Part shown: positions 1 through 64,000 of the stretch, in pieces
Layout of the letters: the number at the start of each line of letters is the position of its first letter
How positions within the stretch are numbered: the stretch's first letter is position 1
Assembly (NCBI RefSeq): GCF_013410775.1
Contig: NZ_JACCFH010000001.1
Coordinates: forward strand, 3,782,001-3,846,000
DNA length: 64,000 nt
Reading direction: 5' to 3'
DNA from: Sphaerotilus montanus
GTDB lineage: Bacteria > Pseudomonadota > Gammaproteobacteria > Burkholderiales > Burkholderiaceae_C
Translations under genes and position numbers: made by a program
The notes under the pieces: model-generated
Seen by the model: only the letters and a program-made list of their open reading frames with translations
What the model was told of the DNA's origin: nothing
Databases searched by the model: none

Positions 1-944
1 TCAAGCAGGACAACGTGTTCGGCTCCGGCAACTACCTGGGCATCGAGGTCAACACCAGCAAGTCGGCCCGCACGCTGGTGCTGTCGAGCGTCGATCCCTA
101 TTTCACCCGCGACGGCATCTCGCGCTCGCTGGATGTCTACTACCGCACCAACAAGCCGCTCAACAGCCAGGGCGAGGCCTACGAACTGGTCACTCCGGGT
201 GCCGGCATCCGTTTCGGCGTGCCGTTCTCGGACTACGACACCGTCTACTTCGGGGCTGGTGTCGAACGCACCAGCATCCGGTCGGCCACCGCGCTGCCGG
301 AAAACTTCTACCGCTACCGCGCCACCTACGGGCAGTCGAGCACGTCGTTCCCGCTCACGCTTGGCTGGCAGCGCGATGGCCGTGACAGTGCCCTGGTGCC
401 GACCGACGGGCGTTACCAGCGGATCAATCTGGAATGGGGCGCCTTTGGCGACACCCGCTACCTGCGCAGCAACTACCAGCTGCAGCAGTACTTCCCGATC
501 AGCAAGAAACTGACGCTTGGCCTGAACGCCGAAATCGGTCACGGCATGGGCCTTGGCGGCCGGGCGTTTCCGATCTTCAAGAACTTCTACGGCGGCGGTC
601 TGGGCACGGTCCGGGCGTTCGACCAGAACTCGATGGGCCCGGTGGACGTGACCGGTGCCTACATCGGTGGCACCAAGCGCATCAACCTCAACAGCGAACT
701 CTATTTCCCGTTCCCGGGCACCGGCAACGACCGGACGCTGCGCTTCTTCGGCTACTTCGATGCGGGCAATGTCTGGGGCGACAACGAGACTCCGACCCTC
801 GCCTCGTTCCGCACGTCGGCCGGTCTGGGCCTGTCCTGGATCTCGCCGGTCGGCCCGCTCAAACTCAGCTGGGGCCAACCCATCCGCAAGTTTGCTCAGG
901 ATAGAATCCAACGCTTCCAGTTCCAGATCGGTACCGCATTCTGA
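1..944 (+). CDS. bamA: BamA, outer membrane protein assembly factor (3' part)
   Basis: Only the C-terminal third or so of BamA is in the window; the gene enters from the left with its first complete codon at base 3. BamA is the outer-membrane barrel that inserts other beta-barrel proteins. The visible part is a run of alternating amphipathic strands with Gly/Tyr/Phe-rich turns. It includes a GGLGTVRAF stretch that matches the conserved lid-loop region (VRGF in E. coli), and it ends in the aromatic Phe typical of barrel C-termini (FQIGTAF). The stop codon overlaps the next start (ATGA-type junction with skp), followed by lpxD and fabZ, which is the usual proteobacterial bamA-skp-lpx order. Confidence 0.95.
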   Translation, partial: KQDNVFGSGNYLGIEVNTSKSARTLVLSSVDPYFTRDGISRSLDVYYRTNKPLNSQGEAYELVTPGAGIRFGVPFSDYDTVYFGAGVERTSIRSATALPENFYRYRATYGQSSTSFPLTLGWQRDGRDSALVPTDGRYQRINLEWGAFGDTRYLRSNYQLQQYFPISKKLTLGLNAEIGHGMGLGGRAFPIFKNFYGGGLGTVRAFDQNSMGPVDVTGAYIGGTKRINLNSELYFPFPGTGNDRTLRFFGYFDAGNVWGDNETPTLASFRTSAGLGLSWISPVGPLKLSWGQPIRKFAQDRIQRFQFQIGTAF

Positions 945-1501
945 TGATGACTTCCTTCATACGTCCGTTGACCGCCAGGACCCTGCTCGCCCTCGCCACC
1001 AGCGTGGTTGCTGCAACTGCGCTGCTGGCCGCCCCGGCAGTCTCGGCGCAGGAGTTCAAGATCGGCTATGTCAACAGCGACCGCATGCTGCGCGATGCCG
1101 CCCCTGCCAAGGCCGCGCAGGCCAAGCTGGAAGTGGAATTCGGCAAGCGCGAGAAAGAACTCAACGACGCTGCGGCCCGCCTGAAGACGGCCGCCGACAA
1201 GTTCGAGAAGGACCAGGTGACGCTGGCCGAGTCCGAGCGTGGTCGCCGCCAGCGCGATCTGGTCGAGCAGGAGCGTGACCTGCAGCGCAAGCGCCGCGAG
1301 TTCCAGGAAGACCTGAACCAGCGCAAGAATGAAGAGCTGTCGGCTGTCGTGGAGCGTGCCAACCGCGTCATCAAGCAGATCTTCGACGCAGAAAAGTACG
1401 ACCTGATCCTGCAGGATCCGGTGGTCTTCGCCGGTCCGCGCGTGGACATCACCGACAAGGTGATCAAGGCGCTCAACGCCGCTCCCGCGCCGACCAAGTG
1501 A
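944..1501 (+). CDS. skp: OmpH/Skp family periplasmic chaperone
   Basis: A 185-residue protein with a Sec signal peptide (hydrophobic core about residues 10-32, predicted cleavage after VSA). A Skp-like body follows: a short beta segment ([12 protein letters not shown]), then a long charged coiled-coil from about residue 60 to 150. Skp is a trimeric periplasmic holdase that carries unfolded outer-membrane proteins to the BAM complex, which fits its position directly after bamA. The start ATG overlaps the bamA stop by one base; a second ATG follows immediately and could also be used. The gene ends in a GTGA overlap with lpxD. Confidence 0.93.
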
Positions 1502-2556
1502 GCCCCGTCTTCTCCGTGCGTCTGCACGAGCTGCAGGCGGCGCTCGGGGGAGATCTGGTCTCGAACGACGGCGCCGACGCACTCGGCGAGCGCCTGATCC
1601 GGCGCATCGGTCCGCTCGACAGCGCGGATGGCACGACGATCAGCTTCCTGTCGAATCCCCGCTACCGCGCGCAACTGCAGGACACGGCCGCTGGCTGCGT
1701 CATCGTGGCGCCTGCGGTGCAGGACGGTGTCCGCGCCGGCTGTGTCGCGCTGGTCACCCCCGATCCGTACCTCTACTTTGCCCGCCTGACCCAGTGGTGG
1801 GCCGCTCGCACGCGCGCGGTCGCGCCGGTGGGCGTGCATCCCAGCGCCGTGGTGGCACCGGATGTGGTCCTCGGGGAGGGCGTTTCCATCGGGTCGCTGG
1901 CGGTGGTGGAGTCTGGTGCGGTGATCGGTCACCACGCCGTGGTCGGCGCCCATGCGTTCGTGGGCGCCGGTGTCGTCATCGGCGAGGGCAGTCGGCTGGC
2001 ACCCCGCGTGACGCTGATGCCAGGCACACGCCTCGGTGCGCGCTGCCTGCTGCACAGCGGCGTCGTCATCGGTGCCGACGGGTTCGGCTTCGCCCCCACC
2101 CAGGGCCGCTGGGAAAAGATCGAGCAGCTCGGCGGCGTACAGATCGGCGACGACGTGGAGATCGGCGCGAACACCTGCATCGACCGCGGCGCCCTCGACG
2201 ACACCGTCATCGGTGCGGGGGTCAAGCTCGACAACCTGATCCAGATCGGCCACAACGTGCAGATCGGTGACCACAGCGCGATGGCCGGCTGCGTCGGCAT
2301 TGCGGGCAGCGCGCGCATCGGCAGCGGCTGCACGGTGGGCGGTGGCGCGATCGTGCTGGGCCACCTGGCACTGGCCGATGGCGTGCACATCTCCGCCGCC
2401 AGCGTCGTGATGCGCTCGATTTCCAAGCCCGGGCAGTACAGCGGGGTCTTCCCGCTCGACGACAACGCCTCGTGGGAGAAGAATGCCGCCACGCTGCGGC
2501 AACTGCACACCTTGCGCGACCGCCTGCGCGCCCTCGAAAAGAAGATGACACCATGA
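1498..2556 (+). CDS. lpxD: UDP-3-O-(3-hydroxyacyl)glucosamine N-acyltransferase LpxD
   Basis: LpxD carries out the third step of lipid A synthesis, adding the N-linked hydroxyacyl chain from acyl-ACP to UDP-3-O-acyl-glucosamine in the cytoplasm. The 352-residue length is normal. The N-terminal uridine-binding domain contains ISFLSNPRY (about residue 50). From about residue 110 a left-handed beta helix of hexapeptide repeats follows, with the conserved active-site region [10 protein letters not shown]. Translation starts at GTG, overlapping the skp stop by four bases, and ends in an ATGA overlap with fabZ, so the genes are probably translationally coupled. Confidence 0.96.
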
Positions 2557-3056
2557 CCACGACGCCGAACCTGCCCGCCGACACGACCGAGACGCCCGCT
2601 CCGGTCCTGCTCAAGATGGACATCCACCAGATCCTCAAGAAGCTGCCGCACCGCTACCCGATCCTGCTGGTCGACCGCGTGCTGGAGATCGAACTGGGCA
2701 AGCGCATCAAGGCGCTGAAGAACGTGTCGATCAACGAGCCGATCTTCCTGGGCCACTTCCCGCACCGCCCGGTGATGCCGGGCGTGATGATCCTGGAGGC
2801 GCTGGCGCAGGCATCGGCGCTGCTGTCCTTCGCGACCATGGGCGAGGACCCGGGCGAGGACACGGTGGTGTATTTCGCGGGCATCGACGGCGCGCGCTTC
2901 AAGCGGCCGGTCGAGCCGGGTGACCAGCTCATCCTCGAATCCACGCTGGAGCGCGCCAAGGGCGGCATCTTCAAGTACAAGGCCCGCGCCACGGTCAACG
3001 GCGAACTCGCCACCGAGGCCGAGCTGATGTGCACGATGCGCAAGATCGTCTCCTGA
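2553..3056 (+). CDS. fabZ: (3R)-hydroxyacyl-ACP dehydratase FabZ
   Basis: FabZ dehydrates 3-hydroxyacyl-ACP in fatty acid elongation and competes with LpxA/LpxD for the same substrate pool, which explains its place in lpx operons. The chosen ATG overlaps the lpxD stop by four bases and gives 167 residues, slightly longer than the typical 145-150 because of an acidic N-terminal extension of about 20 residues. The hot-dog fold signature [17 protein letters not shown] is present, with the catalytic pair His68 and Glu82. The frame is open further upstream inside lpxD, but that part has no family similarity. Confidence 0.95.
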
Positions 3057-3072
3057 GTCGGGCGAACGGCGC

Positions 3073-3861
3073 ATGAGCAGCATCCACCCCACCGCGATCG
3101 TCGACCCTGCCGCCCGCCTGCACCCCTCGGTCGAGGTCGGGCCGTATTCGATCATCGGTGCACACGTCAGCCTGGGCGAGGGCAGCCGTGTCGGTCCGCA
3201 CTGCGTGATCGACGGCCACACCACGATCGGCCGCGACAACCGCTTCTACCCGTTCTGCTCGATCGGCTCCGATCCGCAGGACAAGAAGTACGCGGGCGAA
3301 CCCACCCGGCTGGAAATCGGCGACGGCAACACCTTCCGCGAATCCTGCACCGTGTCCACCGGCACGACGCAGGACGAGGGCGTCACCCGCATCGGCGACG
3401 ACAACTGGCTCATGGCCTACGTCCACATCGCCCACGATTGCCGCATCGGCAGCCACACCATCATGGCCAACGTCACGACGCTGGCCGGCCACGTGCACGT
3501 GGGCGACTGGGCCATCATCGGCGGGCTGACCGGCATCCACCAGTTCAGCCGCGTCGGTGCCCACGCGATGGCCGGCTTCGCCTCGCGCATCGCGCAGGAC
3601 GTGCCGCCGTTCGTCATGGTCGCCGGCAACCCCTGCGAAGCCCACGGTTTCAACCAGGAAGGCCTGAAGCGCCGCGGCTTCAGCGCCGAGCGCATCGGTG
3701 TGGTCAAGCAGATGTACCGCGCGCTCTACCGCAAGAGCCTGACGCTCGACGCCGCGAAGGCCGAGATCGAGGCGTTGCTGGGCACGGTGCCGGACGCAGA
3801 CGGCGAGGTGCGGCTGATGCTGGACTTCCTGGCCAACGCGCCCCGCGGCATCGTCCGCTGA
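3073..3861 (+). CDS. lpxA: Acyl-ACP--UDP-N-acetylglucosamine O-acyltransferase LpxA
   Basis: LpxA catalyses the first step of lipid A biosynthesis. The 262-residue protein opens with [13 protein letters not shown] and continues as a left-handed beta helix of hexapeptide repeats to about residue 190, followed by a helical C-terminus (RRGFSAERI). The HIAHDC motif carries the catalytic histidine at residue 121 (equivalent to His125 in E. coli). It lies 16 bases after fabZ and 12 bases before lpxB, as in the classical lpxD-fabZ-lpxA-lpxB operon. Confidence 0.97.
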
Positions 3862-3873
3862 GCGCTTGACGCG

Positions 3874-5022
3874 ATGAACACGACCGATCCGCGTCTGGCG
3901 CTGGTGGCCGGCGAGGCGTCCGGCGATCTGCTGGCCGGCCTGTTGCTGGGTGGCCTGAAGCAGCGCTGGCCTGACCTGCAGTCCGCGGGCATTGGCGGGC
4001 CGCAGATGAAGCGCCACGGCTTCGACGCCTGGTGGCCGTACGACCTGCTGGCCGTGCATGGCTACAGCTTCGAGCTGCTCTGGCGGCTGCGCCGGCTGTT
4101 CAAGATGCGTGCAGAGCTGGGCGATCGGCTGCTGAAGGAGCGCCCGGACGCCTTCATCGGGGTCGATGCGCCTGATTTCAACCTCGGCCTCGAAACCCGC
4201 CTGAAGAAGGCTGGCATCAAGACCATCCATTTCGTCAGCCCGTCGATCTGGGCCTGGCGCGGCAACCGCATCCACAAGATCCGCGCCGCCGTGGACCATG
4301 TGCTGTGCCTGTTCCCCTTCGAGCCGGAGCTGTACCAGCGCGCCGGCATCGCCGCCACCTACGTGGGCCATCCGCTGGCCGACGCGATCCCGATGGAGGT
4401 GCCGCGTGCTGCCGCCCGCTCGGCGCTTGGTCTGGCCGATGAGGCGACCGTGATCGCCTTGCTGCCGGGCAGCCGCCGCAGCGAGATCCGCTACATCCTG
4501 CCGAGCCTGCTGGGAGCGGCTGCACTGCTGACGAAGCAACGGCCGGCGCTGAAGTTCGTGCTGCCCGCGATGCGCGGCGTGCGCGACCTGATCGATCCGC
4601 TGGTGGCGAAGTTTGCTGGCCAGATCGATCTGCAGGTCATTGATGGCCGCTCGCACGAGGCCCTGGCCGCCTGTGACCTGACCCTCATCGCCAGCGGCAC
4701 GGCCACGCTCGAAGCGGCCCTGTTCAAGCGCCCGATGGTCATCACCTACAACATGCACTGGCTGTCCTGGCTGCGCATGAAGGGCATGGCCTACCAGCCG
4801 TGGGTGGGGCTGCCGAACATCCTGGCGCGCGGCTTTGTCGTGCCGGAATTGCTGCAGGATTCCTGCACGCCCGAAGCGCTGGCCCAGGCGGCCGAGCAGT
4901 GGCTGGACAGCCCCGCGCGCTGCGAGGGCGTGCGCCAGCGCTTCACCGAACTGCACCACCTGCTGCGCCAGGACACGGCGCGACGAGCCACCGATGCCAT
5001 CGCGCAGATCCTCGGCCGCTGA
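3874..5022 (+). CDS. lpxB: Lipid-A-disaccharide synthase LpxB
   Basis: LpxB condenses UDP-2,3-diacylglucosamine with lipid X to form the lipid A disaccharide at the inner face of the cytoplasmic membrane (glycosyltransferase family 19). The 382-residue length is standard. Recognisable motifs are [10 protein letters not shown] near the N-terminus, SPSIWAWR in the middle, [10 protein letters not shown] (about residue 195), and the C-terminal donor-site region with ASGTATLE. The 3' end overlaps the start of rnhB by 29 bases in another frame. Confidence 0.97.
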
Positions 5023-5677
5023 GCCACCGCCCTTCATCAGCGAGCAGTTCGCGCTGAGCTTCGACCGCCCCGGCCTGATCGCGGGCGTGGACGAGGCCGG
5101 CCGCGGTCCGCTGGCGGGGCCGGTGGTGGCGGCAGCGGTGATCCTCGACGATCTGCAGCCGATCGCCGGCCTGGCCGACTCGAAGGTGCTCACGGCCAAG
5201 CGGCGCGAACGGCTCTTCGACGAGATCCGCGCCAAGGCGCTGGCCTGCTGCATCGCCGAGGCCACGGTCGAAGAGATCGACCAGCTCAACATCCTGCACG
5301 CGACCATGCTGGCGATGCGCCGCGCGGTCGAGGGCCTGCGGCTGCGGCCGGTCAAGGTGCTGGTCGACGGCAACCGCATCCCGACGCTGCGCATCCCCGC
5401 CGAGGCGATCGTCAAAGGCGACGCCAAGGTGCAGGCGATCTCGGCCGCGTCGATCCTGGCCAAGGTGCACCGGGACCGGCTCTGCGCTGAGCTGCATCTG
5501 CGCTATCCCCAGTACGCCTTCGATGTCCACAAGGGCTACCCGACCGCCGCCCATCTCAGCCTGCTGCGCGAGCACGGCCCCTGCGACCAGCACCGCCGCT
5601 CCTACGCGCCCGTGCGCGCCGCGGCCCTGCTGCACCCGTCCACGATCCTGCCCCTGATCCCGAACCCGACCCGATGA
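4994..5677 (+). CDS. rnhB: Ribonuclease HII
   Basis: RNase HII removes ribonucleotides from RNA/DNA hybrids and single misincorporated ribonucleotides. From the chosen ATG the protein is 227 residues. It carries [15 protein letters not shown] with the metal ligands Asp33 and Glu34, then VLVDGN and [17 protein letters not shown], which supply the remaining acidic ligands. This start lies within lpxB and is the in-frame ATG that gives a normal length; the frame is open further upstream without family similarity. The stop overlaps the next start (ATGA). rnhB next to lpxB is a widespread arrangement. Confidence 0.93.
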
Positions 5678-6450
5678 AAGAACCTCGCCACATCACCTCC
5701 CGCAGCAGCCCGCTGGTCAAGGACCTGCGCCGGCTCGCCCAGGAGCCGGGCGCTTACCGCAAGCTCGGTCTCGTCTGGCTGGAGGGCGATCACCTGTGCC
5801 GGGCCTTCCTGGCGCGCGGCGGGCGGCCGCGGCAGGCCGTGATCGGTGCGGGGGCCTGGCTGCAACCCGGCCCGCGCGAGCTGGCGCTGAGGGCGGACGA
5901 GATCAGCGTGCTCGACGACAGCCTGCTGCCCGAGGTCAGTTCGCTGGAATCGCCTGCGCCGATCGGGTTCCTGATCGACGGTCCCGCCAAAGGGCAGGCG
6001 CCGCTGGCGGGCGTGGCCACGGTGGTGCTCGACCGCCTGCAGGACCCGGGCAACGTCGGCACCATCCTGCGCAGTGCCGCCGCACTGGGCGTGAAACAGG
6101 TGCTGACGATGAAGGGCAGCGCCGGCCTGTGGTCGCCCAAGGTGCTGCGTGCTGGCATGGGGGCGCACTTCGCCTTGCATCTGGTCGAGGGCGTGATCGT
6201 CAGCGAACTCGATTCGCTGGGCATCACCCTCATCGCCACCAGTTCGCACGCCGCGCAGGCGCTGCACGAGCTGACCCTGCCCGCGCCCTGCGCCTGGGTC
6301 TTCGGCCATGAAGGGCAGGGCGTTGCCGAGCCGCTGATGCAGCGCTGCGGGCTGACGGTGCGCATTCCGCAGCCCGGCGGCGAGGAGTCGCTCAACGTGG
6401 CGGCAGCGACCGCCATCTGTCTCTACGAATCGGCGCGGCAGGCGCTCTGA
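5674..6450 (+). CDS. SpoU/TrmH-family RNA 2'-O-methyltransferase
   Basis: A 258-residue SPOUT-class enzyme that uses S-adenosylmethionine to methylate a ribose 2'-OH in rRNA or tRNA. The N-terminal part (residues 1-100) resembles the substrate-binding domain that begins [15 protein letters not shown]. The catalytic domain shows the three SpoU motifs: [14 protein letters not shown] (about residue 121), VFGHEGQGV (about 208) and the knot-forming [15 protein letters not shown] (about 230). The exact RNA target cannot be read from the sequence. It is the last gene of the operon and converges with the PEP synthase regulator on the other strand. Confidence 0.88.
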
Positions 6451-6456
6451 TCCGGC

Positions 6457-7278
6457 TCAGTAGATCAGCCGGTCCGGCCGGATGTCGCGCAGGATCGTCG
6501 TGGCGATTTCCTCGATCGACTTGTGCGTCGAGGACAGCCAGGCGATGCCCTCGCGCTTCATCATCCGCTCGGCCTCGTTGATCTCGGCACGGCAGTTCTC
6601 CAGCGCGGCGTACTTGCTGCCGGGGCGGCGCTCGTTGCGGATCTGGCTGAGGCGGTCGGCGTCGATGGTCAGGCCGAAGCACTTGCGCTTGTGCGGCTTG
6701 AGCATGGTGGGCAGGCTGTCGCGCTCGAAGTCCTCGGGGATCAGCGGGCAGTTGGCGGCCTTGATGCCGTGCTGCATCGCCAGGTAGAGCGAGGTCGGTG
6801 TCTTGCCGCAGCGGCTCACGCCCACCAGGATCACGTCCGCTTCGGCCAGGTTGCGTGCCGACTGGCCGTCATCGTGCGCCAGCGAGAAGTTGATTGCCTC
6901 GATGCGGTCGTGGTACTCCTGACTCTTGGCGACGTCGGAGAAGCGGCCGACCCGGTGGTTGCTCTTCACGCCCAGCTCGATCTCGATCGGCTCGACGAAG
7001 GTGCGGAACATGTCCAGCACCAGCGCATTGCACTGTTCGCTGAGCAGGTCCCGCACATCGTTCTTGGCCAGCGTCAGGAAGACGATCGGTCGCTGGCCCT
7101 CCTGCAGTGCGAGCTGGTTGATCTCCTTGACGACATGCTCCGCCTTTTCCTGGGTGTCGATGAAGGGTCGGCGGATGTGGCGGTGCTTGGCCGGGAACTG
7201 GGCCATGATCGAGTTGCCGAAGGTCTCCGCGGTGATGCCGGTGCCATCGGAGACGAAGAAGACTGTGCGATTGGGCAT
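6457..7278 (-). CDS. ppsR: Phosphoenolpyruvate synthase regulatory protein (bifunctional kinase/phosphorylase)
   Basis: This family switches PEP synthase off and on by ADP-dependent phosphorylation and phosphate-dependent dephosphorylation of a threonine next to its catalytic histidine. The protein starts MPNRTVFFVSDGTGITAE, which is the family N-terminus, and is 273 residues long. The P-loop GVSRCGKT is at residues 153-160. An upstream in-frame extension exists but is not family-like. The target gene ppsA is transcribed divergently from the same 219-base spacer, which strongly supports the assignment. Confidence 0.95.
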   Translation of the reverse strand: MPNRTVFFVSDGTGITAETFGNSIMAQFPAKHRHIRRPFIDTQEKAEHVVKEINQLALQEGQRPIVFLTLAKNDVRDLLSEQCNALVLDMFRTFVEPIEIELGVKSNHRVGRFSDVAKSQEYHDRIEAINFSLAHDDGQSARNLAEADVILVGVSRCGKTPTSLYLAMQHGIKAANCPLIPEDFERDSLPTMLKPHKRKCFGLTIDADRLSQIRNERRPGSKYAALENCRAEINEAERMMKREGIAWLSSTHKSIEEIATTILRDIRPDRLIY

Positions 7279-7338
7279 GTGTTCTGCGTGTTGGCGCGTA
7301 AGGGTACAGATGGGGTACATCATAGGCCGCAGCACCCT

Positions 7339-7344
7339 TAGAAT
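7339..7344 (+). promoter_or_regulatory. Candidate -10 box upstream of ppsA
   Basis: TAGAAT in the ppsR-ppsA spacer resembles a sigma-70 -10 element. No convincing -35 was found at 17 bases. The box lies about 150 bases before the ppsA start, so the leader would be long. On the other strand TATGAT occurs near 7320 and could serve ppsR. These are pattern matches only. Confidence 0.3.
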
Positions 7345-7497
7345 CCGCGGCAACACGCCGACCGTCATGCGCTCCTCGACACCCCTCACGCACGAACAAC
7401 ATCCAGAAAGCGGATGCGTGTCGAGCTGCGCCCCGCGCCACCGCTGCCCAGGGACCCACGGATCGGCTCCAGGTTTTTTACATCATGGAGCTTTGTC

Positions 7498-9900
<2,403 letters not shown>

Positions 9901-9921
9901 CCGCGCCTCGGCGCACCCCAT

Positions 9922-9972
9922 GAGGCGACCACCGTCGCCTCGCCCCGCACAGCCCACCCATCCCGGTGGGCT
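9922..9972 (+). terminator. Two tandem hairpins after ppsA
   Basis: Two perfect inverted repeats follow the ppsA stop. The first is GAGGCGAC/GTCGCCTC (9922-9929 and 9934-9941, 4-base loop). The second is AGCCCACC/GGTGGGCT (9951-9958 and 9965-9972, 6-base loop), followed by a weak T-containing tail. They probably end or stabilise the ppsA transcript, but there is no strong U-run. Confidence 0.55.
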
Positions 9973-10055
9973 GTTGCATTGCGTGGTTCGTCTTGGTGTC
10001 ATTCCTGTGGCGAGTCTGACAGCGGCTGCGCACAATTCACGCCAGAGGTGATTGC

Positions 10056-10337
10056 ATGGATGACAGGACACACGACCGCTCCCCGAAACGGACCTATTGG
10101 CACCGGGTATGCCTGTGGACGCTGCTGGGGCTGGGGCTGTGGTTCGGCGTCACCTTCGGCGTGTCGTGGTGGGCCCATGCGCTGGATGCCTGGAAAGTCG
10201 GGCGCATGCCGGCTGGCTACTGGTGGGCCACGCAGGGCGCGATCGGCGTGTACCTGCTGATCATCGTCGGACACGCCTGGCTGATGGACCGCCTGGAGCG
10301 CGAGGTCCTGACCGAGGGCGATTCCCGCCATGGCTGA
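10056..10337 (+). CDS. Sodium/solute symporter small subunit (DUF4212 family)
   Basis: A 93-residue membrane protein with two predicted transmembrane helices (about residues 20-40 and 58-78), tryptophan-rich (FGVSWWAHAL, AGYWWATQGAIGVYLL). This pattern matches the DUF4212 small subunit that accompanies the VC_2705-type large symporter subunit. The next gene, which starts eight bases before this one ends, is exactly that large subunit, so the two are translationally linked. The transported solute is unknown; acetate or other short organic acids are a guess based on the family. Confidence 0.82.
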   Translation: MDDRTHDRSPKRTYWHRVCLWTLLGLGLWFGVTFGVSWWAHALDAWKVGRMPAGYWWATQGAIGVYLLIIVGHAWLMDRLEREVLTEGDSRHG

Positions 10338-12435
10338 TCCGCGTCTGGGGGCGTCCGAGGAGACACGGGTCTTCACGCAGGTGCTGTTTCGCCGCTATGC
10401 GGTCTACACGCTGGGCGTGCTCCTGTTCATCCTCGGGCTGGGCGCGATGGAGCGGATGGGCTGGCCGCGCAGCTGGATCGGCGGCACCTTCCTGATTGCC
10501 ACGGTGGCGGTCTATGCGGCGATCGGCCTGATGTCGCGCACGACCGACGAGGCGGAGTACTACGTCGCCGGCCGCCGCGTGCCGGCGATCTTCAATGGCA
10601 TGGCGACCGCCGCGGACTGGATGTCGGCCGCCTCCTTCATCGGCACGGCGGGTGTGCTCTATCTGCAGGGCTTCGCCGGGCTCGCCTACATCCTGGGCTG
10701 GACGGGGGGCTACTGCCTCGTGGCGCTGCTGCTGGCGCCCTATCTCCGCCGACTCGGCTTTTTCACCATCCCCGAATTCCTGGGCGCGCGCTACGGCGGC
10801 GAACTGCCGCGGCTGGTCGGTGTCGTGGCGGTCGCGCTGGTGTCCTTTGTCTACGTCGTGGTCCAGATCTACGGGGTGGGGCTCATCACCTCGCACCTGA
10901 CCGGGTTCAGCTTCGAGATCGGCATCTTCGTCGGACTCGGTGGCGTGCTGGTGTGCTCGTTTCTCGGCGGCATGCGGGCGGTGACCTGGACGCAGGTGGC
11001 GCAGTACATCATCCTGATCCTGGCCTATCTGACGCCTGTGGTGTGGATGTCGCTGAACCAGACCGGCAGCCCGTTCCCGCTGTTTTCGTACGGGCAGCAA
11101 CTGGAGCATGTCACCCAGCGCGAGGAGGTGTTCAAGAAGGACCCGGCCGAACTCACCGTGATCCGGCAACTGCAGGTGCGTGCGGACGATGCGCTGCGCA
11201 AGCTCGCCGACGTCCGCCAGGCGATGGTCGATGATGCCGAGACGCTGTCGGCACAGGTCAAGGCCCTGCAGGTCGCCGATGCGGCACCGGCACGGGTGCA
11301 GCAGGCCGAGCGCCGGCTGCTGAGCCGGCCCCAGACGGAAAGTGCTGCCCGCATGGCCTACCAGCATGAATACGACGATGCCCGGCAACGGGCGTTGCCG
11401 CTGGGTGGCATGCCGCCTCAGGCGCAGCCGATCGCCGCGGGGAATCCGCGGGGGGATGCCGTGGCGCGGGAGGCCTACGAAGTGGGGCGGCGCAACTTCC
11501 TGGCGCTGGTGCTGTGCCTGATGCTGGGCACGGCGGCAATGCCCCATGTGCTGACGCGCTATTACACGACGCCATCGGTCAGCGAGGCGCGGCGCTCGGT
11601 GGCGTGGTCGCTGTTCTTCATCGCGCTGCTGTACCTGGCGGCACCGGCACTGGCGGTGATGGTCAAGTACGAGGTGTTCACCAACCTGATCGGCACGCCC
11701 TTCGACCAGTTGCCCGGCTGGATCCGGCGCTGGTCCAAGCTGGATTCCACGCTGGTGTCGGTCGAGGACATCAATGGCGATGGCCTGCTGCAGCTGGCCG
11801 AGTTGCACCTGGGGGGCGACGTCATCGTGCTGGCCGCTCCCGAGATCGGTGGCTTGCCGCTGGTGGTGACCTATCTGGTGGCGGCGGGCGGGCTGGCGGC
11901 GGCGTTGTCCACGGCGGATGGCCTGTTGCTGACCATCTCGAACGCGCTGTCGCATGACCTGTATTTCCGGCTCATCAATCCGCGTGCGCCGGCGATGCGG
12001 CGCGTGATGCTGTCGAAGTTCCTGGTGCTGGTGGTGGCGCTGCTGGCGGCGTTCATCGCGTCCATGCGGTTTGCCGACATCCTGCAGTTCGTCGCAGCGG
12101 CGTTCTCGCTCGCGGCCGCCACCTTCTTTCCAGCGCTGGTGATGGGCATTTTCTGGCGCCGGGCCAACCGGGTCGGCGCGGTGCTGGGCATGTTGTCGGG
12201 CCTGAGCGTGTGCGCCTATTACATGGTCACCAACCACGAACTGCTGCGCCGGGCGTTCGGTATCACGCGGAGCTTGCAGGACTGTGCGTGGTGGGGCATC
12301 GATCCGATGGCGGCGGGTGTGTTCGGTGCACCTGCCGGCGCGCTGGTGCTCGTGATCGCCAGCCTGCTGACACCACCGCCAGGGCCGGCGGAGCAGGCGG
12401 TGGTGGACCGTCTGCGCACGCCGGGGTGGTCGTAG
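10330..12435 (+). CDS. Sodium/solute symporter large subunit (VC_2705-like) with an EF-hand-like loop
   Basis: A 701-residue member of the sodium:solute symporter superfamily with about 13 hydrophobic helices. Family features include EYYVAGRRVPAIFNGMATAADWMSAASFIG near the N-terminus and STADGLLLTISNALSHDLY near residue 530. It is longer than the usual 550-600 residues because of a hydrophilic, partly helical insert at about residues 255-390 between membrane segments. Residues 480-491 (DINGDGLLQLAE) match a canonical EF-hand calcium loop, with acidic or Asn ligands at positions 1, 3, 5 and 12. The partner small subunit overlaps upstream. Substrate is not determinable here. Confidence 0.85.
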   Translation: MADPRLGASEETRVFTQVLFRRYAVYTLGVLLFILGLGAMERMGWPRSWIGGTFLIATVAVYAAIGLMSRTTDEAEYYVAGRRVPAIFNGMATAADWMSAASFIGTAGVLYLQGFAGLAYILGWTGGYCLVALLLAPYLRRLGFFTIPEFLGARYGGELPRLVGVVAVALVSFVYVVVQIYGVGLITSHLTGFSFEIGIFVGLGGVLVCSFLGGMRAVTWTQVAQYIILILAYLTPVVWMSLNQTGSPFPLFSYGQQLEHVTQREEVFKKDPAELTVIRQLQVRADDALRKLADVRQAMVDDAETLSAQVKALQVADAAPARVQQAERRLLSRPQTESAARMAYQHEYDDARQRALPLGGMPPQAQPIAAGNPRGDAVAREAYEVGRRNFLALVLCLMLGTAAMPHVLTRYYTTPSVSEARRSVAWSLFFIALLYLAAPALAVMVKYEVFTNLIGTPFDQLPGWIRRWSKLDSTLVSVEDINGDGLLQLAELHLGGDVIVLAAPEIGGLPLVVTYLVAAGGLAAALSTADGLLLTISNALSHDLYFRLINPRAPAMRRVMLSKFLVLVVALLAAFIASMRFADILQFVAAAFSLAAATFFPALVMGIFWRRANRVGAVLGMLSGLSVCAYYMVTNHELLRRAFGITRSLQDCAWWGIDPMAAGVFGAPAGALVLVIASLLTPPPGPAEQAVVDRLRTPGWS

Positions 12436-12468
12436 CGGCTCCGAATCCGCCCGATTCCAGAAACGCGC

Positions 12469-12474
12469 TACAAT
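12469..12474 (+). promoter_or_regulatory. Candidate -10 box of the rpsF operon
   Basis: TACAAT in the spacer between the symporter gene and rpsF, about 80 bases before the rpsF start, looks like a sigma-70 -10 hexamer. No clear -35 was seen. The position suits the ribosomal protein operon promoter, leaving a leader of about 70 bases. Confidence 0.4.
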
Positions 12475-12552
12475 CGCAGGCTTTTCTCTTGCTGCACCCG
12501 TTTCTTGACGCGACGGGGCGGCTTCCGCAACAGGAATCCATGAGGAGTATCC

Positions 12553-12921
12553 ATGCGTCACTATGAAATCGTTCTGCTGGTCCACCCCGACCAGAGCGAA
12601 CAAGTTCCGGCCATGCTGGAGCGTTACAAGGCTCTGGTGGCCGCGTCCGGTGGTCAGATCCACCGTGTCGAAGACTGGGGTCGCTTCCAGTTGGCTTACC
12701 TGATCAACAAGCTGGCCAAGGCGCACTACCTGTGCCTGAACATCGAATGCAGCAAGGAAACCCTGGCTGAAATCGAAACCGGCTTCCGCTTCAACGACGC
12801 AGTCCTGCGCCACCTGACGGTTCGTCGCGACAAGGCCGAAACCGGTCCTTCGTCGATGATGAAGCGCGTGGAGAAGGAAGAAGCGCGCAAGTCGTCGTCC
12901 CAGCAGGAAACGAGCAACTGA
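12553..12921 (+). CDS. rpsF: 30S ribosomal protein S6
   Basis: S6 binds 16S rRNA in the platform of the small subunit next to S18. The 122-residue protein begins [19 protein letters not shown] and contains [21 protein letters not shown], both characteristic. A basic, Ser-rich C-terminal tail follows the conserved domain. A GAGGAG-type ribosome binding site precedes the ATG. It heads the rpsF-priB-rpsR-rplI operon, and its stop shares one base with the priB start. Confidence 0.97.
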
Positions 12922-13259
12922 TGTCGGCAGACGCCTGCCACGCTCCGATGGTCAACCAGGTGCTGCTCGCAGCCCAGGTCGTCGAGCGTGCGGCCATGCG
13001 CTATACCCCGGCAGGTCTGCCGGCGCTGGATGTGCGGCTGGCTCACGCCTCGCAGATCGAGCACGCCGGACACCCCAGGCAGGTCAGCGTGGAAATCCAT
13101 GCGACGGCCCTCGGGGACACTGCCCGCCAGCTCGAAAGACTGGCCGTCGGCGAATCCGCGGTCTTCCACGGATTCCTGGGCAAGCAGCGCAGCGGTCGAG
13201 GCGTCATGTTCCACATCCGTCAGCTCGACACCCGTCCCAACGTTCCAGTATTGACTTAG
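12921..13259 (+). CDS. priB: Primosomal replication protein N (PriB)
   Basis: PriB is a small single-stranded-DNA-binding OB-fold protein that helps PriA load DnaB at stalled forks. The 112-residue product is recognised by VNQVLLAAQVVERAAMRYTPAGLPALDVRLAH near the start and the OB-fold strand pattern that follows (VEIHATALGDTARQLERL, FHGFLGKQ). Its place between rpsF and rpsR is the standard arrangement in beta- and gammaproteobacteria. DnaB itself is encoded three genes downstream. Confidence 0.92.
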   Translation: MSADACHAPMVNQVLLAAQVVERAAMRYTPAGLPALDVRLAHASQIEHAGHPRQVSVEIHATALGDTARQLERLAVGESAVFHGFLGKQRSGRGVMFHIRQLDTRPNVPVLT

Positions 13260-13268
13260 GAGGTTGTC

Positions 13269-13553
13269 ATGCCCCCGCCACGTGGTAAGTTTTCCAAGGA
13301 CCGCAAGGTCAAGCGCAACCAGCAATCCCTGCTGTTCAAGCGCAAGCGTTTCTGCCGCTTCACCGTCGCCGGTGTCGAATCGATCGATTACAAGGATCTC
13401 GACATCCTGCGTGATTTCGTCGGCGAAAACGGCAAGATCACCCCGGCCCGCCTGACCGGCACCCGTGCGATCTACCAGCGTCAGCTGACCACCGCGATCA
13501 AGCGTGCGCGCTTCCTCGCGATGCTGCCGTACAGCGACCAGCACAAGGTCTGA
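13269..13553 (+). CDS. rpsR: 30S ribosomal protein S18
   Basis: S18 partners S6 on the 30S platform. The 94-residue protein carries the typical basic N-terminus and the core [37 protein letters not shown] and the C-terminal [13 protein letters not shown]. An AGGAGG ribosome binding site lies just upstream. Spacing to rplI is 10 bases, again with a GAGGAG-like site. Confidence 0.97.
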
Positions 13554-13563
13554 GGAGTCCGGT

Positions 13564-14016
13564 ATGCAAGTGATCCTGCTCGAAAAAGTGGCCAACCTCG
13601 GCACCCTGGGTGACGTGGTCAAGGTCAAGGACGGCTACGCCCGCAACTTCCTGATCCCGACCGGTGCCGCACGTCGTGCCACCGAAAAGGCCATCAAGGA
13701 ATTCGAAGTCCGCCGCGCCGAACTCGAAAAAGTGCTGGCTGACAAGCTGGCTGCCGCACAGGCCGAAGGCGAAAAGCTGGCTGGCAAGACCGTCACCATC
13801 GCCCAGAAGGCCGGTGTCGATGGCCGTCTGTTCGGTTCCGTGACCAACGCCGACGTCGCCGAAGCCCTCAAGGCTTCCGGCTTTGTCGTCGCCAAGGCCC
13901 AGGTCCGCATGCCCAATGGCCCGCTGAAGGTCGTTGGCTCGCAGACCGTGGCGGTTGCGCTGCACCATGACGTCGTGGTCGATGTGACCGTGGCTGTCGT
14001 CGGCGCGACGGACTGA
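13564..14016 (+). CDS. rplI: 50S ribosomal protein L9
   Basis: L9 bridges the base of the L1 stalk and spans between ribosomes. The 150-residue length is exact for the family. The N-terminal domain has [19 protein letters not shown] and [16 protein letters not shown]; a long connecting helix (about residues 40-75) leads to the C-terminal rRNA-binding domain ([21 protein letters not shown]). A strong terminator follows at 14060. Confidence 0.97.
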
Positions 14017-14059
14017 TCCCAGTCCTTGTGCCCGCGCCGTGCTGGTCACGGCGCTCCTG

Positions 14060-14083
14060 AAGGCCGGCGCAAGCCGGCCTTTT
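14060..14083 (+). terminator. Rho-independent terminator of the rpsF-rplI operon
   Basis: AAGGCCGGC and GCCGGCCTT form a perfect nine-pair stem with a GCAA tetraloop, followed by TTTTCATTT. It sits 44 bases after the rplI stop and before dnaB, so dnaB probably has its own promoter or depends on read-through. Confidence 0.85.
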
Positions 14084-14127
14084 CATTTGGCCTGTCCACA
14101 GCCCGCCTCCCGACCTATCATCGAACG

Positions 14128-16599
<2,472 letters not shown>

Positions 16600-16626
16600 C
16601 CGGTCTCCTGCCGGTTGTGCATGAAA

Positions 16627-16646
16627 AAGGGGCCTCGCGGCCCCTT
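16627..16646. terminator. Bidirectional terminator between dnaB and the Bax-inhibitor-1 family gene
   Basis: AAGGGGCC and GGCCCCTT form an eight-pair stem with a TCGC loop between convergent genes. On the plus strand the tail is short (TTCTGC). On the minus strand the stem is followed by TTTTT-rich sequence, so it should end the minus-strand transcript efficiently. Confidence 0.75.
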
Positions 16647-16669
16647 CTGCGTTGTGGAAACGCCGTGGA

Positions 16670-17365
16670 TCAGTCGTCGCTGCCGAAGCCGATGCCGAAG
16701 AGCATCAGCAGGTTCTGGAACACGTTGTAGAGGTCCAGGTACAGCGCCAGCGTCGCGCTGATGTAGTTGGTTTCGCCGCCGTCGAGGATGCGGCGGATGT
16801 CGTACAGCATGAAGGCCGAGAAGATGCCGATGGCCAGCACCGACAGCGCCATCATCATCGCGCTCGACTGCACGAACAGGTTGATGACCATCGCCACCAT
16901 CAGCACGACAGCGCCGACGAACAGGAACTTGCCCATGCCCGACAGGTCGCGCTTGATCACGCTGGCCAGTGCGGCCATCGCGAAGAACACACCCGCCGTG
17001 CCGCCGAAGGCCAGCATGATCACCGAGGCCCCGTTGGACATGCCCAGCACGAAGGCCAGCATCCGCGAGAGCATCAGCCCCATGAAGAACGTGAAACCGA
17101 GCAGCACGCCCACGCCCGCGGCCGAGTGCTTGGTCTTCTCGATGGCGAACATGAAGCCGAACGCACCGGCCAGGAACAAGACCATCGACAGTCCATTGCC
17201 CATCGTGGCCAGCAGGCCGGTGGAGACGCCGATCCAGGCGCCCAGCACGGTGGGCACCATCGATGCGGCGAGCAGCAGGTAGGTGTTGCGCAGCACGCGG
17301 TTCTGCTGTGCAGCCAGCGCGCCTTGACCAGACACGCCGGGGAAGGTGGGCAGGCGTTCGTTCAT
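16670..17365 (-). CDS. Bax inhibitor-1/YccA family membrane protein
   Basis: A 231-residue protein with seven predicted transmembrane helices and a short polar N-terminus, matching the Bax inhibitor-1 superfamily, which includes E. coli YccA (a modulator of the FtsH protease) and YbhL and calcium-leak channels. Family features include LRNTYLLLAASM in the first helix and the C-terminal LYDIRRILDGGETNYISATLALYLDLYN, with its conserved acidic residues. The start was placed at the ATG behind a GGAGG site. An in-frame extension upstream has no signal or family character. Confidence 0.87.
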   Translation of the reverse strand: MNERLPTFPGVSGQGALAAQQNRVLRNTYLLLAASMVPTVLGAWIGVSTGLLATMGNGLSMVLFLAGAFGFMFAIEKTKHSAAGVGVLLGFTFFMGLMLSRMLAFVLGMSNGASVIMLAFGGTAGVFFAMAALASVIKRDLSGMGKFLFVGAVVLMVAMVINLFVQSSAMMMALSVLAIGIFSAFMLYDIRRILDGGETNYISATLALYLDLYNVFQNLLMLFGIGFGSDD

Positions 17366-17508
17366 GGAACCTCCAGTAGGGTGTGAAGAAGATGTTGCGG
17401 TTCGTTGGAGCCCGCAGGTCCAGTTTAGTTCCGGGCCGTGCGCCATGGGAAGCGGCGCGGTAAAGTGCGACGCTTTGTGTTTCGTAACAGGACAACAGGA
17501 CCGATCCC

Positions 17509-17922
17509 ATGAAGACCAAGCCCGTACTGACGCTGGACGATACCCGCCGCATGGCCCAGGCCGCTGAAGCCGAGGCCGTGCGCAACCACTGGGCGGTGAC
17601 GATCGCGATCGTCGATGACGGCGGTCACCTGCTGTGGCTGCAGCGGCTGGATGGTGCCGCCCCGCTGTCGGCCCACATCGCGCCGGCCAAGGCCCACACG
17701 GCTGCCCTGGGGCAGCGTGAGTCGCGCGTCTATGAAGAGATGATCAACCAGGGACGGTATTCGTTCCTGAGCGCGCCGGCGGTGGAAGGCCTGCTGGAAG
17801 GCGGCGTGCCGATCCTGGTGCAGGGCGTCTGTGTCGGTGCCGTGGGGGTCAGCGGCGTGAAGTCGAGCGAGGATGCGCAGGTGGCGCGCGCCGGCATCGC
17901 TGCACTCGTGACGGGGGCCTGA
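17509..17922 (+). CDS. GlcG/HbpS family protein (DUF336)
   Basis: A 137-residue soluble protein of the GlcG/HbpS family. The central stretch is AVTIAIVDDGGHLLWLQRLDGA, followed by KAHTAALGQRES and a Gly-rich GVPILVQGVCVGAVGVSG, all conserved in the family. Some members bind haem or cobalamin-like ligands and others accompany glycolate oxidase genes; neither role can be assigned here. The gene begins after an AGGA site and is followed four bases later by dut, so the two are probably co-transcribed. Confidence 0.83.
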   Translation: MKTKPVLTLDDTRRMAQAAEAEAVRNHWAVTIAIVDDGGHLLWLQRLDGAAPLSAHIAPAKAHTAALGQRESRVYEEMINQGRYSFLSAPAVEGLLEGGVPILVQGVCVGAVGVSGVKSSEDAQVARAGIAALVTGA

Positions 17923-17925
17923 GCC

Positions 17926-18414
17926 GTGGTCGGACCGGATGTCGAAGTCAAGGTGCTGGATGCCCGTCTGCAGGACTGGGGCCTGCCACGCTACCAGAGC
18001 GAGCAGGCCGCCGGCATCGATCTGATCGCCTGCCTGGATGCGCCGCTGGAGATCCATCCGCAGGCGCCGGCGCAACTGGTGCCCACCGGACTGGCGCTGC
18101 ACATGAACAGTGCGGGTTTCTGTGCAGTGATCGTGCCGCGCTCGGGCCTCGGCCACAAGAAGGGGCTGGTCCTGGGCAACAGCATCGGCGTCATCGATGC
18201 GGACTACATGGCCCAGTGCTACGTGAGTGTCTGGAACCGCAATCCGTCGGGGGAGCCGATCGTGATCCAGCCGGGCGACCGGATTGCGCAGATGCTGTTC
18301 GTGCCGATCCTGCGGCCGCGGCTGGTGGTCGTGGAGGAGTTCGCCGCCAGCAGCGAGCGGGGCTTGGGTGGATTCGGTTCGACCGGCGTTACCAGCGCCA
18401 GCACACCCGCCTGA
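17926..18414 (+). CDS. dut: Deoxyuridine 5'-triphosphate nucleotidohydrolase (dUTPase)
   Basis: dUTPase hydrolyses dUTP to dUMP, keeping uracil out of DNA and feeding dTMP synthesis. The 162-residue GTG-initiated protein has the trimeric dUTPase motifs in order: AGIDLIA (motif 1), PRSGLGHKKG (motif 2), NSIGVIDADYM (motif 3, with the catalytic Asp), GDRIAQMLF (motif 4) and the glycine-rich C-terminal GLGGFGSTG (motif 5). GTG was chosen because it follows the upstream gene by four bases and gives a full-length protein. Confidence 0.95.
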   Translation: MVGPDVEVKVLDARLQDWGLPRYQSEQAAGIDLIACLDAPLEIHPQAPAQLVPTGLALHMNSAGFCAVIVPRSGLGHKKGLVLGNSIGVIDADYMAQCYVSVWNRNPSGEPIVIQPGDRIAQMLFVPILRPRLVVVEEFAASSERGLGGFGSTGVTSASTPA

Positions 18415-18421
18415 GCGGGTG
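18404..18421 (+). terminator. Hairpin spanning the dut stop codon
   Basis: CACCCGC and GCGGGTG form a seven-pair stem whose four-base loop contains the dut stop codon. No U-run follows. It may reduce read-through into the convergent isomerase gene; evidence is the inverted repeat only. Confidence 0.35.
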
Positions 18422-18442
18422 GCGTGAACCGGGCAGGGCGGG

Positions 18443-18970
18443 TCAGTGCAGGGTCGTGCCGGGGGGTACCACGCTGAACAGGCCGCCTTCGCCCTCACCG
18501 TCGCCGACGCTGCCCTGGGCCATCTCGGCCTCGGTCGCCTCGCGCACGCCGCGGACTTCCAGCTGCAGCACGAGCGCCACGCCGGCCAGCGGATGGTTGC
18601 CGTCCAGCACGACGTGGGTGTCGTAGACCTCGGTGACGGTGTAGATCACGTCCGCGGGCATGTCGGGGGTGGCGCTGCCGGGTGGCGGTCCCTCGAACTG
18701 CATGCCGGGCGAGACCTCGTCCGGGAAGATGCTGCGCTCTTCGAAGAACACGAGTTCGGCGTGGTACTCGCCGAAGGCATGTTCCGGCTCCAGGTGGAGC
18801 GTGTTCTGGTAACCGACGCCCTGGCCAGTCAGGACTTCTTCGACCTTGGCGAACAGGTCGTCGCCACCGACATAGAACTCGACGGGGTCGCCGAGGTCGT
18901 CGATCAGTTGGCCGTGGGCGTCTTCGAGTCGCCAGGTCAGGCTGACGACGCAAGGGGCTGATATCTGCAT
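18443..18970 (-). CDS. FKBP-type peptidyl-prolyl isomerase, SlyD-like
   Basis: A 175-residue protein of the SlyD/FkpA-like family, which isomerises proline peptide bonds and acts as a chaperone. The FKBP part starts VVSLTWRLEDAHGQLID and contains VEFYVGGDDLFAKVEEVLTGQGVG, with the insert-in-flap domain about residues 65-130 (LHLEPEHAFGEYHAELVFF). It ends in LDGNHPLAGVALVLQLEVRGVREAT, the conserved closing motif. It lacks the His-rich metal tail of E. coli SlyD. Three ATGs lie close together at 18970, 18979 and 18982; the first is preferred but the choice is uncertain. Confidence 0.88.
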   Translation of the reverse strand: MQISAPCVVSLTWRLEDAHGQLIDDLGDPVEFYVGGDDLFAKVEEVLTGQGVGYQNTLHLEPEHAFGEYHAELVFFEERSIFPDEVSPGMQFEGPPPGSATPDMPADVIYTVTEVYDTHVVLDGNHPLAGVALVLQLEVRGVREATEAEMAQGSVGDGEGEGGLFSVVPPGTTLH

Positions 18971-19034
18971 GGGCGACATCATCTCATGCGCGCGCGCCCG
19001 CGAGTGCTGCCCGGCGGACCGGCACAATGTCGGG

Positions 19035-20234
19035 ATGAACCAATCTTCCGGCCCCTCGCTGCGGCAGCACCCCGATGCAGCCGTCCCTCCGCTCGATCAA
19101 CCCGCCGTGCTGCTGGGTGGTCTGAGCCCGTCCGAATTCATGCAACAGCACTGGCAACGCGCGCCGCTGCTGGTGCGCCAGGCCTTGCCGGGCATCCAGC
19201 CACCGCTGACGCGTGCCGATCTTTTCAAGCTGGCCGAAAGCGAAGAGGTGGAATCCCGCCTCGTGACGCGCCGCGGGCGGGGCGCTGACGAGGTCTGGAG
19301 CCTGGAGCGTGGCCCGCTGGCGCGGCGCCGCCTGCCGGCGCTGAAGCAGCCGGACTGGACCGTGCTGGTCCAGGGGCTGGACCTGCACCTGCCCAGTGCA
19401 CAGGGGATGCTGACGCCATTCCGCTTCATTCCGCAGGCCCGACTGGACGATCTGATGATCTCCTGGGCGGCCGAAGGGGGCGGCGTCGGTCCGCATTTCG
19501 ATTCCTACGACGTGTTCCTGATCCAGGTCCAGGGTCAGCGCCGCTGGCGCATCGGCCGCATGCCGGACGCCCGGCTGCGCCCGGACTTGCCGGTCAAGAT
19601 CATCGAGAACTTCCAGCCCGAGCAGGAGTGGGTGCTCTCGCCCGGGGACATGCTCTATCTCCCGCCTGGCTGGGCACACGATGGCGATGCGGTGGGTGGC
19701 GAATGCATGACCTGCTCCGTCGGCTTCCGCTCGCCGCACCGCTCCGAACTGGCGCGCGAGACACTGCTGCGCCTGGCCGATGCGGTGGAAGACGCGGGCG
19801 ACGAGGGTGTTCGCCCGGTCGTCTATGCGGACCCTGACCAGCCGGCGACCACCGAGCCGGGGCGCATTCCGGCCGCGCTGGTGCGGTTTGCCGCGGATGG
19901 GTTGCGCCGTGTGCTGGAAGAGCCGGGTGCCCTGGAGCGTGCACTGGGCGAATACATGAGCGAGCCCAAGCCGACGGTGAGCTTCGCGTTCGGGGATCCC
20001 CTGCCGGCGAACCGCGGGGTGGTGCTCGACGCGCGCAGCTGCATGCTCTACGACGATCACCATGTCTTCATGAATGGCGATTCATGGCACGCCGCTGGCG
20101 ACGATGCGCAGGTTCTTCGGCGCCTCGCGGATGCGCGGCGACTGGATGCAGCGACCCTGGCTGCGGCCAGCAGTGACGTGCGCGGATTGCTGGAGCAGTG
20201 GTGTGACGATGGCTGGATCCACCCACTGGCGTAG
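19035..20234 (+). CDS. Ribosomal oxygenase (RoxA/YcfD-like JmjC-cupin hydroxylase)
   Basis: A 399-residue 2-oxoglutarate/Fe(II) dioxygenase of the cupin-like JmjC family. E. coli YcfD (RoxA) hydroxylates Arg81 of ribosomal protein L16. The N-terminus LLGGLSPSEFMQQHWQRAPLLVRQALPG is typical. The metal-binding triad is His154, Asp156 (GPHFDSYD) and His215 (GWAHDG). The C-terminal winged-helix region and length match the family. The start is the ATG nearest the family N-terminus; an upstream in-frame extension overlaps the divergent slyD-like gene and is unlikely. Confidence 0.9.
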   Translation: MNQSSGPSLRQHPDAAVPPLDQPAVLLGGLSPSEFMQQHWQRAPLLVRQALPGIQPPLTRADLFKLAESEEVESRLVTRRGRGADEVWSLERGPLARRRLPALKQPDWTVLVQGLDLHLPSAQGMLTPFRFIPQARLDDLMISWAAEGGGVGPHFDSYDVFLIQVQGQRRWRIGRMPDARLRPDLPVKIIENFQPEQEWVLSPGDMLYLPPGWAHDGDAVGGECMTCSVGFRSPHRSELARETLLRLADAVEDAGDEGVRPVVYADPDQPATTEPGRIPAALVRFAADGLRRVLEEPGALERALGEYMSEPKPTVSFAFGDPLPANRGVVLDARSCMLYDDHHVFMNGDSWHAAGDDAQVLRRLADARRLDAATLAAASSDVRGLLEQWCDDGWIHPLA

Positions 20235-20285
20235 CGTGAATGACACACTTGACGCTCCGGCGCAAGCGAGAAAGTCTGGACTGAC

Positions 20286-20303
20286 ATGCTGACGCGTTAG
20301 CAT
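20286..20303. promoter_or_regulatory. 18-base near-palindrome
   Basis: ATGCT and AGCAT arms surround the self-complementary ACGCGT core, with one mismatched pair. It lies 52 bases after the oxygenase stop and about 107 bases before the TATAAT box, so it may be a regulator site; no known operator was matched. Confidence 0.3.
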
Positions 20304-20409
20304 GATCAGCACATAGCAGCCTGATTGCGCCATTCTGAAGATGGCCGTGAGCTCTCAGGCGCTTTTGGTCAGACCGGGGACCGTAAGAAGCCGAGATGGT
20401 TTCGTTATG

Positions 20410-20415
20410 TATAAT
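20410..20415 (+). promoter_or_regulatory. Candidate -10 box (TATAAT) for the lipoprotein gene
   Basis: A perfect TATAAT hexamer with TG directly before it. No good -35 is visible at 17 bases. Transcription from here would give a leader of about 130 bases containing the palindrome at 20508. Confidence 0.4.
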
Positions 20416-20507
20416 GGAAGGCTGGGTATGGAAATGCTCGAGCTTTTCATTCCCGTGAAGGCGCTTGATGACTGGATGCTGCAGCAGCAACTTGTCAGAG
20501 AGGCCGT

Positions 20508-20523
20508 CAATTACCGGTAATTG
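20508..20523. promoter_or_regulatory. 16-base perfect palindrome upstream of the lipoprotein gene
   Basis: CAATTACCGGTAATTG is fully self-complementary and ends 27 bases before the start codon of the lipoprotein gene. It could be an operator for a dimeric repressor or, if transcribed, a small hairpin near the ribosome binding site. Confidence 0.45.
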
Positions 20524-20550
20524 TTAGACTCTTTGACTGAGGAATAAAGC

Positions 20551-20802
20551 ATGAACAAGTCGCTCCTGATGGCCGCCGTGATCGCCGCTGTTGCTCTGGC
20601 CGCCTGTGGCAAGAAGGAAGAAGCCGCTGCCGTGGTCGCCCCGGCTGCTGACGCCGCCGCTTCGATGGCTGCTCCCGCTGCTTCGGCCGTGGCTGACGCT
20701 GCTGCTTCGGCTGCTGGCACCGTTGCCGACGCTGCATCCGGCGCCGCCGCCGCTGTGGCTGATGCCGCTTCGGCTGCTGTCGATGCCGCTGCTTCCAAGT
20801 AA
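20551..20802 (+). CDS. Small alanine-rich lipoprotein
   Basis: An 83-residue protein with a lipoprotein signal peptide: short basic start (MNKS), hydrophobic core and lipobox LAAC with the acylated Cys at residue 19, followed by GKKEE. The mature part (residues 25-83) is built almost only from Ala with Ser, Val, Asp and Thr, in repeating units such as ADAAAS, VADAAS and VDAAAS, which would form one long helix. This resembles other short Ala-rich envelope lipoproteins, but no family was recognised. A ribosome site (GAGGA) precedes the ATG, and a very strong terminator follows, so it is a single-gene unit likely to be well expressed. Confidence 0.75.
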   Translation: MNKSLLMAAVIAAVALAACGKKEEAAAVVAPAADAAASMAAPAASAVADAAASAAGTVADAASGAAAAVADAASAAVDAAASK

Positions 20803-20818
20803 GCAGTCGACCGAAAGC

Positions 20819-20846
20819 AAAAAAGCCGCCTCAGGGCGGCTTTTTT
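20819..20846 (+). terminator. Strong rho-independent terminator after the lipoprotein gene
   Basis: AAAAAAGCCGCC and GGCGGCTTTTTT form a twelve-pair perfect stem with a TCAG loop. It has a U-run on both strands, so it could also serve the minus strand, but the nearest minus-strand gene, bamC, ends 82 bases to the right. Confidence 0.92.
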
Positions 20847-20927
20847 CTTGTCTTGAAGCTTGCGAGATCTCCCATGCCGCGCAGGCGGCATGGGGTGGCA
20901 GCAAATGCCGTATTGCTGCCTGAAACT

Positions 20928-22091
20928 TCAGCGTAACTCGTTGGCCAGTAACTGTACGATATTGCGCGCGCCTTCATCCTTGATGGTGGCACCCTGCTCG
21001 TCCAGTATGGACAGTGACGTCGACGTGCCGCTGCCTGGACTCAATTTCAGGCGATACCGCGTGCCTTTCAGATCCTCCTTGCGGGCGCCGCTGAATAAAC
21101 GCGAGAAGAAGCCGGGTTCTTCCTGGCCGGCCAGTCTGGGATCGACGTAACGCACCAGATACCCACTCTGGGCACGGTCACGCTCTTCGACCGTGAAACT
21201 GCTGCGGTCCAGTGCCAGCCCGACCCGGCGCCAGCTGCGCTCCAGATTGTCGTCAATCTGCAACACCATTCCAGTGGCCTCATCGACCACCCGTGCCCTG
21301 GGTGCGGCGGCCGTTGCCGCGCTGACCGATCGGACTGCCGCATCCACCGCCTTGGCGCTGCCAGCCTTGCTGGAATCTTCTGCCCCGGTGAGCCGCAGCA
21401 TCAGCCGGGCCAGCATTTCTGCTTCGAGACCGGAGTCGCTGGGGCGACTCTGCCAGCGCAGGATGTCTGCAGTGCGCTCGACGCTGACCTGTTCGACCCC
21501 GCGGTGGCTGATGTAGATCTCGGTGACCGGGCCATTGCGTTCGACGCGGGTGCGGTAGCGGTCCCGTTCGCCGGTGTCTCTCAGCTTGTCGAATACCTTG
21601 CCCACTGCGCGGCTGACGATGTCCGTCGGCAGCTTGGCCCGGTTTTCTGACCAGTCGGTCTCCATCACGCCAACCTGGGGGGTGTCGATGACCAGCGTGA
21701 ACCCGTTGTCCTGCCAGAACGTGCGCAGCGTGTCCCAGACCTGTTCGGGGGTCTGGCGGACAACCAGCCAGCGCTGGTTGCCGGCGCGCTCGATGCGCAC
21801 GTCGTCGTTCACCCGCGCTGCTGCCACGGGAGCTCCGGCCTGAGGCGCCGATGCTTCGGTCTGCATGGCGCTGGCGCTGATCGCACCACCGGCCGGTGGC
21901 TGGTAGCGCGGATCGCTGGCCAGTTGCGTCAGGTCCGGCGGCACTTGCAGGGTCGGTGCCGGTGTGGCCGCGGCCGAGCGGTAGTCGATCTTGCTTGACG
22001 TGAACGAGTCCGACACGGTCGTGCAGCCACCGAGGCCGCAAGCGAACAGGGCCGCGGCCAGCGAGGCACGTGCGGGGGAGCGCAGGGACAT
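20928..22091 (-). CDS. bamC: Outer membrane assembly lipoprotein BamC
   Basis: BamC is a lipoprotein subunit of the BAM complex that inserts outer-membrane proteins. The protein has a lipoprotein signal peptide ending LGGC (Cys23), then the unstructured DYRSAAATPAPTLQVPPDLTQL segment that binds BamD in known BamC. Two helix-grip domains follow: the first around residues 110-230 (RWLVVRQTPEQVWDTLRTFWQDNGF, VGVMETDW) and the second to about residue 365. The 387-residue length is normal. The start is the ATG behind GGAAAG; an ATG 15 bases upstream is possible. It follows dapA by 16 bases on the same strand, the common dapA-bamC order. Confidence 0.92.
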   Translation of the reverse strand: MSLRSPARASLAAALFACGLGGCTTVSDSFTSSKIDYRSAAATPAPTLQVPPDLTQLASDPRYQPPAGGAISASAMQTEASAPQAGAPVAAARVNDDVRIERAGNQRWLVVRQTPEQVWDTLRTFWQDNGFTLVIDTPQVGVMETDWSENRAKLPTDIVSRAVGKVFDKLRDTGERDRYRTRVERNGPVTEIYISHRGVEQVSVERTADILRWQSRPSDSGLEAEMLARLMLRLTGAEDSSKAGSAKAVDAAVRSVSAATAAAPRARVVDEATGMVLQIDDNLERSWRRVGLALDRSSFTVEERDRAQSGYLVRYVDPRLAGQEEPGFFSRLFSGARKEDLKGTRYRLKLSPGSGTSTSLSILDEQGATIKDEGARNIVQLLANELR

Positions 22092-22107
22092 CAGGTTGCT
22101 TTCCATC

Positions 22108-22989
22108 TCAGAGAATGCCGGCTTCGCGCATGGCGCCTTCGAGGGGCGCGACCAGGCTGTCGGACATCGGCACCATCGGCAGGCGCAGTGCGCCGCCACA
22201 CAGGCCCAGGCGCTGCATCGCCCACTTGACCGGCACCGGGTTCGGTTCGGCGAACAGCAGCTTGTTCAGCGACAGCAGCTTGAAGTGGATCTCGCGGGCG
22301 GTCTTCGCGTCACCCGCCACTGCGGCGCGGCACAGGTCGGCCATGGCGCGCGGAGCGATGTTGGCGGTGACGCTCACGTTGCCTTGGCCGCCCATCAGCA
22401 TCAGCGCGATGGCGGTGCCGTCGTCGCCGGAGTAGACGCCGAAGCCTTCCGGCGCGTGCTTGATCAGCCAGCAGGCGCGCTCGATGTTGCCGGTGGCTTC
22501 CTTGATGCCGATCACGCCGGGCAGCTTCGCGAGCCGCAGCGCCGTCTCGGGCAGCATGTCTGCCACCGTCCGGCCGGGCACGTTGTAGAGCATCACGGGG
22601 ATGTCCACGGCTTCCGTGATGGCCTTGAAGTGCTGGAACATGCCTTCCTGCGAAGGCTTGTTGTAGTAGGGCACGACACTGAGCGTGCAGTCCGCGCCGA
22701 CTTCCTTGGCGAACTTCGACAACTCGATGGCCTCGCGGGTCGAGTTGCCGCCAGCGCCGGCCATCACCGGCACGCGGCCGGCGGTCTGCTCGACGGCGAC
22801 GCGGATGATCTCGCAGTGCTCCTCGACCGACACCGTGGGCGATTCGCCGGTGGTGCCGACCACGCCGATGCAGGCGGTGCCCTCGGCAATGTGCCAGTCG
22901 ATCAGGCGGCGCAGGCTGGGGTAGTCCACGCTGCCGTCTTCATGCATCGGCGTGACGAGTGCGACGATGCTGCCAATGATGGGATTCAT
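22108..22989 (-). CDS. dapA: 4-hydroxy-tetrahydrodipicolinate synthase
   Basis: DapA condenses pyruvate with aspartate semialdehyde, the first committed step towards lysine and meso-diaminopimelate for peptidoglycan. The 293-residue protein is a class I aldolase barrel with Schiff-base Lys163 ([10 protein letters not shown]), Tyr135 (MLYNVPGRT) and the pyruvate-binding GTTGESPTV. It begins [15 protein letters not shown], the standard N-terminus. The gene lies directly upstream of bamC. Confidence 0.97.
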
Positions 22990-23017
22990 GTGCAATAGTC
23001 CTTGTGATCTCGGGATT

Positions 23018-23578
23018 CTAACTGTCGGGCAGGGGCCACCGCTCCGGGTTGGCTGACGTGTCGGCGATGGTCTGGCGCACGGCGGCGATGCGTTGAACGA
23101 AGCGCGGCGGGCTGTCGAGGAAGCCGTCTTCGTAAGCGACGACCCGCAGTTCCGGTCGGACCCGGTCGAGCAACTCGCCCGGCTGCAGCAGGAAATCAGG
23201 CCGCGACGGCTTGCCCACGCTGGCATTGCCGTGCGCGAAGGTCTCGTACAGCAGCACGCCGCCCGGCGCCACGCTGGCGACGATCGCCGGCAGCAGCGGT
23301 CGCCACAGGTAGTTCGTGACGACGACGGCGTCGAACGTGCGGCCCGGCAATGGCCAGGGACCGTTCTCGATGTCGACCAGCATCACCTCCGCCGCAACGC
23401 CGTGCAGCGTGGCCAAGGCCGCGGCATCCCGGTCGACCGCCGTGACCTGCGCGCCACGCGCCGCGAGCCAGCGCACATGGCGGCCGCTGCCGCAGGCCAG
23501 ATCCAGCACAGAGGCGCCGTTGTCCAGGTTCGGGATCAGGCCGGCATGGCGGCGGATCCAGGCAGAGGGGTTCGGCAT
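23018..23578 (-). CDS. Class I SAM-dependent methyltransferase
   Basis: A 186-residue Rossmann-fold methyltransferase. Motif I is [19 protein letters not shown], then [14 protein letters not shown] (motif II) and [33 protein letters not shown], with [21 protein letters not shown] further on. This resembles small methyltransferases of the tellurite-resistance/TehB-like type, but the substrate is unknown. The ATG chosen gives [14 protein letters not shown] as N-terminus; a GTG at 23611 would add 11 residues and overlap the upstream small gene. It is in a run of minus-strand genes with the 44-residue membrane peptide and the MFS transporter. Confidence 0.82.
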
Positions 23579-23595
23579 CGGGTTCAGGTGCGCGC

Positions 23596-23730
23596 TCAGA
23601 AACAGCTCCACAGGCGGTTGCCCAGATCGACGATCAGCCCCGGTTGCAGGTAGGCCGCGAAGACCAGCCCCAGGGCAACGGCCACCACGGCGCCGACCAG
23701 TCCCTGGCGCACGGACCGTCGCATGCTCAT
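23596..23730 (-). CDS. Small single-pass membrane protein (44 residues)
   Basis: A short gene overlapping the MFS transporter stop by four bases (ATGA junction). The product MSMRRSVRQGLVGAVVAVAL continues through one hydrophobic helix (about residues 10-28) and ends LIVDLGNRLWSCF. The positive N-terminus and single helix suggest an inner-membrane peptide with its C-terminus in the periplasm. The family was not recognised. The tight coupling to the transporter upstream and the methyltransferase downstream supports it being a real gene. Confidence 0.6.
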   Translation of the reverse strand: MSMRRSVRQGLVGAVVAVALGLVFAAYLQPGLIVDLGNRLWSCF

Positions 23731-24965
23731 GCCGGCTGGGCCATCGGACGGGCGATAGCGGTTTCGCGCACGGGCAGGTTCACCAGCGCGGCAAACACGC
23801 CCAGCGCCACGGCGATGCCCCAGACGATGTCGTAGCTGCCGGTGCGGTCGTACAGCAGGCCGCCCAGCCAGACGCCCAGGAAGGAGCCGACCTGGTGGCT
23901 CAGGAACACGAAGCCGCCCAGCATCGACAGGTACTGCACGCCGAAGATCTGCGCGACCACCGCGTTGGTGGGCGGCACGGTGGACAGCCACAGCACGCCC
24001 ATCACGGCCGCGAACAGGTAGACGCTCGTCGGCGTCAGCGGCGCGGCCAGGAAGGCGACGATCACCACCGAGCGCGCCAGGTAGATCGCCGACAGGATGT
24101 GCCGCTTGGCCATGCGCTGGCCGAGCGAGCCGGCCGCGTAGGTGCCGATCACGTTGAACAGGCCGATCAGTGCCAGCGCCGTCGTGGCCACCTCGGGTGC
24201 CATGCCGTGGTCCTTCAGGTAGCTGGGCATGTGCACGCCGATGAAGACCACCTGGAAGCCGCAGACGAAATAGCCCGCCATCAGCAACTGGAAGCTGCGG
24301 TAGCCCATCGCCTCGCGCAGCGCGGCGCCGATGCTCTGCTGCGGGCGCGTCGGGCCACCCGCCTGCTGCGGCTCGCGCAGGCCCCAGGCCAGCGGGATGA
24401 TGACCAGCGCGGCGCAGCCCAGCAGCACCAGCGCCTGCTGCCAGCCGAGGTGCCCGATCAGCCAGTTCTCGACCGGCACCATCAGGAACTGGCCGAACGA
24501 GCCGGCCGCTGCGGCCACGCCCATGGCCCACGAACGCTTCATCGGGTCGATCTGGCGCCCGATCACGCCGTAGACCACCGCGTACGTCGTACCGGATTGC
24601 GCCATGCCGATCAGCAGTCCGGTGCTGGCGATGAAGGCGGGCCCGGTCGTGGCCTGCGACATCAGCACCAGCCCGCCCGCGTAGAGCAGGCTGCCGCCCA
24701 TGAGCACGCGGAAGGCACCGTAGCGGTCCGCCAGCATGCCGGCGATCGGACCGGCCAGACCCCAGGACAGGTTCTGCACTGCCATCGCGAAGGCGAAGGT
24801 CTGGCGCGTCCAGCCACGCTCCATCGTGATGGGTGCCAGCCACAGCCCGAAGCCGTGGCGGATGCCCATCGACAGCGTGACGATGAGGGCGCCGCACAGC
24901 AGCACCTGCACCATCGAGAGGCGGGCTGGTGCGTGGGCGGAAGGGGGTGGGTGTGAAGCGCGCAT
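23727..24965 (-). CDS. Major facilitator superfamily transporter
   Basis: A 412-residue protein with twelve predicted transmembrane helices in two halves of six. The loop between helices 2 and 3 has AGMLADRYGAFRVLMGG, and the second half repeats it as AAGSLGQRMAKRHILS. The pattern LSMGIRHGFGLWLAPITMERGW is seen in monocarboxylate/oxalate-formate-type MFS transporters, but the substrate is not clear. The start at MRASHPPP was chosen over an ATG eight codons upstream. The gene ends in a four-base overlap with the small membrane protein gene. Confidence 0.85.
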   Translation of the reverse strand: MRASHPPPSAHAPARLSMVQVLLCGALIVTLSMGIRHGFGLWLAPITMERGWTRQTFAFAMAVQNLSWGLAGPIAGMLADRYGAFRVLMGGSLLYAGGLVLMSQATTGPAFIASTGLLIGMAQSGTTYAVVYGVIGRQIDPMKRSWAMGVAAAAGSFGQFLMVPVENWLIGHLGWQQALVLLGCAALVIIPLAWGLREPQQAGGPTRPQQSIGAALREAMGYRSFQLLMAGYFVCGFQVVFIGVHMPSYLKDHGMAPEVATTALALIGLFNVIGTYAAGSLGQRMAKRHILSAIYLARSVVIVAFLAAPLTPTSVYLFAAVMGVLWLSTVPPTNAVVAQIFGVQYLSMLGGFVFLSHQVGSFLGVWLGGLLYDRTGSYDIVWGIAVALGVFAALVNLPVRETAIARPMAQPA

Positions 24966-25031
24966 CCCGCAGACTGTAGCGAACTTCACACGGCACCGCT
25001 GGCACGCCGGCCCGGGTGCCTCGACGCGGCG

Positions 25032-25769
25032 TCAGAACCGGAAGCCCGCCTTGACACCGTAGCTGGTGGCATCGCCGGTCTTGTCGGCTTCGACCGCGAG
25101 GTTCACCAGACCGAGGTTGACGTTGACGCCACCGAAGACGCGGGTCTGGTGGATGCGCTCCTTCTGGAGCAGCGTGGTGCCGGTGACCTGCGTGCGGGTG
25201 GTGACGGTGCCGATGCCGGCATAGGGCGTCGCGAACAGGAAGCCCTTGGAGATCGACACGTCCAGCCCGGCGCTGCTGGCCTTGAGCTGGTCGATGCCGC
25301 TGAGCTGCGAATAGCTGGCACGCACGGCCAGCGCCGGCGTCAGCACGCCGCCCGGCACGAAGGCCCAGCGCAGCTCGCCGCCTGCGGTGGTGGCGCCGGT
25401 TGTCGGCACACGGCCGAGCGAGGCGCCGATGTCGATGTTGAACGGCAGGCCCTTGACCGCGCGCACGGAGGCCACCGGCAGCGCCTTGGGCACGTCCGCG
25501 CCGGCAGCGGCCTTGGACAGCACGTCGCGGTGCTGCAGTTCGGTGGCGGTGACGCCGACGCCGATGTCGAAGCCGATCACGCCCAGCGGTTCCGCCGGCA
25601 CCAGGGCCTTGTAGGACAGCGCGGCGCCGAGGTCTTCGCTCAGGGCGCGGAACTCGGACTGCGTCAGCAGGTTGAGGGTGTTGATCTCCAGCGCATTGGC
25701 GCCGCCGGTGGCCAGCAGGGTGGTCGCGGTGGCGGTGGCCGTCAGCAGGGTGCGCAGTGCGAGCTTCAT
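25032..25769 (-). CDS. Predicted outer-membrane beta-barrel protein of unknown function
   Basis: A 245-residue exported protein: signal peptide (residues 1-26, ending GANA), then alternating amphipathic strands and a C-terminal GVKAGFRF ending in Phe, typical of barrel proteins recognised by BamA. Stretches such as GVIGFDIGVGVTATEL, FNIDIGASLGRVPTTG and LGLVNLAVEADKTGDATSYGVKAG look like successive strands. It resembles hypothetical outer-membrane proteins found in Burkholderiales, but no named family is certain. It stands alone between the MFS gene and parE. Confidence 0.7.
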   Translation of the reverse strand: MKLALRTLLTATATATTLLATGGANALEINTLNLLTQSEFRALSEDLGAALSYKALVPAEPLGVIGFDIGVGVTATELQHRDVLSKAAAGADVPKALPVASVRAVKGLPFNIDIGASLGRVPTTGATTAGGELRWAFVPGGVLTPALAVRASYSQLSGIDQLKASSAGLDVSISKGFLFATPYAGIGTVTTRTQVTGTTLLQKERIHQTRVFGGVNVNLGLVNLAVEADKTGDATSYGVKAGFRF

Positions 25770-25916
25770 TCGGGGATCCTTCAGGTTCTGGGTCTGGAGT
25801 GCAAGGAGAGCGGGCAGGCTAGCACCCGGGTATTGCCGGCTTGTGCCTGGCTTGTGACGGACCGCACCGAAGTGCAGGAAGTTGTGCCGCCTGTTGCAAA
25901 CCTACAATCCGCCGCC

Positions 25917-27914
25917 ATGGCCACCAAGACCCCGACTTCCACTTCCCCCGCCGCCTATGGCGAAGCCTCGATCCGCGTCCTGAAAGGGCTGGAGCCGGTC
26001 AAGCAGCGCCCGGGCATGTACACCCGCACCGAGAACCCGCTGCACATGGTGCAGGAGGCGATCGACAACGCCGCCGACGAGGCACTCGCCCACCACGGCA
26101 AGCGCATCGGCGTGACCCTGCACACCGACGGCTCGGTCAGCGTCGAGGACGACGGCCGCGGCATCCCCTTCGGCCTGCACCCGGACGAAGGCGTCCCGGT
26201 GGTCGAGATCGTCTTCACCCGGCTGCACGCGGGCGGCAAGTTCGACAAGGGCTCGGGCGGCGCCTACAGCTTCTCGGGCGGCCTGCACGGCGTGGGCGTG
26301 TCGGTGACCAACGCGCTGGCGACCCGGCTGCAGGTGACGGTGTGGCGCGAGAAGCAGGTCGCGACGCTCGCCTTTGCTGGCGGCGACGTGGTCGAGCCGC
26401 TGGTGATCCGCCCGGCCGGTCCGCCCTCGTCGGGCGACCGCAAGCAGGGCACGACGGTGCGCGTCTGGCCGGACCCGAAGTACTTCGAATCGCCAGAGCT
26501 GCCCAAGCACGAGCTGGTGCACCTGCTGCGCAGCAAGGCGGTGCTGATGCCGGGCGTGACCGTCACGCTCACGCACGAGAAGACCGGCGAGGTGCAGACC
26601 TGGCTGTACCAGGGCGGCCTGCGCGACTACCTGGCGCAGCACCTGAACGGCGAGCCGCTGATCCCGCTGTTCGAGGGCGCGCAGTACGCCAGCAGCGGCG
26701 CCGACGAGACTTTCGCGGAAGGCGAGGGTGCCGCTTGGTGCGTCTCCTTCAGCGAGGAGGGCGCCAACCTGCGCGAGAGCTACGTCAACCTGATCCCGAC
26801 GATTGCCGGCGGCACGCACGAGGCGGGGCTGAAGGACGGGCTGTTCCAGGCGGTCAAGGGCTTTGTCGAGATGCATGCGCTGTGCCCCAAGGGCGTGAAG
26901 CTGATGCCGGACGACGTGTTCGGCCGGGCCAGCTTTGTGCTGTCAGCCAAGGTGCTCGACCCGCAGTTCCAGGGCCAGACCAAGGAGCGCCTGAACAGCC
27001 GGGACGCGCTGCGGTTGGTGTCGTCGTTCGTGAAGCCGACGCTGGAGCTGTGGTTGAGCCAGCACGTCGAGCATGGCAAGAAGCTGGCCGAACTGGTCAT
27101 CAAGCAGGCGCAGGCGCGCCAGCGCGCCGGACAGAAGGTCGAGAAGAAGAAGGGCTCCGGTGTCGCCGTGCTGCCCGGCAAGCTGACGGACTGCGAGAGC
27201 CGCGACCTGGCGATGAACGAGGTCTTCCTCGTCGAGGGCGACTCGGCCGGCGGCAGCGCCAAGATGGGCCGCAACAAGGAGACGCAGGCCGTGCTGCCGC
27301 TGCGCGGCAAGGTGCTCAATGCCTGGGAGGTCGAGCGCGACCGGCTCTTCGCCAACAACGAGATCCATGACATCGCGGTGGCGGTGGGCGTCGATCCGCA
27401 CGGCCCCAACGACCAGCCCGACCTGTCGGGTCTGCGCTACGGAAAGATCTGCATCCTCAGCGACGCGGACGTGGACGGCTCGCACATCCAGGTGCTGCTG
27501 CTGACGCTGTTCTTCCGCCATTTCCCCCGGCTGGTCGAGAACGGCAACATCTTCATCGCCAAGCCACCGCTGTACCGGGTGGACGCTTCCGCCCGCGGCA
27601 AGAAACCGGCCGCGAAGTTTTACGCACTCGACGAAGGTGAATTGCAGGCGATACTTGACAAACTGCGCAAGGAAGGGGCTCGCGACGGTTCATGGAGCAT
27701 CAGCCGTTTCAAGGGGCTGGGTGAAATGAATGCCGAGCAGCTCTGGGAAACCACGCTGAATCCGGACACGCGCCGGCTGATGCGGGTGGAGTGCGGTGCA
27801 CTGGGTGTGACCGAGACGACCGCGGCGCTGACCCGCTTGATGGGCAAGGGTGAAGCGGCCTCTCGGCGCGAACTGATGGAGCTGCACGGTGATGCAGTGG
27901 ACGTCGATGTCTGA
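25917..27914 (+). CDS. parE: DNA topoisomerase IV subunit B (ParE)
   Basis: ParE is the ATPase subunit of topoisomerase IV, which decatenates daughter chromosomes. The 665-residue protein has the GHKL ATPase site (EAIDNAADEA, EDDGRGIP, GGLHGVGVSVTNAL), the transducer domain, and the TOPRIM region EGDSAGGSAKMGRNKETQ and ILSDADVDGSHIQVLLLTLFFR. The start is the ATG before ATKTPTSTSPAAYGEASIRVLKG. A TACAAT box (25903-25908) ends only nine bases before it, so the transcript could be nearly leaderless. ParC, its partner, lies 6.6 kb downstream on the same strand. Confidence 0.96.
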   Translation: MATKTPTSTSPAAYGEASIRVLKGLEPVKQRPGMYTRTENPLHMVQEAIDNAADEALAHHGKRIGVTLHTDGSVSVEDDGRGIPFGLHPDEGVPVVEIVFTRLHAGGKFDKGSGGAYSFSGGLHGVGVSVTNALATRLQVTVWREKQVATLAFAGGDVVEPLVIRPAGPPSSGDRKQGTTVRVWPDPKYFESPELPKHELVHLLRSKAVLMPGVTVTLTHEKTGEVQTWLYQGGLRDYLAQHLNGEPLIPLFEGAQYASSGADETFAEGEGAAWCVSFSEEGANLRESYVNLIPTIAGGTHEAGLKDGLFQAVKGFVEMHALCPKGVKLMPDDVFGRASFVLSAKVLDPQFQGQTKERLNSRDALRLVSSFVKPTLELWLSQHVEHGKKLAELVIKQAQARQRAGQKVEKKKGSGVAVLPGKLTDCESRDLAMNEVFLVEGDSAGGSAKMGRNKETQAVLPLRGKVLNAWEVERDRLFANNEIHDIAVAVGVDPHGPNDQPDLSGLRYGKICILSDADVDGSHIQVLLLTLFFRHFPRLVENGNIFIAKPPLYRVDASARGKKPAAKFYALDEGELQAILDKLRKEGARDGSWSISRFKGLGEMNAEQLWETTLNPDTRRLMRVECGALGVTETTAALTRLMGKGEAASRRELMELHGDAVDVDV

Positions 27915-27956
27915 ATGAAGTCCGGCCGGTTGCTGGCCGGTGATGGGGGTGGAGAG

Positions 27957-29186
27957 ATGGAGCAGTTCAATGGTGTGGTGGGATCGCTGGCGGCCGGACT
28001 GGGGCCTTACGCGCCCAAGGTGATCGGTGCGCTGGTGCTGGTGCTGGTCGCGTGGATCGGCAGCCGGCTGGTGCGCACCGCGGTCACGCGGTTGTGCCAG
28101 AAGCGCGGGCTGGACGAGAAGCTGCAGTCACCAGGCTTCTCGGCGATGCTGGCCAATGTCGGCGTCGGGGTGGTCTGGCTGTTCACGCTGCCGGGGTTGC
28201 TGGAGACGCTCGAACTCAAGGGTCTGCTCGACCCGGTCAACGTCATGGTGTCGCGCATCATGGGGTTCGTGCCGAATCTGGTCGGCACCATCGTGGTGTT
28301 CGGCATCGGTTTTCTGGTCGCGCGCATCGTGCGCCAGATCGTCACGGGCATGCTGCGTGCAGCCGGCTCCGAGAAGATGGCCGAGCGCATGGGGCTGACC
28401 ACTTCGCTGGGCGAGGGCGGGCTGGCCGGACTGGTCGGCTCGATGGTCTTCGCCTTCATCATGCTGCCGGTGCTGGCTGCTTCCCTGGAGCCGCTCGGGC
28501 TGGACGCCGTGACCAAGCCGGTGAGCAACCTGCTCGACACCGTGATCGCGCTGATCCCGAAGGTCACCGCATCGGCCGTCATCGTGGCGGTCGCGGCGCT
28601 GATCGGGCGCGCCGTGGCGGGCATCACCACCGGCGTGCTGAGCGGCATGGGCTTCAACCGGCTCTCGCAGCACCTCGGGCTGGGCGAGATGGGACGCGCG
28701 GGCGCGCGCACCCCGTCGGAGCTGGCCGGCTCGGTGGTCATGTTCGCGATCGTGATCGTGGCGGTGATGCAGGCCTGCGAGGTGCTGGGCTTCGCGATCC
28801 TGACCACGCTGGTGGCGAATCTGGGTGCCGTGATGGCCGGAGTGGCCGTCGCCGGGGTCGTGATGATCGGCGGGCTCTGGCTGTCGAACTGGGTCGCCGG
28901 GCTGATCCGCGCGGGTTCGGCGGTGAATGCGCCCGCGCTGGCGAATCTGGTGCGCGGTGCGATCCTGTTCTTCACGGCCGCGCTGGCGCTGCGCCAGGCG
29001 GGGCTGCCGGGCGACATCGTCGGCATCGCCTTCGGCTCGGTGGTGGGGGCGATCGCGGTGGGTGTGGCCGTCGCTGTTGGTGTGGGCGGTCGCCATGTGG
29101 CGGGTCGTCTGCTGGAAGAGGCCGTGCAGGCCCTGCGCACCGAGCCGCCGCCGTCGGACGCGCCGCCCATCCGGTTCCCGGACTGA
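27957..29186 (+). CDS. Mechanosensitive channel-like membrane protein (TM-helix repeat, CmpX type)
   Basis: A 409-residue membrane protein with about ten hydrophobic segments and recurring units of the conserved TM-helix repeat (PKVIGALVLVLVAWIGSRLV, VPNLVGTIVVFGIGFLVARIV, IPKVTASAVIVAVAALIGRAV). This pattern belongs to the CmpX/MscS-related group of small-conductance channels, though it lacks a clear MscS beta domain. The start follows a GGGGGTGGAGAG stretch; an earlier in-frame ATG at 27915, right after the parE stop, would add 14 residues. Proximity to parE suggests co-transcription. Confidence 0.75.
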   Translation: MEQFNGVVGSLAAGLGPYAPKVIGALVLVLVAWIGSRLVRTAVTRLCQKRGLDEKLQSPGFSAMLANVGVGVVWLFTLPGLLETLELKGLLDPVNVMVSRIMGFVPNLVGTIVVFGIGFLVARIVRQIVTGMLRAAGSEKMAERMGLTTSLGEGGLAGLVGSMVFAFIMLPVLAASLEPLGLDAVTKPVSNLLDTVIALIPKVTASAVIVAVAALIGRAVAGITTGVLSGMGFNRLSQHLGLGEMGRAGARTPSELAGSVVMFAIVIVAVMQACEVLGFAILTTLVANLGAVMAGVAVAGVVMIGGLWLSNWVAGLIRAGSAVNAPALANLVRGAILFFTAALALRQAGLPGDIVGIAFGSVVGAIAVGVAVAVGVGGRHVAGRLLEEAVQALRTEPPPSDAPPIRFPD

Positions 29187-29204
29187 GCACGGACCTGGTC
29201 CGGC

Positions 29205-30791
29205 ATGTGGGTCCGACTGCGCCGCCGCTATTTCGACAGCCGCCCGCTGGTGTGGCAGTTCGCGGTGGCCACCCTGCTGCCTGCGCTGCTGGTGGCTGCC
29301 GTGCTGCACTGGGGGCTGCAGGGGGCGCCGGACGTGGTCGGTGCCGTTCTGGCCACGGCGGGTCTGTCGACCGTGGTCAGCGTGCTGCTGGCCCACCGCG
29401 TGGGGCGTTCGCTGCGGCAACTCGTCGCGGCCACCCGGATGGTGCGCCGCAGCCGGCCGCTCGATGACGTGAACCTGCCGCTGCAGACGGGCAGCGCCGA
29501 GTTGCAGCGGGCCAGCGCGGGTCTGCGCCGGCTGATCGAGGTCTGGCGTCGGCGCCAGCGCGCGCTGATCGCGCAGACCGAGACCCTGGGCCGGCGGCTG
29601 GAGTTGCGCACGCATGAACTCTCCACCCTGCAGGACCTCTCGATCGGACTGGCCAGCAAGACGGAGCTGCATGAACTGGTCGCCGAGGCGCTGGGCGCGC
29701 TGGAGCAGACCATGGCCTACACCAGCGCCTCGGTCTGGTCGCGCACGGCGCGTGACGAGGGCGGGCAGGTCGTGCTGATGGGCTACCGCCAGAATGACGA
29801 CGCCGCCGGGCAGTCGCCCGCCGAGGACCTGACCGGCATGCGCCTGTCGCGATCGAACCTGCAGCATTACGAGTACATCGAACGGGAAGGGGCCCCCATC
29901 GTCGAGAACCGCGTGCGGCAGAGCCTGCTGTCCTGGCTGTGGTCCTGGTTGTCGGACGATGCGCGCACCTCGGGGCTGTACCGGGGGACGAAGGCGTGGA
30001 TGGCGGTGCCGCTGAAATCGCGCGAGGCGGTGATGGGCGTGCTGCGGGTCGACCACGAGGAGCCGGACTTCTTCGACGCCGAGCGGGTGCGCCTGCTCAC
30101 GGCGGTCGGCAGCCAGACCGGGCTGGCCATGCGCCACGCGCAGCTGCTGGCCCAGCAGAAGGACCAGGCCGTCGTGGCCGAGCGCAACCGCATCGCCCGC
30201 GATCTGCACGACGCGGTGTCGCAGACCCTGTTCGCGGCCAACGTGATCGCCGGCACGCTGGGCCGGCTGGCGTCCCGGCTGGCCGAAGGCGACGCGGCGG
30301 CGGCCGTGCTGCAGCAGCAGGCCGAGGCCCTGGAGCGGCTCAACAAGGGCGCGCTGGCCGAGATGCGGCTGCTGATGTTCGAGCTGCGCCCCGATGCGCT
30401 GCAGCACCTGCCGCTGGCGGAGCTGCTCCAGCACGCCATCGACGCGCTGGCCAGCCGCGGCACGATCGAGGTCTCGCAGCGCCTGGCGCGCGACGACCGC
30501 CTGCCCGGTGCCAGCCGCGTCCACATCTACCGCATCGCCCAGGAGGCGCTGTCCAACATCGGCCGCCACAGCGGTGCGAGCCATGCCGTGGTCGAGTGGA
30601 TCGTGCCCGAGCACGGCGCCGGCGGACGGCTGCGCATCGCCGATGACGGGCATGGATTCGACCCCGGTGCATCGCCACCGGGCCACTTCGGTCTCGGCAA
30701 CATGGCCGAGCGGGCGGCCGAGATCGGCGCGACCTGGAACATCACCTCGGGACCGGACGAGGGCACCGAAATCCGGCTGGAGCTGCCATGA
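29205..30791 (+). CDS. Sensor histidine kinase, NarX-like
   Basis: A 528-residue sensor kinase. Two transmembrane helices near the N-terminus (about residues 18-35 and 46-63) are separated by only a few residues, so there is almost no periplasmic sensor. A HAMP-like linker and a GAF domain (about 135-320, [14 protein letters not shown] ... [17 protein letters not shown]) suggest cytoplasmic sensing. The HisKA_3 dimerisation domain has [18 protein letters not shown] with the phospho-acceptor His335; the ATPase domain ends [15 protein letters not shown]. The response regulator gene overlaps by four bases. Confidence 0.9.
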
Positions 30792-31456
30792 ACAAGAACG
30801 ATTCCATGAACGATCCCCAAGCGACGCGCATCAGCGTCTTCATCGTCGATGACCATCCGATGATCCGCGCCGGTCTGGTGGGGATGATCACCGGCGAGAA
30901 CGATTTCCTCTGCGTGGGCGAAGCAGGGCACGGCGCGGATGCCGTGCGGATGATCCCGGCGCTGCAGCCGGACGTCGTGCTGATGGACCTGCTGATGCCG
31001 CAGATGGACGGCATCGAGGCCATCCGGCAACTGCGCCCGCTGGCACCTCAGACGCGCTTCCTGATCCTCACCAGCCTGACCGAACCGGGCGAGGTGCAGC
31101 GGGCGCTGGCCGCGGGGGCCGTGGGCTACCTCACCAAGACCGCGTCGGCGCACGAACTGGTCAACACGATCCGCGCGGCCTACGGGGGCCGGCGTGTGCT
31201 GTCGCCCGAAGCCACCGAGGCGTTGATCAGCGTGTCGCAGAACACGGCCCCCGGCGCTGACCTGACCCAGCGCGAGCGCGAGCTGCTGGCGCTGGTGGCC
31301 CGCGGCCTGAGCAACCAGGACATCTCGGACCAGCTGCACATCGCGCTGCCGACCGTCAAGTTCCACATCACCAACATCCTCAGCAAGCTGGGCGTGGGCA
31401 ACCGCACCGAAGCCGTGCTCATCGCCTTGCGCCACAAGCTGGTGCCGCCGAACTGA
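30788..31456 (+). CDS. NarL/LuxR-family response regulator
   Basis: A 222-residue two-component regulator with a receiver domain (phosphorylation site Asp67 in [13 protein letters not shown]; acidic pair DD at 21-22; Lys in [11 protein letters not shown]) and a C-terminal LuxR-type helix-turn-helix ([21 protein letters not shown] and [21 protein letters not shown]). It is translationally coupled to the kinase gene upstream through an ATGA overlap and should receive phosphate from it. Targets are unknown. The first gene downstream is the exported protein behind leader element A. Confidence 0.92.
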
Positions 31457-31479
31457 CGCCCCGCGCGTCCGGACACCCG

Positions 31480-31640
31480 GACTTTGGTCTGGGGTCGCCC
31501 CCGCCCCAGGGCTGGCAGCGCGGCAGCGGCTCCCGCCTACCATTGTTTCTGCGAGCCAACATGTCCTCCCCCCCGCGGACGGCTCGCAGGGAACATAACT
31601 GGCAGGGAGGAATTTTTTCAAACTACATGAATCTGCCAGA
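31480..31640 (+). promoter_or_regulatory. Structured leader element, copy A
   Basis: One of two related sequences upstream of exported-protein genes. Stem 1 is CTGCGAGCC (31549-31557) with GGCTCGCAG (31581-31589), enclosing a 23-base loop with the C-rich CCTCCCCCCC. Stem 2 is CTGGCAG (31599-31605) with CTGCCAG (31633-31639), whose loop holds GGAGG (31606-31610) followed by a T-run. GGAGG is complementary to CCTCC in loop 1, which allows a loop-loop or pseudoknot contact. Both stems are kept in copy B with compensatory base changes, which favours RNA function. No known riboswitch was recognised. Confidence 0.65.
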
Positions 31641-31738
31641 TTCACCCGGGGTTGTGACCAGGGTCCGGCGCGGACGACGGTGGTGATGGATCGATACTGG
31701 GTGATCGATGTCTCCACCTGGCTGCTGCCCCGATTCCC

Positions 31739-32860
31739 ATGTCCATTCATTCCTGCTTCCGAGTCACCGTGCTCGCCGCCGCGATGGCGCTTGGTGCGCT
31801 GTCGGGCATGGCCGCACAGGCCGCGCCGACCCTGGCCGGCTGCGAACTCTTTCCCTCCAGTGCCATCTTCAGCCAGCGCATCGACGATGTGCAGCGCTTC
31901 CCGCCCCACGAACGCAGCGCGGCCTGGCTGGGCTCCATCGGCCTGGGCCGCAAGCTGCACGCCGACTGGGGCCGCACGGTCGATCCCGCGCAGACCGACC
32001 GCTACTACGGCATCCCCGTCAGCGTGGTCGACGGCACCCCGGCCACGACCCGCTGGCCGCTCGTCAGCCATGCCATCCAGGACGCCCGCGATGCGAACGG
32101 CAGTGGCGTGCCATCGGAAAGCGACTGTGCGGTCGGGGACCAGGGGCTGCCCGTCATCAAGCGTGGCTGCGACGGCCTGATTCCGGCGCGCCGGCGCTTT
32201 CCCTATCCCAATGACGGTCTGCTCAAGGCCGAGCGCGGCCTGTGCAACGACCCGGCCACCTGCGGCGACCGGCATGTGCTGGTGCTGGAGCAGGGGGCGT
32301 GCCGCCTCTGGGAGAGTTACTTCACCTACCAGATCAACGGCCGCTGGAGCGCCTATTCCACCGCCGCCTGGGACCTGAAGTCGATGGAGATGCGGCCCGA
32401 CGGCTGGACCTCTGCCGATGCGGCCGGCCTGCCCATCCTGCCGCTGCTGGCGCGCGCCGACGAGGTCGAGGCGGGCGTGATTTCCCATGCGCTGCGCGTG
32501 ACCTTCCGCGACGCCGTGCTCGACCGGCGCCACACCTGGCCCGCCAGCCACTCGGCCGGAACGACCCGGGCCGATGGCATTCCGTTCGGTGCGCTGCTGC
32601 GCCTGCGGGCGGACTTCGACATCCCGTTCTGGTGGACGGCCCAGGCCAAGGTGCTGGCGCGGGCGATGCAGAAATACGGCCTCTACGTGGCCGACATCGG
32701 CTCGGACTTCTACGTCCAGGGCGATCCGGACGAGCGCTGGGGGCGCCTGACGATCTGGCAGATCCAGCGCATGAAGCTCAACGACTTCGAGTTCGTCGAC
32801 CTCGGCGCCATCACGCGCCACCCCCGCTTCCATCCGCGGTCCTACCAGGCCGCCTGGTGA
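31739..32860 (+). CDS. Conserved exported protein of unknown function
   Basis: A 373-residue protein with a Sec signal peptide (cleavage after MAAQA, about residue 28). The mature part has several Cys residues (GCELFPSS, ESDCAVGD, KRGCDGLIPA, LCNDPATCGDRHVLVLEQGACRLWE) suited to disulfides. Conserved-looking blocks are DRYYGIPVSVVDGTP, RPDGWTSADAAGLPILPLLARADEVEAG and KYGLYVADIGSDFYVQGDPDERWG. From memory this layout resembles secreted proteins common in actinobacteria and some other soil bacteria whose function is unknown. No catalytic motif was identified. No good ribosome site precedes the ATG; leader element A lies just upstream. Confidence 0.75.
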   Translation: MSIHSCFRVTVLAAAMALGALSGMAAQAAPTLAGCELFPSSAIFSQRIDDVQRFPPHERSAAWLGSIGLGRKLHADWGRTVDPAQTDRYYGIPVSVVDGTPATTRWPLVSHAIQDARDANGSGVPSESDCAVGDQGLPVIKRGCDGLIPARRRFPYPNDGLLKAERGLCNDPATCGDRHVLVLEQGACRLWESYFTYQINGRWSAYSTAAWDLKSMEMRPDGWTSADAAGLPILPLLARADEVEAGVISHALRVTFRDAVLDRRHTWPASHSAGTTRADGIPFGALLRLRADFDIPFWWTAQAKVLARAMQKYGLYVADIGSDFYVQGDPDERWGRLTIWQIQRMKLNDFEFVDLGAITRHPRFHPRSYQAAW

Positions 32861-32890
32861 GGCGGTGCGGCCTCCGGGCGCGTCGAACCA

Positions 32891-33045
32891 GACTTTCGGA
32901 CAGGCTTGCGCCGGACCTCGGTCCGGTACTGCACGGAACATGCGTGCCTACCATTCGCTGGCGGGCCGCACATCCTCCCCCCCGCGGATGGCCCGCACGG
33001 AACCACAACTGACAGGGAGGGCTTTTTCAAAAAGCAACTGTCAGG
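32891..33045 (+). promoter_or_regulatory. Structured leader element, copy B
   Basis: The second copy, aligning with copy A almost without gaps: GACTTT to TACCAT is 58 bases in both. Stem 1 is GCGGGCC (32961-32967) with GGCCCGC (32990-32996), replacing the A-T pair of copy A with G-C. Its 22-base loop shares the CCTCCCCCCCGCGGA core. Stem 2 is CTGACAG (33009-33015) with CTGTCAG (33038-33044), replacing a G-C pair with A-T. The loop holds GGAGG (33016-33020) and an extra small hairpin GCTTTTT/AAAAAGC. It lies just before a DUF481-like outer-membrane protein gene. Confidence 0.65.
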
Positions 33046-33084
33046 GGAATGGTCAGTACGCATCGAACGCACCAGCTCACACCA

Positions 33085-33870
33085 ATGAACAACTTCTTCG
33101 CACTCGGCCTGATGTCCATCGCGGCCTTCGCCTCCAGCGTGGCACAGGCCCAGACCGCCGCGCCGGCCACTCCGACCGCCACGCTGAAGACGGATGGCAA
33201 GCTGCGCGCAGCCCTCGGTCTCGGCGCGAGCTTCTCGTCCGGCAACAGCCGCACGTCCAACGTCTCGCTGACTGCGCACGGCGTGCGGGCGACGGAGCAG
33301 GACAAGGCGACGGTCTATGGCTCGGCGCTGTATGCGCGTGCTGCGGGCGTGACCTCGGCCGAGCAGTTGCGTGCAGGTGGCCGCTACGACTACAACCTGG
33401 GCACCGACACCTTCGCGTTCGGCACCGCCGACCTGGAGCGTGACAAGCTCGCCAACCTGTCGCTGCGTGGCGTGTTCGGCGCCGGTGCCGGTCTGCACGT
33501 GATCAAGACCCCGGCCACCACGTTCGACGTCTACGGCGGTCTGGCCTACAACGCCGACAAGTACGTGGCCGCCACCGTCATCGACGGGCAGTCGCGCTCG
33601 TCCTATGGCTACGCCGCACTGCTGCTGGGCGAAGAGTTGCAGCACCGCCTGTCGGACACGACCAGTGCCTGGCAGCGCCTGACGGTCTACCCGAACCTGC
33701 GCAACCGCGGCGAGTTCCGCGCCAGCTTCGCGTCGGGGCTGTCGGTGGCGATGTCCAGCGTGATGAACCTGAATGTCGGCCTGGGCTATGCCTTCAACTC
33801 CGACCCGGGCGTCGGCCGCAAGAAGGGTGACACGCTGCTGACCACGGGCGTGTCGGTCAAGTTCGACTGA
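33085..33870 (+). CDS. DUF481-like outer-membrane protein
   Basis: A 261-residue exported protein with a signal peptide ending AQAQ (about residue 22) and a beta-barrel pattern. The stretch LGLGASFSSGNSRTSNVSLTAHG is the start of the DUF481 family (salt-stress/YdiY-like outer-membrane proteins with the GNS motif). Later strands include YDYNLGTDTFAFGTADLERDKLANLSLR, and the C-terminus is TTGVSVKFD. Function of the family is not known in detail. The ATG at 33085 gives the best signal peptide; an ATG at 33049, just after the leader element, would add 12 residues. Neither has a clear ribosome site. Confidence 0.8.
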   Translation: MNNFFALGLMSIAAFASSVAQAQTAAPATPTATLKTDGKLRAALGLGASFSSGNSRTSNVSLTAHGVRATEQDKATVYGSALYARAAGVTSAEQLRAGGRYDYNLGTDTFAFGTADLERDKLANLSLRGVFGAGAGLHVIKTPATTFDVYGGLAYNADKYVAATVIDGQSRSSYGYAALLLGEELQHRLSDTTSAWQRLTVYPNLRNRGEFRASFASGLSVAMSSVMNLNVGLGYAFNSDPGVGRKKGDTLLTTGVSVKFD

Positions 33871-33883
33871 TCCGGATCCGCCC

Positions 33884-34426
33884 ATGGAACTCGGCACGGC
33901 CTCCATCCTGGTGCAACTGCTGCTGATCTTCGTGCTGGTGGCCCTGTTCGCAGGGCGGCGCCGGATACGGCTCCACCGCGAGCGGCGCGACACCACACCA
34001 GGCGCAGCGACGCCCGCGGCCACCCCGTGGCCGTCCATGCGTTCTGCGGCACCTGCCGTGCCGCCTGCGCCGGTGCTGGTCGAGTTGCCGGTCGCGATGC
34101 GGCGCACACCCGTCCAGGGTGTGTCCAGCCGCGTGTCCGAGGAGTTGCTGCCGCCCTGTTTTGCCGACACCTGCGCCGACTGGGCCCAGGTGGACCCGGT
34201 CCCCGGCAAGGCGCCCGGCCAGGTGCCCGACACCCGCTTCAGCCTGGCCGACTGGTCGGCGCCGACAGACCGTGTCGCACTGGACAGCGCACTGGATTCC
34301 GCCGGCCTGGACTGGGCGCTGGAGGCCCGGGTCGAGTCTCCCCGTGCCATGCGCCCGGTACCTGTCCGCACGGGCGGCGCGCCGATGTCCTGCACAATCG
34401 CGCCGCAGGTGCACCAATGCGCCTGA
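33884..34426 (+). CDS. Hypothetical protein with an N-terminal membrane anchor
   Basis: A 180-residue protein with one hydrophobic helix at the N-terminus (residues 6-23) followed by a basic stretch (GRRRIRLHRERR), so the rest should lie in the cytoplasm. The remainder is Pro/Ala-rich and low in secondary structure (about residues 35-85), then acidic (DWAQVDPVPG ... DWSAPTDRVALDSALDSAGLDWALEARVE). No family was recognised. It sits 13 bases after the DUF481 gene and 60 bases before parC, both on the same strand, and its codon use matches neighbours, which argues it is real, though confidence is limited. Confidence 0.5.
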   Translation: MELGTASILVQLLLIFVLVALFAGRRRIRLHRERRDTTPGAATPAATPWPSMRSAAPAVPPAPVLVELPVAMRRTPVQGVSSRVSEELLPPCFADTCADWAQVDPVPGKAPGQVPDTRFSLADWSAPTDRVALDSALDSAGLDWALEARVESPRAMRPVPVRTGGAPMSCTIAPQVHQCA

Positions 34427-34486
34427 ACTGACCCGTGCCGGTCTCCACTGTGGCGGCGGGTCATGCCGTGACCCGACTGCCGCAAG

Positions 34487-36832
<2,346 letters not shown>

Positions 36833-37190
36833 ACGGTTGCCCGTTGTTTGTGGGTGAGTCTGCTCAATCGGCACCGCCATTCCAGGCCGCATATTCATGG
36901 CGGTCTGATTGTCGTCAGGGGGGTGGATTTGATATATAAGGAACCTCAATTGATAAAGTCCCGTTCCGGTTAATCTCAGTTAAGGTTGCCTGTGTAACCT
37001 GCCGTTGGTTTCACGCTCCAGATTGTGTTCAAATCGTAACTGTCGTGAGCCAACTATTCCCGATGCGCCGTCCGGAGGGAACTGTCTGGAGATTGTGGTG
37101 TCTCAATCCCTGCAGTTCTTGCGCATGCGGTCGATCCTTGACCTGATTCCAGTTCCCCCGCACCGTGCCACTCAGGTGGCGCGGGCTTTC
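36833..37190 (+). other. Gene-poor spacer, possible small RNA locus
   Basis: The stretch after parC contains no convincing gene. It has lower GC content with a TATA-like run near 36931-36938, a CCGCCAT/ATGGCGG inverted repeat near 36880-36910 and a nine-pair hairpin CCGTGCCAC/GTGGCGCGG (about 37162-37183) directly before a strong terminator. A TTGTCG hexamer near 36909 followed about 18 bases later by TATATA could be a promoter. The arrangement would suit a small RNA of about 280 bases, but no known family (6S, tmRNA, SRP, RNase P) was recognised. Confidence 0.3.
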
Positions 37191-37225
37191 AGGCCCGGCC
37201 CTTTTTGGTCGGGCCTTCTTTTTTT
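37191..37225 (+). terminator. Strong rho-independent terminator, 358 bases after parC
   Basis: AGGCCCGGCC and GGTCGGGCCT pair over ten positions (one G-T wobble) with a CTTTTT loop, followed by a long T-rich tail. It is too far from parC to be its obvious terminator unless the transcript has a 360-base tail, so it may end a small RNA. Confidence 0.85.
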
Positions 37226-37239
37226 CGATTCGGGAATCG
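37226..37239. promoter_or_regulatory. Dyad upstream of the QseB-like regulator gene
   Basis: CGATTC and GAATCG are inverted around GG, immediately after the terminator T-run and about 70 bases before the regulator start. It could be part of an autoregulatory promoter, but no match to known operator boxes is claimed. Confidence 0.3.
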
Positions 37240-37308
37240 TGTCAGACTAAGGCGGCCTTCATCCCCAGCCGTTAGCATCGGGCATTCACTGAGGGATATT
37301 TTCAAATC

Positions 37309-38019
37309 ATGCGATTGCTGCTGGCAGAAGACGACCCCTTGCTGGGCGATGGTCTGCGCGCAGGGCTGAAGGCCCTGGGGTTTCAGGTGGACTGGGTCCG
37401 GGACGGTGTGGCCGCCGAGCGCGAGTTGCTGAACCAGACCTACACCGCGGCGATCCTCGACCTCGGCCTGCCCCGTGTCGATGGCATGGACGTGCTGCAC
37501 AACCTGCGCACCCGTGGCGTGGCGACGCCGGTGCTGGTGCTGACGGCCCGTGACGCGGTTCCCCAGCGCATCCAGGCGCTCGATCTCGGTGCGGATGACT
37601 ACGTCGTCAAGCCGGTCGATCTGCATGAGCTGGCCGCCCGCCTGCGGGCGCTGGTGCGCCGCTCCCACGGCCAGGCACAGGACCGCCTCAGTTGCAACGG
37701 CGTCGATCTGCAACCGGCTTCACGCGAGGTCTGGGCGGACGGCGAGACGGTCAAGCTCTCCAGCCGCGAGTTCAGCCTGCTGCACGTGCTGATGCTGCGT
37801 CCTGGCCGGGTGCTGACCCGCGAGCAACTCGAAAACCACCTCTATGGCTGGGGTGAGGAAGTCGGCAGCAACACCATCGAGGTGCATGTCCACCACCTGC
37901 GACGCAAGCTTGGCTCCCACCGCATCCGCACGGTGCGCGGTGTCGGCTACGCCTTTGCCGCCCAGTCCAGCCCGGTGGCCACCGACGCCGGCCCCGACAG
38001 CAGTCCTGCGCCGCTGTGA
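37309..38019 (+). CDS. OmpR-family response regulator, QseB/PmrA-like
   Basis: A 236-residue regulator with a receiver domain (acidic DD at 8-9, phosphorylation site Asp51 in AAILDLGLPRVDG, Lys in YVVKPVD) and an OmpR-type winged helix (LSSREFSLLHVLMLRPGRVLTREQLENHLYGW and VHVHHLRRKLG, IRTVRGVGYAF). The sequence is close to QseB/PmrA/TctD regulators. A Pro/Ser tail of about 18 residues follows the domain. The kinase gene overlaps by four bases (GTGA). Confidence 0.92.
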   Translation: MRLLLAEDDPLLGDGLRAGLKALGFQVDWVRDGVAAERELLNQTYTAAILDLGLPRVDGMDVLHNLRTRGVATPVLVLTARDAVPQRIQALDLGADDYVVKPVDLHELAARLRALVRRSHGQAQDRLSCNGVDLQPASREVWADGETVKLSSREFSLLHVLMLRPGRVLTREQLENHLYGWGEEVGSNTIEVHVHHLRRKLGSHRIRTVRGVGYAFAAQSSPVATDAGPDSSPAPL

Positions 38020-39434
38020 GCACCGGGGTCGCCAGCAGTTCGCTGCGCACGCGGCTGCTGCGGCGGGTGCTGGCGGGGGTGGCGCTGCTGTGGTTGCTGG
38101 CCGCGGTGCTGGCCTGGGCAGACACACGGCGCGAACTGGATGACCTGCTCGACGGCCATCTGGCACAGTCGGCGGCACTGCTGGTGGCCTTGCAGTTGCA
38201 GGACGGCGGCGAAGTGCTCCTGCCACCGGCCAACAACCTGCACCGGTATTCGCCTCGGGTCGCGTTCCAGGTCTGGCGCGCGGGGCAGCTGGACATGCAT
38301 TCCTGGAACGCGCCCTCCGAACCGCTGGCGCCGCTGCAACCCGGATTCCATGCGACGCATCTGGCCGGGCGGGACTGGCGTGTCTTCGCGGCCCGGCCGG
38401 CCCAGTCCGACGTGATCGTGCTGGTGGGCGAGCTGAGCTATTCGCGCGCCGAGATTCTCCAGGCGGTGCTGCGCAGCTCGCTGCTGCCGCTGCTGGTGGC
38501 CTTGCCGCTGCTCGGACTGAGCGTGTGGTGGGCCGTGCGGCTGGGCCTCGTTCCGCTGGACCGGCTCGGCAAGGAGCTGGCCAGCCGGGACCCGGCGGCG
38601 CTCGATCCCATCCGGATGCACGATGCGCCGACCGAGCTGCTGCCGCTGGTGAGCGCGCTCAACGAGCTGTTCGAGCGGACGACCGCGCTGCTCGCGTCCG
38701 AGCGGCGCTTCACCGCCGATGCCGCGCACGAGTTGCGCACGCCGATCGCCGGCATCCGGGCCCAGGCCCAGGCCGCACTGGCCGTGCACGATCCGGCCGC
38801 ACGGCGCCACGCGCTGCAGGCGACGCTGGTCGGCTGCGACCGTGCCACCCGGCTCGTGCAGCAGCTGCTGACGCTGGCCCGGCTGGAGGCCGAACCCCAG
38901 GCCCGGCTGAACCAGGTCGATCTCGTGGTGCTGGCGCGCGACGAGGTGGTCGAGATCGCCTCGGCCGCGTTCGACGAGGGCCAGGAGCTGCAGCTGGACG
39001 CGCCCGAAGAGGAGGGCTGGCTGCGGGTCCGCGCCGAGCCGACGCTGCTGGCGGTGCTGCTGCGCAACCTGATCGACAACGCCTTGCGCTACAGCCCGCG
39101 CGGGGCGACGGTGCGGGTGTCGGTGGTGCCGGTGATGCCCGACTGGGTGATGCTGGTGGTCGAGGACAGCGGGCCGGGCCTGCCGCCCGAGCATCTGGCG
39201 CGGCTGGGCGAGCGCTTCTTCCGTGCACTCGGCAACGAGCGGCCGGGCAGTGGTCTCGGCTGGTCGATCGTGCGCCGCATCGCGCTGGCGCTGCAGCTCT
39301 CGGTGGAGGTCGACCGTTCGCCGGAGCTGGGTGGCCTGCGCGTGCAGGTGGGCATGGCGCTGTCCGGCGCCGAGGCGGATTCGCCTCAGGGGCCGAGCGG
39401 GCCGGTCCGTGCGGCGTCGTTGTCCCAGACGTAG
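38016..39434 (+). CDS. Sensor histidine kinase, QseC-like
   Basis: A 472-residue kinase partnered with the upstream regulator. Two transmembrane helices (about 15-35 and 150-172) flank a periplasmic domain with the QseC-type strand pattern (SPRVAFQVWRAGQLDMHSWNAPSEP). Then come a HAMP-like segment, the dimerisation domain with ERRFTADAAHELRTPIAG (phospho-acceptor His238) and the ATPase domain with N box NLIDNALRYSPRG, G1 DSGPGLP and G2 GSGLGWSIVRRI. It starts with GTG. Its last 49 bases overlap the convergent gene on the minus strand. The signal is unknown. Confidence 0.9.
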   Translation: MSTGVASSSLRTRLLRRVLAGVALLWLLAAVLAWADTRRELDDLLDGHLAQSAALLVALQLQDGGEVLLPPANNLHRYSPRVAFQVWRAGQLDMHSWNAPSEPLAPLQPGFHATHLAGRDWRVFAARPAQSDVIVLVGELSYSRAEILQAVLRSSLLPLLVALPLLGLSVWWAVRLGLVPLDRLGKELASRDPAALDPIRMHDAPTELLPLVSALNELFERTTALLASERRFTADAAHELRTPIAGIRAQAQAALAVHDPAARRHALQATLVGCDRATRLVQQLLTLARLEAEPQARLNQVDLVVLARDEVVEIASAAFDEGQELQLDAPEEEGWLRVRAEPTLLAVLLRNLIDNALRYSPRGATVRVSVVPVMPDWVMLVVEDSGPGLPPEHLARLGERFFRALGNERPGSGLGWSIVRRIALALQLSVEVDRSPELGGLRVQVGMALSGAEADSPQGPSGPVRAASLSQT

Positions 39435-40183
39435 CGGCACAGGGTCCTGCTTTCGGGCAGCAGGTAGATCACCTGGGAGGCTTCGGTCGGGGCAGGTATG
39501 CCGGAATGGTCGGTCTGGGCCCAGGCCGGACGCAGGCTGCGGCCCTGCGGCGTGCGGGCGAAGGCGCGCAGGCGGCGGTCCAGCGTGGTGGCGTCGCCCG
39601 GATCGAAGCGTTCCCACAGCAGATCCACCGGCAGACCGTCGATCAGCCGGATCAGGGTGGCCCCTTCCTCGCGCAGCAGTGCCAGCACGGCGTCCTCGTC
39701 GCGGATCTGTCCGCGCAGGCGCTGCCATTCGTCGAACAGCATCGGCTGCATGTCTTCCAGGTGCACCCCCGCCTGCTGCAGGGCGTCCGTCCACGCGGCG
39801 AGGTCGCTGGCATTGACGGCGCTCGCCAGCCAGCGGTGGCGCCGCCGGCCGAGTGGCAGCAGCATCACGTGGCGCTCGCCCGGCCCCAGCGCCTGGTCGA
39901 AATGTGCCCGCGCCTGTTCCAGCACCGCGGACCGCGGGCCGTCGCCGTCGATCAGCCGGTGCAGCACATATTCGTCCGCCACCCGCAGGTGGGCAATCGA
40001 CGGCAGCGTGTCGACATCGGCCAGCCGGAGCGCGGCCAGCGCCGCCGACAGCGCGCTGCTGCCGCTGCCGCCCGCGCTGGCGGATGCCTGGCTCTGCTGC
40101 GTCCAGCCGGGGCCGAGCAGCTGGGCCTGGCAGCCCCGCATGCGCAGCTCCAGCAGCAGCTCAGAGCGCCAGCGCAGCGACAC
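39386..40183 (-). CDS. Unknown protein paired with a GspE-like ATPase
   Basis: A 265-residue protein starting at a GTG with a strong ribosome site (GGAGGAAG, spacing six), which is why this start was chosen over an upstream ATG. The N-terminus SLRWRSELLLELRMRGCQAQLLGPG and the AWTDALQQAGVHLEDMQPMLFDEWQRL segment are loosely similar to actin-fold pilus/secretion scaffold proteins such as PilM/GspL, but no motif is decisive. It overlaps the ATPase gene by 23 bases, so they work or at least are made together. The 3' end overlaps the convergent kinase gene. Confidence 0.6.
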   Translation of the reverse strand: MSLRWRSELLLELRMRGCQAQLLGPGWTQQSQASASAGGSGSSALSAALAALRLADVDTLPSIAHLRVADEYVLHRLIDGDGPRSAVLEQARAHFDQALGPGERHVMLLPLGRRRHRWLASAVNASDLAAWTDALQQAGVHLEDMQPMLFDEWQRLRGQIRDEDAVLALLREEGATLIRLIDGLPVDLLWERFDPGDATTLDRRLRAFARTPQGRSLRPAWAQTDHSGIPAPTEASQVIYLLPESRTLCRYVWDNDAARTGPLGP

Positions 40184-41741
40184 GTCGGGCTTCCTCCAGC
40201 GAGACCAGCCCGGCCGTGACCCATTCGAGTGCGGCATCCTGCAGGCCGGTGTAGCCCTCCCGGGTGGCCGCCGCCTGCAGTGCCCGGTACGGCGCCGGTG
40301 TGGTCAGCAGATCGGCCAGCGGAGGCGTCAGCGCGAGCCAGCGGCTGATCACCTGGCGTCCCACCTGACCGGTGTGGCCGCAGTCCGGGCAACCCGCGCC
40401 GCGCACCGAGGGTGGCTGGCCGGCCCGTGCCGGAGCCACCGGTCGGCTGCACGAAGGGCAGTTCAGCCGCAGCAGGCCTTGAACGAGCATCCCCTTGAGC
40501 GTGACGGCGAGCACGGGCGCCGACAGGCCCAGCCGCTCCAGCCGCACCAGCGCCGACCAGGGGTCTGGTGCTGCCACGCCCAGCACGACCGGGCGACCGC
40601 TCAGGACCTCGTCGGCCAGTCGCGCAGCCACCTCGGGCGTGTCCAGTTCGTCGATCAGCAGCCGGTCCGGATCCTGTGCCAGCGCCCCGGCGAGTTCGGA
40701 CACGGTCGGCCGTTCCAGCCGCAGCACGCGCTGGCCACCCGTGCCCAGCTCCCGTTCCAGCGCGTGCAGCGTGTCGGACTTGCCGGCGCCCGGCGGCGAG
40801 ACCACCAGCCACAGGCCATGGGCGAGTTGCAGGGAATGCCGCAGCCGCTCCAGCGTGCCGCTGTCGTGTCCGAGTTCGTCCAGCCCGGGCTGGCGCTGGC
40901 GGGTCAGCACCGCCGGAAGACGCAGCACGGCGGCACGCTGCACCTGCCCGTCGGGCGAGGTGCGCTGCAGCACCCGGATGTGGGCGGTCAGCTGGCGTCC
41001 GGCATGCACCACGGGCAGATGGCCGTCGCGGGTCGCCGCCGCCTGCAGCGCTTCGAAGACCGCGTCGAACGAAGGCCCCGGCGTCTCGGGCACCACGGTG
41101 CGGCGCAGGGTCCCTTCGACGCGCATCTGCCAGACGCCGGAGGCCGGTCGGGCCTGGCCGTCCGGCGTGGAGGCTGGTTCGGCCTGGAGCCAGTGCAGGT
41201 GGGTGGCCTGCGCGCCCAGCGCCTGCCGCAGCACGCCGTTGATGTGGCGCAGCGCAGCGGTTTCCGCCGGCACGCCGAGGCCCGGCTGGCGCACCCCGGT
41301 GTGCAGGGCCTCGTCGGTCCGCCGTGTCTGCTCGATCCGGTCGACGAACCCGAGCAGGGCCTGCACCGGGGTCACGTACCAGCGCGTGCGCGGGTGGCCG
41401 GCGTCGCGCAGGCGCGCTTCCAGCCAGAGCCGGTGGTCACGGTCGAAGGGGTCGGCCAGCACCAGCGCGATCGCGCCGTCCGTGGCGCGCAAGGCCACGC
41501 ACAGCCGCTGTCGGCTGATGTCCAGGGGAATCAGGCGGGTGTCGGCCTGCTCGACGCTGGCCCGTGTCAGCTCGGCCGGCGGCATGCCGCTGGCCAGCCC
41601 CAGCCAGTCGCGGAACGCGCTGTCCTGCACCGACGGGGGCACGGGGCGGTGCGTGTCGGCGCTGTAACGCCGCATCAGGCGCTGCACGACCCGCTCGGCC
41701 TGTTCCTGCGCCAGCATCCTGGTCTGCTCCTGCTCGCTCAT
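40161..41741 (-). CDS. Divergent GspE/PilB-type secretion ATPase
   Basis: A 526-residue member of the GspE/PilB/VirB11 ATPase family by layout: N-terminal helical domain (about 1-135), linker, then the NTPase core. The core is degenerate: Walker A reads SPPGAGKS (315-322) instead of the usual GPTGSGKT, and the Walker B/His-box region LIDELDTPEVA replaces the usual GEIRDxETA. The C-terminal part keeps a four-cysteine zinc site (Cys428, Cys431, Cys451, Cys454). No other type II secretion or pilus genes are nearby. It may be a dedicated ATPase of a reduced system or one that has lost normal catalysis. Confidence 0.75.
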   Translation of the reverse strand: MSEQEQTRMLAQEQAERVVQRLMRRYSADTHRPVPPSVQDSAFRDWLGLASGMPPAELTRASVEQADTRLIPLDISRQRLCVALRATDGAIALVLADPFDRDHRLWLEARLRDAGHPRTRWYVTPVQALLGFVDRIEQTRRTDEALHTGVRQPGLGVPAETAALRHINGVLRQALGAQATHLHWLQAEPASTPDGQARPASGVWQMRVEGTLRRTVVPETPGPSFDAVFEALQAAATRDGHLPVVHAGRQLTAHIRVLQRTSPDGQVQRAAVLRLPAVLTRQRQPGLDELGHDSGTLERLRHSLQLAHGLWLVVSPPGAGKSDTLHALERELGTGGQRVLRLERPTVSELAGALAQDPDRLLIDELDTPEVAARLADEVLSGRPVVLGVAAPDPWSALVRLERLGLSAPVLAVTLKGMLVQGLLRLNCPSCSRPVAPARAGQPPSVRGAGCPDCGHTGQVGRQVISRWLALTPPLADLLTTPAPYRALQAAATREGYTGLQDAALEWVTAGLVSLEEARRVAALAL

Positions 41742-41895
41742 GGCGCCATTAGGCCCCATGCCGTGGACCGTGACCGTCCCTCGCCTGTGGGCCGGTGCCC
41801 CCGGAGACACGCCCCGTCAAGTGCGGGGTCAGGCGCAGCTGCAAAGAGAAGATGGGCATGAATCGCGAAATATCAGGATGATTTCGCCAAGTATT

Positions 41896-42423
41896 TCACA
41901 TATTGTCTGGCTCTGGCATGAAGGCTGCCAGCACCAGACCTGCGGCGATCAGCGTGATCAATGCAAACAGACCGAAGCTCCAGAGCTCGAACGGCACCCC
42001 GAGCAGGGACACCGCCGCATCGGCGCAGGACGAGCGCACCTCGAACACCTCCGGCTGCCATGCATCCAGTCCGAGGCCGGAAACGATGCGGTCGGCGAGG
42101 GTCATGTCACACGATGGCAGCTTGGCGGCGACGAGATTCTGGTAGAGCGCCGCCGCACCGCCAGCCACGCCCAGCCCCGCCACCAGCACCGACGACAGCA
42201 CGGCCGACAGCCGTCCGGGGCCGCCGACCGGCAGGGCCGCCGCCAGCAGCGCGACGACCGCGATCGCCAGGAAGAGGATGCGCTGCAGGATGCACCAGGG
42301 GCAGGGCTCCATTCCGAAGCGGTGCTGCGCGAACAGTGCCCCGCCCACGCTGGCCAGACAGGCCAGCGCGATCAGCACGAGCACCGCGCGCGCATGGCGC
42401 TTCAGCATGTGCCGGGCGTTCAT
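41896..42423 (-). CDS. dsbB: Disulfide bond formation protein DsbB
   Basis: DsbB is the inner-membrane enzyme that reoxidises DsbA and passes electrons to quinone. The 175-residue protein has four transmembrane helices, the first periplasmic Cys pair CPWC (Cys41 and Cys44) and the second pair Cys105 and Cys133. QHRFGMEPCPWCILQR is the usual core. The start overlaps the ridA stop by four bases. An ATG five codons inside is an alternative start. Confidence 0.93.
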   Translation of the reverse strand: MNARHMLKRHARAVLVLIALACLASVGGALFAQHRFGMEPCPWCILQRILFLAIAVVALLAAALPVGGPGRLSAVLSSVLVAGLGVAGGAAALYQNLVAAKLPSCDMTLADRIVSGLGLDAWQPEVFEVRSSCADAAVSLLGVPFELWSFGLFALITLIAAGLVLAAFMPEPDNM

Positions 42424-42878
42424 TCGATTTCGGCGATCAGCTCGATCTCGACGCAGGCGCCCAGCGGGATCTGGGCCACGCCGAAGGCGCTGCGCGCATG
42501 GGCGCCGATCTGGTCGCCGAAGACCTGTGCGAAGAGCTGCGAGGCACCGTTGGTGACCAGGTGCTGCTCGGTGTAGTCACCGGTGCTGTTGACCAGGCTC
42601 ATCACCTTGACGATGCGCCGCACGCGGTCGAGGTCACCCGCAGCGGCCTGCAGCGTGCCGAGCAGGTCGATGGCGATGGCACGGGCGGCCTGCTGACCTT
42701 CCTCGGTGCCCATGGTCTTGCCCAGCTGACCGACCCAGGGCTGGCCATCGCGCTTGGCGATGTGGCCCGACAGGAAGACGAGGTTGCCGGTGCGCACGAA
42801 GGGCACGTAGGCGGCGGCGGGGATGGCCACGGGCGGCAGCGTGATGCCCAGGTCCTGGAGGCGTTGGAGGATGCTCAT
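42420..42878 (-). CDS. RidA family protein
   Basis: A 152-residue member of the RidA/YjgF family, which hydrolyses reactive enamine/imine intermediates to protect PLP enzymes. It has LGITLPPVAIPAAAYVPFVRTGNLVFLSGHI near the start and GASQLFAQVFG, ARSAFGVAQIPLGACVEIELIAEI near the end. The exact subfamily is the longer 150-residue one, not archetypal RidA, so its substrate is uncertain. The start was chosen at MSILQRL; an upstream in-frame stretch has no family similarity. It is co-transcribed with dsbB. Confidence 0.88.
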   Translation of the reverse strand: MSILQRLQDLGITLPPVAIPAAAYVPFVRTGNLVFLSGHIAKRDGQPWVGQLGKTMGTEEGQQAARAIAIDLLGTLQAAAGDLDRVRRIVKVMSLVNSTGDYTEQHLVTNGASQLFAQVFGDQIGAHARSAFGVAQIPLGACVEIELIAEIE

Positions 42879-43007
42879 GGGAGGTTCCGGAGAGGCTTCA
42901 AGTGAAAAAATCGCGATGTGCAATCGCCGAATGTCTGCAGGATCCTACACTGGCTGGCATCAAGAAAACGAGGGGCAGGGGATGCGGCAGGCGGGCAGGG
43001 AGCGTCG

Positions 43008-45497
43008 GTGAAGGCGCGGCTGGACCTGTGCGTCGGGCGCGGTGGATGGTGGGCGGCCGTCGGCTGGCTGTGCGGCAGCGCCCTGCAACTGCAGCAGTCT
43101 GCCACCGCGCCTCCGCAGCTCTGGCTGCTGGCGGGTGTGTTGGCTGCGGGGGGCTGCTGGCTGGGTGCAGCGGTCCGGGTGCCGAGGTGGCGCGGGCTGC
43201 TCTGCCTGCTCGCGGCCACCGCGCTGTCATGGTCGGTGACCGACTGGCGGGCCCACCAGCGCCTGGCGGACCGGCTGGATCCCGCCCTGGAAATGCAGCC
43301 GGTGCGCGTCACCGGTGTGGTGTCGGGCCTGCCCGTGTGGCGCTCCGAAGGGATCCGGTTCGAACTGCGCGTGGAGCGCACGGAGCCGCCGTCACCGGCG
43401 GGTGTTCCCGCCCGTCTGAGTCTGTCCTGGCACCCCTCGGGCGATGCCCCCGGTTTTTCTGCGGCAACCATGCCCCGCGCCGGCCAGCGCTGGAGCCTGC
43501 CCGTGCGCTTGCGGCTGCCGGACGGGCCCGTCAATCCGCATGGATTCGATGTGGCGCTGGGCTGGTTCGAGCGGGGGATCGGTGCGGTCGGCACCGTGCA
43601 GGGTCGCGCCGGGGTGGGGCCGGCGATGCTGGGCGAGACCGGTGGCGAGACGGTGGACCGGTGGCGCCAGGACCTGCGCGACCGCTTGCGTGAGCGCCAG
43701 GGGGACACGCCTGCCGCCGGGATGCTGGCCGCGCTCGCGGTGGGCGACCAGGCGGCGATCGAGCGCGAGGACTGGGCCGTCTTCCGCACGACGGGCATCG
43801 CGCACCTCGTCTCGATCAGCGGCCTGCACGTCACGCTGCTGGGCTGGCTGGGTGGCGTGGTCCTCGGGTGGATCTGGCGCCTGCGCAGTGCATGGCTGCT
43901 GGTCCTGCCGGTGCCGGTCGTCGTGCGCTGGGGCGGCTTGGCGGTGGCGGTGGCCTATGCGCTGCTGGCCGGGTGGGGCGTGCCGGCGCAGCGCACGGTG
44001 CTGATGCTGGCGATCGTCGTGCTGCTGCGCAGCGGGGCACGGCGCTGGTCGGGCGGGCGCATCCTGCTGGCGGCGGCGGTTGGGGTGGTGGTCCACGATC
44101 CGTGGGCGATGCTGCAGGCGGGCTTCTGGTTGTCCTTCGTCGCGGTGGGCCTGCTGATGCTGGGCGGCTCGCCCTCGGCGGTCGAGGTGGCCCCGGGCTG
44201 GCGCGGGCGGGCGGGGCAGGAACTGCGCAGCCTCTGGCGCACGCAGTGGGTCGTCACGCTGGGACTGGCGCCCTGGACGCTGCTGTTTTTCCAGCAGATC
44301 TCGCTGGTCTCGCTGCTGGCCAATGCCGTGGCCATTCCGCTGGTGACGCTGGTGATCACGCCGCTGGCGCTGCTGGGGTTGCTGCTCCCCCTGCTGTGGG
44401 CCTGGGCGCTGCCGGTGGTTGCCGGACTGATGCATGTGCTGCAGATGCTCGCTGCGTGGCCCTGGGCGAGCGTGCACCTGCCGGCCGCGCCGGCATGGGC
44501 CCAGGCGCTGGGCATGGCGGCGGCCGCGCTGCTGGTTGCGCCGCTGCCGGTGCGGCTGCGGCTGGCGGGGCTGCCACTGCTGCTGCCGATGCTGTGGCCC
44601 GCCCTGCCGCTGCCGTCCGAAGGGGAATTCGAACTGCTCGCGGCCGACATCGGCCAGGGCAATGCCGTGCTGGTGCGGACGGCCCGCCACAGCCTGCTCT
44701 ACGACACCGGGCCGGCGTACGGGCGCCATGGCGAGGCGGGCAATGCTGGCGAGCGGGTGCTGGTGCCGCTGCTGCAGGCACTCGGCGTGCGCGTGCTTGA
44801 CCAGCTGGTCATCACCCACCGCGACACGGACCACAGCGGCGGCGCCAGCGCGGTGCTGCAGGCGCTGCCGGTCGGGCTGGTGCAGAGTTCGCTGGAGCCG
44901 GGGCATCCGCTGCGCGCCCGGGCCCCGCACCAGCGCTGCACCGCCGGCACGCGCTGGGAATGGGACGGCGTCCGGTTCGAGGTGCTGCATCCGGAGGCGG
45001 CTGACCACGACCGGCCCGGGATCGCCATGCTGCGGCCCAACGCGGTGTCGTGCGTGCTGCGGGTGGCGTCGTCTGGTGGTCGGGCCGCGCTGCTCACGGG
45101 CGACATCGGCATCGACCAGGAACTGCGGCTGGTGATTCGCCAGCCGGAGCGCCTGAAGGCCGCGGTGCTGCTGGTGCCCCACCACGGCAGCGTATCTTCC
45201 TCGGGCTTGTATTTTCTCAAATCGGTGCAACCGACCTGGGCTATCGTGCAGGCTGGGCGGCACAACCGCTATGGGCATCCGGCGCCTCCGGTGATGGAGC
45301 GCTATGCCGAACAGGGCATTTCGGTCATCAGGACGAACCAATGTGGTGCATGGCACTGGCGCAGTGCGGACGAAGCACATTGGTGCGCACGAAATCTGCG
45401 CGTCCGCTACTGGCAATTGATCGAACCTGTGCCGCTGGTCGCCGATGGCCCTGATATTGCTAAGTCTGTTCTCAACGATCAACCACCACCCCCATGA
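43008..45497 (+). CDS. comEC: DNA internalisation/competence protein ComEC/Rec2
   Basis: ComEC forms the inner-membrane channel for DNA uptake during natural transformation. The 829-residue protein begins at a GTG with a GGGAG ribosome site. Order: N-terminal membrane helices and an OB-fold domain (about 80-200), the competence domain with many helices (FRTTGIAHLVSISGLHVTLLGWL about residue 260 and later helices), and a C-terminal metallo-beta-lactamase-like domain (ADIGQGNAVLVR, ITHRDTDHSGG, LLTGDIGIDQE, VPHHGS). Its stop overlaps the next gene by four bases, tying it to the ATP-grasp cluster. Confidence 0.93.
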   Translation: MKARLDLCVGRGGWWAAVGWLCGSALQLQQSATAPPQLWLLAGVLAAGGCWLGAAVRVPRWRGLLCLLAATALSWSVTDWRAHQRLADRLDPALEMQPVRVTGVVSGLPVWRSEGIRFELRVERTEPPSPAGVPARLSLSWHPSGDAPGFSAATMPRAGQRWSLPVRLRLPDGPVNPHGFDVALGWFERGIGAVGTVQGRAGVGPAMLGETGGETVDRWRQDLRDRLRERQGDTPAAGMLAALAVGDQAAIEREDWAVFRTTGIAHLVSISGLHVTLLGWLGGVVLGWIWRLRSAWLLVLPVPVVVRWGGLAVAVAYALLAGWGVPAQRTVLMLAIVVLLRSGARRWSGGRILLAAAVGVVVHDPWAMLQAGFWLSFVAVGLLMLGGSPSAVEVAPGWRGRAGQELRSLWRTQWVVTLGLAPWTLLFFQQISLVSLLANAVAIPLVTLVITPLALLGLLLPLLWAWALPVVAGLMHVLQMLAAWPWASVHLPAAPAWAQALGMAAAALLVAPLPVRLRLAGLPLLLPMLWPALPLPSEGEFELLAADIGQGNAVLVRTARHSLLYDTGPAYGRHGEAGNAGERVLVPLLQALGVRVLDQLVITHRDTDHSGGASAVLQALPVGLVQSSLEPGHPLRARAPHQRCTAGTRWEWDGVRFEVLHPEAADHDRPGIAMLRPNAVSCVLRVASSGGRAALLTGDIGIDQELRLVIRQPERLKAAVLLVPHHGSVSSSGLYFLKSVQPTWAIVQAGRHNRYGHPAPPVMERYAEQGISVIRTNQCGAWHWRSADEAHWCARNLRVRYWQLIEPVPLVADGPDIAKSVLNDQPPPP

Positions 45498-46927
45498 GAC
45501 CGATGTTCGACGAAATGAATGCCACCGGCACTTCGGTGCGGGAACACTATCGGACCTATGAGCGCTGGCTGTCGCAGCAGCCGCGCGAGGTGATGCATGC
45601 CCGGCGCGAAGAGGCCGAAATGATCTTCCGGCGGGTCGGGATCACGTTTGCCGTCTACGGCGACAAGGATTCCGGCGAAGGCACCGAGCGGCTCATCCCG
45701 TTCGACCTCATTCCCCGGGTCATTCCTGCCCATGAGTGGCGCGAGATGGAGAAGGGCCTGAAGCAGCGGGTCACCGCGCTCAACCGCTTCATCCACGACG
45801 TCTACCACGGCCAGGAGATCGTCAAGGCGGGCATCGTGCCGGCCGACCAGATCCTGTCCAACGCACAGTTCCGCCCCGAGATGATCGGCGTCGACGTGCC
45901 CGGCGGCGTGTATTCGCACATCTCCGGCATCGACATCGTGCGCGCCGCCAACCCGGACGGCAGCGGCAACTACTACGTGCTGGAAGACAACCTGCGCGTG
46001 CCCAGCGGCGTGAGCTACATGCTGGAAAACCGCAAGATGATGATGCGGCTGTTCCCGGACCTGTTCGCCAGCCACCGCATTGCCCCCGTCGCCCACTACC
46101 CCGACCTGCTGCTGGAGACGCTGCGCGAAGTCGCCCCGAACGGCGTCAACGACCCGACGGTCGTCGTGCTGACCCCCGGCATGTACAACTCGGCCTACTT
46201 CGAGCATGCGTTCCTCGCGCAGCAGATGGGCGTCGAGCTGGTCGAGGGCCAGGACCTGTTCGTCAAGGACAACTTCGTCTTCATGCGCACCACGCGCGGC
46301 CCGAAGCGGGTGGACGTGATCTACCGCCGCCTGGACGACGACTTCCTCGATCCGCTGGTGTTCCGACCGGACACGACGCTGGGCTGCCCGGGGCTGCTGT
46401 CGGTCTACCGGGCCGGCAACGTGACGCTGTCGAACGCGGTCGGCACCGGGGTGGCCGACGACAAGTCGATCTACGCCTACGTGCCCAAGATGATCGAGTT
46501 CTACCTGGGCGAGAAGCCGATCCTCAACAACGTGCCGACCTACCTCTGCCGCGAGGCGGACGACTACAAGTACGTGCTCGACCACCTCGACGAACTGGTG
46601 GTCAAGGAAGTCCACGGCGCGGGCGGCTACGGCATGCTGGTCGGCCCGGCCTCCACCAAGGCGGAAATTGCCGCCTTCCGCGAGCAGCTCGTCGCCAACC
46701 CGAGCAACTACATCGCGCAGCCGACCCTGAGCCTGTCCACCTGCCCCACGTTTGTCGAATCGGGCGTGGCGCCGCGTCACATTGACCTGCGACCCTTCGT
46801 GCTGTCGGGCAAGACGGTGCAGATGGTGCCGGGCGGCCTGACGCGGGTCGCGCTCAAGGAAGGCTCTCTCGTTGTCAATTCCTCGCAGGGCGGGGGCACC
46901 AAGGACACCTGGGTGCTGGAGGACTGA
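45494..46927 (+). CDS. Circularly permuted ATP-grasp protein (predicted amide ligase), set 1
   Basis: A 477-residue protein of the circularly permuted type 2 ATP-grasp family (formerly DUF404/DUF407), predicted to form amide or peptide bonds using ATP. The conserved blocks are intact: GNYYVLEDNLRVPSGVSYMLENR, LLTPGMYNSAYFEHAFLAQQMG analogue, DELVVKEVHGAGGYGMLVGPAS, RHIDLRPFVLSG and VPGGLTRVALKEGSLVVNSSQGGG. The substrate is unknown. The gene overlaps comEC by four bases and is followed five bases later by an alpha-E gene, then by a transglutaminase-DUF2126 gene, a set known from many bacterial genomes but poorly characterised. Confidence 0.9.
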   Translation: MRPMFDEMNATGTSVREHYRTYERWLSQQPREVMHARREEAEMIFRRVGITFAVYGDKDSGEGTERLIPFDLIPRVIPAHEWREMEKGLKQRVTALNRFIHDVYHGQEIVKAGIVPADQILSNAQFRPEMIGVDVPGGVYSHISGIDIVRAANPDGSGNYYVLEDNLRVPSGVSYMLENRKMMMRLFPDLFASHRIAPVAHYPDLLLETLREVAPNGVNDPTVVVLTPGMYNSAYFEHAFLAQQMGVELVEGQDLFVKDNFVFMRTTRGPKRVDVIYRRLDDDFLDPLVFRPDTTLGCPGLLSVYRAGNVTLSNAVGTGVADDKSIYAYVPKMIEFYLGEKPILNNVPTYLCREADDYKYVLDHLDELVVKEVHGAGGYGMLVGPASTKAEIAAFREQLVANPSNYIAQPTLSLSTCPTFVESGVAPRHIDLRPFVLSGKTVQMVPGGLTRVALKEGSLVVNSSQGGGTKDTWVLED

Positions 46928-46932
46928 ACCAA

Positions 46933-47889
46933 ATGCTGTCAAGAACTGCTGATCACCTCTTCTGGATGTCGCGCTACATGGAGCGCGCCGAAAACACCGC
47001 CCGCATGCTGGACGTGAACTACCAGACCGCGCTGCTGCCGCAATCCACGGCGGTGTCGGAGCTGGGCTGGCGCGGCCTGCTGAGCATCTCCGAGCTGAGC
47101 GGCGACTTCGCGCGCCGCTACGGCGAGGTCACCGCCAAGAGCGTCATGGACTACATGGTCCGCGACGAGCGTAACCCGTCTTCGATCTTCTGCTGCCTGC
47201 GGGCGGCGCGCGAGAACGCCCGTGCGGTGCGCGGCGCGCTGACCACCGAAGTCTGGGAAACCACCAACCAGACCTGGCTCGAATTCAACCGCCTGCTGCG
47301 CGAGAACACCTTCGAGCGTGACCCGAGCGGCCTGTTCGAGTGGGTCAAGTTCCGCTCGCATCTGTCGCGCGGCGTGCAGGTCGGCACCATGCTGCAGGAC
47401 GAGTCGCTGCACTTCGTGCGCATCGGCACCTTCCTGGAGCGCGCCGACAACACCGCCCGGCTGCTGGACGTGAAGTTCCATGCCGTGGAGAGCGACTTCT
47501 ACGGCGCCGCCGACGCCCGCGACCAAGAATACGACTTCTACCACTGGTCGGCGATCCTGCGTTCGGTGTCCGGCTTCGAGGTCTACCGCAAGGTCTACCG
47601 CAACGTGATCCAGCCGGAGAAGGTGGCCGAGCTGCTGATCCTGCGCCAGGACATGCCGCGCTCGCTGGCGGCCTGCACGCAGGAAGTCGTCGCCAACCTG
47701 AAGCTGGTGGCGCCGGACGCCACGTCCGAGACGCTGCGCCGCGCGGGGCGGCTGCACGCGGATCTGGAGTTCGGCCGCATCGACGAGATCCTGTCGACCG
47801 GCCTGCACGCCTACCTGACGCAGTTCCTGGACCGCGTCGGCGACCTCGGGGCCGGCATCAGCCGCGATTTCCTCGTGGCCGTTCACTGA
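46933..47889 (+). CDS. Alpha-E domain protein, set 1
   Basis: A 318-residue all-helical protein of the alpha-E family (formerly DUF403), always found with permuted ATP-grasp proteins and thought to help substrate binding. It starts LSRTADHLFWMSRYMERAENTARML and repeats the same pattern at HFVRIGTFLERADNTARLLDVKFH (about 155), both with the E-R-A-(E/D)-N-(T/S)-A-R motif. It follows the ATP-grasp gene by five bases. In set 2 the equivalent domain is fused to the ATP-grasp protein. Confidence 0.88.
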   Translation: MLSRTADHLFWMSRYMERAENTARMLDVNYQTALLPQSTAVSELGWRGLLSISELSGDFARRYGEVTAKSVMDYMVRDERNPSSIFCCLRAARENARAVRGALTTEVWETTNQTWLEFNRLLRENTFERDPSGLFEWVKFRSHLSRGVQVGTMLQDESLHFVRIGTFLERADNTARLLDVKFHAVESDFYGAADARDQEYDFYHWSAILRSVSGFEVYRKVYRNVIQPEKVAELLILRQDMPRSLAACTQEVVANLKLVAPDATSETLRRAGRLHADLEFGRIDEILSTGLHAYLTQFLDRVGDLGAGISRDFLVAVH

Positions 47890-47910
47890 AATACAAGAAA
47901 GCACTCTCCC

Positions 47911-50900
47911 GTGTCCATCCACGTCGCGCTCAGTCACGTCACCCACTACACCTACGACCGCCTGGTCAACATGGCGCCACAGATCGTGCGCCTGCGGCCG
48001 GCGCCGCACTGCCGCACGCCGATCCTGTCGTATTCGCTGCGGGTCGAGCCCGAGACCCATTTCATCAACTGGCAGCAGGACCCGTTCTCGAACTACCTCG
48101 GCCGTCTCGTCTTCCCGGAGCCGACGCGCCACTTCAAGGTCACCGTCGATCTGGTGGCCGAGATGTCGGTCTACAACCCGTTCGACTTTTTCCTGGAGCC
48201 GAGCGCCGAGAACTACCCCTTCGTCTACGAGGACGGGCTGAAGCAGGAGCTGGCGCCGTACCTGGTGCCGGAGCCCGCCACCCCTGCGCTGCAGGCGTTC
48301 GTGGATTCGATCGACCGCAAGGAAGTGCGCACGATCGACTTCCTCGTCGGCCTCAACCAGCGCCTGCAGAGCGACATCCAGTACGGCATCCGTCTGGAGC
48401 CGGGCGTGCAGACGCCGGAAGAGACGCTGACGCTGAAGTCGGGTTCGTGCCGTGACTCGGGCTGGCTGATGGTGGAGACGCTGCGCCACCTGGGCCTGGC
48501 GGCGCGCTTCGTGTCGGGTTACCTGATCCAGCTGAAGTCGGACGTGAAGGCCCTCGACGGCCCGAGCGGCACCGAAGTCGATTTCACCGACCTGCACGCC
48601 TGGTGCGAGGTCTACCTGCCCGGCGGCGGCTGGATCGGTCTGGACCCCACGTCGGGTCTGATGGCCGGCGAAGGCCACATCCCGCTGGCCTGCACGCCGC
48701 AGCCGTCGAGCGCGGCACCGATCAGCGGTGCCGTCGACAAGTGCGAGGTGGAGTTCAGCCACGAGATGCGCGTCACGCGCGTCTGGGAATCGCCGCGGGT
48801 CACCAAGCCCTACACCGAAGACCAGTGGGGCGAGATGCTGGCGCTGGGCGAGGCGGTGGATGCCGAGCTGGTCGCGGGCGACGTGCGCCTGACGATGGGC
48901 GGCGAGCCGACCTTTGTCTCGGTCGATGACCGCGACGGCGCCGAATGGAACACCGACGCGCTCGGCCCCACCAAGCGCCTCTATGCGCAGGAACTGGTGC
49001 GCCGCCTGCGGGACGAGTACGGGCAGGGCGGTTTCCTGCACTTCGGCCAGGGCAAGTGGTACCCGGGCGAGCAGCTGCCGCGCTGGGCGCTGTCGATCTA
49101 CTGGCGCAAGGACGGCCAGCCCTGCTGGCACAACCCGGAGCTGTTCGCCGACGAGCGCGATCCGCACCAGTACACCGCCGACGATGCGCAGCGCTTCATC
49201 CGCCTGCTCAGCGCCAAGCTCGGCATGACCGACCAGTTCGTGCAGACGGGCTACGAGGACACCTGGTACTACCTGTGGCGCGAGCGCCGCCTGCCGGTCA
49301 ACGTCGACCCGTTCGACAGCCGGCTGGAGGACGAGCTGGAGCGGGTGCGCCTGCGCCGGGTCTTCGCGCAGGGGCTGGACGAGCCGATCGGCTACGTGCT
49401 GCCGCTCAAGCCTAGCGACGCGCCGTCGCTGGCCGGCCCGCGCTGGGTGACCGGCCCGTGGTTCTTCCGCGACGAGCGCATGTACCTGATCCCCGGCGAC
49501 TCGCCGATGGGCTACCGGCTGCCGCTGGACTCGCTGCCCTGGGTCGCCAAGAAGGACTATCCGTACCAGATCGACCACGACCCGTTCGCCCAGCGCGACA
49601 CGCTGCCGGCGTCGTCGCAGGTGCGCAGCCAGTACGCCGCGCATGTCATCGGTGGCGGCTTTGCTGAAGGTGGCACGGTGGCGCTGCAGCGTGGCGGGCC
49701 GTCCGAAGGTGACTATGCGTTCGGCGATGTCTTCGGTGCGGACCTGACCACGTCGGGTTCCGGTACCGGCACGGGTTCCGGCGCAGGCCTCGGTGCTGGT
49801 TCGGAAGCCGGTGCAGGCGGTGCGGCTGGTGTGGGCAATGGCCCGGGAACCGTGTCGCGTGCCGCGCCGCTGTCCGCGTTGTCGTCGCTGAGTGCGGAGG
49901 AACTCGCCCGCCACCCGCAGCGCTTCGAGTCGGCCCACTGGATCACCCGCACCGCGCTGTGCGTCGAGGCGCGTGACCCGCGCCGCGCCAATGGCCCGAA
50001 GGCCGAAGGCGTGGGCCAGGCCACCGGCGTGCTCTATGTCTTCATGCCGCCGCTGGCGCATCTGGCGGATTACCTGGATCTGCTCGCCGCCGTCGAGGCG
50101 ACCGCCGAGGATCTGGGTGTGCAGATCGTCCTCGAAGGCTATCCGCCGCCGCGCGACCCGCGCCTGACGGTGCTGCAGGTCACGCCGGACCCGGGTGTCA
50201 TCGAAGTCAACATCCACCCCGCGCACAGCTGGCGCGATCTGGTGTCGCAGACCGAGTTCCTCTACGACGCGGCCTGGAAGACCCGCCTGTCGACCGAGAA
50301 GTTCATGCTCGACGGCCGCCACACCGGCACCGGCGGTGGCAACCACATGGTCATGGGCGGCGCCACGCCGTCGGACTCGCCGTTCCTGCGCCGGCCGGAC
50401 CTGCTGGCTTCGCTGCTGACCTACTGGCACAACCACCCGTCCTTGAGCTATCTGTTCTCGGGCATGTTCATCGGCCCGACCAGCCAGGCGCCGCGCGTCG
50501 ACGAGGCCCGCAACGACCAGATCTACGAGCTGGAAATCGCGCTGGCCGAGATCGAGCGCAACAAGGCGATCTACGGCACGGACATGCCGCCGTGGCTGGT
50601 GGACCGCACGCTGCGCAACGTGCTGATCGACGTCACCGGCAACACGCACCGCAGCGAGTTCTGCATTGACAAGCTCTACTCGCCGGACTCGTCCACGGGC
50701 CGCCTGGGTCTGCTGGAGCTGCGCGCCTTCGAGATGCCGCCGCATGCGCGCATGTCGATCGTGCAGCAGTTGCTGCTGCGCACGCTGATCGCCCGGTTCT
50801 GGAAGGAGCCGTACCGCGCGCCGCTGGTGCGCTGGGGCACCGAGCTGCACGACCGCTTCCTGCTGCCGACCTTCGTGCGGATGGACCTTGACGACGTGAT

Positions 50901-51507
50901 GGCCGACCTGCAGCAGGACGGTTATGCCTTCGATTCGGCCTGGTTCGCGCCGCATTTCGAGTTCCGCTTCCCGAAGGTGGGCGAGATGTCGGCGCGTGGT
51001 GTGCACCTGACGCTGCGCAACGCGCTGGAGCCGTGGCACGTGATGGGCGAGGAGGGTGCGATCGGTGGCACGGTGCGCTACGTCGATTCGTCGCTGGAGC
51101 GCATCGAGGTGCTGGTCACCGGGCTGGTCGATCCGCGCCATGTCGTCACCGTCAACGGCGAGCCGCTGGCGCTGCAGCCGACCGGCCGGGTGGGCGAGTA
51201 CGTGGCGGGGGTGCGTTACCGTGCCTGGCAGCCGCCGGCCGCGCTGCACCCGACCATCGGCGTCCATGCGCCGCTGACCTTCGACCTGGTCGACACCTGG
51301 AACAACCGCTCGCTGGGCGGCTGCCAGTACCATGTGGCGCATCCGGGCGGACGCAACCACGACACCTTCCCGGTGAATTCGTTCGAGGCCGAGAGCCGCC
51401 GTCTGGCGCGCTTCTTCGCGATGGGCCACACCCCGGGCAAGGTCGTGCCGGGCGTGGCGCAGCGCAGTCTGGAGTTCCCCTTCACGCTGGACCTGCGCCG
51501 GACCTGA
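47911..51507 (+). CDS. Transglutaminase-like protein fused to a DUF2126 amidoligase domain
   Basis: A large two-part protein of 1198 residues starting at GTG. The N-terminal part (1-260) is a transglutaminase-like cysteine protease fold with catalytic triad Cys180 ([10 protein letters not shown]), His229 (DLHAWCEV) and Asp245 (IGLDPT). From about residue 300 the DUF2126 domain ([17 protein letters not shown] ... [19 protein letters not shown] ... [17 protein letters not shown] analogue) continues; DUF2126 is described as a putative glutamine-synthetase-fold amide ligase. A Gly/Ser/Ala linker of about 45 residues lies at 611-655. With the neighbours it suggests synthesis and trimming of a peptide-like product. 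Confidence 0.88.
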
Positions 51508-51541
51508 TCCGGGTCAGGGTCCGCCACTGTGGCTGTCCCGC

Positions 51542-54193
51542 ATGTCAGAAAAGCCGGCATCGGTGCATGATGCGCCGATGCAATCGAGTCTTCTCCCCGA
51601 TGAAGCGCCCGAGGCCGCCGTATTGGCGGCCTCGTCCGCCTTGCACGGTACTCCTGGGCACCGTGACGAGCTGCGCGGTTTCCTGACCGGCTCCCCGGGC
51701 GCTGCCGGTCCGCTCGACCTGGCGCCGGTGTGGGAGCGCTTCTTCAATGCCAACGGAACCGCCGGCTGGCTGGATCTGGCCGCACGCCTCGCCCGCGTGC
51801 AGCGCCGCGTGCGCGAGGACGGCGCGACCTACAACGTCTACGCCGAAGGCGGCGACAGCGCGCGTTCGTGGCCGCTGGAGCTGCTGCCGCTGCTGATCAC
51901 CCCGCAGGAATGGACCCGCATCGAGGCAGGCGTGAAGCAGCGTGCGCGGCTGCTGGACGCCGTGCTGTCGGACATCTATGGCGAACAGGACCTGCTGCAC
52001 GACGGCTTCCTGCCGCCCTCGCTGGTGCTGGCCCACCCGCAGTACCTGCGCCCGATGCACGGCGTGAAACCCGCCGGCGGGCGCTGGCTGCAGATGGTGG
52101 CCTTCGATCTGGCGCGCCGGCCCGACGGGCAGTGGCGCGTGGTCGGCCACCGCTCGCAGGCGCCGTCCGGTCTGGGCTACCTGCTGGAGAACCGGCTGAT
52201 CATCGGCCAGCAGTTCCCCGAGGCCTTCCGCGAACTCAAGGTGCAGCGCGTGGCGTCGGCCTTCCGCGCGCTGATGGACGGGCTGTTGCGTGTCAGCCCA
52301 GGCGGCGAGCGCTCGCGCGTGGCCCTGCTGACACCGGGGCCGCGCAACGAGACCTACTTCGAGCATGTCTTCCTGGCGCGCTACCTCGGCGTGACGCTGG
52401 TGGAAGGCTCGGACCTGACGGTGCGCCACCAGAAGGTCTACCTCAAGACGCTGCACGGGCTGGAGCGTGTGCACGTGCTGCTGCGCCGGGTGGACGACGA
52501 GTGGCTCGATCCGCTGGAGCTGCGCGGTGACTCGGCGCTGGGCGTGCCCGGGCTGGTGCAGGCGGTGCGCGCGGGCGAGGTGGTCGTGGCGAATGCGCCA
52601 GGGGCGGGCGTGCTCGAAAGCCCGGGCCTGAGCGCGTTCTGGCCGGGCGTGGCCAGACGGGTGCTGGACGAGGAGCTGCTGCTGCCCGCCCACACCAGCT
52701 GGTGGTGCGGCGAGGCCAGCGTCTGGGCGGCCAACCGGCGCAAGCTGCGCGAGTTCGTGATCGTGCCGACCTTCTCGCCGAGCGCAGTGACCAAGAGTTT
52801 CGCGCCGGTGATGGCCAGCGAACTGGACGCGGAGGCGCTGCGCCAGTGGGAGGCCCGCATTGACGCTGATCCGGCCGCGCACACGCTCATGGCGCCGGCG
52901 CGGCCCTCCGAGCTGCCGGTGTGGCGGGCCGGGCGGCTGGAGCCGCGGCCAGTGGTCGTGCGGGTCTACGCCATGTCGGATGGCGAAGGTGGCTGGTGTG
53001 TCCTGCCGGGCGGGCTGACGCGCGTGGCCAACCGGCGCGATGCAGACGGTCAGGGCAGCGGCGGCACCGATGCCTACTTGTCCATGCAGTCGGGCTCGGC
53101 CAGTACCGACACCTGGGTGCTCACCGAAGGCAAGGTCGATGCGACCACCTTGCTGCCGCGGCCGCTGGAGCCCGCCGAGCTGGCGGACTGGCGGCGCGTC
53201 ATCACCAGCCGCGCAGCGGAGAACCTGTTCTGGCTCGGCCGCTACACCGAGCGTGCGGAAAACTCCGTGCGGCTGGCGCGGCTGACGCTGGAGGCGCTGC
53301 CGGCCGGCAGCACCGGCGTGCTGCAGGTCATGCATGCGCTGCTGGTGCGGCACGGCATGATCCCCGCCGTGGTGCCGCTGCCGGCGCATCCGTCCGGGCA
53401 GGCTGCGCGGGTCTTCGAGCGCACCCTGATCCACGCCATGGGTGACCCGCGTGCCGGTGCCAGCATCGCCTTCAACCTGCAGGCCTTGCGCGGCTGTGCC
53501 GAGGCGCTGCGCGAGCGGCTGTCCACCGAACACTGGGGGCTGATCAAGCACCTGAGCGAGCTGTTCTCGCGCCAGCTCACCGCCATCGAGGCCCGCGAGG
53601 GGCACGAGCCACTCAGCGATGTGCTGGGTGTGCTCAACCAGGCTGCGCTGCATCTGGCGGCCATCACGGGCGCCCAGACCGACCGCATGACCCGCGACGA
53701 CGGCTGGCGCCTGCTCAGCGTCGCGCGTCAGATCGAGCGGCTGGACATGCTGGCGAATGCGCTGGCCACGGGCATCAAGGCGGGCCTGGCCGACACGGAC
53801 GACGGCTTCGCGCTGCTGCTCGGGCTGTTCGACTCCACCATCACCTACCGGGCGCAGTTCCAGGCCCGGCGCGAGGTGCCGCCGCTGCTGCACCTGGTGG
53901 TGCTGGACACCGACAACCCGCGTTCGCTCGCCTGGGTGGCCCGCACGCTGCGCGAGCGGCTGCGCAAGCTCTCGCGCCACGATCCGGTCTGGGCCGACCA
54001 GATCGTGCGCGTGCTGCCCCGTCCGGAAGACTGGTCGCTCGAAACCCTGAGCACCCGCGACGCCGACGGCCGCTACACCGCCTTGCTCGATGCGCTGCAG
54101 ACCTGCTGCACCTCGGTGCTGGGCTTGTCCAACGAAATCAGCCGCCACCTGTTCTCGCATGTGGGGCCGGCAGACCGCACCGTATGGCAGTGA
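51542..54193 (+). CDS. Fused circularly permuted ATP-grasp and alpha-E protein, set 2
   Basis: An 883-residue protein joining a permuted ATP-grasp region (about 1-530) to an alpha-E domain (about 553-875, SRAAENLFWLGRYTERAENSVRLARL). The ATP-grasp core is recognisable (GLGYLLENRLIIGQQFPEAF, LTPGPRNETYFEHVFLARYLG, LPGGLTRVA), but the set 1 motifs are altered: LEDNLRVPSG becomes GHRSQAPSG, KEVHGAGGYGMLVGP becomes IVPTFSPSAVTKSF, and HIDLRPFVL becomes VVVRVYAMS. Catalysis may differ or be lost. An ATG at 51578 is an alternative start. The stop overlaps the next gene by ten bases. Confidence 0.85.
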   Translation: MSEKPASVHDAPMQSSLLPDEAPEAAVLAASSALHGTPGHRDELRGFLTGSPGAAGPLDLAPVWERFFNANGTAGWLDLAARLARVQRRVREDGATYNVYAEGGDSARSWPLELLPLLITPQEWTRIEAGVKQRARLLDAVLSDIYGEQDLLHDGFLPPSLVLAHPQYLRPMHGVKPAGGRWLQMVAFDLARRPDGQWRVVGHRSQAPSGLGYLLENRLIIGQQFPEAFRELKVQRVASAFRALMDGLLRVSPGGERSRVALLTPGPRNETYFEHVFLARYLGVTLVEGSDLTVRHQKVYLKTLHGLERVHVLLRRVDDEWLDPLELRGDSALGVPGLVQAVRAGEVVVANAPGAGVLESPGLSAFWPGVARRVLDEELLLPAHTSWWCGEASVWAANRRKLREFVIVPTFSPSAVTKSFAPVMASELDAEALRQWEARIDADPAAHTLMAPARPSELPVWRAGRLEPRPVVVRVYAMSDGEGGWCVLPGGLTRVANRRDADGQGSGGTDAYLSMQSGSASTDTWVLTEGKVDATTLLPRPLEPAELADWRRVITSRAAENLFWLGRYTERAENSVRLARLTLEALPAGSTGVLQVMHALLVRHGMIPAVVPLPAHPSGQAARVFERTLIHAMGDPRAGASIAFNLQALRGCAEALRERLSTEHWGLIKHLSELFSRQLTAIEAREGHEPLSDVLGVLNQAALHLAAITGAQTDRMTRDDGWRLLSVARQIERLDMLANALATGIKAGLADTDDGFALLLGLFDSTITYRAQFQARREVPPLLHLVVLDTDNPRSLAWVARTLRERLRKLSRHDPVWADQIVRVLPRPEDWSLETLSTRDADGRYTALLDALQTCCTSVLGLSNEISRHLFSHVGPADRTVWQ

Positions 54194-55173
54194 TTCCTGT
54201 ACCGGAGGACGCGGCGGTGACGCTGCGGGTTCTCCACGAAACCGCCTACGCCTACGACGCGCCGGTCGAGCTGGCCCACCACCTCGGGCACCTGCGTCCG
54301 CGTGCAACGCCCTTGCAGCGCGTGTGCGAGTGGCAACTGTCGGTCGCGCCGCAGCCGGATGTGGGAGATGACGACCCGGACGGGCCGGTCGACGGGTCGG
54401 ATTGCCATGTGACGGTGTCGCCCGGCGTGCACCAGAGTGTCGATCCCTGGGGCAACCACCGGGCGAGCTTCTCGCATTCCCGGGTGCACGACCGGCTGGT
54501 GGTGGTGTCGAGCTTCGTGGTCGAGGTCGATCCGCTGCCGACGCTGCACCCCGGGGCCAGCCCGCCCTGGGAGGCCGTGGCCGAGCGCCTGCGCTACCGG
54601 CCCGGCGCGGGGTTCGATGAAGCCGTGGAGTTCACGCTCGGTTCGGCCTATGCCCCGCGCGAGGCCTCGCTGGCGCGGTTCGCGACGCGGGTGTTCCGGC
54701 CGGGCACGCCGCTGCTGGCAGGGGCGCTGGCGATGATGCACCTGATCTTCCGGTATTTCGCCTACAAGCCGCTGGCCACCTCGGTCAACACGCGGGCCCC
54801 GGAGGCGCTGGCCCAGCGCCAGGGCGTCTGCCAGGACTTCGCGCACGTGATGATCGGTGCCATGCGCTCGATCGGACTCGCCGCCCGCTACGTCAGCGGC
54901 TACCTGCTGACCCGTCCGCCGCCCGGACAGCCGCGCCTGATCGGGGCCGATGCCTCGCACGCCTGGGTCTCGGTCTGGTGCCCGGTGCATGGCTGGGTGG
55001 CGCTGGATCCGACCAATGCCGTGCCAGCCGGCACCGACCACGTCACGCTGGCCTGGGGGCGCGACTATGCCGACGTTGCACCATTGCGGGGCGTGATCCG
55101 GGGTGGCGGGCGTGCAGTGCCGCGGGTGGCGGTGACGGTGGAGCCGCTGGAGACGGTGTTCGACTCCGACTGA
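54184..55173 (+). CDS. Transglutaminase-family protein, set 2 (first)
   Basis: A 329-residue protein with an N-terminal beta domain (LRVLHETAYAYDAPVELAHHLGHLRPR) and a transglutaminase-like core. The triad is Cys216 (RQGVCQDFAHVMIGAM), His259 (DASHAWVSVW) and Asp275 (WVALDPTNA). Such proteins act on amide bonds as cysteine proteases or crosslinkers; here the target is probably made by the linked ATP-grasp proteins. There is no signal peptide, so it is likely cytoplasmic. It overlaps the fused ATP-grasp gene by ten bases. Confidence 0.88.
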   Translation: MAVIPVPEDAAVTLRVLHETAYAYDAPVELAHHLGHLRPRATPLQRVCEWQLSVAPQPDVGDDDPDGPVDGSDCHVTVSPGVHQSVDPWGNHRASFSHSRVHDRLVVVSSFVVEVDPLPTLHPGASPPWEAVAERLRYRPGAGFDEAVEFTLGSAYAPREASLARFATRVFRPGTPLLAGALAMMHLIFRYFAYKPLATSVNTRAPEALAQRQGVCQDFAHVMIGAMRSIGLAARYVSGYLLTRPPPGQPRLIGADASHAWVSVWCPVHGWVALDPTNAVPAGTDHVTLAWGRDYADVAPLRGVIRGGGRAVPRVAVTVEPLETVFDSD

Positions 55174-55224
55174 GCCCTGGGGATTTGGCGTGACGGTTTG
55201 GCCCGCGTCTTGCAAGATGCGGAC

Positions 55225-56022
55225 GTGAAGTATCAGATCCGTCACCGCACCCATTACCGCTACACCCAGCCCCTGCACAGCGCCACCCAGACGCTGTGCC
55301 TGACGCCGCGCCACACCGACACCCAGATCGTCCACCACTGGCAGCTCGCGTCGGCCACACCGCTGCAGGCCCAGACCGATGCCTGGGGCAACCAAAGCCA
55401 TGTGCTGACGGCAGGCGCCGGGGCGCGGATGCTCCAGTGCGAGGCCACCGGGATGGTCGAGGCGCTGGGCGAATCGCTGCAGACCGATCCGCTGGGACCG
55501 GATCCGCGGCTCTACCTCATGCCATCGACGCTGGCACGTGCCGACGAGGCGCTGCGCCGCAGCGCGCTGGTGGCTGTGCGCGGCGTGGACGGCAGTCGGG
55601 CGCAGGCGCAGGCGCTGGCTGCGCTCGTGGCGGAGCGGGTGCGCTACCAGCCGGGGTGCACCAATGCGAACACCACCGCGGCCGAGGCCTGGCTTGGCGG
55701 GGCGGGGGTCTGTCAGGACCAGGCCCACGTGCTGGTCGCCGCCTGCCGGGCCGTGGGCCTGCCGGCGCGTTATGTCAGCGGCTATTTCCATGCACCAGGC
55801 TCGCCGGAACTCGCCAGCCACGCCTGGGCGCAGGTCTGCCTGGACCCGACGGCGCGGCGCTGGCTCGGTCTGGACGTGACCCATGGCTGCGTGGTGGACG
55901 AGCGCCACGTGCAGATCGCCGTCGGGCCGGACTATGCGGCCTGCGCACCGGTGCGCGGCGTGCGCAGTGGCGGGGGCAGCGAGCGGCTGACGGTGTCGGT
56001 CGAGGTCGCGCTCCTGGCTTGA
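55225..56022 (+). CDS. Transglutaminase-family protein, set 2 (second)
   Basis: A 265-residue protein of the same family. It begins KYQIRHRTHYRYTQPLHSATQTLCLTPR, the usual N-terminal beta domain. The triad is Cys163 (GAGVCQDQAHVLVAACRAVGLPARYVSGYF), His199 (ASHAWAQV) and Asp217 (LGLDVTHG). The GTG start was chosen because it fits the family N-terminus; a TTG nine codons upstream is the alternative. The two set 2 transglutaminases are adjacent and diverged, so they may act on different substrates or steps. Confidence 0.87.
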   Translation: MKYQIRHRTHYRYTQPLHSATQTLCLTPRHTDTQIVHHWQLASATPLQAQTDAWGNQSHVLTAGAGARMLQCEATGMVEALGESLQTDPLGPDPRLYLMPSTLARADEALRRSALVAVRGVDGSRAQAQALAALVAERVRYQPGCTNANTTAAEAWLGGAGVCQDQAHVLVAACRAVGLPARYVSGYFHAPGSPELASHAWAQVCLDPTARRWLGLDVTHGCVVDERHVQIAVGPDYAACAPVRGVRSGGGSERLTVSVEVALLA

Positions 56023-56069
56023 TTCCGAACAGCTACAGTTTTTCTGGCCATACGTCGATATGGATGCAC

Positions 56070-56084
56070 CGGTGAACTTCACCG
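56070..56084. promoter_or_regulatory. 15-base dyad upstream of the unknown gene
   Basis: CGGTGAA and TTCACCG are inverted around one base, 23 bases before the start of the next gene. It may be an operator or lie in the leader; no known site was matched. Confidence 0.3.
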
Positions 56085-56106
56085 TTCCAACGACGCTGCC
56101 ACTGCC

Positions 56107-56919
56107 ATGATCAAAACCCTGCAACGTTTTCAGCGACTGCTGGGGTCGCGCTCCGAGGCGACCACCGACACGCAAGTGCTCGACGAGTGGGCTGATACCC
56201 GCGGGCACCGGCTCAAGCGGGTCCGCCATGGCGACGGGCGTGTGGTCGAGTTCGAATGGGAGGGCCGCCGCGGTCGGCTCGAATGGGGTCCGAGCAAGCG
56301 CGCGTACATCCCGCAGTGGGAACTGCGCGTGTGCATCGAGGCGGGCTTGCCGCAGCATCTGGAGATGCTGCTGATGTCGCGCTCACTGGCGCAGCGCCTG
56401 GATTCGCAGGCCTACCAGACGCTCGTGCAGGACCACCAGACCGGCATCGACGCGACGTTGCCGGAAGAGGTGCGCTGGCTGTCGATGCTGGAGCGCGTGC
56501 CGGTGCCGTCGACCGTGGCCGGCTACGTGATGCTGTCGTCTTCGCCGCCCCATGCCCAGCGCTGGCTGGACGGCGACTTGCTGAGCCGCGTCAGCCGCGC
56601 AGCCCACAACTGGCTCGGCAACGACGCACCGCTGGTGCTGATGACGCTGCGCGGACGGATCTACCTGCGCACCGAAGCCATGGTGCCGGAGCAGGCCATG
56701 CTGGACGGCGCATGCCATCTGGCCGAAGCGGCGGCCGCCTCGGCGCGGCAACTGATGACCAAGGCGTCTGCAGTCTCGACCCGCGGACCATCTGCCGGTC
56801 GACTGGTCCACGTGTCCCCGCTGGACGAGCCCTCGGTGATGGAGATCCCGATGGACTCGGACATGATGGCGCTGGGCATGCCATCCCGGATCGGGCCGCA
56901 CACCGACATCGCCTTCTGA
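56107..56919 (+). CDS. Hypothetical protein next to the transglutaminase cluster
   Basis: A 270-residue protein of unknown function, no signal peptide or membrane helix. The N-terminal region (GRVVEFEWEGRRGRLEWGPSKRAYIPQWELRVCIEAGL) looks like a compact beta-rich domain, and the middle (RAAHNWLGNDAPLVLMTLRGRIYLRTEAMVPEQAMLDGACHLAEAAAASA) looks alpha/beta. No catalytic motif or named family was recognised. It is on the same strand as the transglutaminase genes but 85 bases away, with a dyad between, so it may be a separate unit. Confidence 0.65.
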   Translation: MIKTLQRFQRLLGSRSEATTDTQVLDEWADTRGHRLKRVRHGDGRVVEFEWEGRRGRLEWGPSKRAYIPQWELRVCIEAGLPQHLEMLLMSRSLAQRLDSQAYQTLVQDHQTGIDATLPEEVRWLSMLERVPVPSTVAGYVMLSSSPPHAQRWLDGDLLSRVSRAAHNWLGNDAPLVLMTLRGRIYLRTEAMVPEQAMLDGACHLAEAAAASARQLMTKASAVSTRGPSAGRLVHVSPLDEPSVMEIPMDSDMMALGMPSRIGPHTDIAF

Positions 56920-56920
56920 T

Positions 56921-58039
56921 TCAGACCGACCGGGCGCCCGCCTTCAGGGCGTGTTTCCACGCCAGTTCCGCCATCGGCCGTGCCCCGGCACCGGCCTGCC
57001 GCGCCTGCGCGCTGGACGCGGTGCCGTCCACCACCCGCCGCGCGATGCCTTGCAGGATCGCGGCGATGCGGAACATGTTGTAGGCGAGGTAGTAGTCCCA
57101 GTCGGGCATCAGCGCTTCAGAGGTCAGCCCTCCGCTGCGCCCTTCGTTGACCCGCGCCAGATAGCGCTGCACATACTCCGCCTCGGACGGAATCCCCAGC
57201 GGCGCCAGATCCACGCCGCCGATGCCCCGGAAGGTGCCCGGCGGGATGTGCCAGGCCATGCAGTGGTAGCTGAAATCGGCGATCGGGTGGCCGAGCGTCG
57301 ACAGCTCCCAGTCCAGCACCGCCAGCACCCGTGGCTCCGTCGGGTGGAACATCAGGTTGTCGAGCCGGTAGTCGCCGTGGGCGATCGCGACCTGCGTGTC
57401 GTCGCGGGCATAGGCCGGCAGGTGCGCGGGCAGCCAGTCGATCAGCCGGTCCATCTCGGGGATCGGGTCGGTGACCGAGGCGAGGTACTGCTTGCTCCAG
57501 CGTGCGGTCTGGCGCTCGAAGTAGCTGCCCGGGCGGCCGTAGTCGCCCAGCCCGATGGCGACTGGATCGACCCGGTGCAGCGCGGCCATGACGCGGTTCA
57601 TCTCGTCGTAGATGGCGCTGCGTTCCTCGCGCGCCATGTCCGGCAGCGTCTGGTCCCACAGCACGCGGCCGGCGACATGCTCCATCACGTAGAAGGCCCG
57701 GCCGATGACGCTTTCGTCCTCGCACAGCAGGTGCATCCGGGCCACCGGCACGTCGGTCGCGGCCAGCGCGTTCATCACGCGGAACTCGCGCTCGATGGCG
57801 TGCGCGGACGGCAGCAGCTTCGCCGCCGGCCCCGGCTTGGCGCGCATCACGTACAGGGCGCCGGGTGTTTCGAGCTGGTAGGTCGGGTTCGACTGTCCGC
57901 CCTTGAACTGGCGGACGCTCAGCGGCCCGGCGAAGCCCGGCAGGCGCTCGGCCAGCCAGCGCTCCAGGGCGGCGACGTCGAAGGCTTGCCCGTCGGCGAC
58001 CGGGCGGGTGCCGGACTGGGCGGCGGCGTGGGTGTCCAT
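56921..58039 (-). CDS. Phosphotransferase family protein (aminoglycoside phosphotransferase fold)
   Basis: A 372-residue protein with the APH/choline-kinase fold. The catalytic loop is IAHGDYRLDNLMFH, and the metal-binding VLDWELSTLGHPIADFSYH follows. The N-terminal FKGGQSNPTYQLE is the nucleotide-binding loop. The group resembles proteins linked to acyl-CoA dehydrogenases (ACAD10/11-like), so a role in lipid or hydroxyacyl-CoA metabolism is more likely than antibiotic resistance. The start was chosen at MDTHAAAQ; the upstream in-frame stretch runs into the adjacent regulator gene. Confidence 0.87.
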   Translation of the reverse strand: MDTHAAAQSGTRPVADGQAFDVAALERWLAERLPGFAGPLSVRQFKGGQSNPTYQLETPGALYVMRAKPGPAAKLLPSAHAIEREFRVMNALAATDVPVARMHLLCEDESVIGRAFYVMEHVAGRVLWDQTLPDMAREERSAIYDEMNRVMAALHRVDPVAIGLGDYGRPGSYFERQTARWSKQYLASVTDPIPEMDRLIDWLPAHLPAYARDDTQVAIAHGDYRLDNLMFHPTEPRVLAVLDWELSTLGHPIADFSYHCMAWHIPPGTFRGIGGVDLAPLGIPSEAEYVQRYLARVNEGRSGGLTSEALMPDWDYYLAYNMFRIAAILQGIARRVVDGTASSAQARQAGAGARPMAELAWKHALKAGARSV

Positions 58040-58076
58040 GTCAGCGTGCTCCTGGGAAGGGATGCAGTGGGTGGCT

Positions 58077-58781
58077 TCAGCGTTCCGAGATCGCCAGCAG
58101 CTTGTCGCGCGAGAGCACGACCAGCCGCGTCGGCTCGACCCGCACCGCGCCTTCGCGCTCGAAGCCTTTGAGTTCCTGGTTGACGCGCTGCCGGGAGGCA
58201 CCGACGAGCTGGGCCAGATCTTCCTGCGCGAGCTGGAGTCCGATGCGGGTCTCCTCGCCGTGCGGCACACCGTAGGCGCGGGCCAGCGTCAGCACCTGCT
58301 TGGCGAGCCGGGCGGCCAGTGGCTTGGTGTTGAGGTCTTCGAAGGACGCGAACATCAGCCGCATGCGCCGGCAGTTCAGCCGCAGCAGCGCCTCGGCCAG
58401 CTCGGCGTGGCGCGACAGCAGGTCGAAGAAGTCGTGTTTGCGCACGATCAGCAGCGTGGTCGGGCCGTGGGTGGTGGCGTCGTGGGTGCGCGGCAGGCCG
58501 TCGAAGAGGGCGATGTCGCCGAACCAGGTGCCCGGCTCGACATAGGTCAGCGTGATCTGCTTGCCCGACATCGACACCGAACTCACCCGCACGGCGCCGC
58601 TGGCCACGCCCACCCAGTCCACGGGTGGTGCGCCGCGCGTGGCGACCTGCACGCCGTCCGGGTAGCGGCGGATGATGGTGCGGTTCAGGATGTCCTGGCG
58701 CAGCGCGGGCGAGAGCTTGGCGTACCAGGAGCCGGACTCGATGTTCTGGCGTTCTTCAGGGGTCAGGACGGGCGTCGTCAT
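58077..58781 (-). CDS. Crp/Fnr-family transcriptional regulator
   Basis: A 234-residue regulator with an N-terminal cyclic-nucleotide-binding beta barrel (VQVATRGAPPVDWVGVASGAVRVSS ... YVEPGTWFGDIALFDGLPRTHDA) and a C-terminal winged helix (LAQEDLAQLVGASRQRVNQELKGFEREGAVRVEPTRLVVL). No cysteine cluster for an iron-sulfur centre is visible, so it is not an Fnr oxygen sensor. The ligand is unknown. It is followed 37 bases later by the phosphotransferase gene on the same strand, which it may control. Confidence 0.88.
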   Translation of the reverse strand: MTTPVLTPEERQNIESGSWYAKLSPALRQDILNRTIIRRYPDGVQVATRGAPPVDWVGVASGAVRVSSVSMSGKQITLTYVEPGTWFGDIALFDGLPRTHDATTHGPTTLLIVRKHDFFDLLSRHAELAEALLRLNCRRMRLMFASFEDLNTKPLAARLAKQVLTLARAYGVPHGEETRIGLQLAQEDLAQLVGASRQRVNQELKGFEREGAVRVEPTRLVVLSRDKLLAISER

Positions 58782-58816
58782 GCGGGCAGGGTTCCAGTTC
58801 TCAGGTGCTCAGGTGT

Positions 58817-59524
58817 TCACGTGCGCAGGTACTGCGCGAGCAGCTTTTCCATCGTCGTCTGGCGCTCGCGGTGGTGGAGCCACTGCGAGGGGGACAGGTT
58901 CATCGCGCGCACGACCGCGTGGTCGGCGCCGATGTCGAGCACGTTGATGCAGGCCGGTGCCTGCTCGATCCGGCCGAAGAAGGCGCGTGTGCCGGCCAGC
59001 GCGCTCGACAGCAAGGCCCGGTTCACGCCGCCGTGCAGCACCAGCAGCGCGCAGTCCCAGTCGTCGCGCGCCAGGAAGCGTGTCCAGGCGGGCAGGCAGC
59101 GGTCGAGCAGTTCGCCCACGCTCTCGCCACCCAGGAAGCGGTGCTGCTCCACGGCCTCGCGCGTGGCACCGCCTTCGAAGGCGCCGAGGAAGGCGTCGCG
59201 CACCTGGTCCCGCGGCAGATCGGACAGACGGCCGGGGCGGATTTCCTGCAGCGCGGGGTCGGTCTCGATCGTGGTGGTCGAACGCGCCGCGGCGAGTGCA
59301 CGCTGCGCAGTCTCCACCGTGCGCGGCAGGCCGCTGACCAGCACGCGGTCGAAGGTGACCGCCGATGCGGCGAACAGCGCGCCCGCGGCATCGGCCTGCG
59401 CACGGCCGGTGGCGTTGAGCGGCACGGTGTCGGGTGGGACCGGGGTGCCGTCGTCGAGGAAGTAGTCGACGGAGCCGTGGCGCATCAGGTAGAGGCGTCG
59501 GCGCGGGAGCGGGGTCTGCGTCAT
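58817..59524 (-). CDS. Histidine phosphatase family protein (phosphoglycerate mutase-like)
   Basis: A 235-residue member of the histidine phosphatase superfamily. The nucleophile His16 is in LYLMRHGSVDYF, the second basic site is VSGLPRTVETAQ, and the C-terminal acid/base His is in LLVLHGGVNRALL. The substrate cannot be told from sequence. The start is chosen at MTQTPLP; the in-frame extension upstream overlaps the enoyl-CoA hydratase gene end. Confidence 0.85.
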   Translation of the reverse strand: MTQTPLPRRRLYLMRHGSVDYFLDDGTPVPPDTVPLNATGRAQADAAGALFAASAVTFDRVLVSGLPRTVETAQRALAAARSTTTIETDPALQEIRPGRLSDLPRDQVRDAFLGAFEGGATREAVEQHRFLGGESVGELLDRCLPAWTRFLARDDWDCALLVLHGGVNRALLSSALAGTRAFFGRIEQAPACINVLDIGADHAVVRAMNLSPSQWLHHRERQTTMEKLLAQYLRT

Positions 59525-59553
59525 GTCGGGTCGGGGTCCGGGTCCGTGGTCGG

Positions 59554-60342
59554 TCAGCGGAACTGTGGCGCGCGCTTCTCGCGCCACGCGGCCAGGCCTT
59601 CGCCGCCGTTGTCGTGGTTGATGTTGGCGATGAAGGCGTCGCGTTCGCGGTCGAGGTGGGTGGCCAGCGGCAGGGCGGCGGCGTCTGCCGAGAGCCGCTT
59701 GACCGAGGCGATCACGTTCGGTGCGAAATGCGCCAGGGATGCGGCCAGCGCCAGGGCTTCATCGAGTGCCTGTCCGGGGTCGGTCAGGCGATTGACCAGC
59801 CCCGCGCGGTGGAGGTCCGCCGCGCTGCGCACCTGCGCCAGCCACAGCCACTCCAGCGCCTGCTGGCGCGGCAACAACTGCATCAGCGCCTGCACCGCGC
59901 CGCCGTCCGGCGAGGCGCCGATGCGGCCGTAGGCCAGGCCGAAGCGGGCGGTGGTCGAGGCGACGAGCAGGTCACAGGCCAGCGCCAGCGAGCAGCCGGC
60001 CCCCGCTGCCGCACCCTCGACCGCGGCGATCACCGGCAGCGGATGCGCCCGCATCGCGGCGATCCAGCCGTGCAGTGCGTCCACGCGGGCCGCCTGCACT
60101 TCGGGCTGGCCACGCACGGCGGCGAGCTGGTTCAGGTTGCCGCCGCCGCTGAAGTGGCCGTCCGCGCCGGTCAGCACGATGGCGCGCAGCGTCGGGTCGC
60201 GGGCGGCGTCGTCCAGTGCCGCGATCGCGGCCGCGTAAATGGCCGGCGACAGGGCATTGCGGGACGCGGGGTCGCGCAGCGTCAGCACCAGGGTGCTGTC
60301 GTGGCGGGAGATTTGCAGTTCGGCGGGCAGGGTCGTGGACAT
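59554..60342 (-). CDS. Enoyl-CoA hydratase/isomerase family protein
   Basis: A 262-residue crotonase-fold protein. The oxyanion-hole region is ADGHFSGGGNLNQL, and AVEGAAAGAGCSLALACDLLVAS is the second conserved block; RFGLAYGRIGASPDGGAVQAL follows. The usual catalytic glutamates are not both obvious (Ser/Asp appear in the second site), so the exact reaction may be other than hydration. It is downstream of a strong inverted repeat (60365-60388), so it is probably repressor-controlled. Alternative ATG start at 60360 would overlap the repeat less plausibly. Confidence 0.85.
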   Translation of the reverse strand: MSTTLPAELQISRHDSTLVLTLRDPASRNALSPAIYAAAIAALDDAARDPTLRAIVLTGADGHFSGGGNLNQLAAVRGQPEVQAARVDALHGWIAAMRAHPLPVIAAVEGAAAGAGCSLALACDLLVASTTARFGLAYGRIGASPDGGAVQALMQLLPRQQALEWLWLAQVRSAADLHRAGLVNRLTDPGQALDEALALAASLAHFAPNVIASVKRLSADAAALPLATHLDRERDAFIANINHDNGGEGLAAWREKRAPQFR

Positions 60343-60364
60343 CGCCGAAGATTCTGGCATGGAA

Positions 60365-60388
60365 AAAAGAACGATCGTTCGTTCTTTT
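60365..60388. promoter_or_regulatory. Perfect inverted repeat, TetR-like operator candidate
   Basis: AAAAGAACGA and TCGTTCTTTT arms flank TCGT. Inside lies the self-complementary GAACGATCGTTC (60369-60380). It sits 23 bases before the enoyl-CoA hydratase start codon (minus strand). The layout is like sites bound by TetR-type regulators of acyl-CoA catabolism genes, although no such regulator gene is in this window. Confidence 0.5.
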
Positions 60389-60429
60389 CGTCGCAAACGG
60401 TTGCGCCGTGGTCGGTGTTTTCCCTCGGT

Positions 60430-61611
60430 TCAGCCGAGGCGTGCACGCAGCCGTTCCAGCGCCATCTGCAGCGTTTCATCCCGTTTGGCGAAGCACAGCC
60501 GGGCGATCTGCTGGTCGCGCCCGTCCGGGTAGAAGGCCGACAGCGGGATCGCCGCCACGCCCACCTCGCGCGTGAGCCACTCGCAGAACGCGGCTTCGCC
60601 GAGGCTGGCGATCTCCGGGGCGAGGCCGCTGTAGTCCACGCTCTGGAAGTAGGTGCCTTCGCAGGGCAGCAGCCGCAGCCCCGTCCCGGCCAGTCCGGCG
60701 CGGAACAGGTCGCGCTTGCGCTGGTAGAAGGCGCCAAGCTCCAGGTAGGGCGCCGGATCGGCCATGTAGGCGGCCAGCGCGTGCTGCATCGGCGTGTTGA
60801 CCGTGAAGACGTTGAACTGGTGGACCTTGCGGAACTCGGCCATCAGCGGCGCGGGTGCGGCGACGAAGCCGACCTTCCAGCCGGTGACGTGGTAGGTCTT
60901 GCCGAAGCTGGAGATGAGCACGCTGCGGGCGGCGAGTTCGGGGTGGCTGGCGACGCTGAGGTGGGCGGCGCCGTCGTAGACCATGTGCTCGTAGACCTCG
61001 TCGGACAGCAGCAGGATCTCGGTCGGCCGGAGCAGGTCGGCGAGCTGCTGCTGCTCGGCGGCGGTCCAGACGGTGCCGGTCGGGTTGTGCGGGGTGTTGA
61101 CCAGGATCGCGCGGGTCTTCGGCGTGATCGCGGCGGTGATGGCGGCGAAGTCGGGGCGGAAGGTGCCGGCCGTCAGCGGCACATGCACGGGGGTGGCGCC
61201 GGCCAGCACGATGCTCGGCTCGTAGCTGTCGTAGCACGGGTCCAGCACGATGACCTCGTCGCCCGGGTGCACGAGCGCCAGGACGGCGGTGATGATGGCC
61301 TGCGTGGCGCCCGCTGTGACTGTGACCTCGGTGGCGGGGTCGTAGCGGTGGCCGTAGAGCGCCTCGACCTTGGCGGCGATGGCCTCGCGCAGCGCAGGGA
61401 TGCCGGTCATCGGCGGGTACTGGTTGTGGCCGGCGTCCAGCGCGTCCTTGACCGCCTGCATCAGGCGCGGGTCGCCGTCGAAGTCCGGGAAGCCCTGGCC
61501 GAGGTTGACCGCGCCGCACTGAGTCGCGAGGGCTGACATCACGGTGAAGATGGTCGTTCCGACTTGCGGCAGGCGGCTGGTGACGGCGGGGGTGCGGGCG
61601 GTGGCGGTCAT
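60430..61611 (-). CDS. PLP-dependent aminotransferase, class I/II (YbdL/methionine aminotransferase-like)
   Basis: A 393-residue fold-type I aminotransferase. The N-terminal GAVNLGQGFPDFDGDPRL is typical of the kynurenine/methionine aminotransferase branch. NTPHNPTGTVW, LLSDEVYEHMVYDG and the PLP lysine Lys238 (SSFGKTYHVTGWKVGF) are present. The donor specificity (methionine, kynurenine or another amino acid) is inferred only from this similarity. It precedes the hydratase gene on the minus strand with a spacer that carries the operator-like repeat. Confidence 0.9.
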   Translation of the reverse strand: MTATARTPAVTSRLPQVGTTIFTVMSALATQCGAVNLGQGFPDFDGDPRLMQAVKDALDAGHNQYPPMTGIPALREAIAAKVEALYGHRYDPATEVTVTAGATQAIITAVLALVHPGDEVIVLDPCYDSYEPSIVLAGATPVHVPLTAGTFRPDFAAITAAITPKTRAILVNTPHNPTGTVWTAAEQQQLADLLRPTEILLLSDEVYEHMVYDGAAHLSVASHPELAARSVLISSFGKTYHVTGWKVGFVAAPAPLMAEFRKVHQFNVFTVNTPMQHALAAYMADPAPYLELGAFYQRKRDLFRAGLAGTGLRLLPCEGTYFQSVDYSGLAPEIASLGEAAFCEWLTREVGVAAIPLSAFYPDGRDQQIARLCFAKRDETLQMALERLRARLG

Positions 61612-61663
61612 TGGGGTGGCTCGCGTGGGTGCCCGCTTGCGCGGGCATGACGGTGGGGGTGGG

Positions 61664-62629
61664 TCAGAGTCCGTCGCTGGCGGGTCGGTCGGCGGCGAGG
61701 CCGAGCATGGCGCGCTCGATCAGCGGGCGGGTGAGCTGGTCGGAGAGCAGCTCGGCAAAGGTGTAGACGAAGTTGCGCAGGTAGGCGCCGCGCTTGAAGG
61801 CGATGCGCGCCACGTTCGGCCCGAACAGGTGCCCGACCGGACGGGCGATCAGGTCACCGCCCGGCGCGCACAGCGGGTCGTCCGCCACCGCCATCTCGGC
61901 GACGATGCCCACGCCCAGCCCGAGCCGCACGTAGGTCTTGATCACGTCCGAGTCGATGGCCTCCAGCACGAAGTTCGGCTTCAGCTGGCGCTGCTCGAAG
62001 GCGGCGTCGATCTTGGACCGCCCGGTGAAGGACGGGTGGTAGCTGATCAGCGGCTCGGCGGCGATCTGCTCCAGCGTCAGCCGCTCGACACGCGCCAGCG
62101 GGTGCGCCGCCGGCACGACCACGACATGGCGCCACTCGTAGCAGGGCAGCGTGACCAGATCGTCGTACTGCGTCAGGCGCTCGGTGGCCATGCCGATCTC
62201 GGCCGAGTCGTCGAGGATCATCTGCGCGACCTGCTCGGGCGTGCCCTGGTGCAGGCTGACCGCGACCTTGGGGTAGCGGGTGCGCAAGGCGGCCACGGGG
62301 GTCGGCAGCACGTAGCGGGCCTGGGTGTGGGTCGCGGCGATGGAGAGCGTGCCGGCCTCCTGGCGCGAGTAGTCCTCGCCGATGCGCCGCAGGTTGGCGA
62401 CCTCGCGCATGATGATCTCGATCGAGGTCAGCACCTGGCGGCCCGGCTCGGTGACGCGGCGCAGGCGCTTGCCGTGGCGGGCGAAGATGTCCACGCCCAG
62501 CTCTTCCTCCAGCTCCAGGATGGCCTTGGAGATGCCCGGCTGCGAGGTGTGCAGGGCCTTGGCGGTCTCGGTGAGGTTGAGGTTGCGGCGCGCCGCCTCC
62601 TGCACGAAGCGGAACTGGTGCAGGTTCAT
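61664..62629 (-). CDS. LysR-family regulator, CysB-like
   Basis: A 321-residue LysR-type regulator. The helix-turn-helix begins MNLHQFRFVQEAARRNLNLTETAKALHTSQPGISKAILELEEELG. The ligand domain contains TLSIAATHTQARYVLPTP and YHPSFTGRSKIDAAFE, as in CysB/Cbl, which control sulfur assimilation genes in response to N-acetylserine or sulfate. In this region it overlaps the CbiX-like gene by four bases, which fits a sulfate/sirohaem theme. Confidence 0.9.
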   Translation of the reverse strand: MNLHQFRFVQEAARRNLNLTETAKALHTSQPGISKAILELEEELGVDIFARHGKRLRRVTEPGRQVLTSIEIIMREVANLRRIGEDYSRQEAGTLSIAATHTQARYVLPTPVAALRTRYPKVAVSLHQGTPEQVAQMILDDSAEIGMATERLTQYDDLVTLPCYEWRHVVVVPAAHPLARVERLTLEQIAAEPLISYHPSFTGRSKIDAAFEQRQLKPNFVLEAIDSDVIKTYVRLGLGVGIVAEMAVADDPLCAPGGDLIARPVGHLFGPNVARIAFKRGAYLRNFVYTFAELLSDQLTRPLIERAMLGLAADRPASDGL

Positions 62630-62994
62630 GCCGGCAGCAGCGTCAGCGCCGCGCGGGCGATGGCCAGCGTCACGGCGTCCAGCTCGCCGATCGCAGCCGT
62701 CGTGGCGATCTCCACGCCGGGGAAGTGCGCACGGGCGCTGTCGAGCAGCAGCGGCAGGTCGCGCCGGACATGGCCGCCCGCGCCGAGGAACAGCGGCACC
62801 ACCGTGACGGCGGTGCAGCCCTGCGCGGCCAGCTCGGCCACGCCGGCTTCGAGGTTGGGCGTCATCAGCTCCAGGAAGGCGAGGGCGACGGGGCGCCCGC
62901 CGGATTCCTGGCGCATGTGCGCGGCGATCGTGTGGAAGGGGGTGGCCCAGGCAGGGTCGCGGGCGCCGTGGGCGAAGAGGAGGATGCCGTGCAT
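62626..62994 (-). CDS. CbiX/SirB-type cobalt or ferrochelatase-like protein (short form)
   Basis: A 122-residue single-domain chelatase-like protein. LLFAHGARDPAWATPF carries the metal-binding His9, and VVPLFLGAGGHVRRDLP the second His. The short form is found in sirohaem and cobalamin synthesis. Next to a CysB-like regulator, a sirohaem role (for sulfite reductase) is plausible but not proven. Overlap of four bases with the regulator gene start. Confidence 0.85.
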   Translation of the reverse strand: MHGILLFAHGARDPAWATPFHTIAAHMRQESGGRPVALAFLELMTPNLEAGVAELAAQGCTAVTVVPLFLGAGGHVRRDLPLLLDSARAHFPGVEIATTAAIGELDAVTLAIARAALTLLPA

Positions 62995-63010
62995 GGGGAG
63001 GGTTCCTGGT

Positions 63011-64000
63011 TCAGCGGTAGCGCACCAGCCAGCTGAAGGCGCCGAGCGACATCAGCAGGTACAGCACGCTGGGGAGACTGGCCGCCAGCCACGGCGTCCA
63101 TTGGTGGAGCAGCCCGAGGTGGCCGGTGACGTTGTTGAGCAGCACGAAGCTGATGCCCAGCAGGATGCCGCCGAACACCTTGAGCGAGAGGCCGCCGGAG
63201 CGGGCGTGCAGGTAGGCGAAGGGCAGCGCCAGTGCCATCATCACGAGGCAGGCCAGCGGGTAGAGCGCCTTCTTCCAGAACTTGATCTCGTAGCGCTGGG
63301 CGGACTGGTCGTTCTCGGCCAGGTGGGTCATGTAGGTGTAGAGCGCCATGGTGGACATGGTGTGCAGCGGCAGCACCGCCGAGGCCACCACCTGCCGCGT
63401 CAGGCCGGATGGCCAGCGCAGGTGGTCGAGCGTCTGGTCCGGTGCAAGCGAGGGCGTGCTGTCGGCGGACCACTGCGAGATGCGCACGTCGTCGAGCTGC
63501 CAGACGCCATCGGTGCCGATGGTGGCGCGTGCGGCGGTGGTGCGGGTACGCAGCTCGCCCTTGGGGCCGAACTCGAAGATCCGGACCTTCTCGACCGCGC
63601 CGTTGTCGCGGGCGATGCCCACGTTGAGGGTGTAGCGGTGCTCGCCGTCTTCGGCCATCCGGCTGTCGCGCAGCCAGACGCCGCCGCGCTCGGTGTCGAG
63701 GCGGCCCTTGCGGATCGATTCCAGCACCGTCGCCTGCGTGTCGCACCAGGGCGCCACGAAGTCGCCGACGAGGAAGGTGACGGCGGCCATCGCCAGGCCC
63801 AGCTGGGCCAGCAGCTTCAGTGCCAGACCGGGGCCGAGTCCGCCGGTGCGCAGGATGGTGAACTCGCTCGACTGCGCCAGCCGTGCCAGCGCATAGATGG
63901 CGCCGATCAGCACGCCGATGGGGGCCAGTTCGTAGACATGGCCCGGCACCTGCAGTGCGCAGACCAGCAGGGCCTGGGCGAGCGTGTAGCCCCCCTTGCC
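63011..64000 (-). CDS. lptG: LPS export permease LptG (3' part)
   Basis: LptG is one of the two permease subunits of the LptB2FG transporter that extracts lipopolysaccharide from the inner membrane. The gene runs off the right end of the window; about 329 codons are present. Recognised features are VLIGAIYALARLAQSSEFTILRTGGLGP after a membrane helix, the periplasmic beta-jellyroll segment in the middle, and four C-terminal membrane helices with MALALPFAYLHARSGGLSLKVFGGILLG. The first visible residues (GYTLAQALLVCALQVPGHVYELAPI) are in frame, so the start is outside. Confidence 0.93.
   Translation of the reverse strand, partial: GKGGYTLAQALLVCALQVPGHVYELAPIGVLIGAIYALARLAQSSEFTILRTGGLGPGLALKLLAQLGLAMAAVTFLVGDFVAPWCDTQATVLESIRKGRLDTERGGVWLRDSRMAEDGEHRYTLNVGIARDNGAVEKVRIFEFGPKGELRTRTTAARATIGTDGVWQLDDVRISQWSADSTPSLAPDQTLDHLRWPSGLTRQVVASAVLPLHTMSTMALYTYMTHLAENDQSAQRYEIKFWKKALYPLACLVMMALALPFAYLHARSGGLSLKVFGGILLGISFVLLNNVTGHLGLLHQWTPWLAASLPSVLYLLMSLGAFSWLVRYR

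Follow-up and report, generated by a model that had tools for sequence, protein, structure and literature searches.

The E. coli tisB mRNA (+42) combines a 5' pseudoknot with a stretch left single-stranded some 100 nt ahead of its masked ribosome site (PMC7708055). In Alphaproteobacteria, the anti-Shine-Dalgarno loop small RNAs SmelA075, SmelA099 and RS0680a present a constant C-rich loop on a variable stem (PMC3927594). Pseudoknot riboswitches of the preQ1-I kind include a Shine-Dalgarno-sensing type (PMC10622847).

The element analysed here stands twice, as copies A and B, in a window of 64,000 nt from the genome of Sphaerotilus montanus. It may resemble tisB in having a structured 5' end, a possible pseudoknot and, in the predicted folds of five of six A leaders, a single-stranded site ~100 nt before a masked start. 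It differs from tisB in that its RNA is apparently a primary transcript under the control of a two-component system and stands ahead of exported proteins; its standby role is putative, and a relation in sequence is not apparent. A small 5' hairpin whose C-rich loop may pair with a downstream Shine-Dalgarno-like sequence is a feature that we take to be shared with preQ1-I. Unlike preQ1-I, the element has no Rfam match, and no start codon stands next to its Shine-Dalgarno-like sequence. The genes downstream are not known to be linked to queuosine. A hairpin with a constant CCUCC-type loop and a variable stem is likewise found in the anti-Shine-Dalgarno small RNAs (PMC3927594), but those carry two to four such loops, whereas the element carries one, shows no recognisable terminator and lies in front of genes.

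The source genome groups with Sphaerotilus/Leptothrix. The locus contains, in order: parE (25149 to 27914); a gene for an MS-channel-type membrane protein; a histidine kinase gene (29205 to 30791, + strand; GAF and HisKA_3 by domain annotation); a NarL/LuxR-type response-regulator gene (30788 to 31456, + strand); element A; gene A (31739 to 32860, + strand); element B; a gene for a DUF481 outer-membrane-type protein (33086 to 33870, + strand); a gene for a small membrane protein; and parC. A kinase/response regulator pair and its putative exported targets are thereby enclosed between the topoisomerase IV genes parE and parC (25149 to 36832). In two related genomes (G305, G309), the response-regulator gene directly follows parE, with no kinase gene between. 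The DUF481 gene probably starts at 33086, judging by its signal peptide, within a reading frame open from 33049. Gene A encodes an exported protein of no known family: no convincing Pfam, NCBIfam or PDB relative and no solved relative was found, and its AlphaFold model reaches a pLDDT of only 30. Proteins A of orthologous loci are 67-88% identical to that of the window, and homologues are spread over roughly 16 further genera of the family. As the sequence-only reading had noted, both genes lack a clear ribosome binding site, neither having a Shine-Dalgarno sequence.

That reading described two copies whose sequences, stems and coordinates stand as given. Its 58-base spacing between GACTTT and TACCAT is accurate from start to start (31480 to 31538 and 32891 to 32949), with 52 bases lying between the hexamers. 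The element is ~68 nt long on the + strand. The core of A (31551 to 31618, + strand; 86.4 bits with covariance model R2) consists of stem 1 with its C-rich loop, a linker, CAGGGAGG and U6. The core of B (32961 to 33028, + strand; 80.3 bits with R2) consists of stem 1 (GCGGGCC/GGCCCGC), an apical ATCC/GGAT, the C-rich loop, CAGGGAGG (33013 to 33020) and U5. Both are delimited with the help of covariation. Folding, alignment and covariation place stem 1 of A at 31551 to 31587 (+ strand), with GCGAGCC (31551 to 31557) facing GGCTCGC (31581 to 31587), an apical GTCC (31563 to 31566) facing GGAC (31577 to 31580), and the loop TCCCCCCCGC. Stem 1 thus has 7 bp plus a 4-bp apical part, RUCC/GGAY, which had previously been missed. 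Across 13 copies the invariant parts are: the stem-1 loop of C5-8, preceded by U in 12; a linker of 14-18 nt; CAGGGAGG, unchanged in all 13; 2-3 nt; and U4-7. In A, CAGGGAGG with AA and U6 (31603 to 31618, + strand) is the strongest Shine-Dalgarno-like sequence measured, and there is no start codon at Shine-Dalgarno spacing from it.

When the 13 copies are aligned to the fitted model, two-sided changes affect 9 of the 11 pairs of stem 1 and 99.3% of cells are paired, a value reached by 0 of 500 shuffles; partners slid out of register pair at 28-44% only. An unfitted MAFFT alignment of nine copies gives 100% pairing and two two-sided pairs. In the diverged B copies the sequence of stem 1 is largely replaced (GCCGGUGAU/AUCGCCGGC, GUCGGUUGCC/GGUGACCGAC). 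U.G pairs occur at neighbouring stem 1 positions, in four copies at one and in two at the next; these would be A.C mismatches on the other strand, which indicates that the + strand RNA is meant. Judged by this comparison, stem 1 is a real RNA helix. Native sequences also fold better than dinucleotide-preserving shuffles, with z -3.4 for A (0 of 200 as good) and z -2.4 for B (4 of 200). From +20 to +59, identity among the six orthologous A copies is 94-100%, versus 19-64% in the non-coding promoter and the far downstream flanks. The covarying pairs, the wobbles that fit the + strand and the promoter-like sequence immediately ahead give good support, by sequence comparison, to the proposal of a conserved RNA fold in a leader.

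Stem 2, for which compensatory changes had likewise been reported, holds for part of the family. In A it pairs CTGGCAG (31599 to 31605) with CTGCCAG (31633 to 31639; whole span 31599 to 31639, + strand), is present in all six A copies and never varies among them; it is partly shared with B. In B of the window's genome (G000) it pairs CTGACAG (33009 to 33015) with CTGTCAG (33038 to 33044; whole span 33009 to 33044, + strand), a G-C to A-U change, and in B of G307 it includes one U.G pair. In the remaining five copies it is absent or no better than shuffles, so it is not a constant part. In the A copies the arm CTGCCAG also belongs to the palindrome AATCTGCCAGATT, mutually exclusive with stem 2. 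A small hairpin, GAATCTGCCAGATTC (31629 to 31643, + strand), is incompatible with stem 2 of A; ATCTGCCAGAT is present in 6/6 A copies. All 13 copies allow the suggested pairing of the two loops, through 5-7 pairs between the stem-1 loop and GGGAGG, but it is not above chance, 103 of 2000 shuffled loops being as good; both of its sides are nearly invariant, so covariation does not bear on it.

Upstream of stem 1 lie the features of a candidate promoter. The -10-like hexamer TACCAT occurs at 31538 to 31543 in A and at 32949 to 32954 in B (+ strand), 7 and 6 nt before stem 1, and across copies a hexamer ending 6-8 nt before stem 1 reads TACCAT, TAAGAT, GATCAT, CATCAT or TAACAT; three A copies have weak versions (GAAAAT, CACACT). 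Farther upstream, around -65, come palindromes with the pattern CCNGAC-N4-GTCNGG, and the B copies and G059 have similar ones at -42 to -46. The putative operator of A, CCGGAC-TTTG-GTCTGG (31477 to 31492), is centred about -66 from stem 1 and is among the 3 genome matches to CCNGACNTNNGTCNGG. That of B, CCGGAC-CTCG-GTCCGG (32911 to 32926), is centred at -42, and a weaker palindrome lies at about 32889 to 32905. Two of the three genome matches fall at this locus and the third looks chance-like; the reversed control pattern has 14, counting both strands. The palindromes are hardly recognisable in three A copies (G305, G309, G249). On sequence, then, the copies share a putative operator at a fixed distance from the -10, hardly found elsewhere, as in a promoter controlled by a response regulator. 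The neighbouring NarL-type response regulator is likely to activate both promoters, and the element seems to be where two transcripts driven by the response regulator begin, rather than a mobile repeat. A sigma-54 reading of TGGCAG was ruled out by eye, GC being absent at -12. Five A leaders (L033, L034, L036, L037, L038) carry a block, ATCGATACT, between element and start codon that could be a second -10-like site.

The 13 copies come from seven genomes of the Sphaerotilus clade and always lie between the response-regulator gene and parC. Among the records with homologues, the named ones are S. natans ATCC 13338, S. sulfidivorans D-501, S. hippei DSM 566, Leptothrix sp. C29 and two Sphaerotilus metagenome-assembled genomes. 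A DNA search of 13 genomes of the genus gave six A and three B copies, from which covariance model R1 was built; R1 then recovered a diverged B copy from each of G305, G309 and G249, as well as the one copy of G059. A second model built on every copy, R2, returned these 13 again, with no further convincing match in the same genomes. A loose two-part pattern matches A and B and no other site, both in the window, where 0.02 matches were expected, and across the 5.07 Mb genome. Outside the clade, searches of 401 family genomes with R1 and of 399 order genomes with R2 brought up weak matches alone, the inspected ones chance-like, under stricter filtering by which weak relatives could be missed. 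A loose pattern over 84,980 species returned the Sphaerotilus clade, chance matches and a Phyllobacterium repeat, with no convincing copy outside the clade; an overly loose pattern over 301 genomes gave noise only. The Phyllobacterium genomes (L072, L078, L079, L084, L089, L092, L122, L123) carry the repeated element TCCCCCTTGTGGGGAGGGARGCTGCGNAGCAGCAGGGAGGGGNTTTTT. Covariance-model and Rfam searches, proposed earlier as a check, thus yielded homologues in the Sphaerotilus clade and no Rfam family, either for the window at gathering score or in permissive searches of the element and five homologous loci, where nothing relevant appeared. Titles and abstracts of the papers found mention neither a small RNA from Sphaerotilus or Leptothrix nor any RNA of this kind there.

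Homologues of protein A in other genera lack the element upstream. G059 has one copy with B-like features, between response regulator and small membrane protein, and its gene A homologue lies elsewhere without the element. In G305, G307 and G059 a copy directly precedes the small membrane protein and DUF481 is absent; since the copy precedes differing genes, the element stays with the promoter and not with a particular gene. Element A probably arose by duplication as gene A entered the locus. In G303 and G171 (L146, L147), palindrome-rich promoter-like sequence follows a response-regulator homologue, with other genes and without the RNA element. The element is uncatalogued and clearly supported, and the transcripts of a small dedicated regulon most likely begin with it.

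What this 5' end does may be approached through ribosome access. With the 16S tail, CAGGGAGG/GGGAGG forms a duplex of -11.1 kcal/mol, versus -1.5 to +1.9 at the gene A and DUF481 starts tested. The U-run lies 48-126 nt from the start codon across copies, and this variable distance makes direct masking of the gene's own ribosome site unlikely. In five of six A leaders, folding leaves 65-96% of the U-run region unpaired but only 13-39% of the start region, which lies 105-126 nt away, although such predictions are unreliable for GC-rich RNAs of 160-240 nt; in A of G306 the spacing is 48 nt, and in the B leaders an open U-run with a masked start is less clear, the picture being mixed. A leader peptide behind GGGAGG was ruled out, as a start codon there is not conserved. 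Three loci (L036, L037, L038; S. natans, S. sulfidivorans and Leptothrix sp. C29) have a long inverted repeat that includes or adjoins the gene A start codon; its sequence differs among them, one example being GCGAGAGATC/GATCTCTCGC.

Ribosome docking is favoured because this layout of open U-run, closed start and genes without Shine-Dalgarno sequences resembles the tisB standby site. We tentatively regard the element, with rather less than even confidence, as a translation-control leader, whose structured 5' end would offer ribosomes a standby site at which to dock for such genes. The mechanism would involve: response-regulator promoters that start the transcripts of two envelope genes at stem 1; a U-rich stretch and invariant GGGAGG, with no start codon nearby, that could act as standby docking for the 30S subunit and protein S1; delivery of the docked 30S to downstream start codons lacking Shine-Dalgarno sequences, which in A leaders would sit in folded RNA; and a 5'-terminal hairpin, perhaps pseudoknotted through pairing of the C-rich loop with GGGAGG, that may present or lock the docking site.

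The strongest rival holds that A and B are sibling small RNAs of ~70 nt, from stem 1 to U-run, whose C-rich loop (UCCUCCC) pairs with the ribosome-binding sites of other mRNAs. It ranks so for two reasons: beyond the U-run the B copies are no longer conserved, and a C-rich loop on a variable stem characterises one group of anti-Shine-Dalgarno small RNAs, the loop being kept while the stem changes as reported for SmelA075/RS0680a (PMC3927594); the genes behind B also differ between species. We consider it doubtful, since no ordinary terminator hairpin was found next to the U-run, conservation in the A copies runs past it, and the element always precedes a gene of the same locus. The U-run could instead belong to a transcription attenuator, in which loop UCCUCCC and GGGAGGA end transcription unless the apical stem, which shares CC, or a factor prevents it. 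A helix of 5-7 bp is possible in 13/13 copies, 2-3 nt before U4-7, and would compete with the covarying apical stem. The chance-level complementarity of loop and GGGAGGA, the 5-bp helices with mismatches near the U-run in several copies, and the need for a pseudoknotted, large-loop terminator make this unlikely.

A slightly lower probability attaches to a stabiliser, a hairpin at the exact 5' end that shields the response-regulator-induced mRNAs from 5'-dependent decay. The -10-like hexamer 6-8 nt upstream would place the hairpin there, and the element is independent of the downstream gene and of start-codon distance, but it would give no reason for the constancy of the C loop, the linker and the CAGGGAGG-U-run. 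A ligand- or protein-sensing switch (riboswitch, CsrA-type site or thermometer) is improbable. The compact conserved fold with a possible pseudoknot, the competition in A between stem 2 and the AATCTGCCAGATT hairpin, which exclude each other, and an AGGGA matching the core of CsrA sites would suit it; the missing Rfam match, the confinement to one clade and the several B copies lacking stem 2 do not. The sequence-only reading had offered a switch or thermometer controlling access to GGAGG; evidence was found neither for a thermometer nor for a ligand switch, and the start codon is >48 nt away from GGGAGG, in most cases about 100-130 nt, whereas a thermometer would mask a start-proximal Shine-Dalgarno sequence by a weak helix. 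The other suggestion of that reading, a mobile regulatory repeat, is not supported: each genome has at most two copies, in orthologous places, with no spread and no plasmid or phage match found. A DNA element of any kind, whether mobile repeat or protein-binding site, is very improbable; palindromes in the promoter part speak for it, but the U.G wobbles of stem 1 are mismatches in DNA and on the minus strand, and the genome holds no further copies.

Extending the docking reading, the element may define a new RNA family of sheathed bacteria, in which a two-component system induces transcripts with a portable 5' pseudoknot module whose Shine-Dalgarno-like docking site, free of a start codon, gates translation of envelope genes without Shine-Dalgarno sequences. 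We put this forward as a speculative proposal, less probable than docking itself. If the standby reading is true, the docking of ribosomes far from the start codon, so far familiar in tisB and other toxin mRNAs, would extend to ordinary envelope genes, in bacteria with little known RNA-based control.
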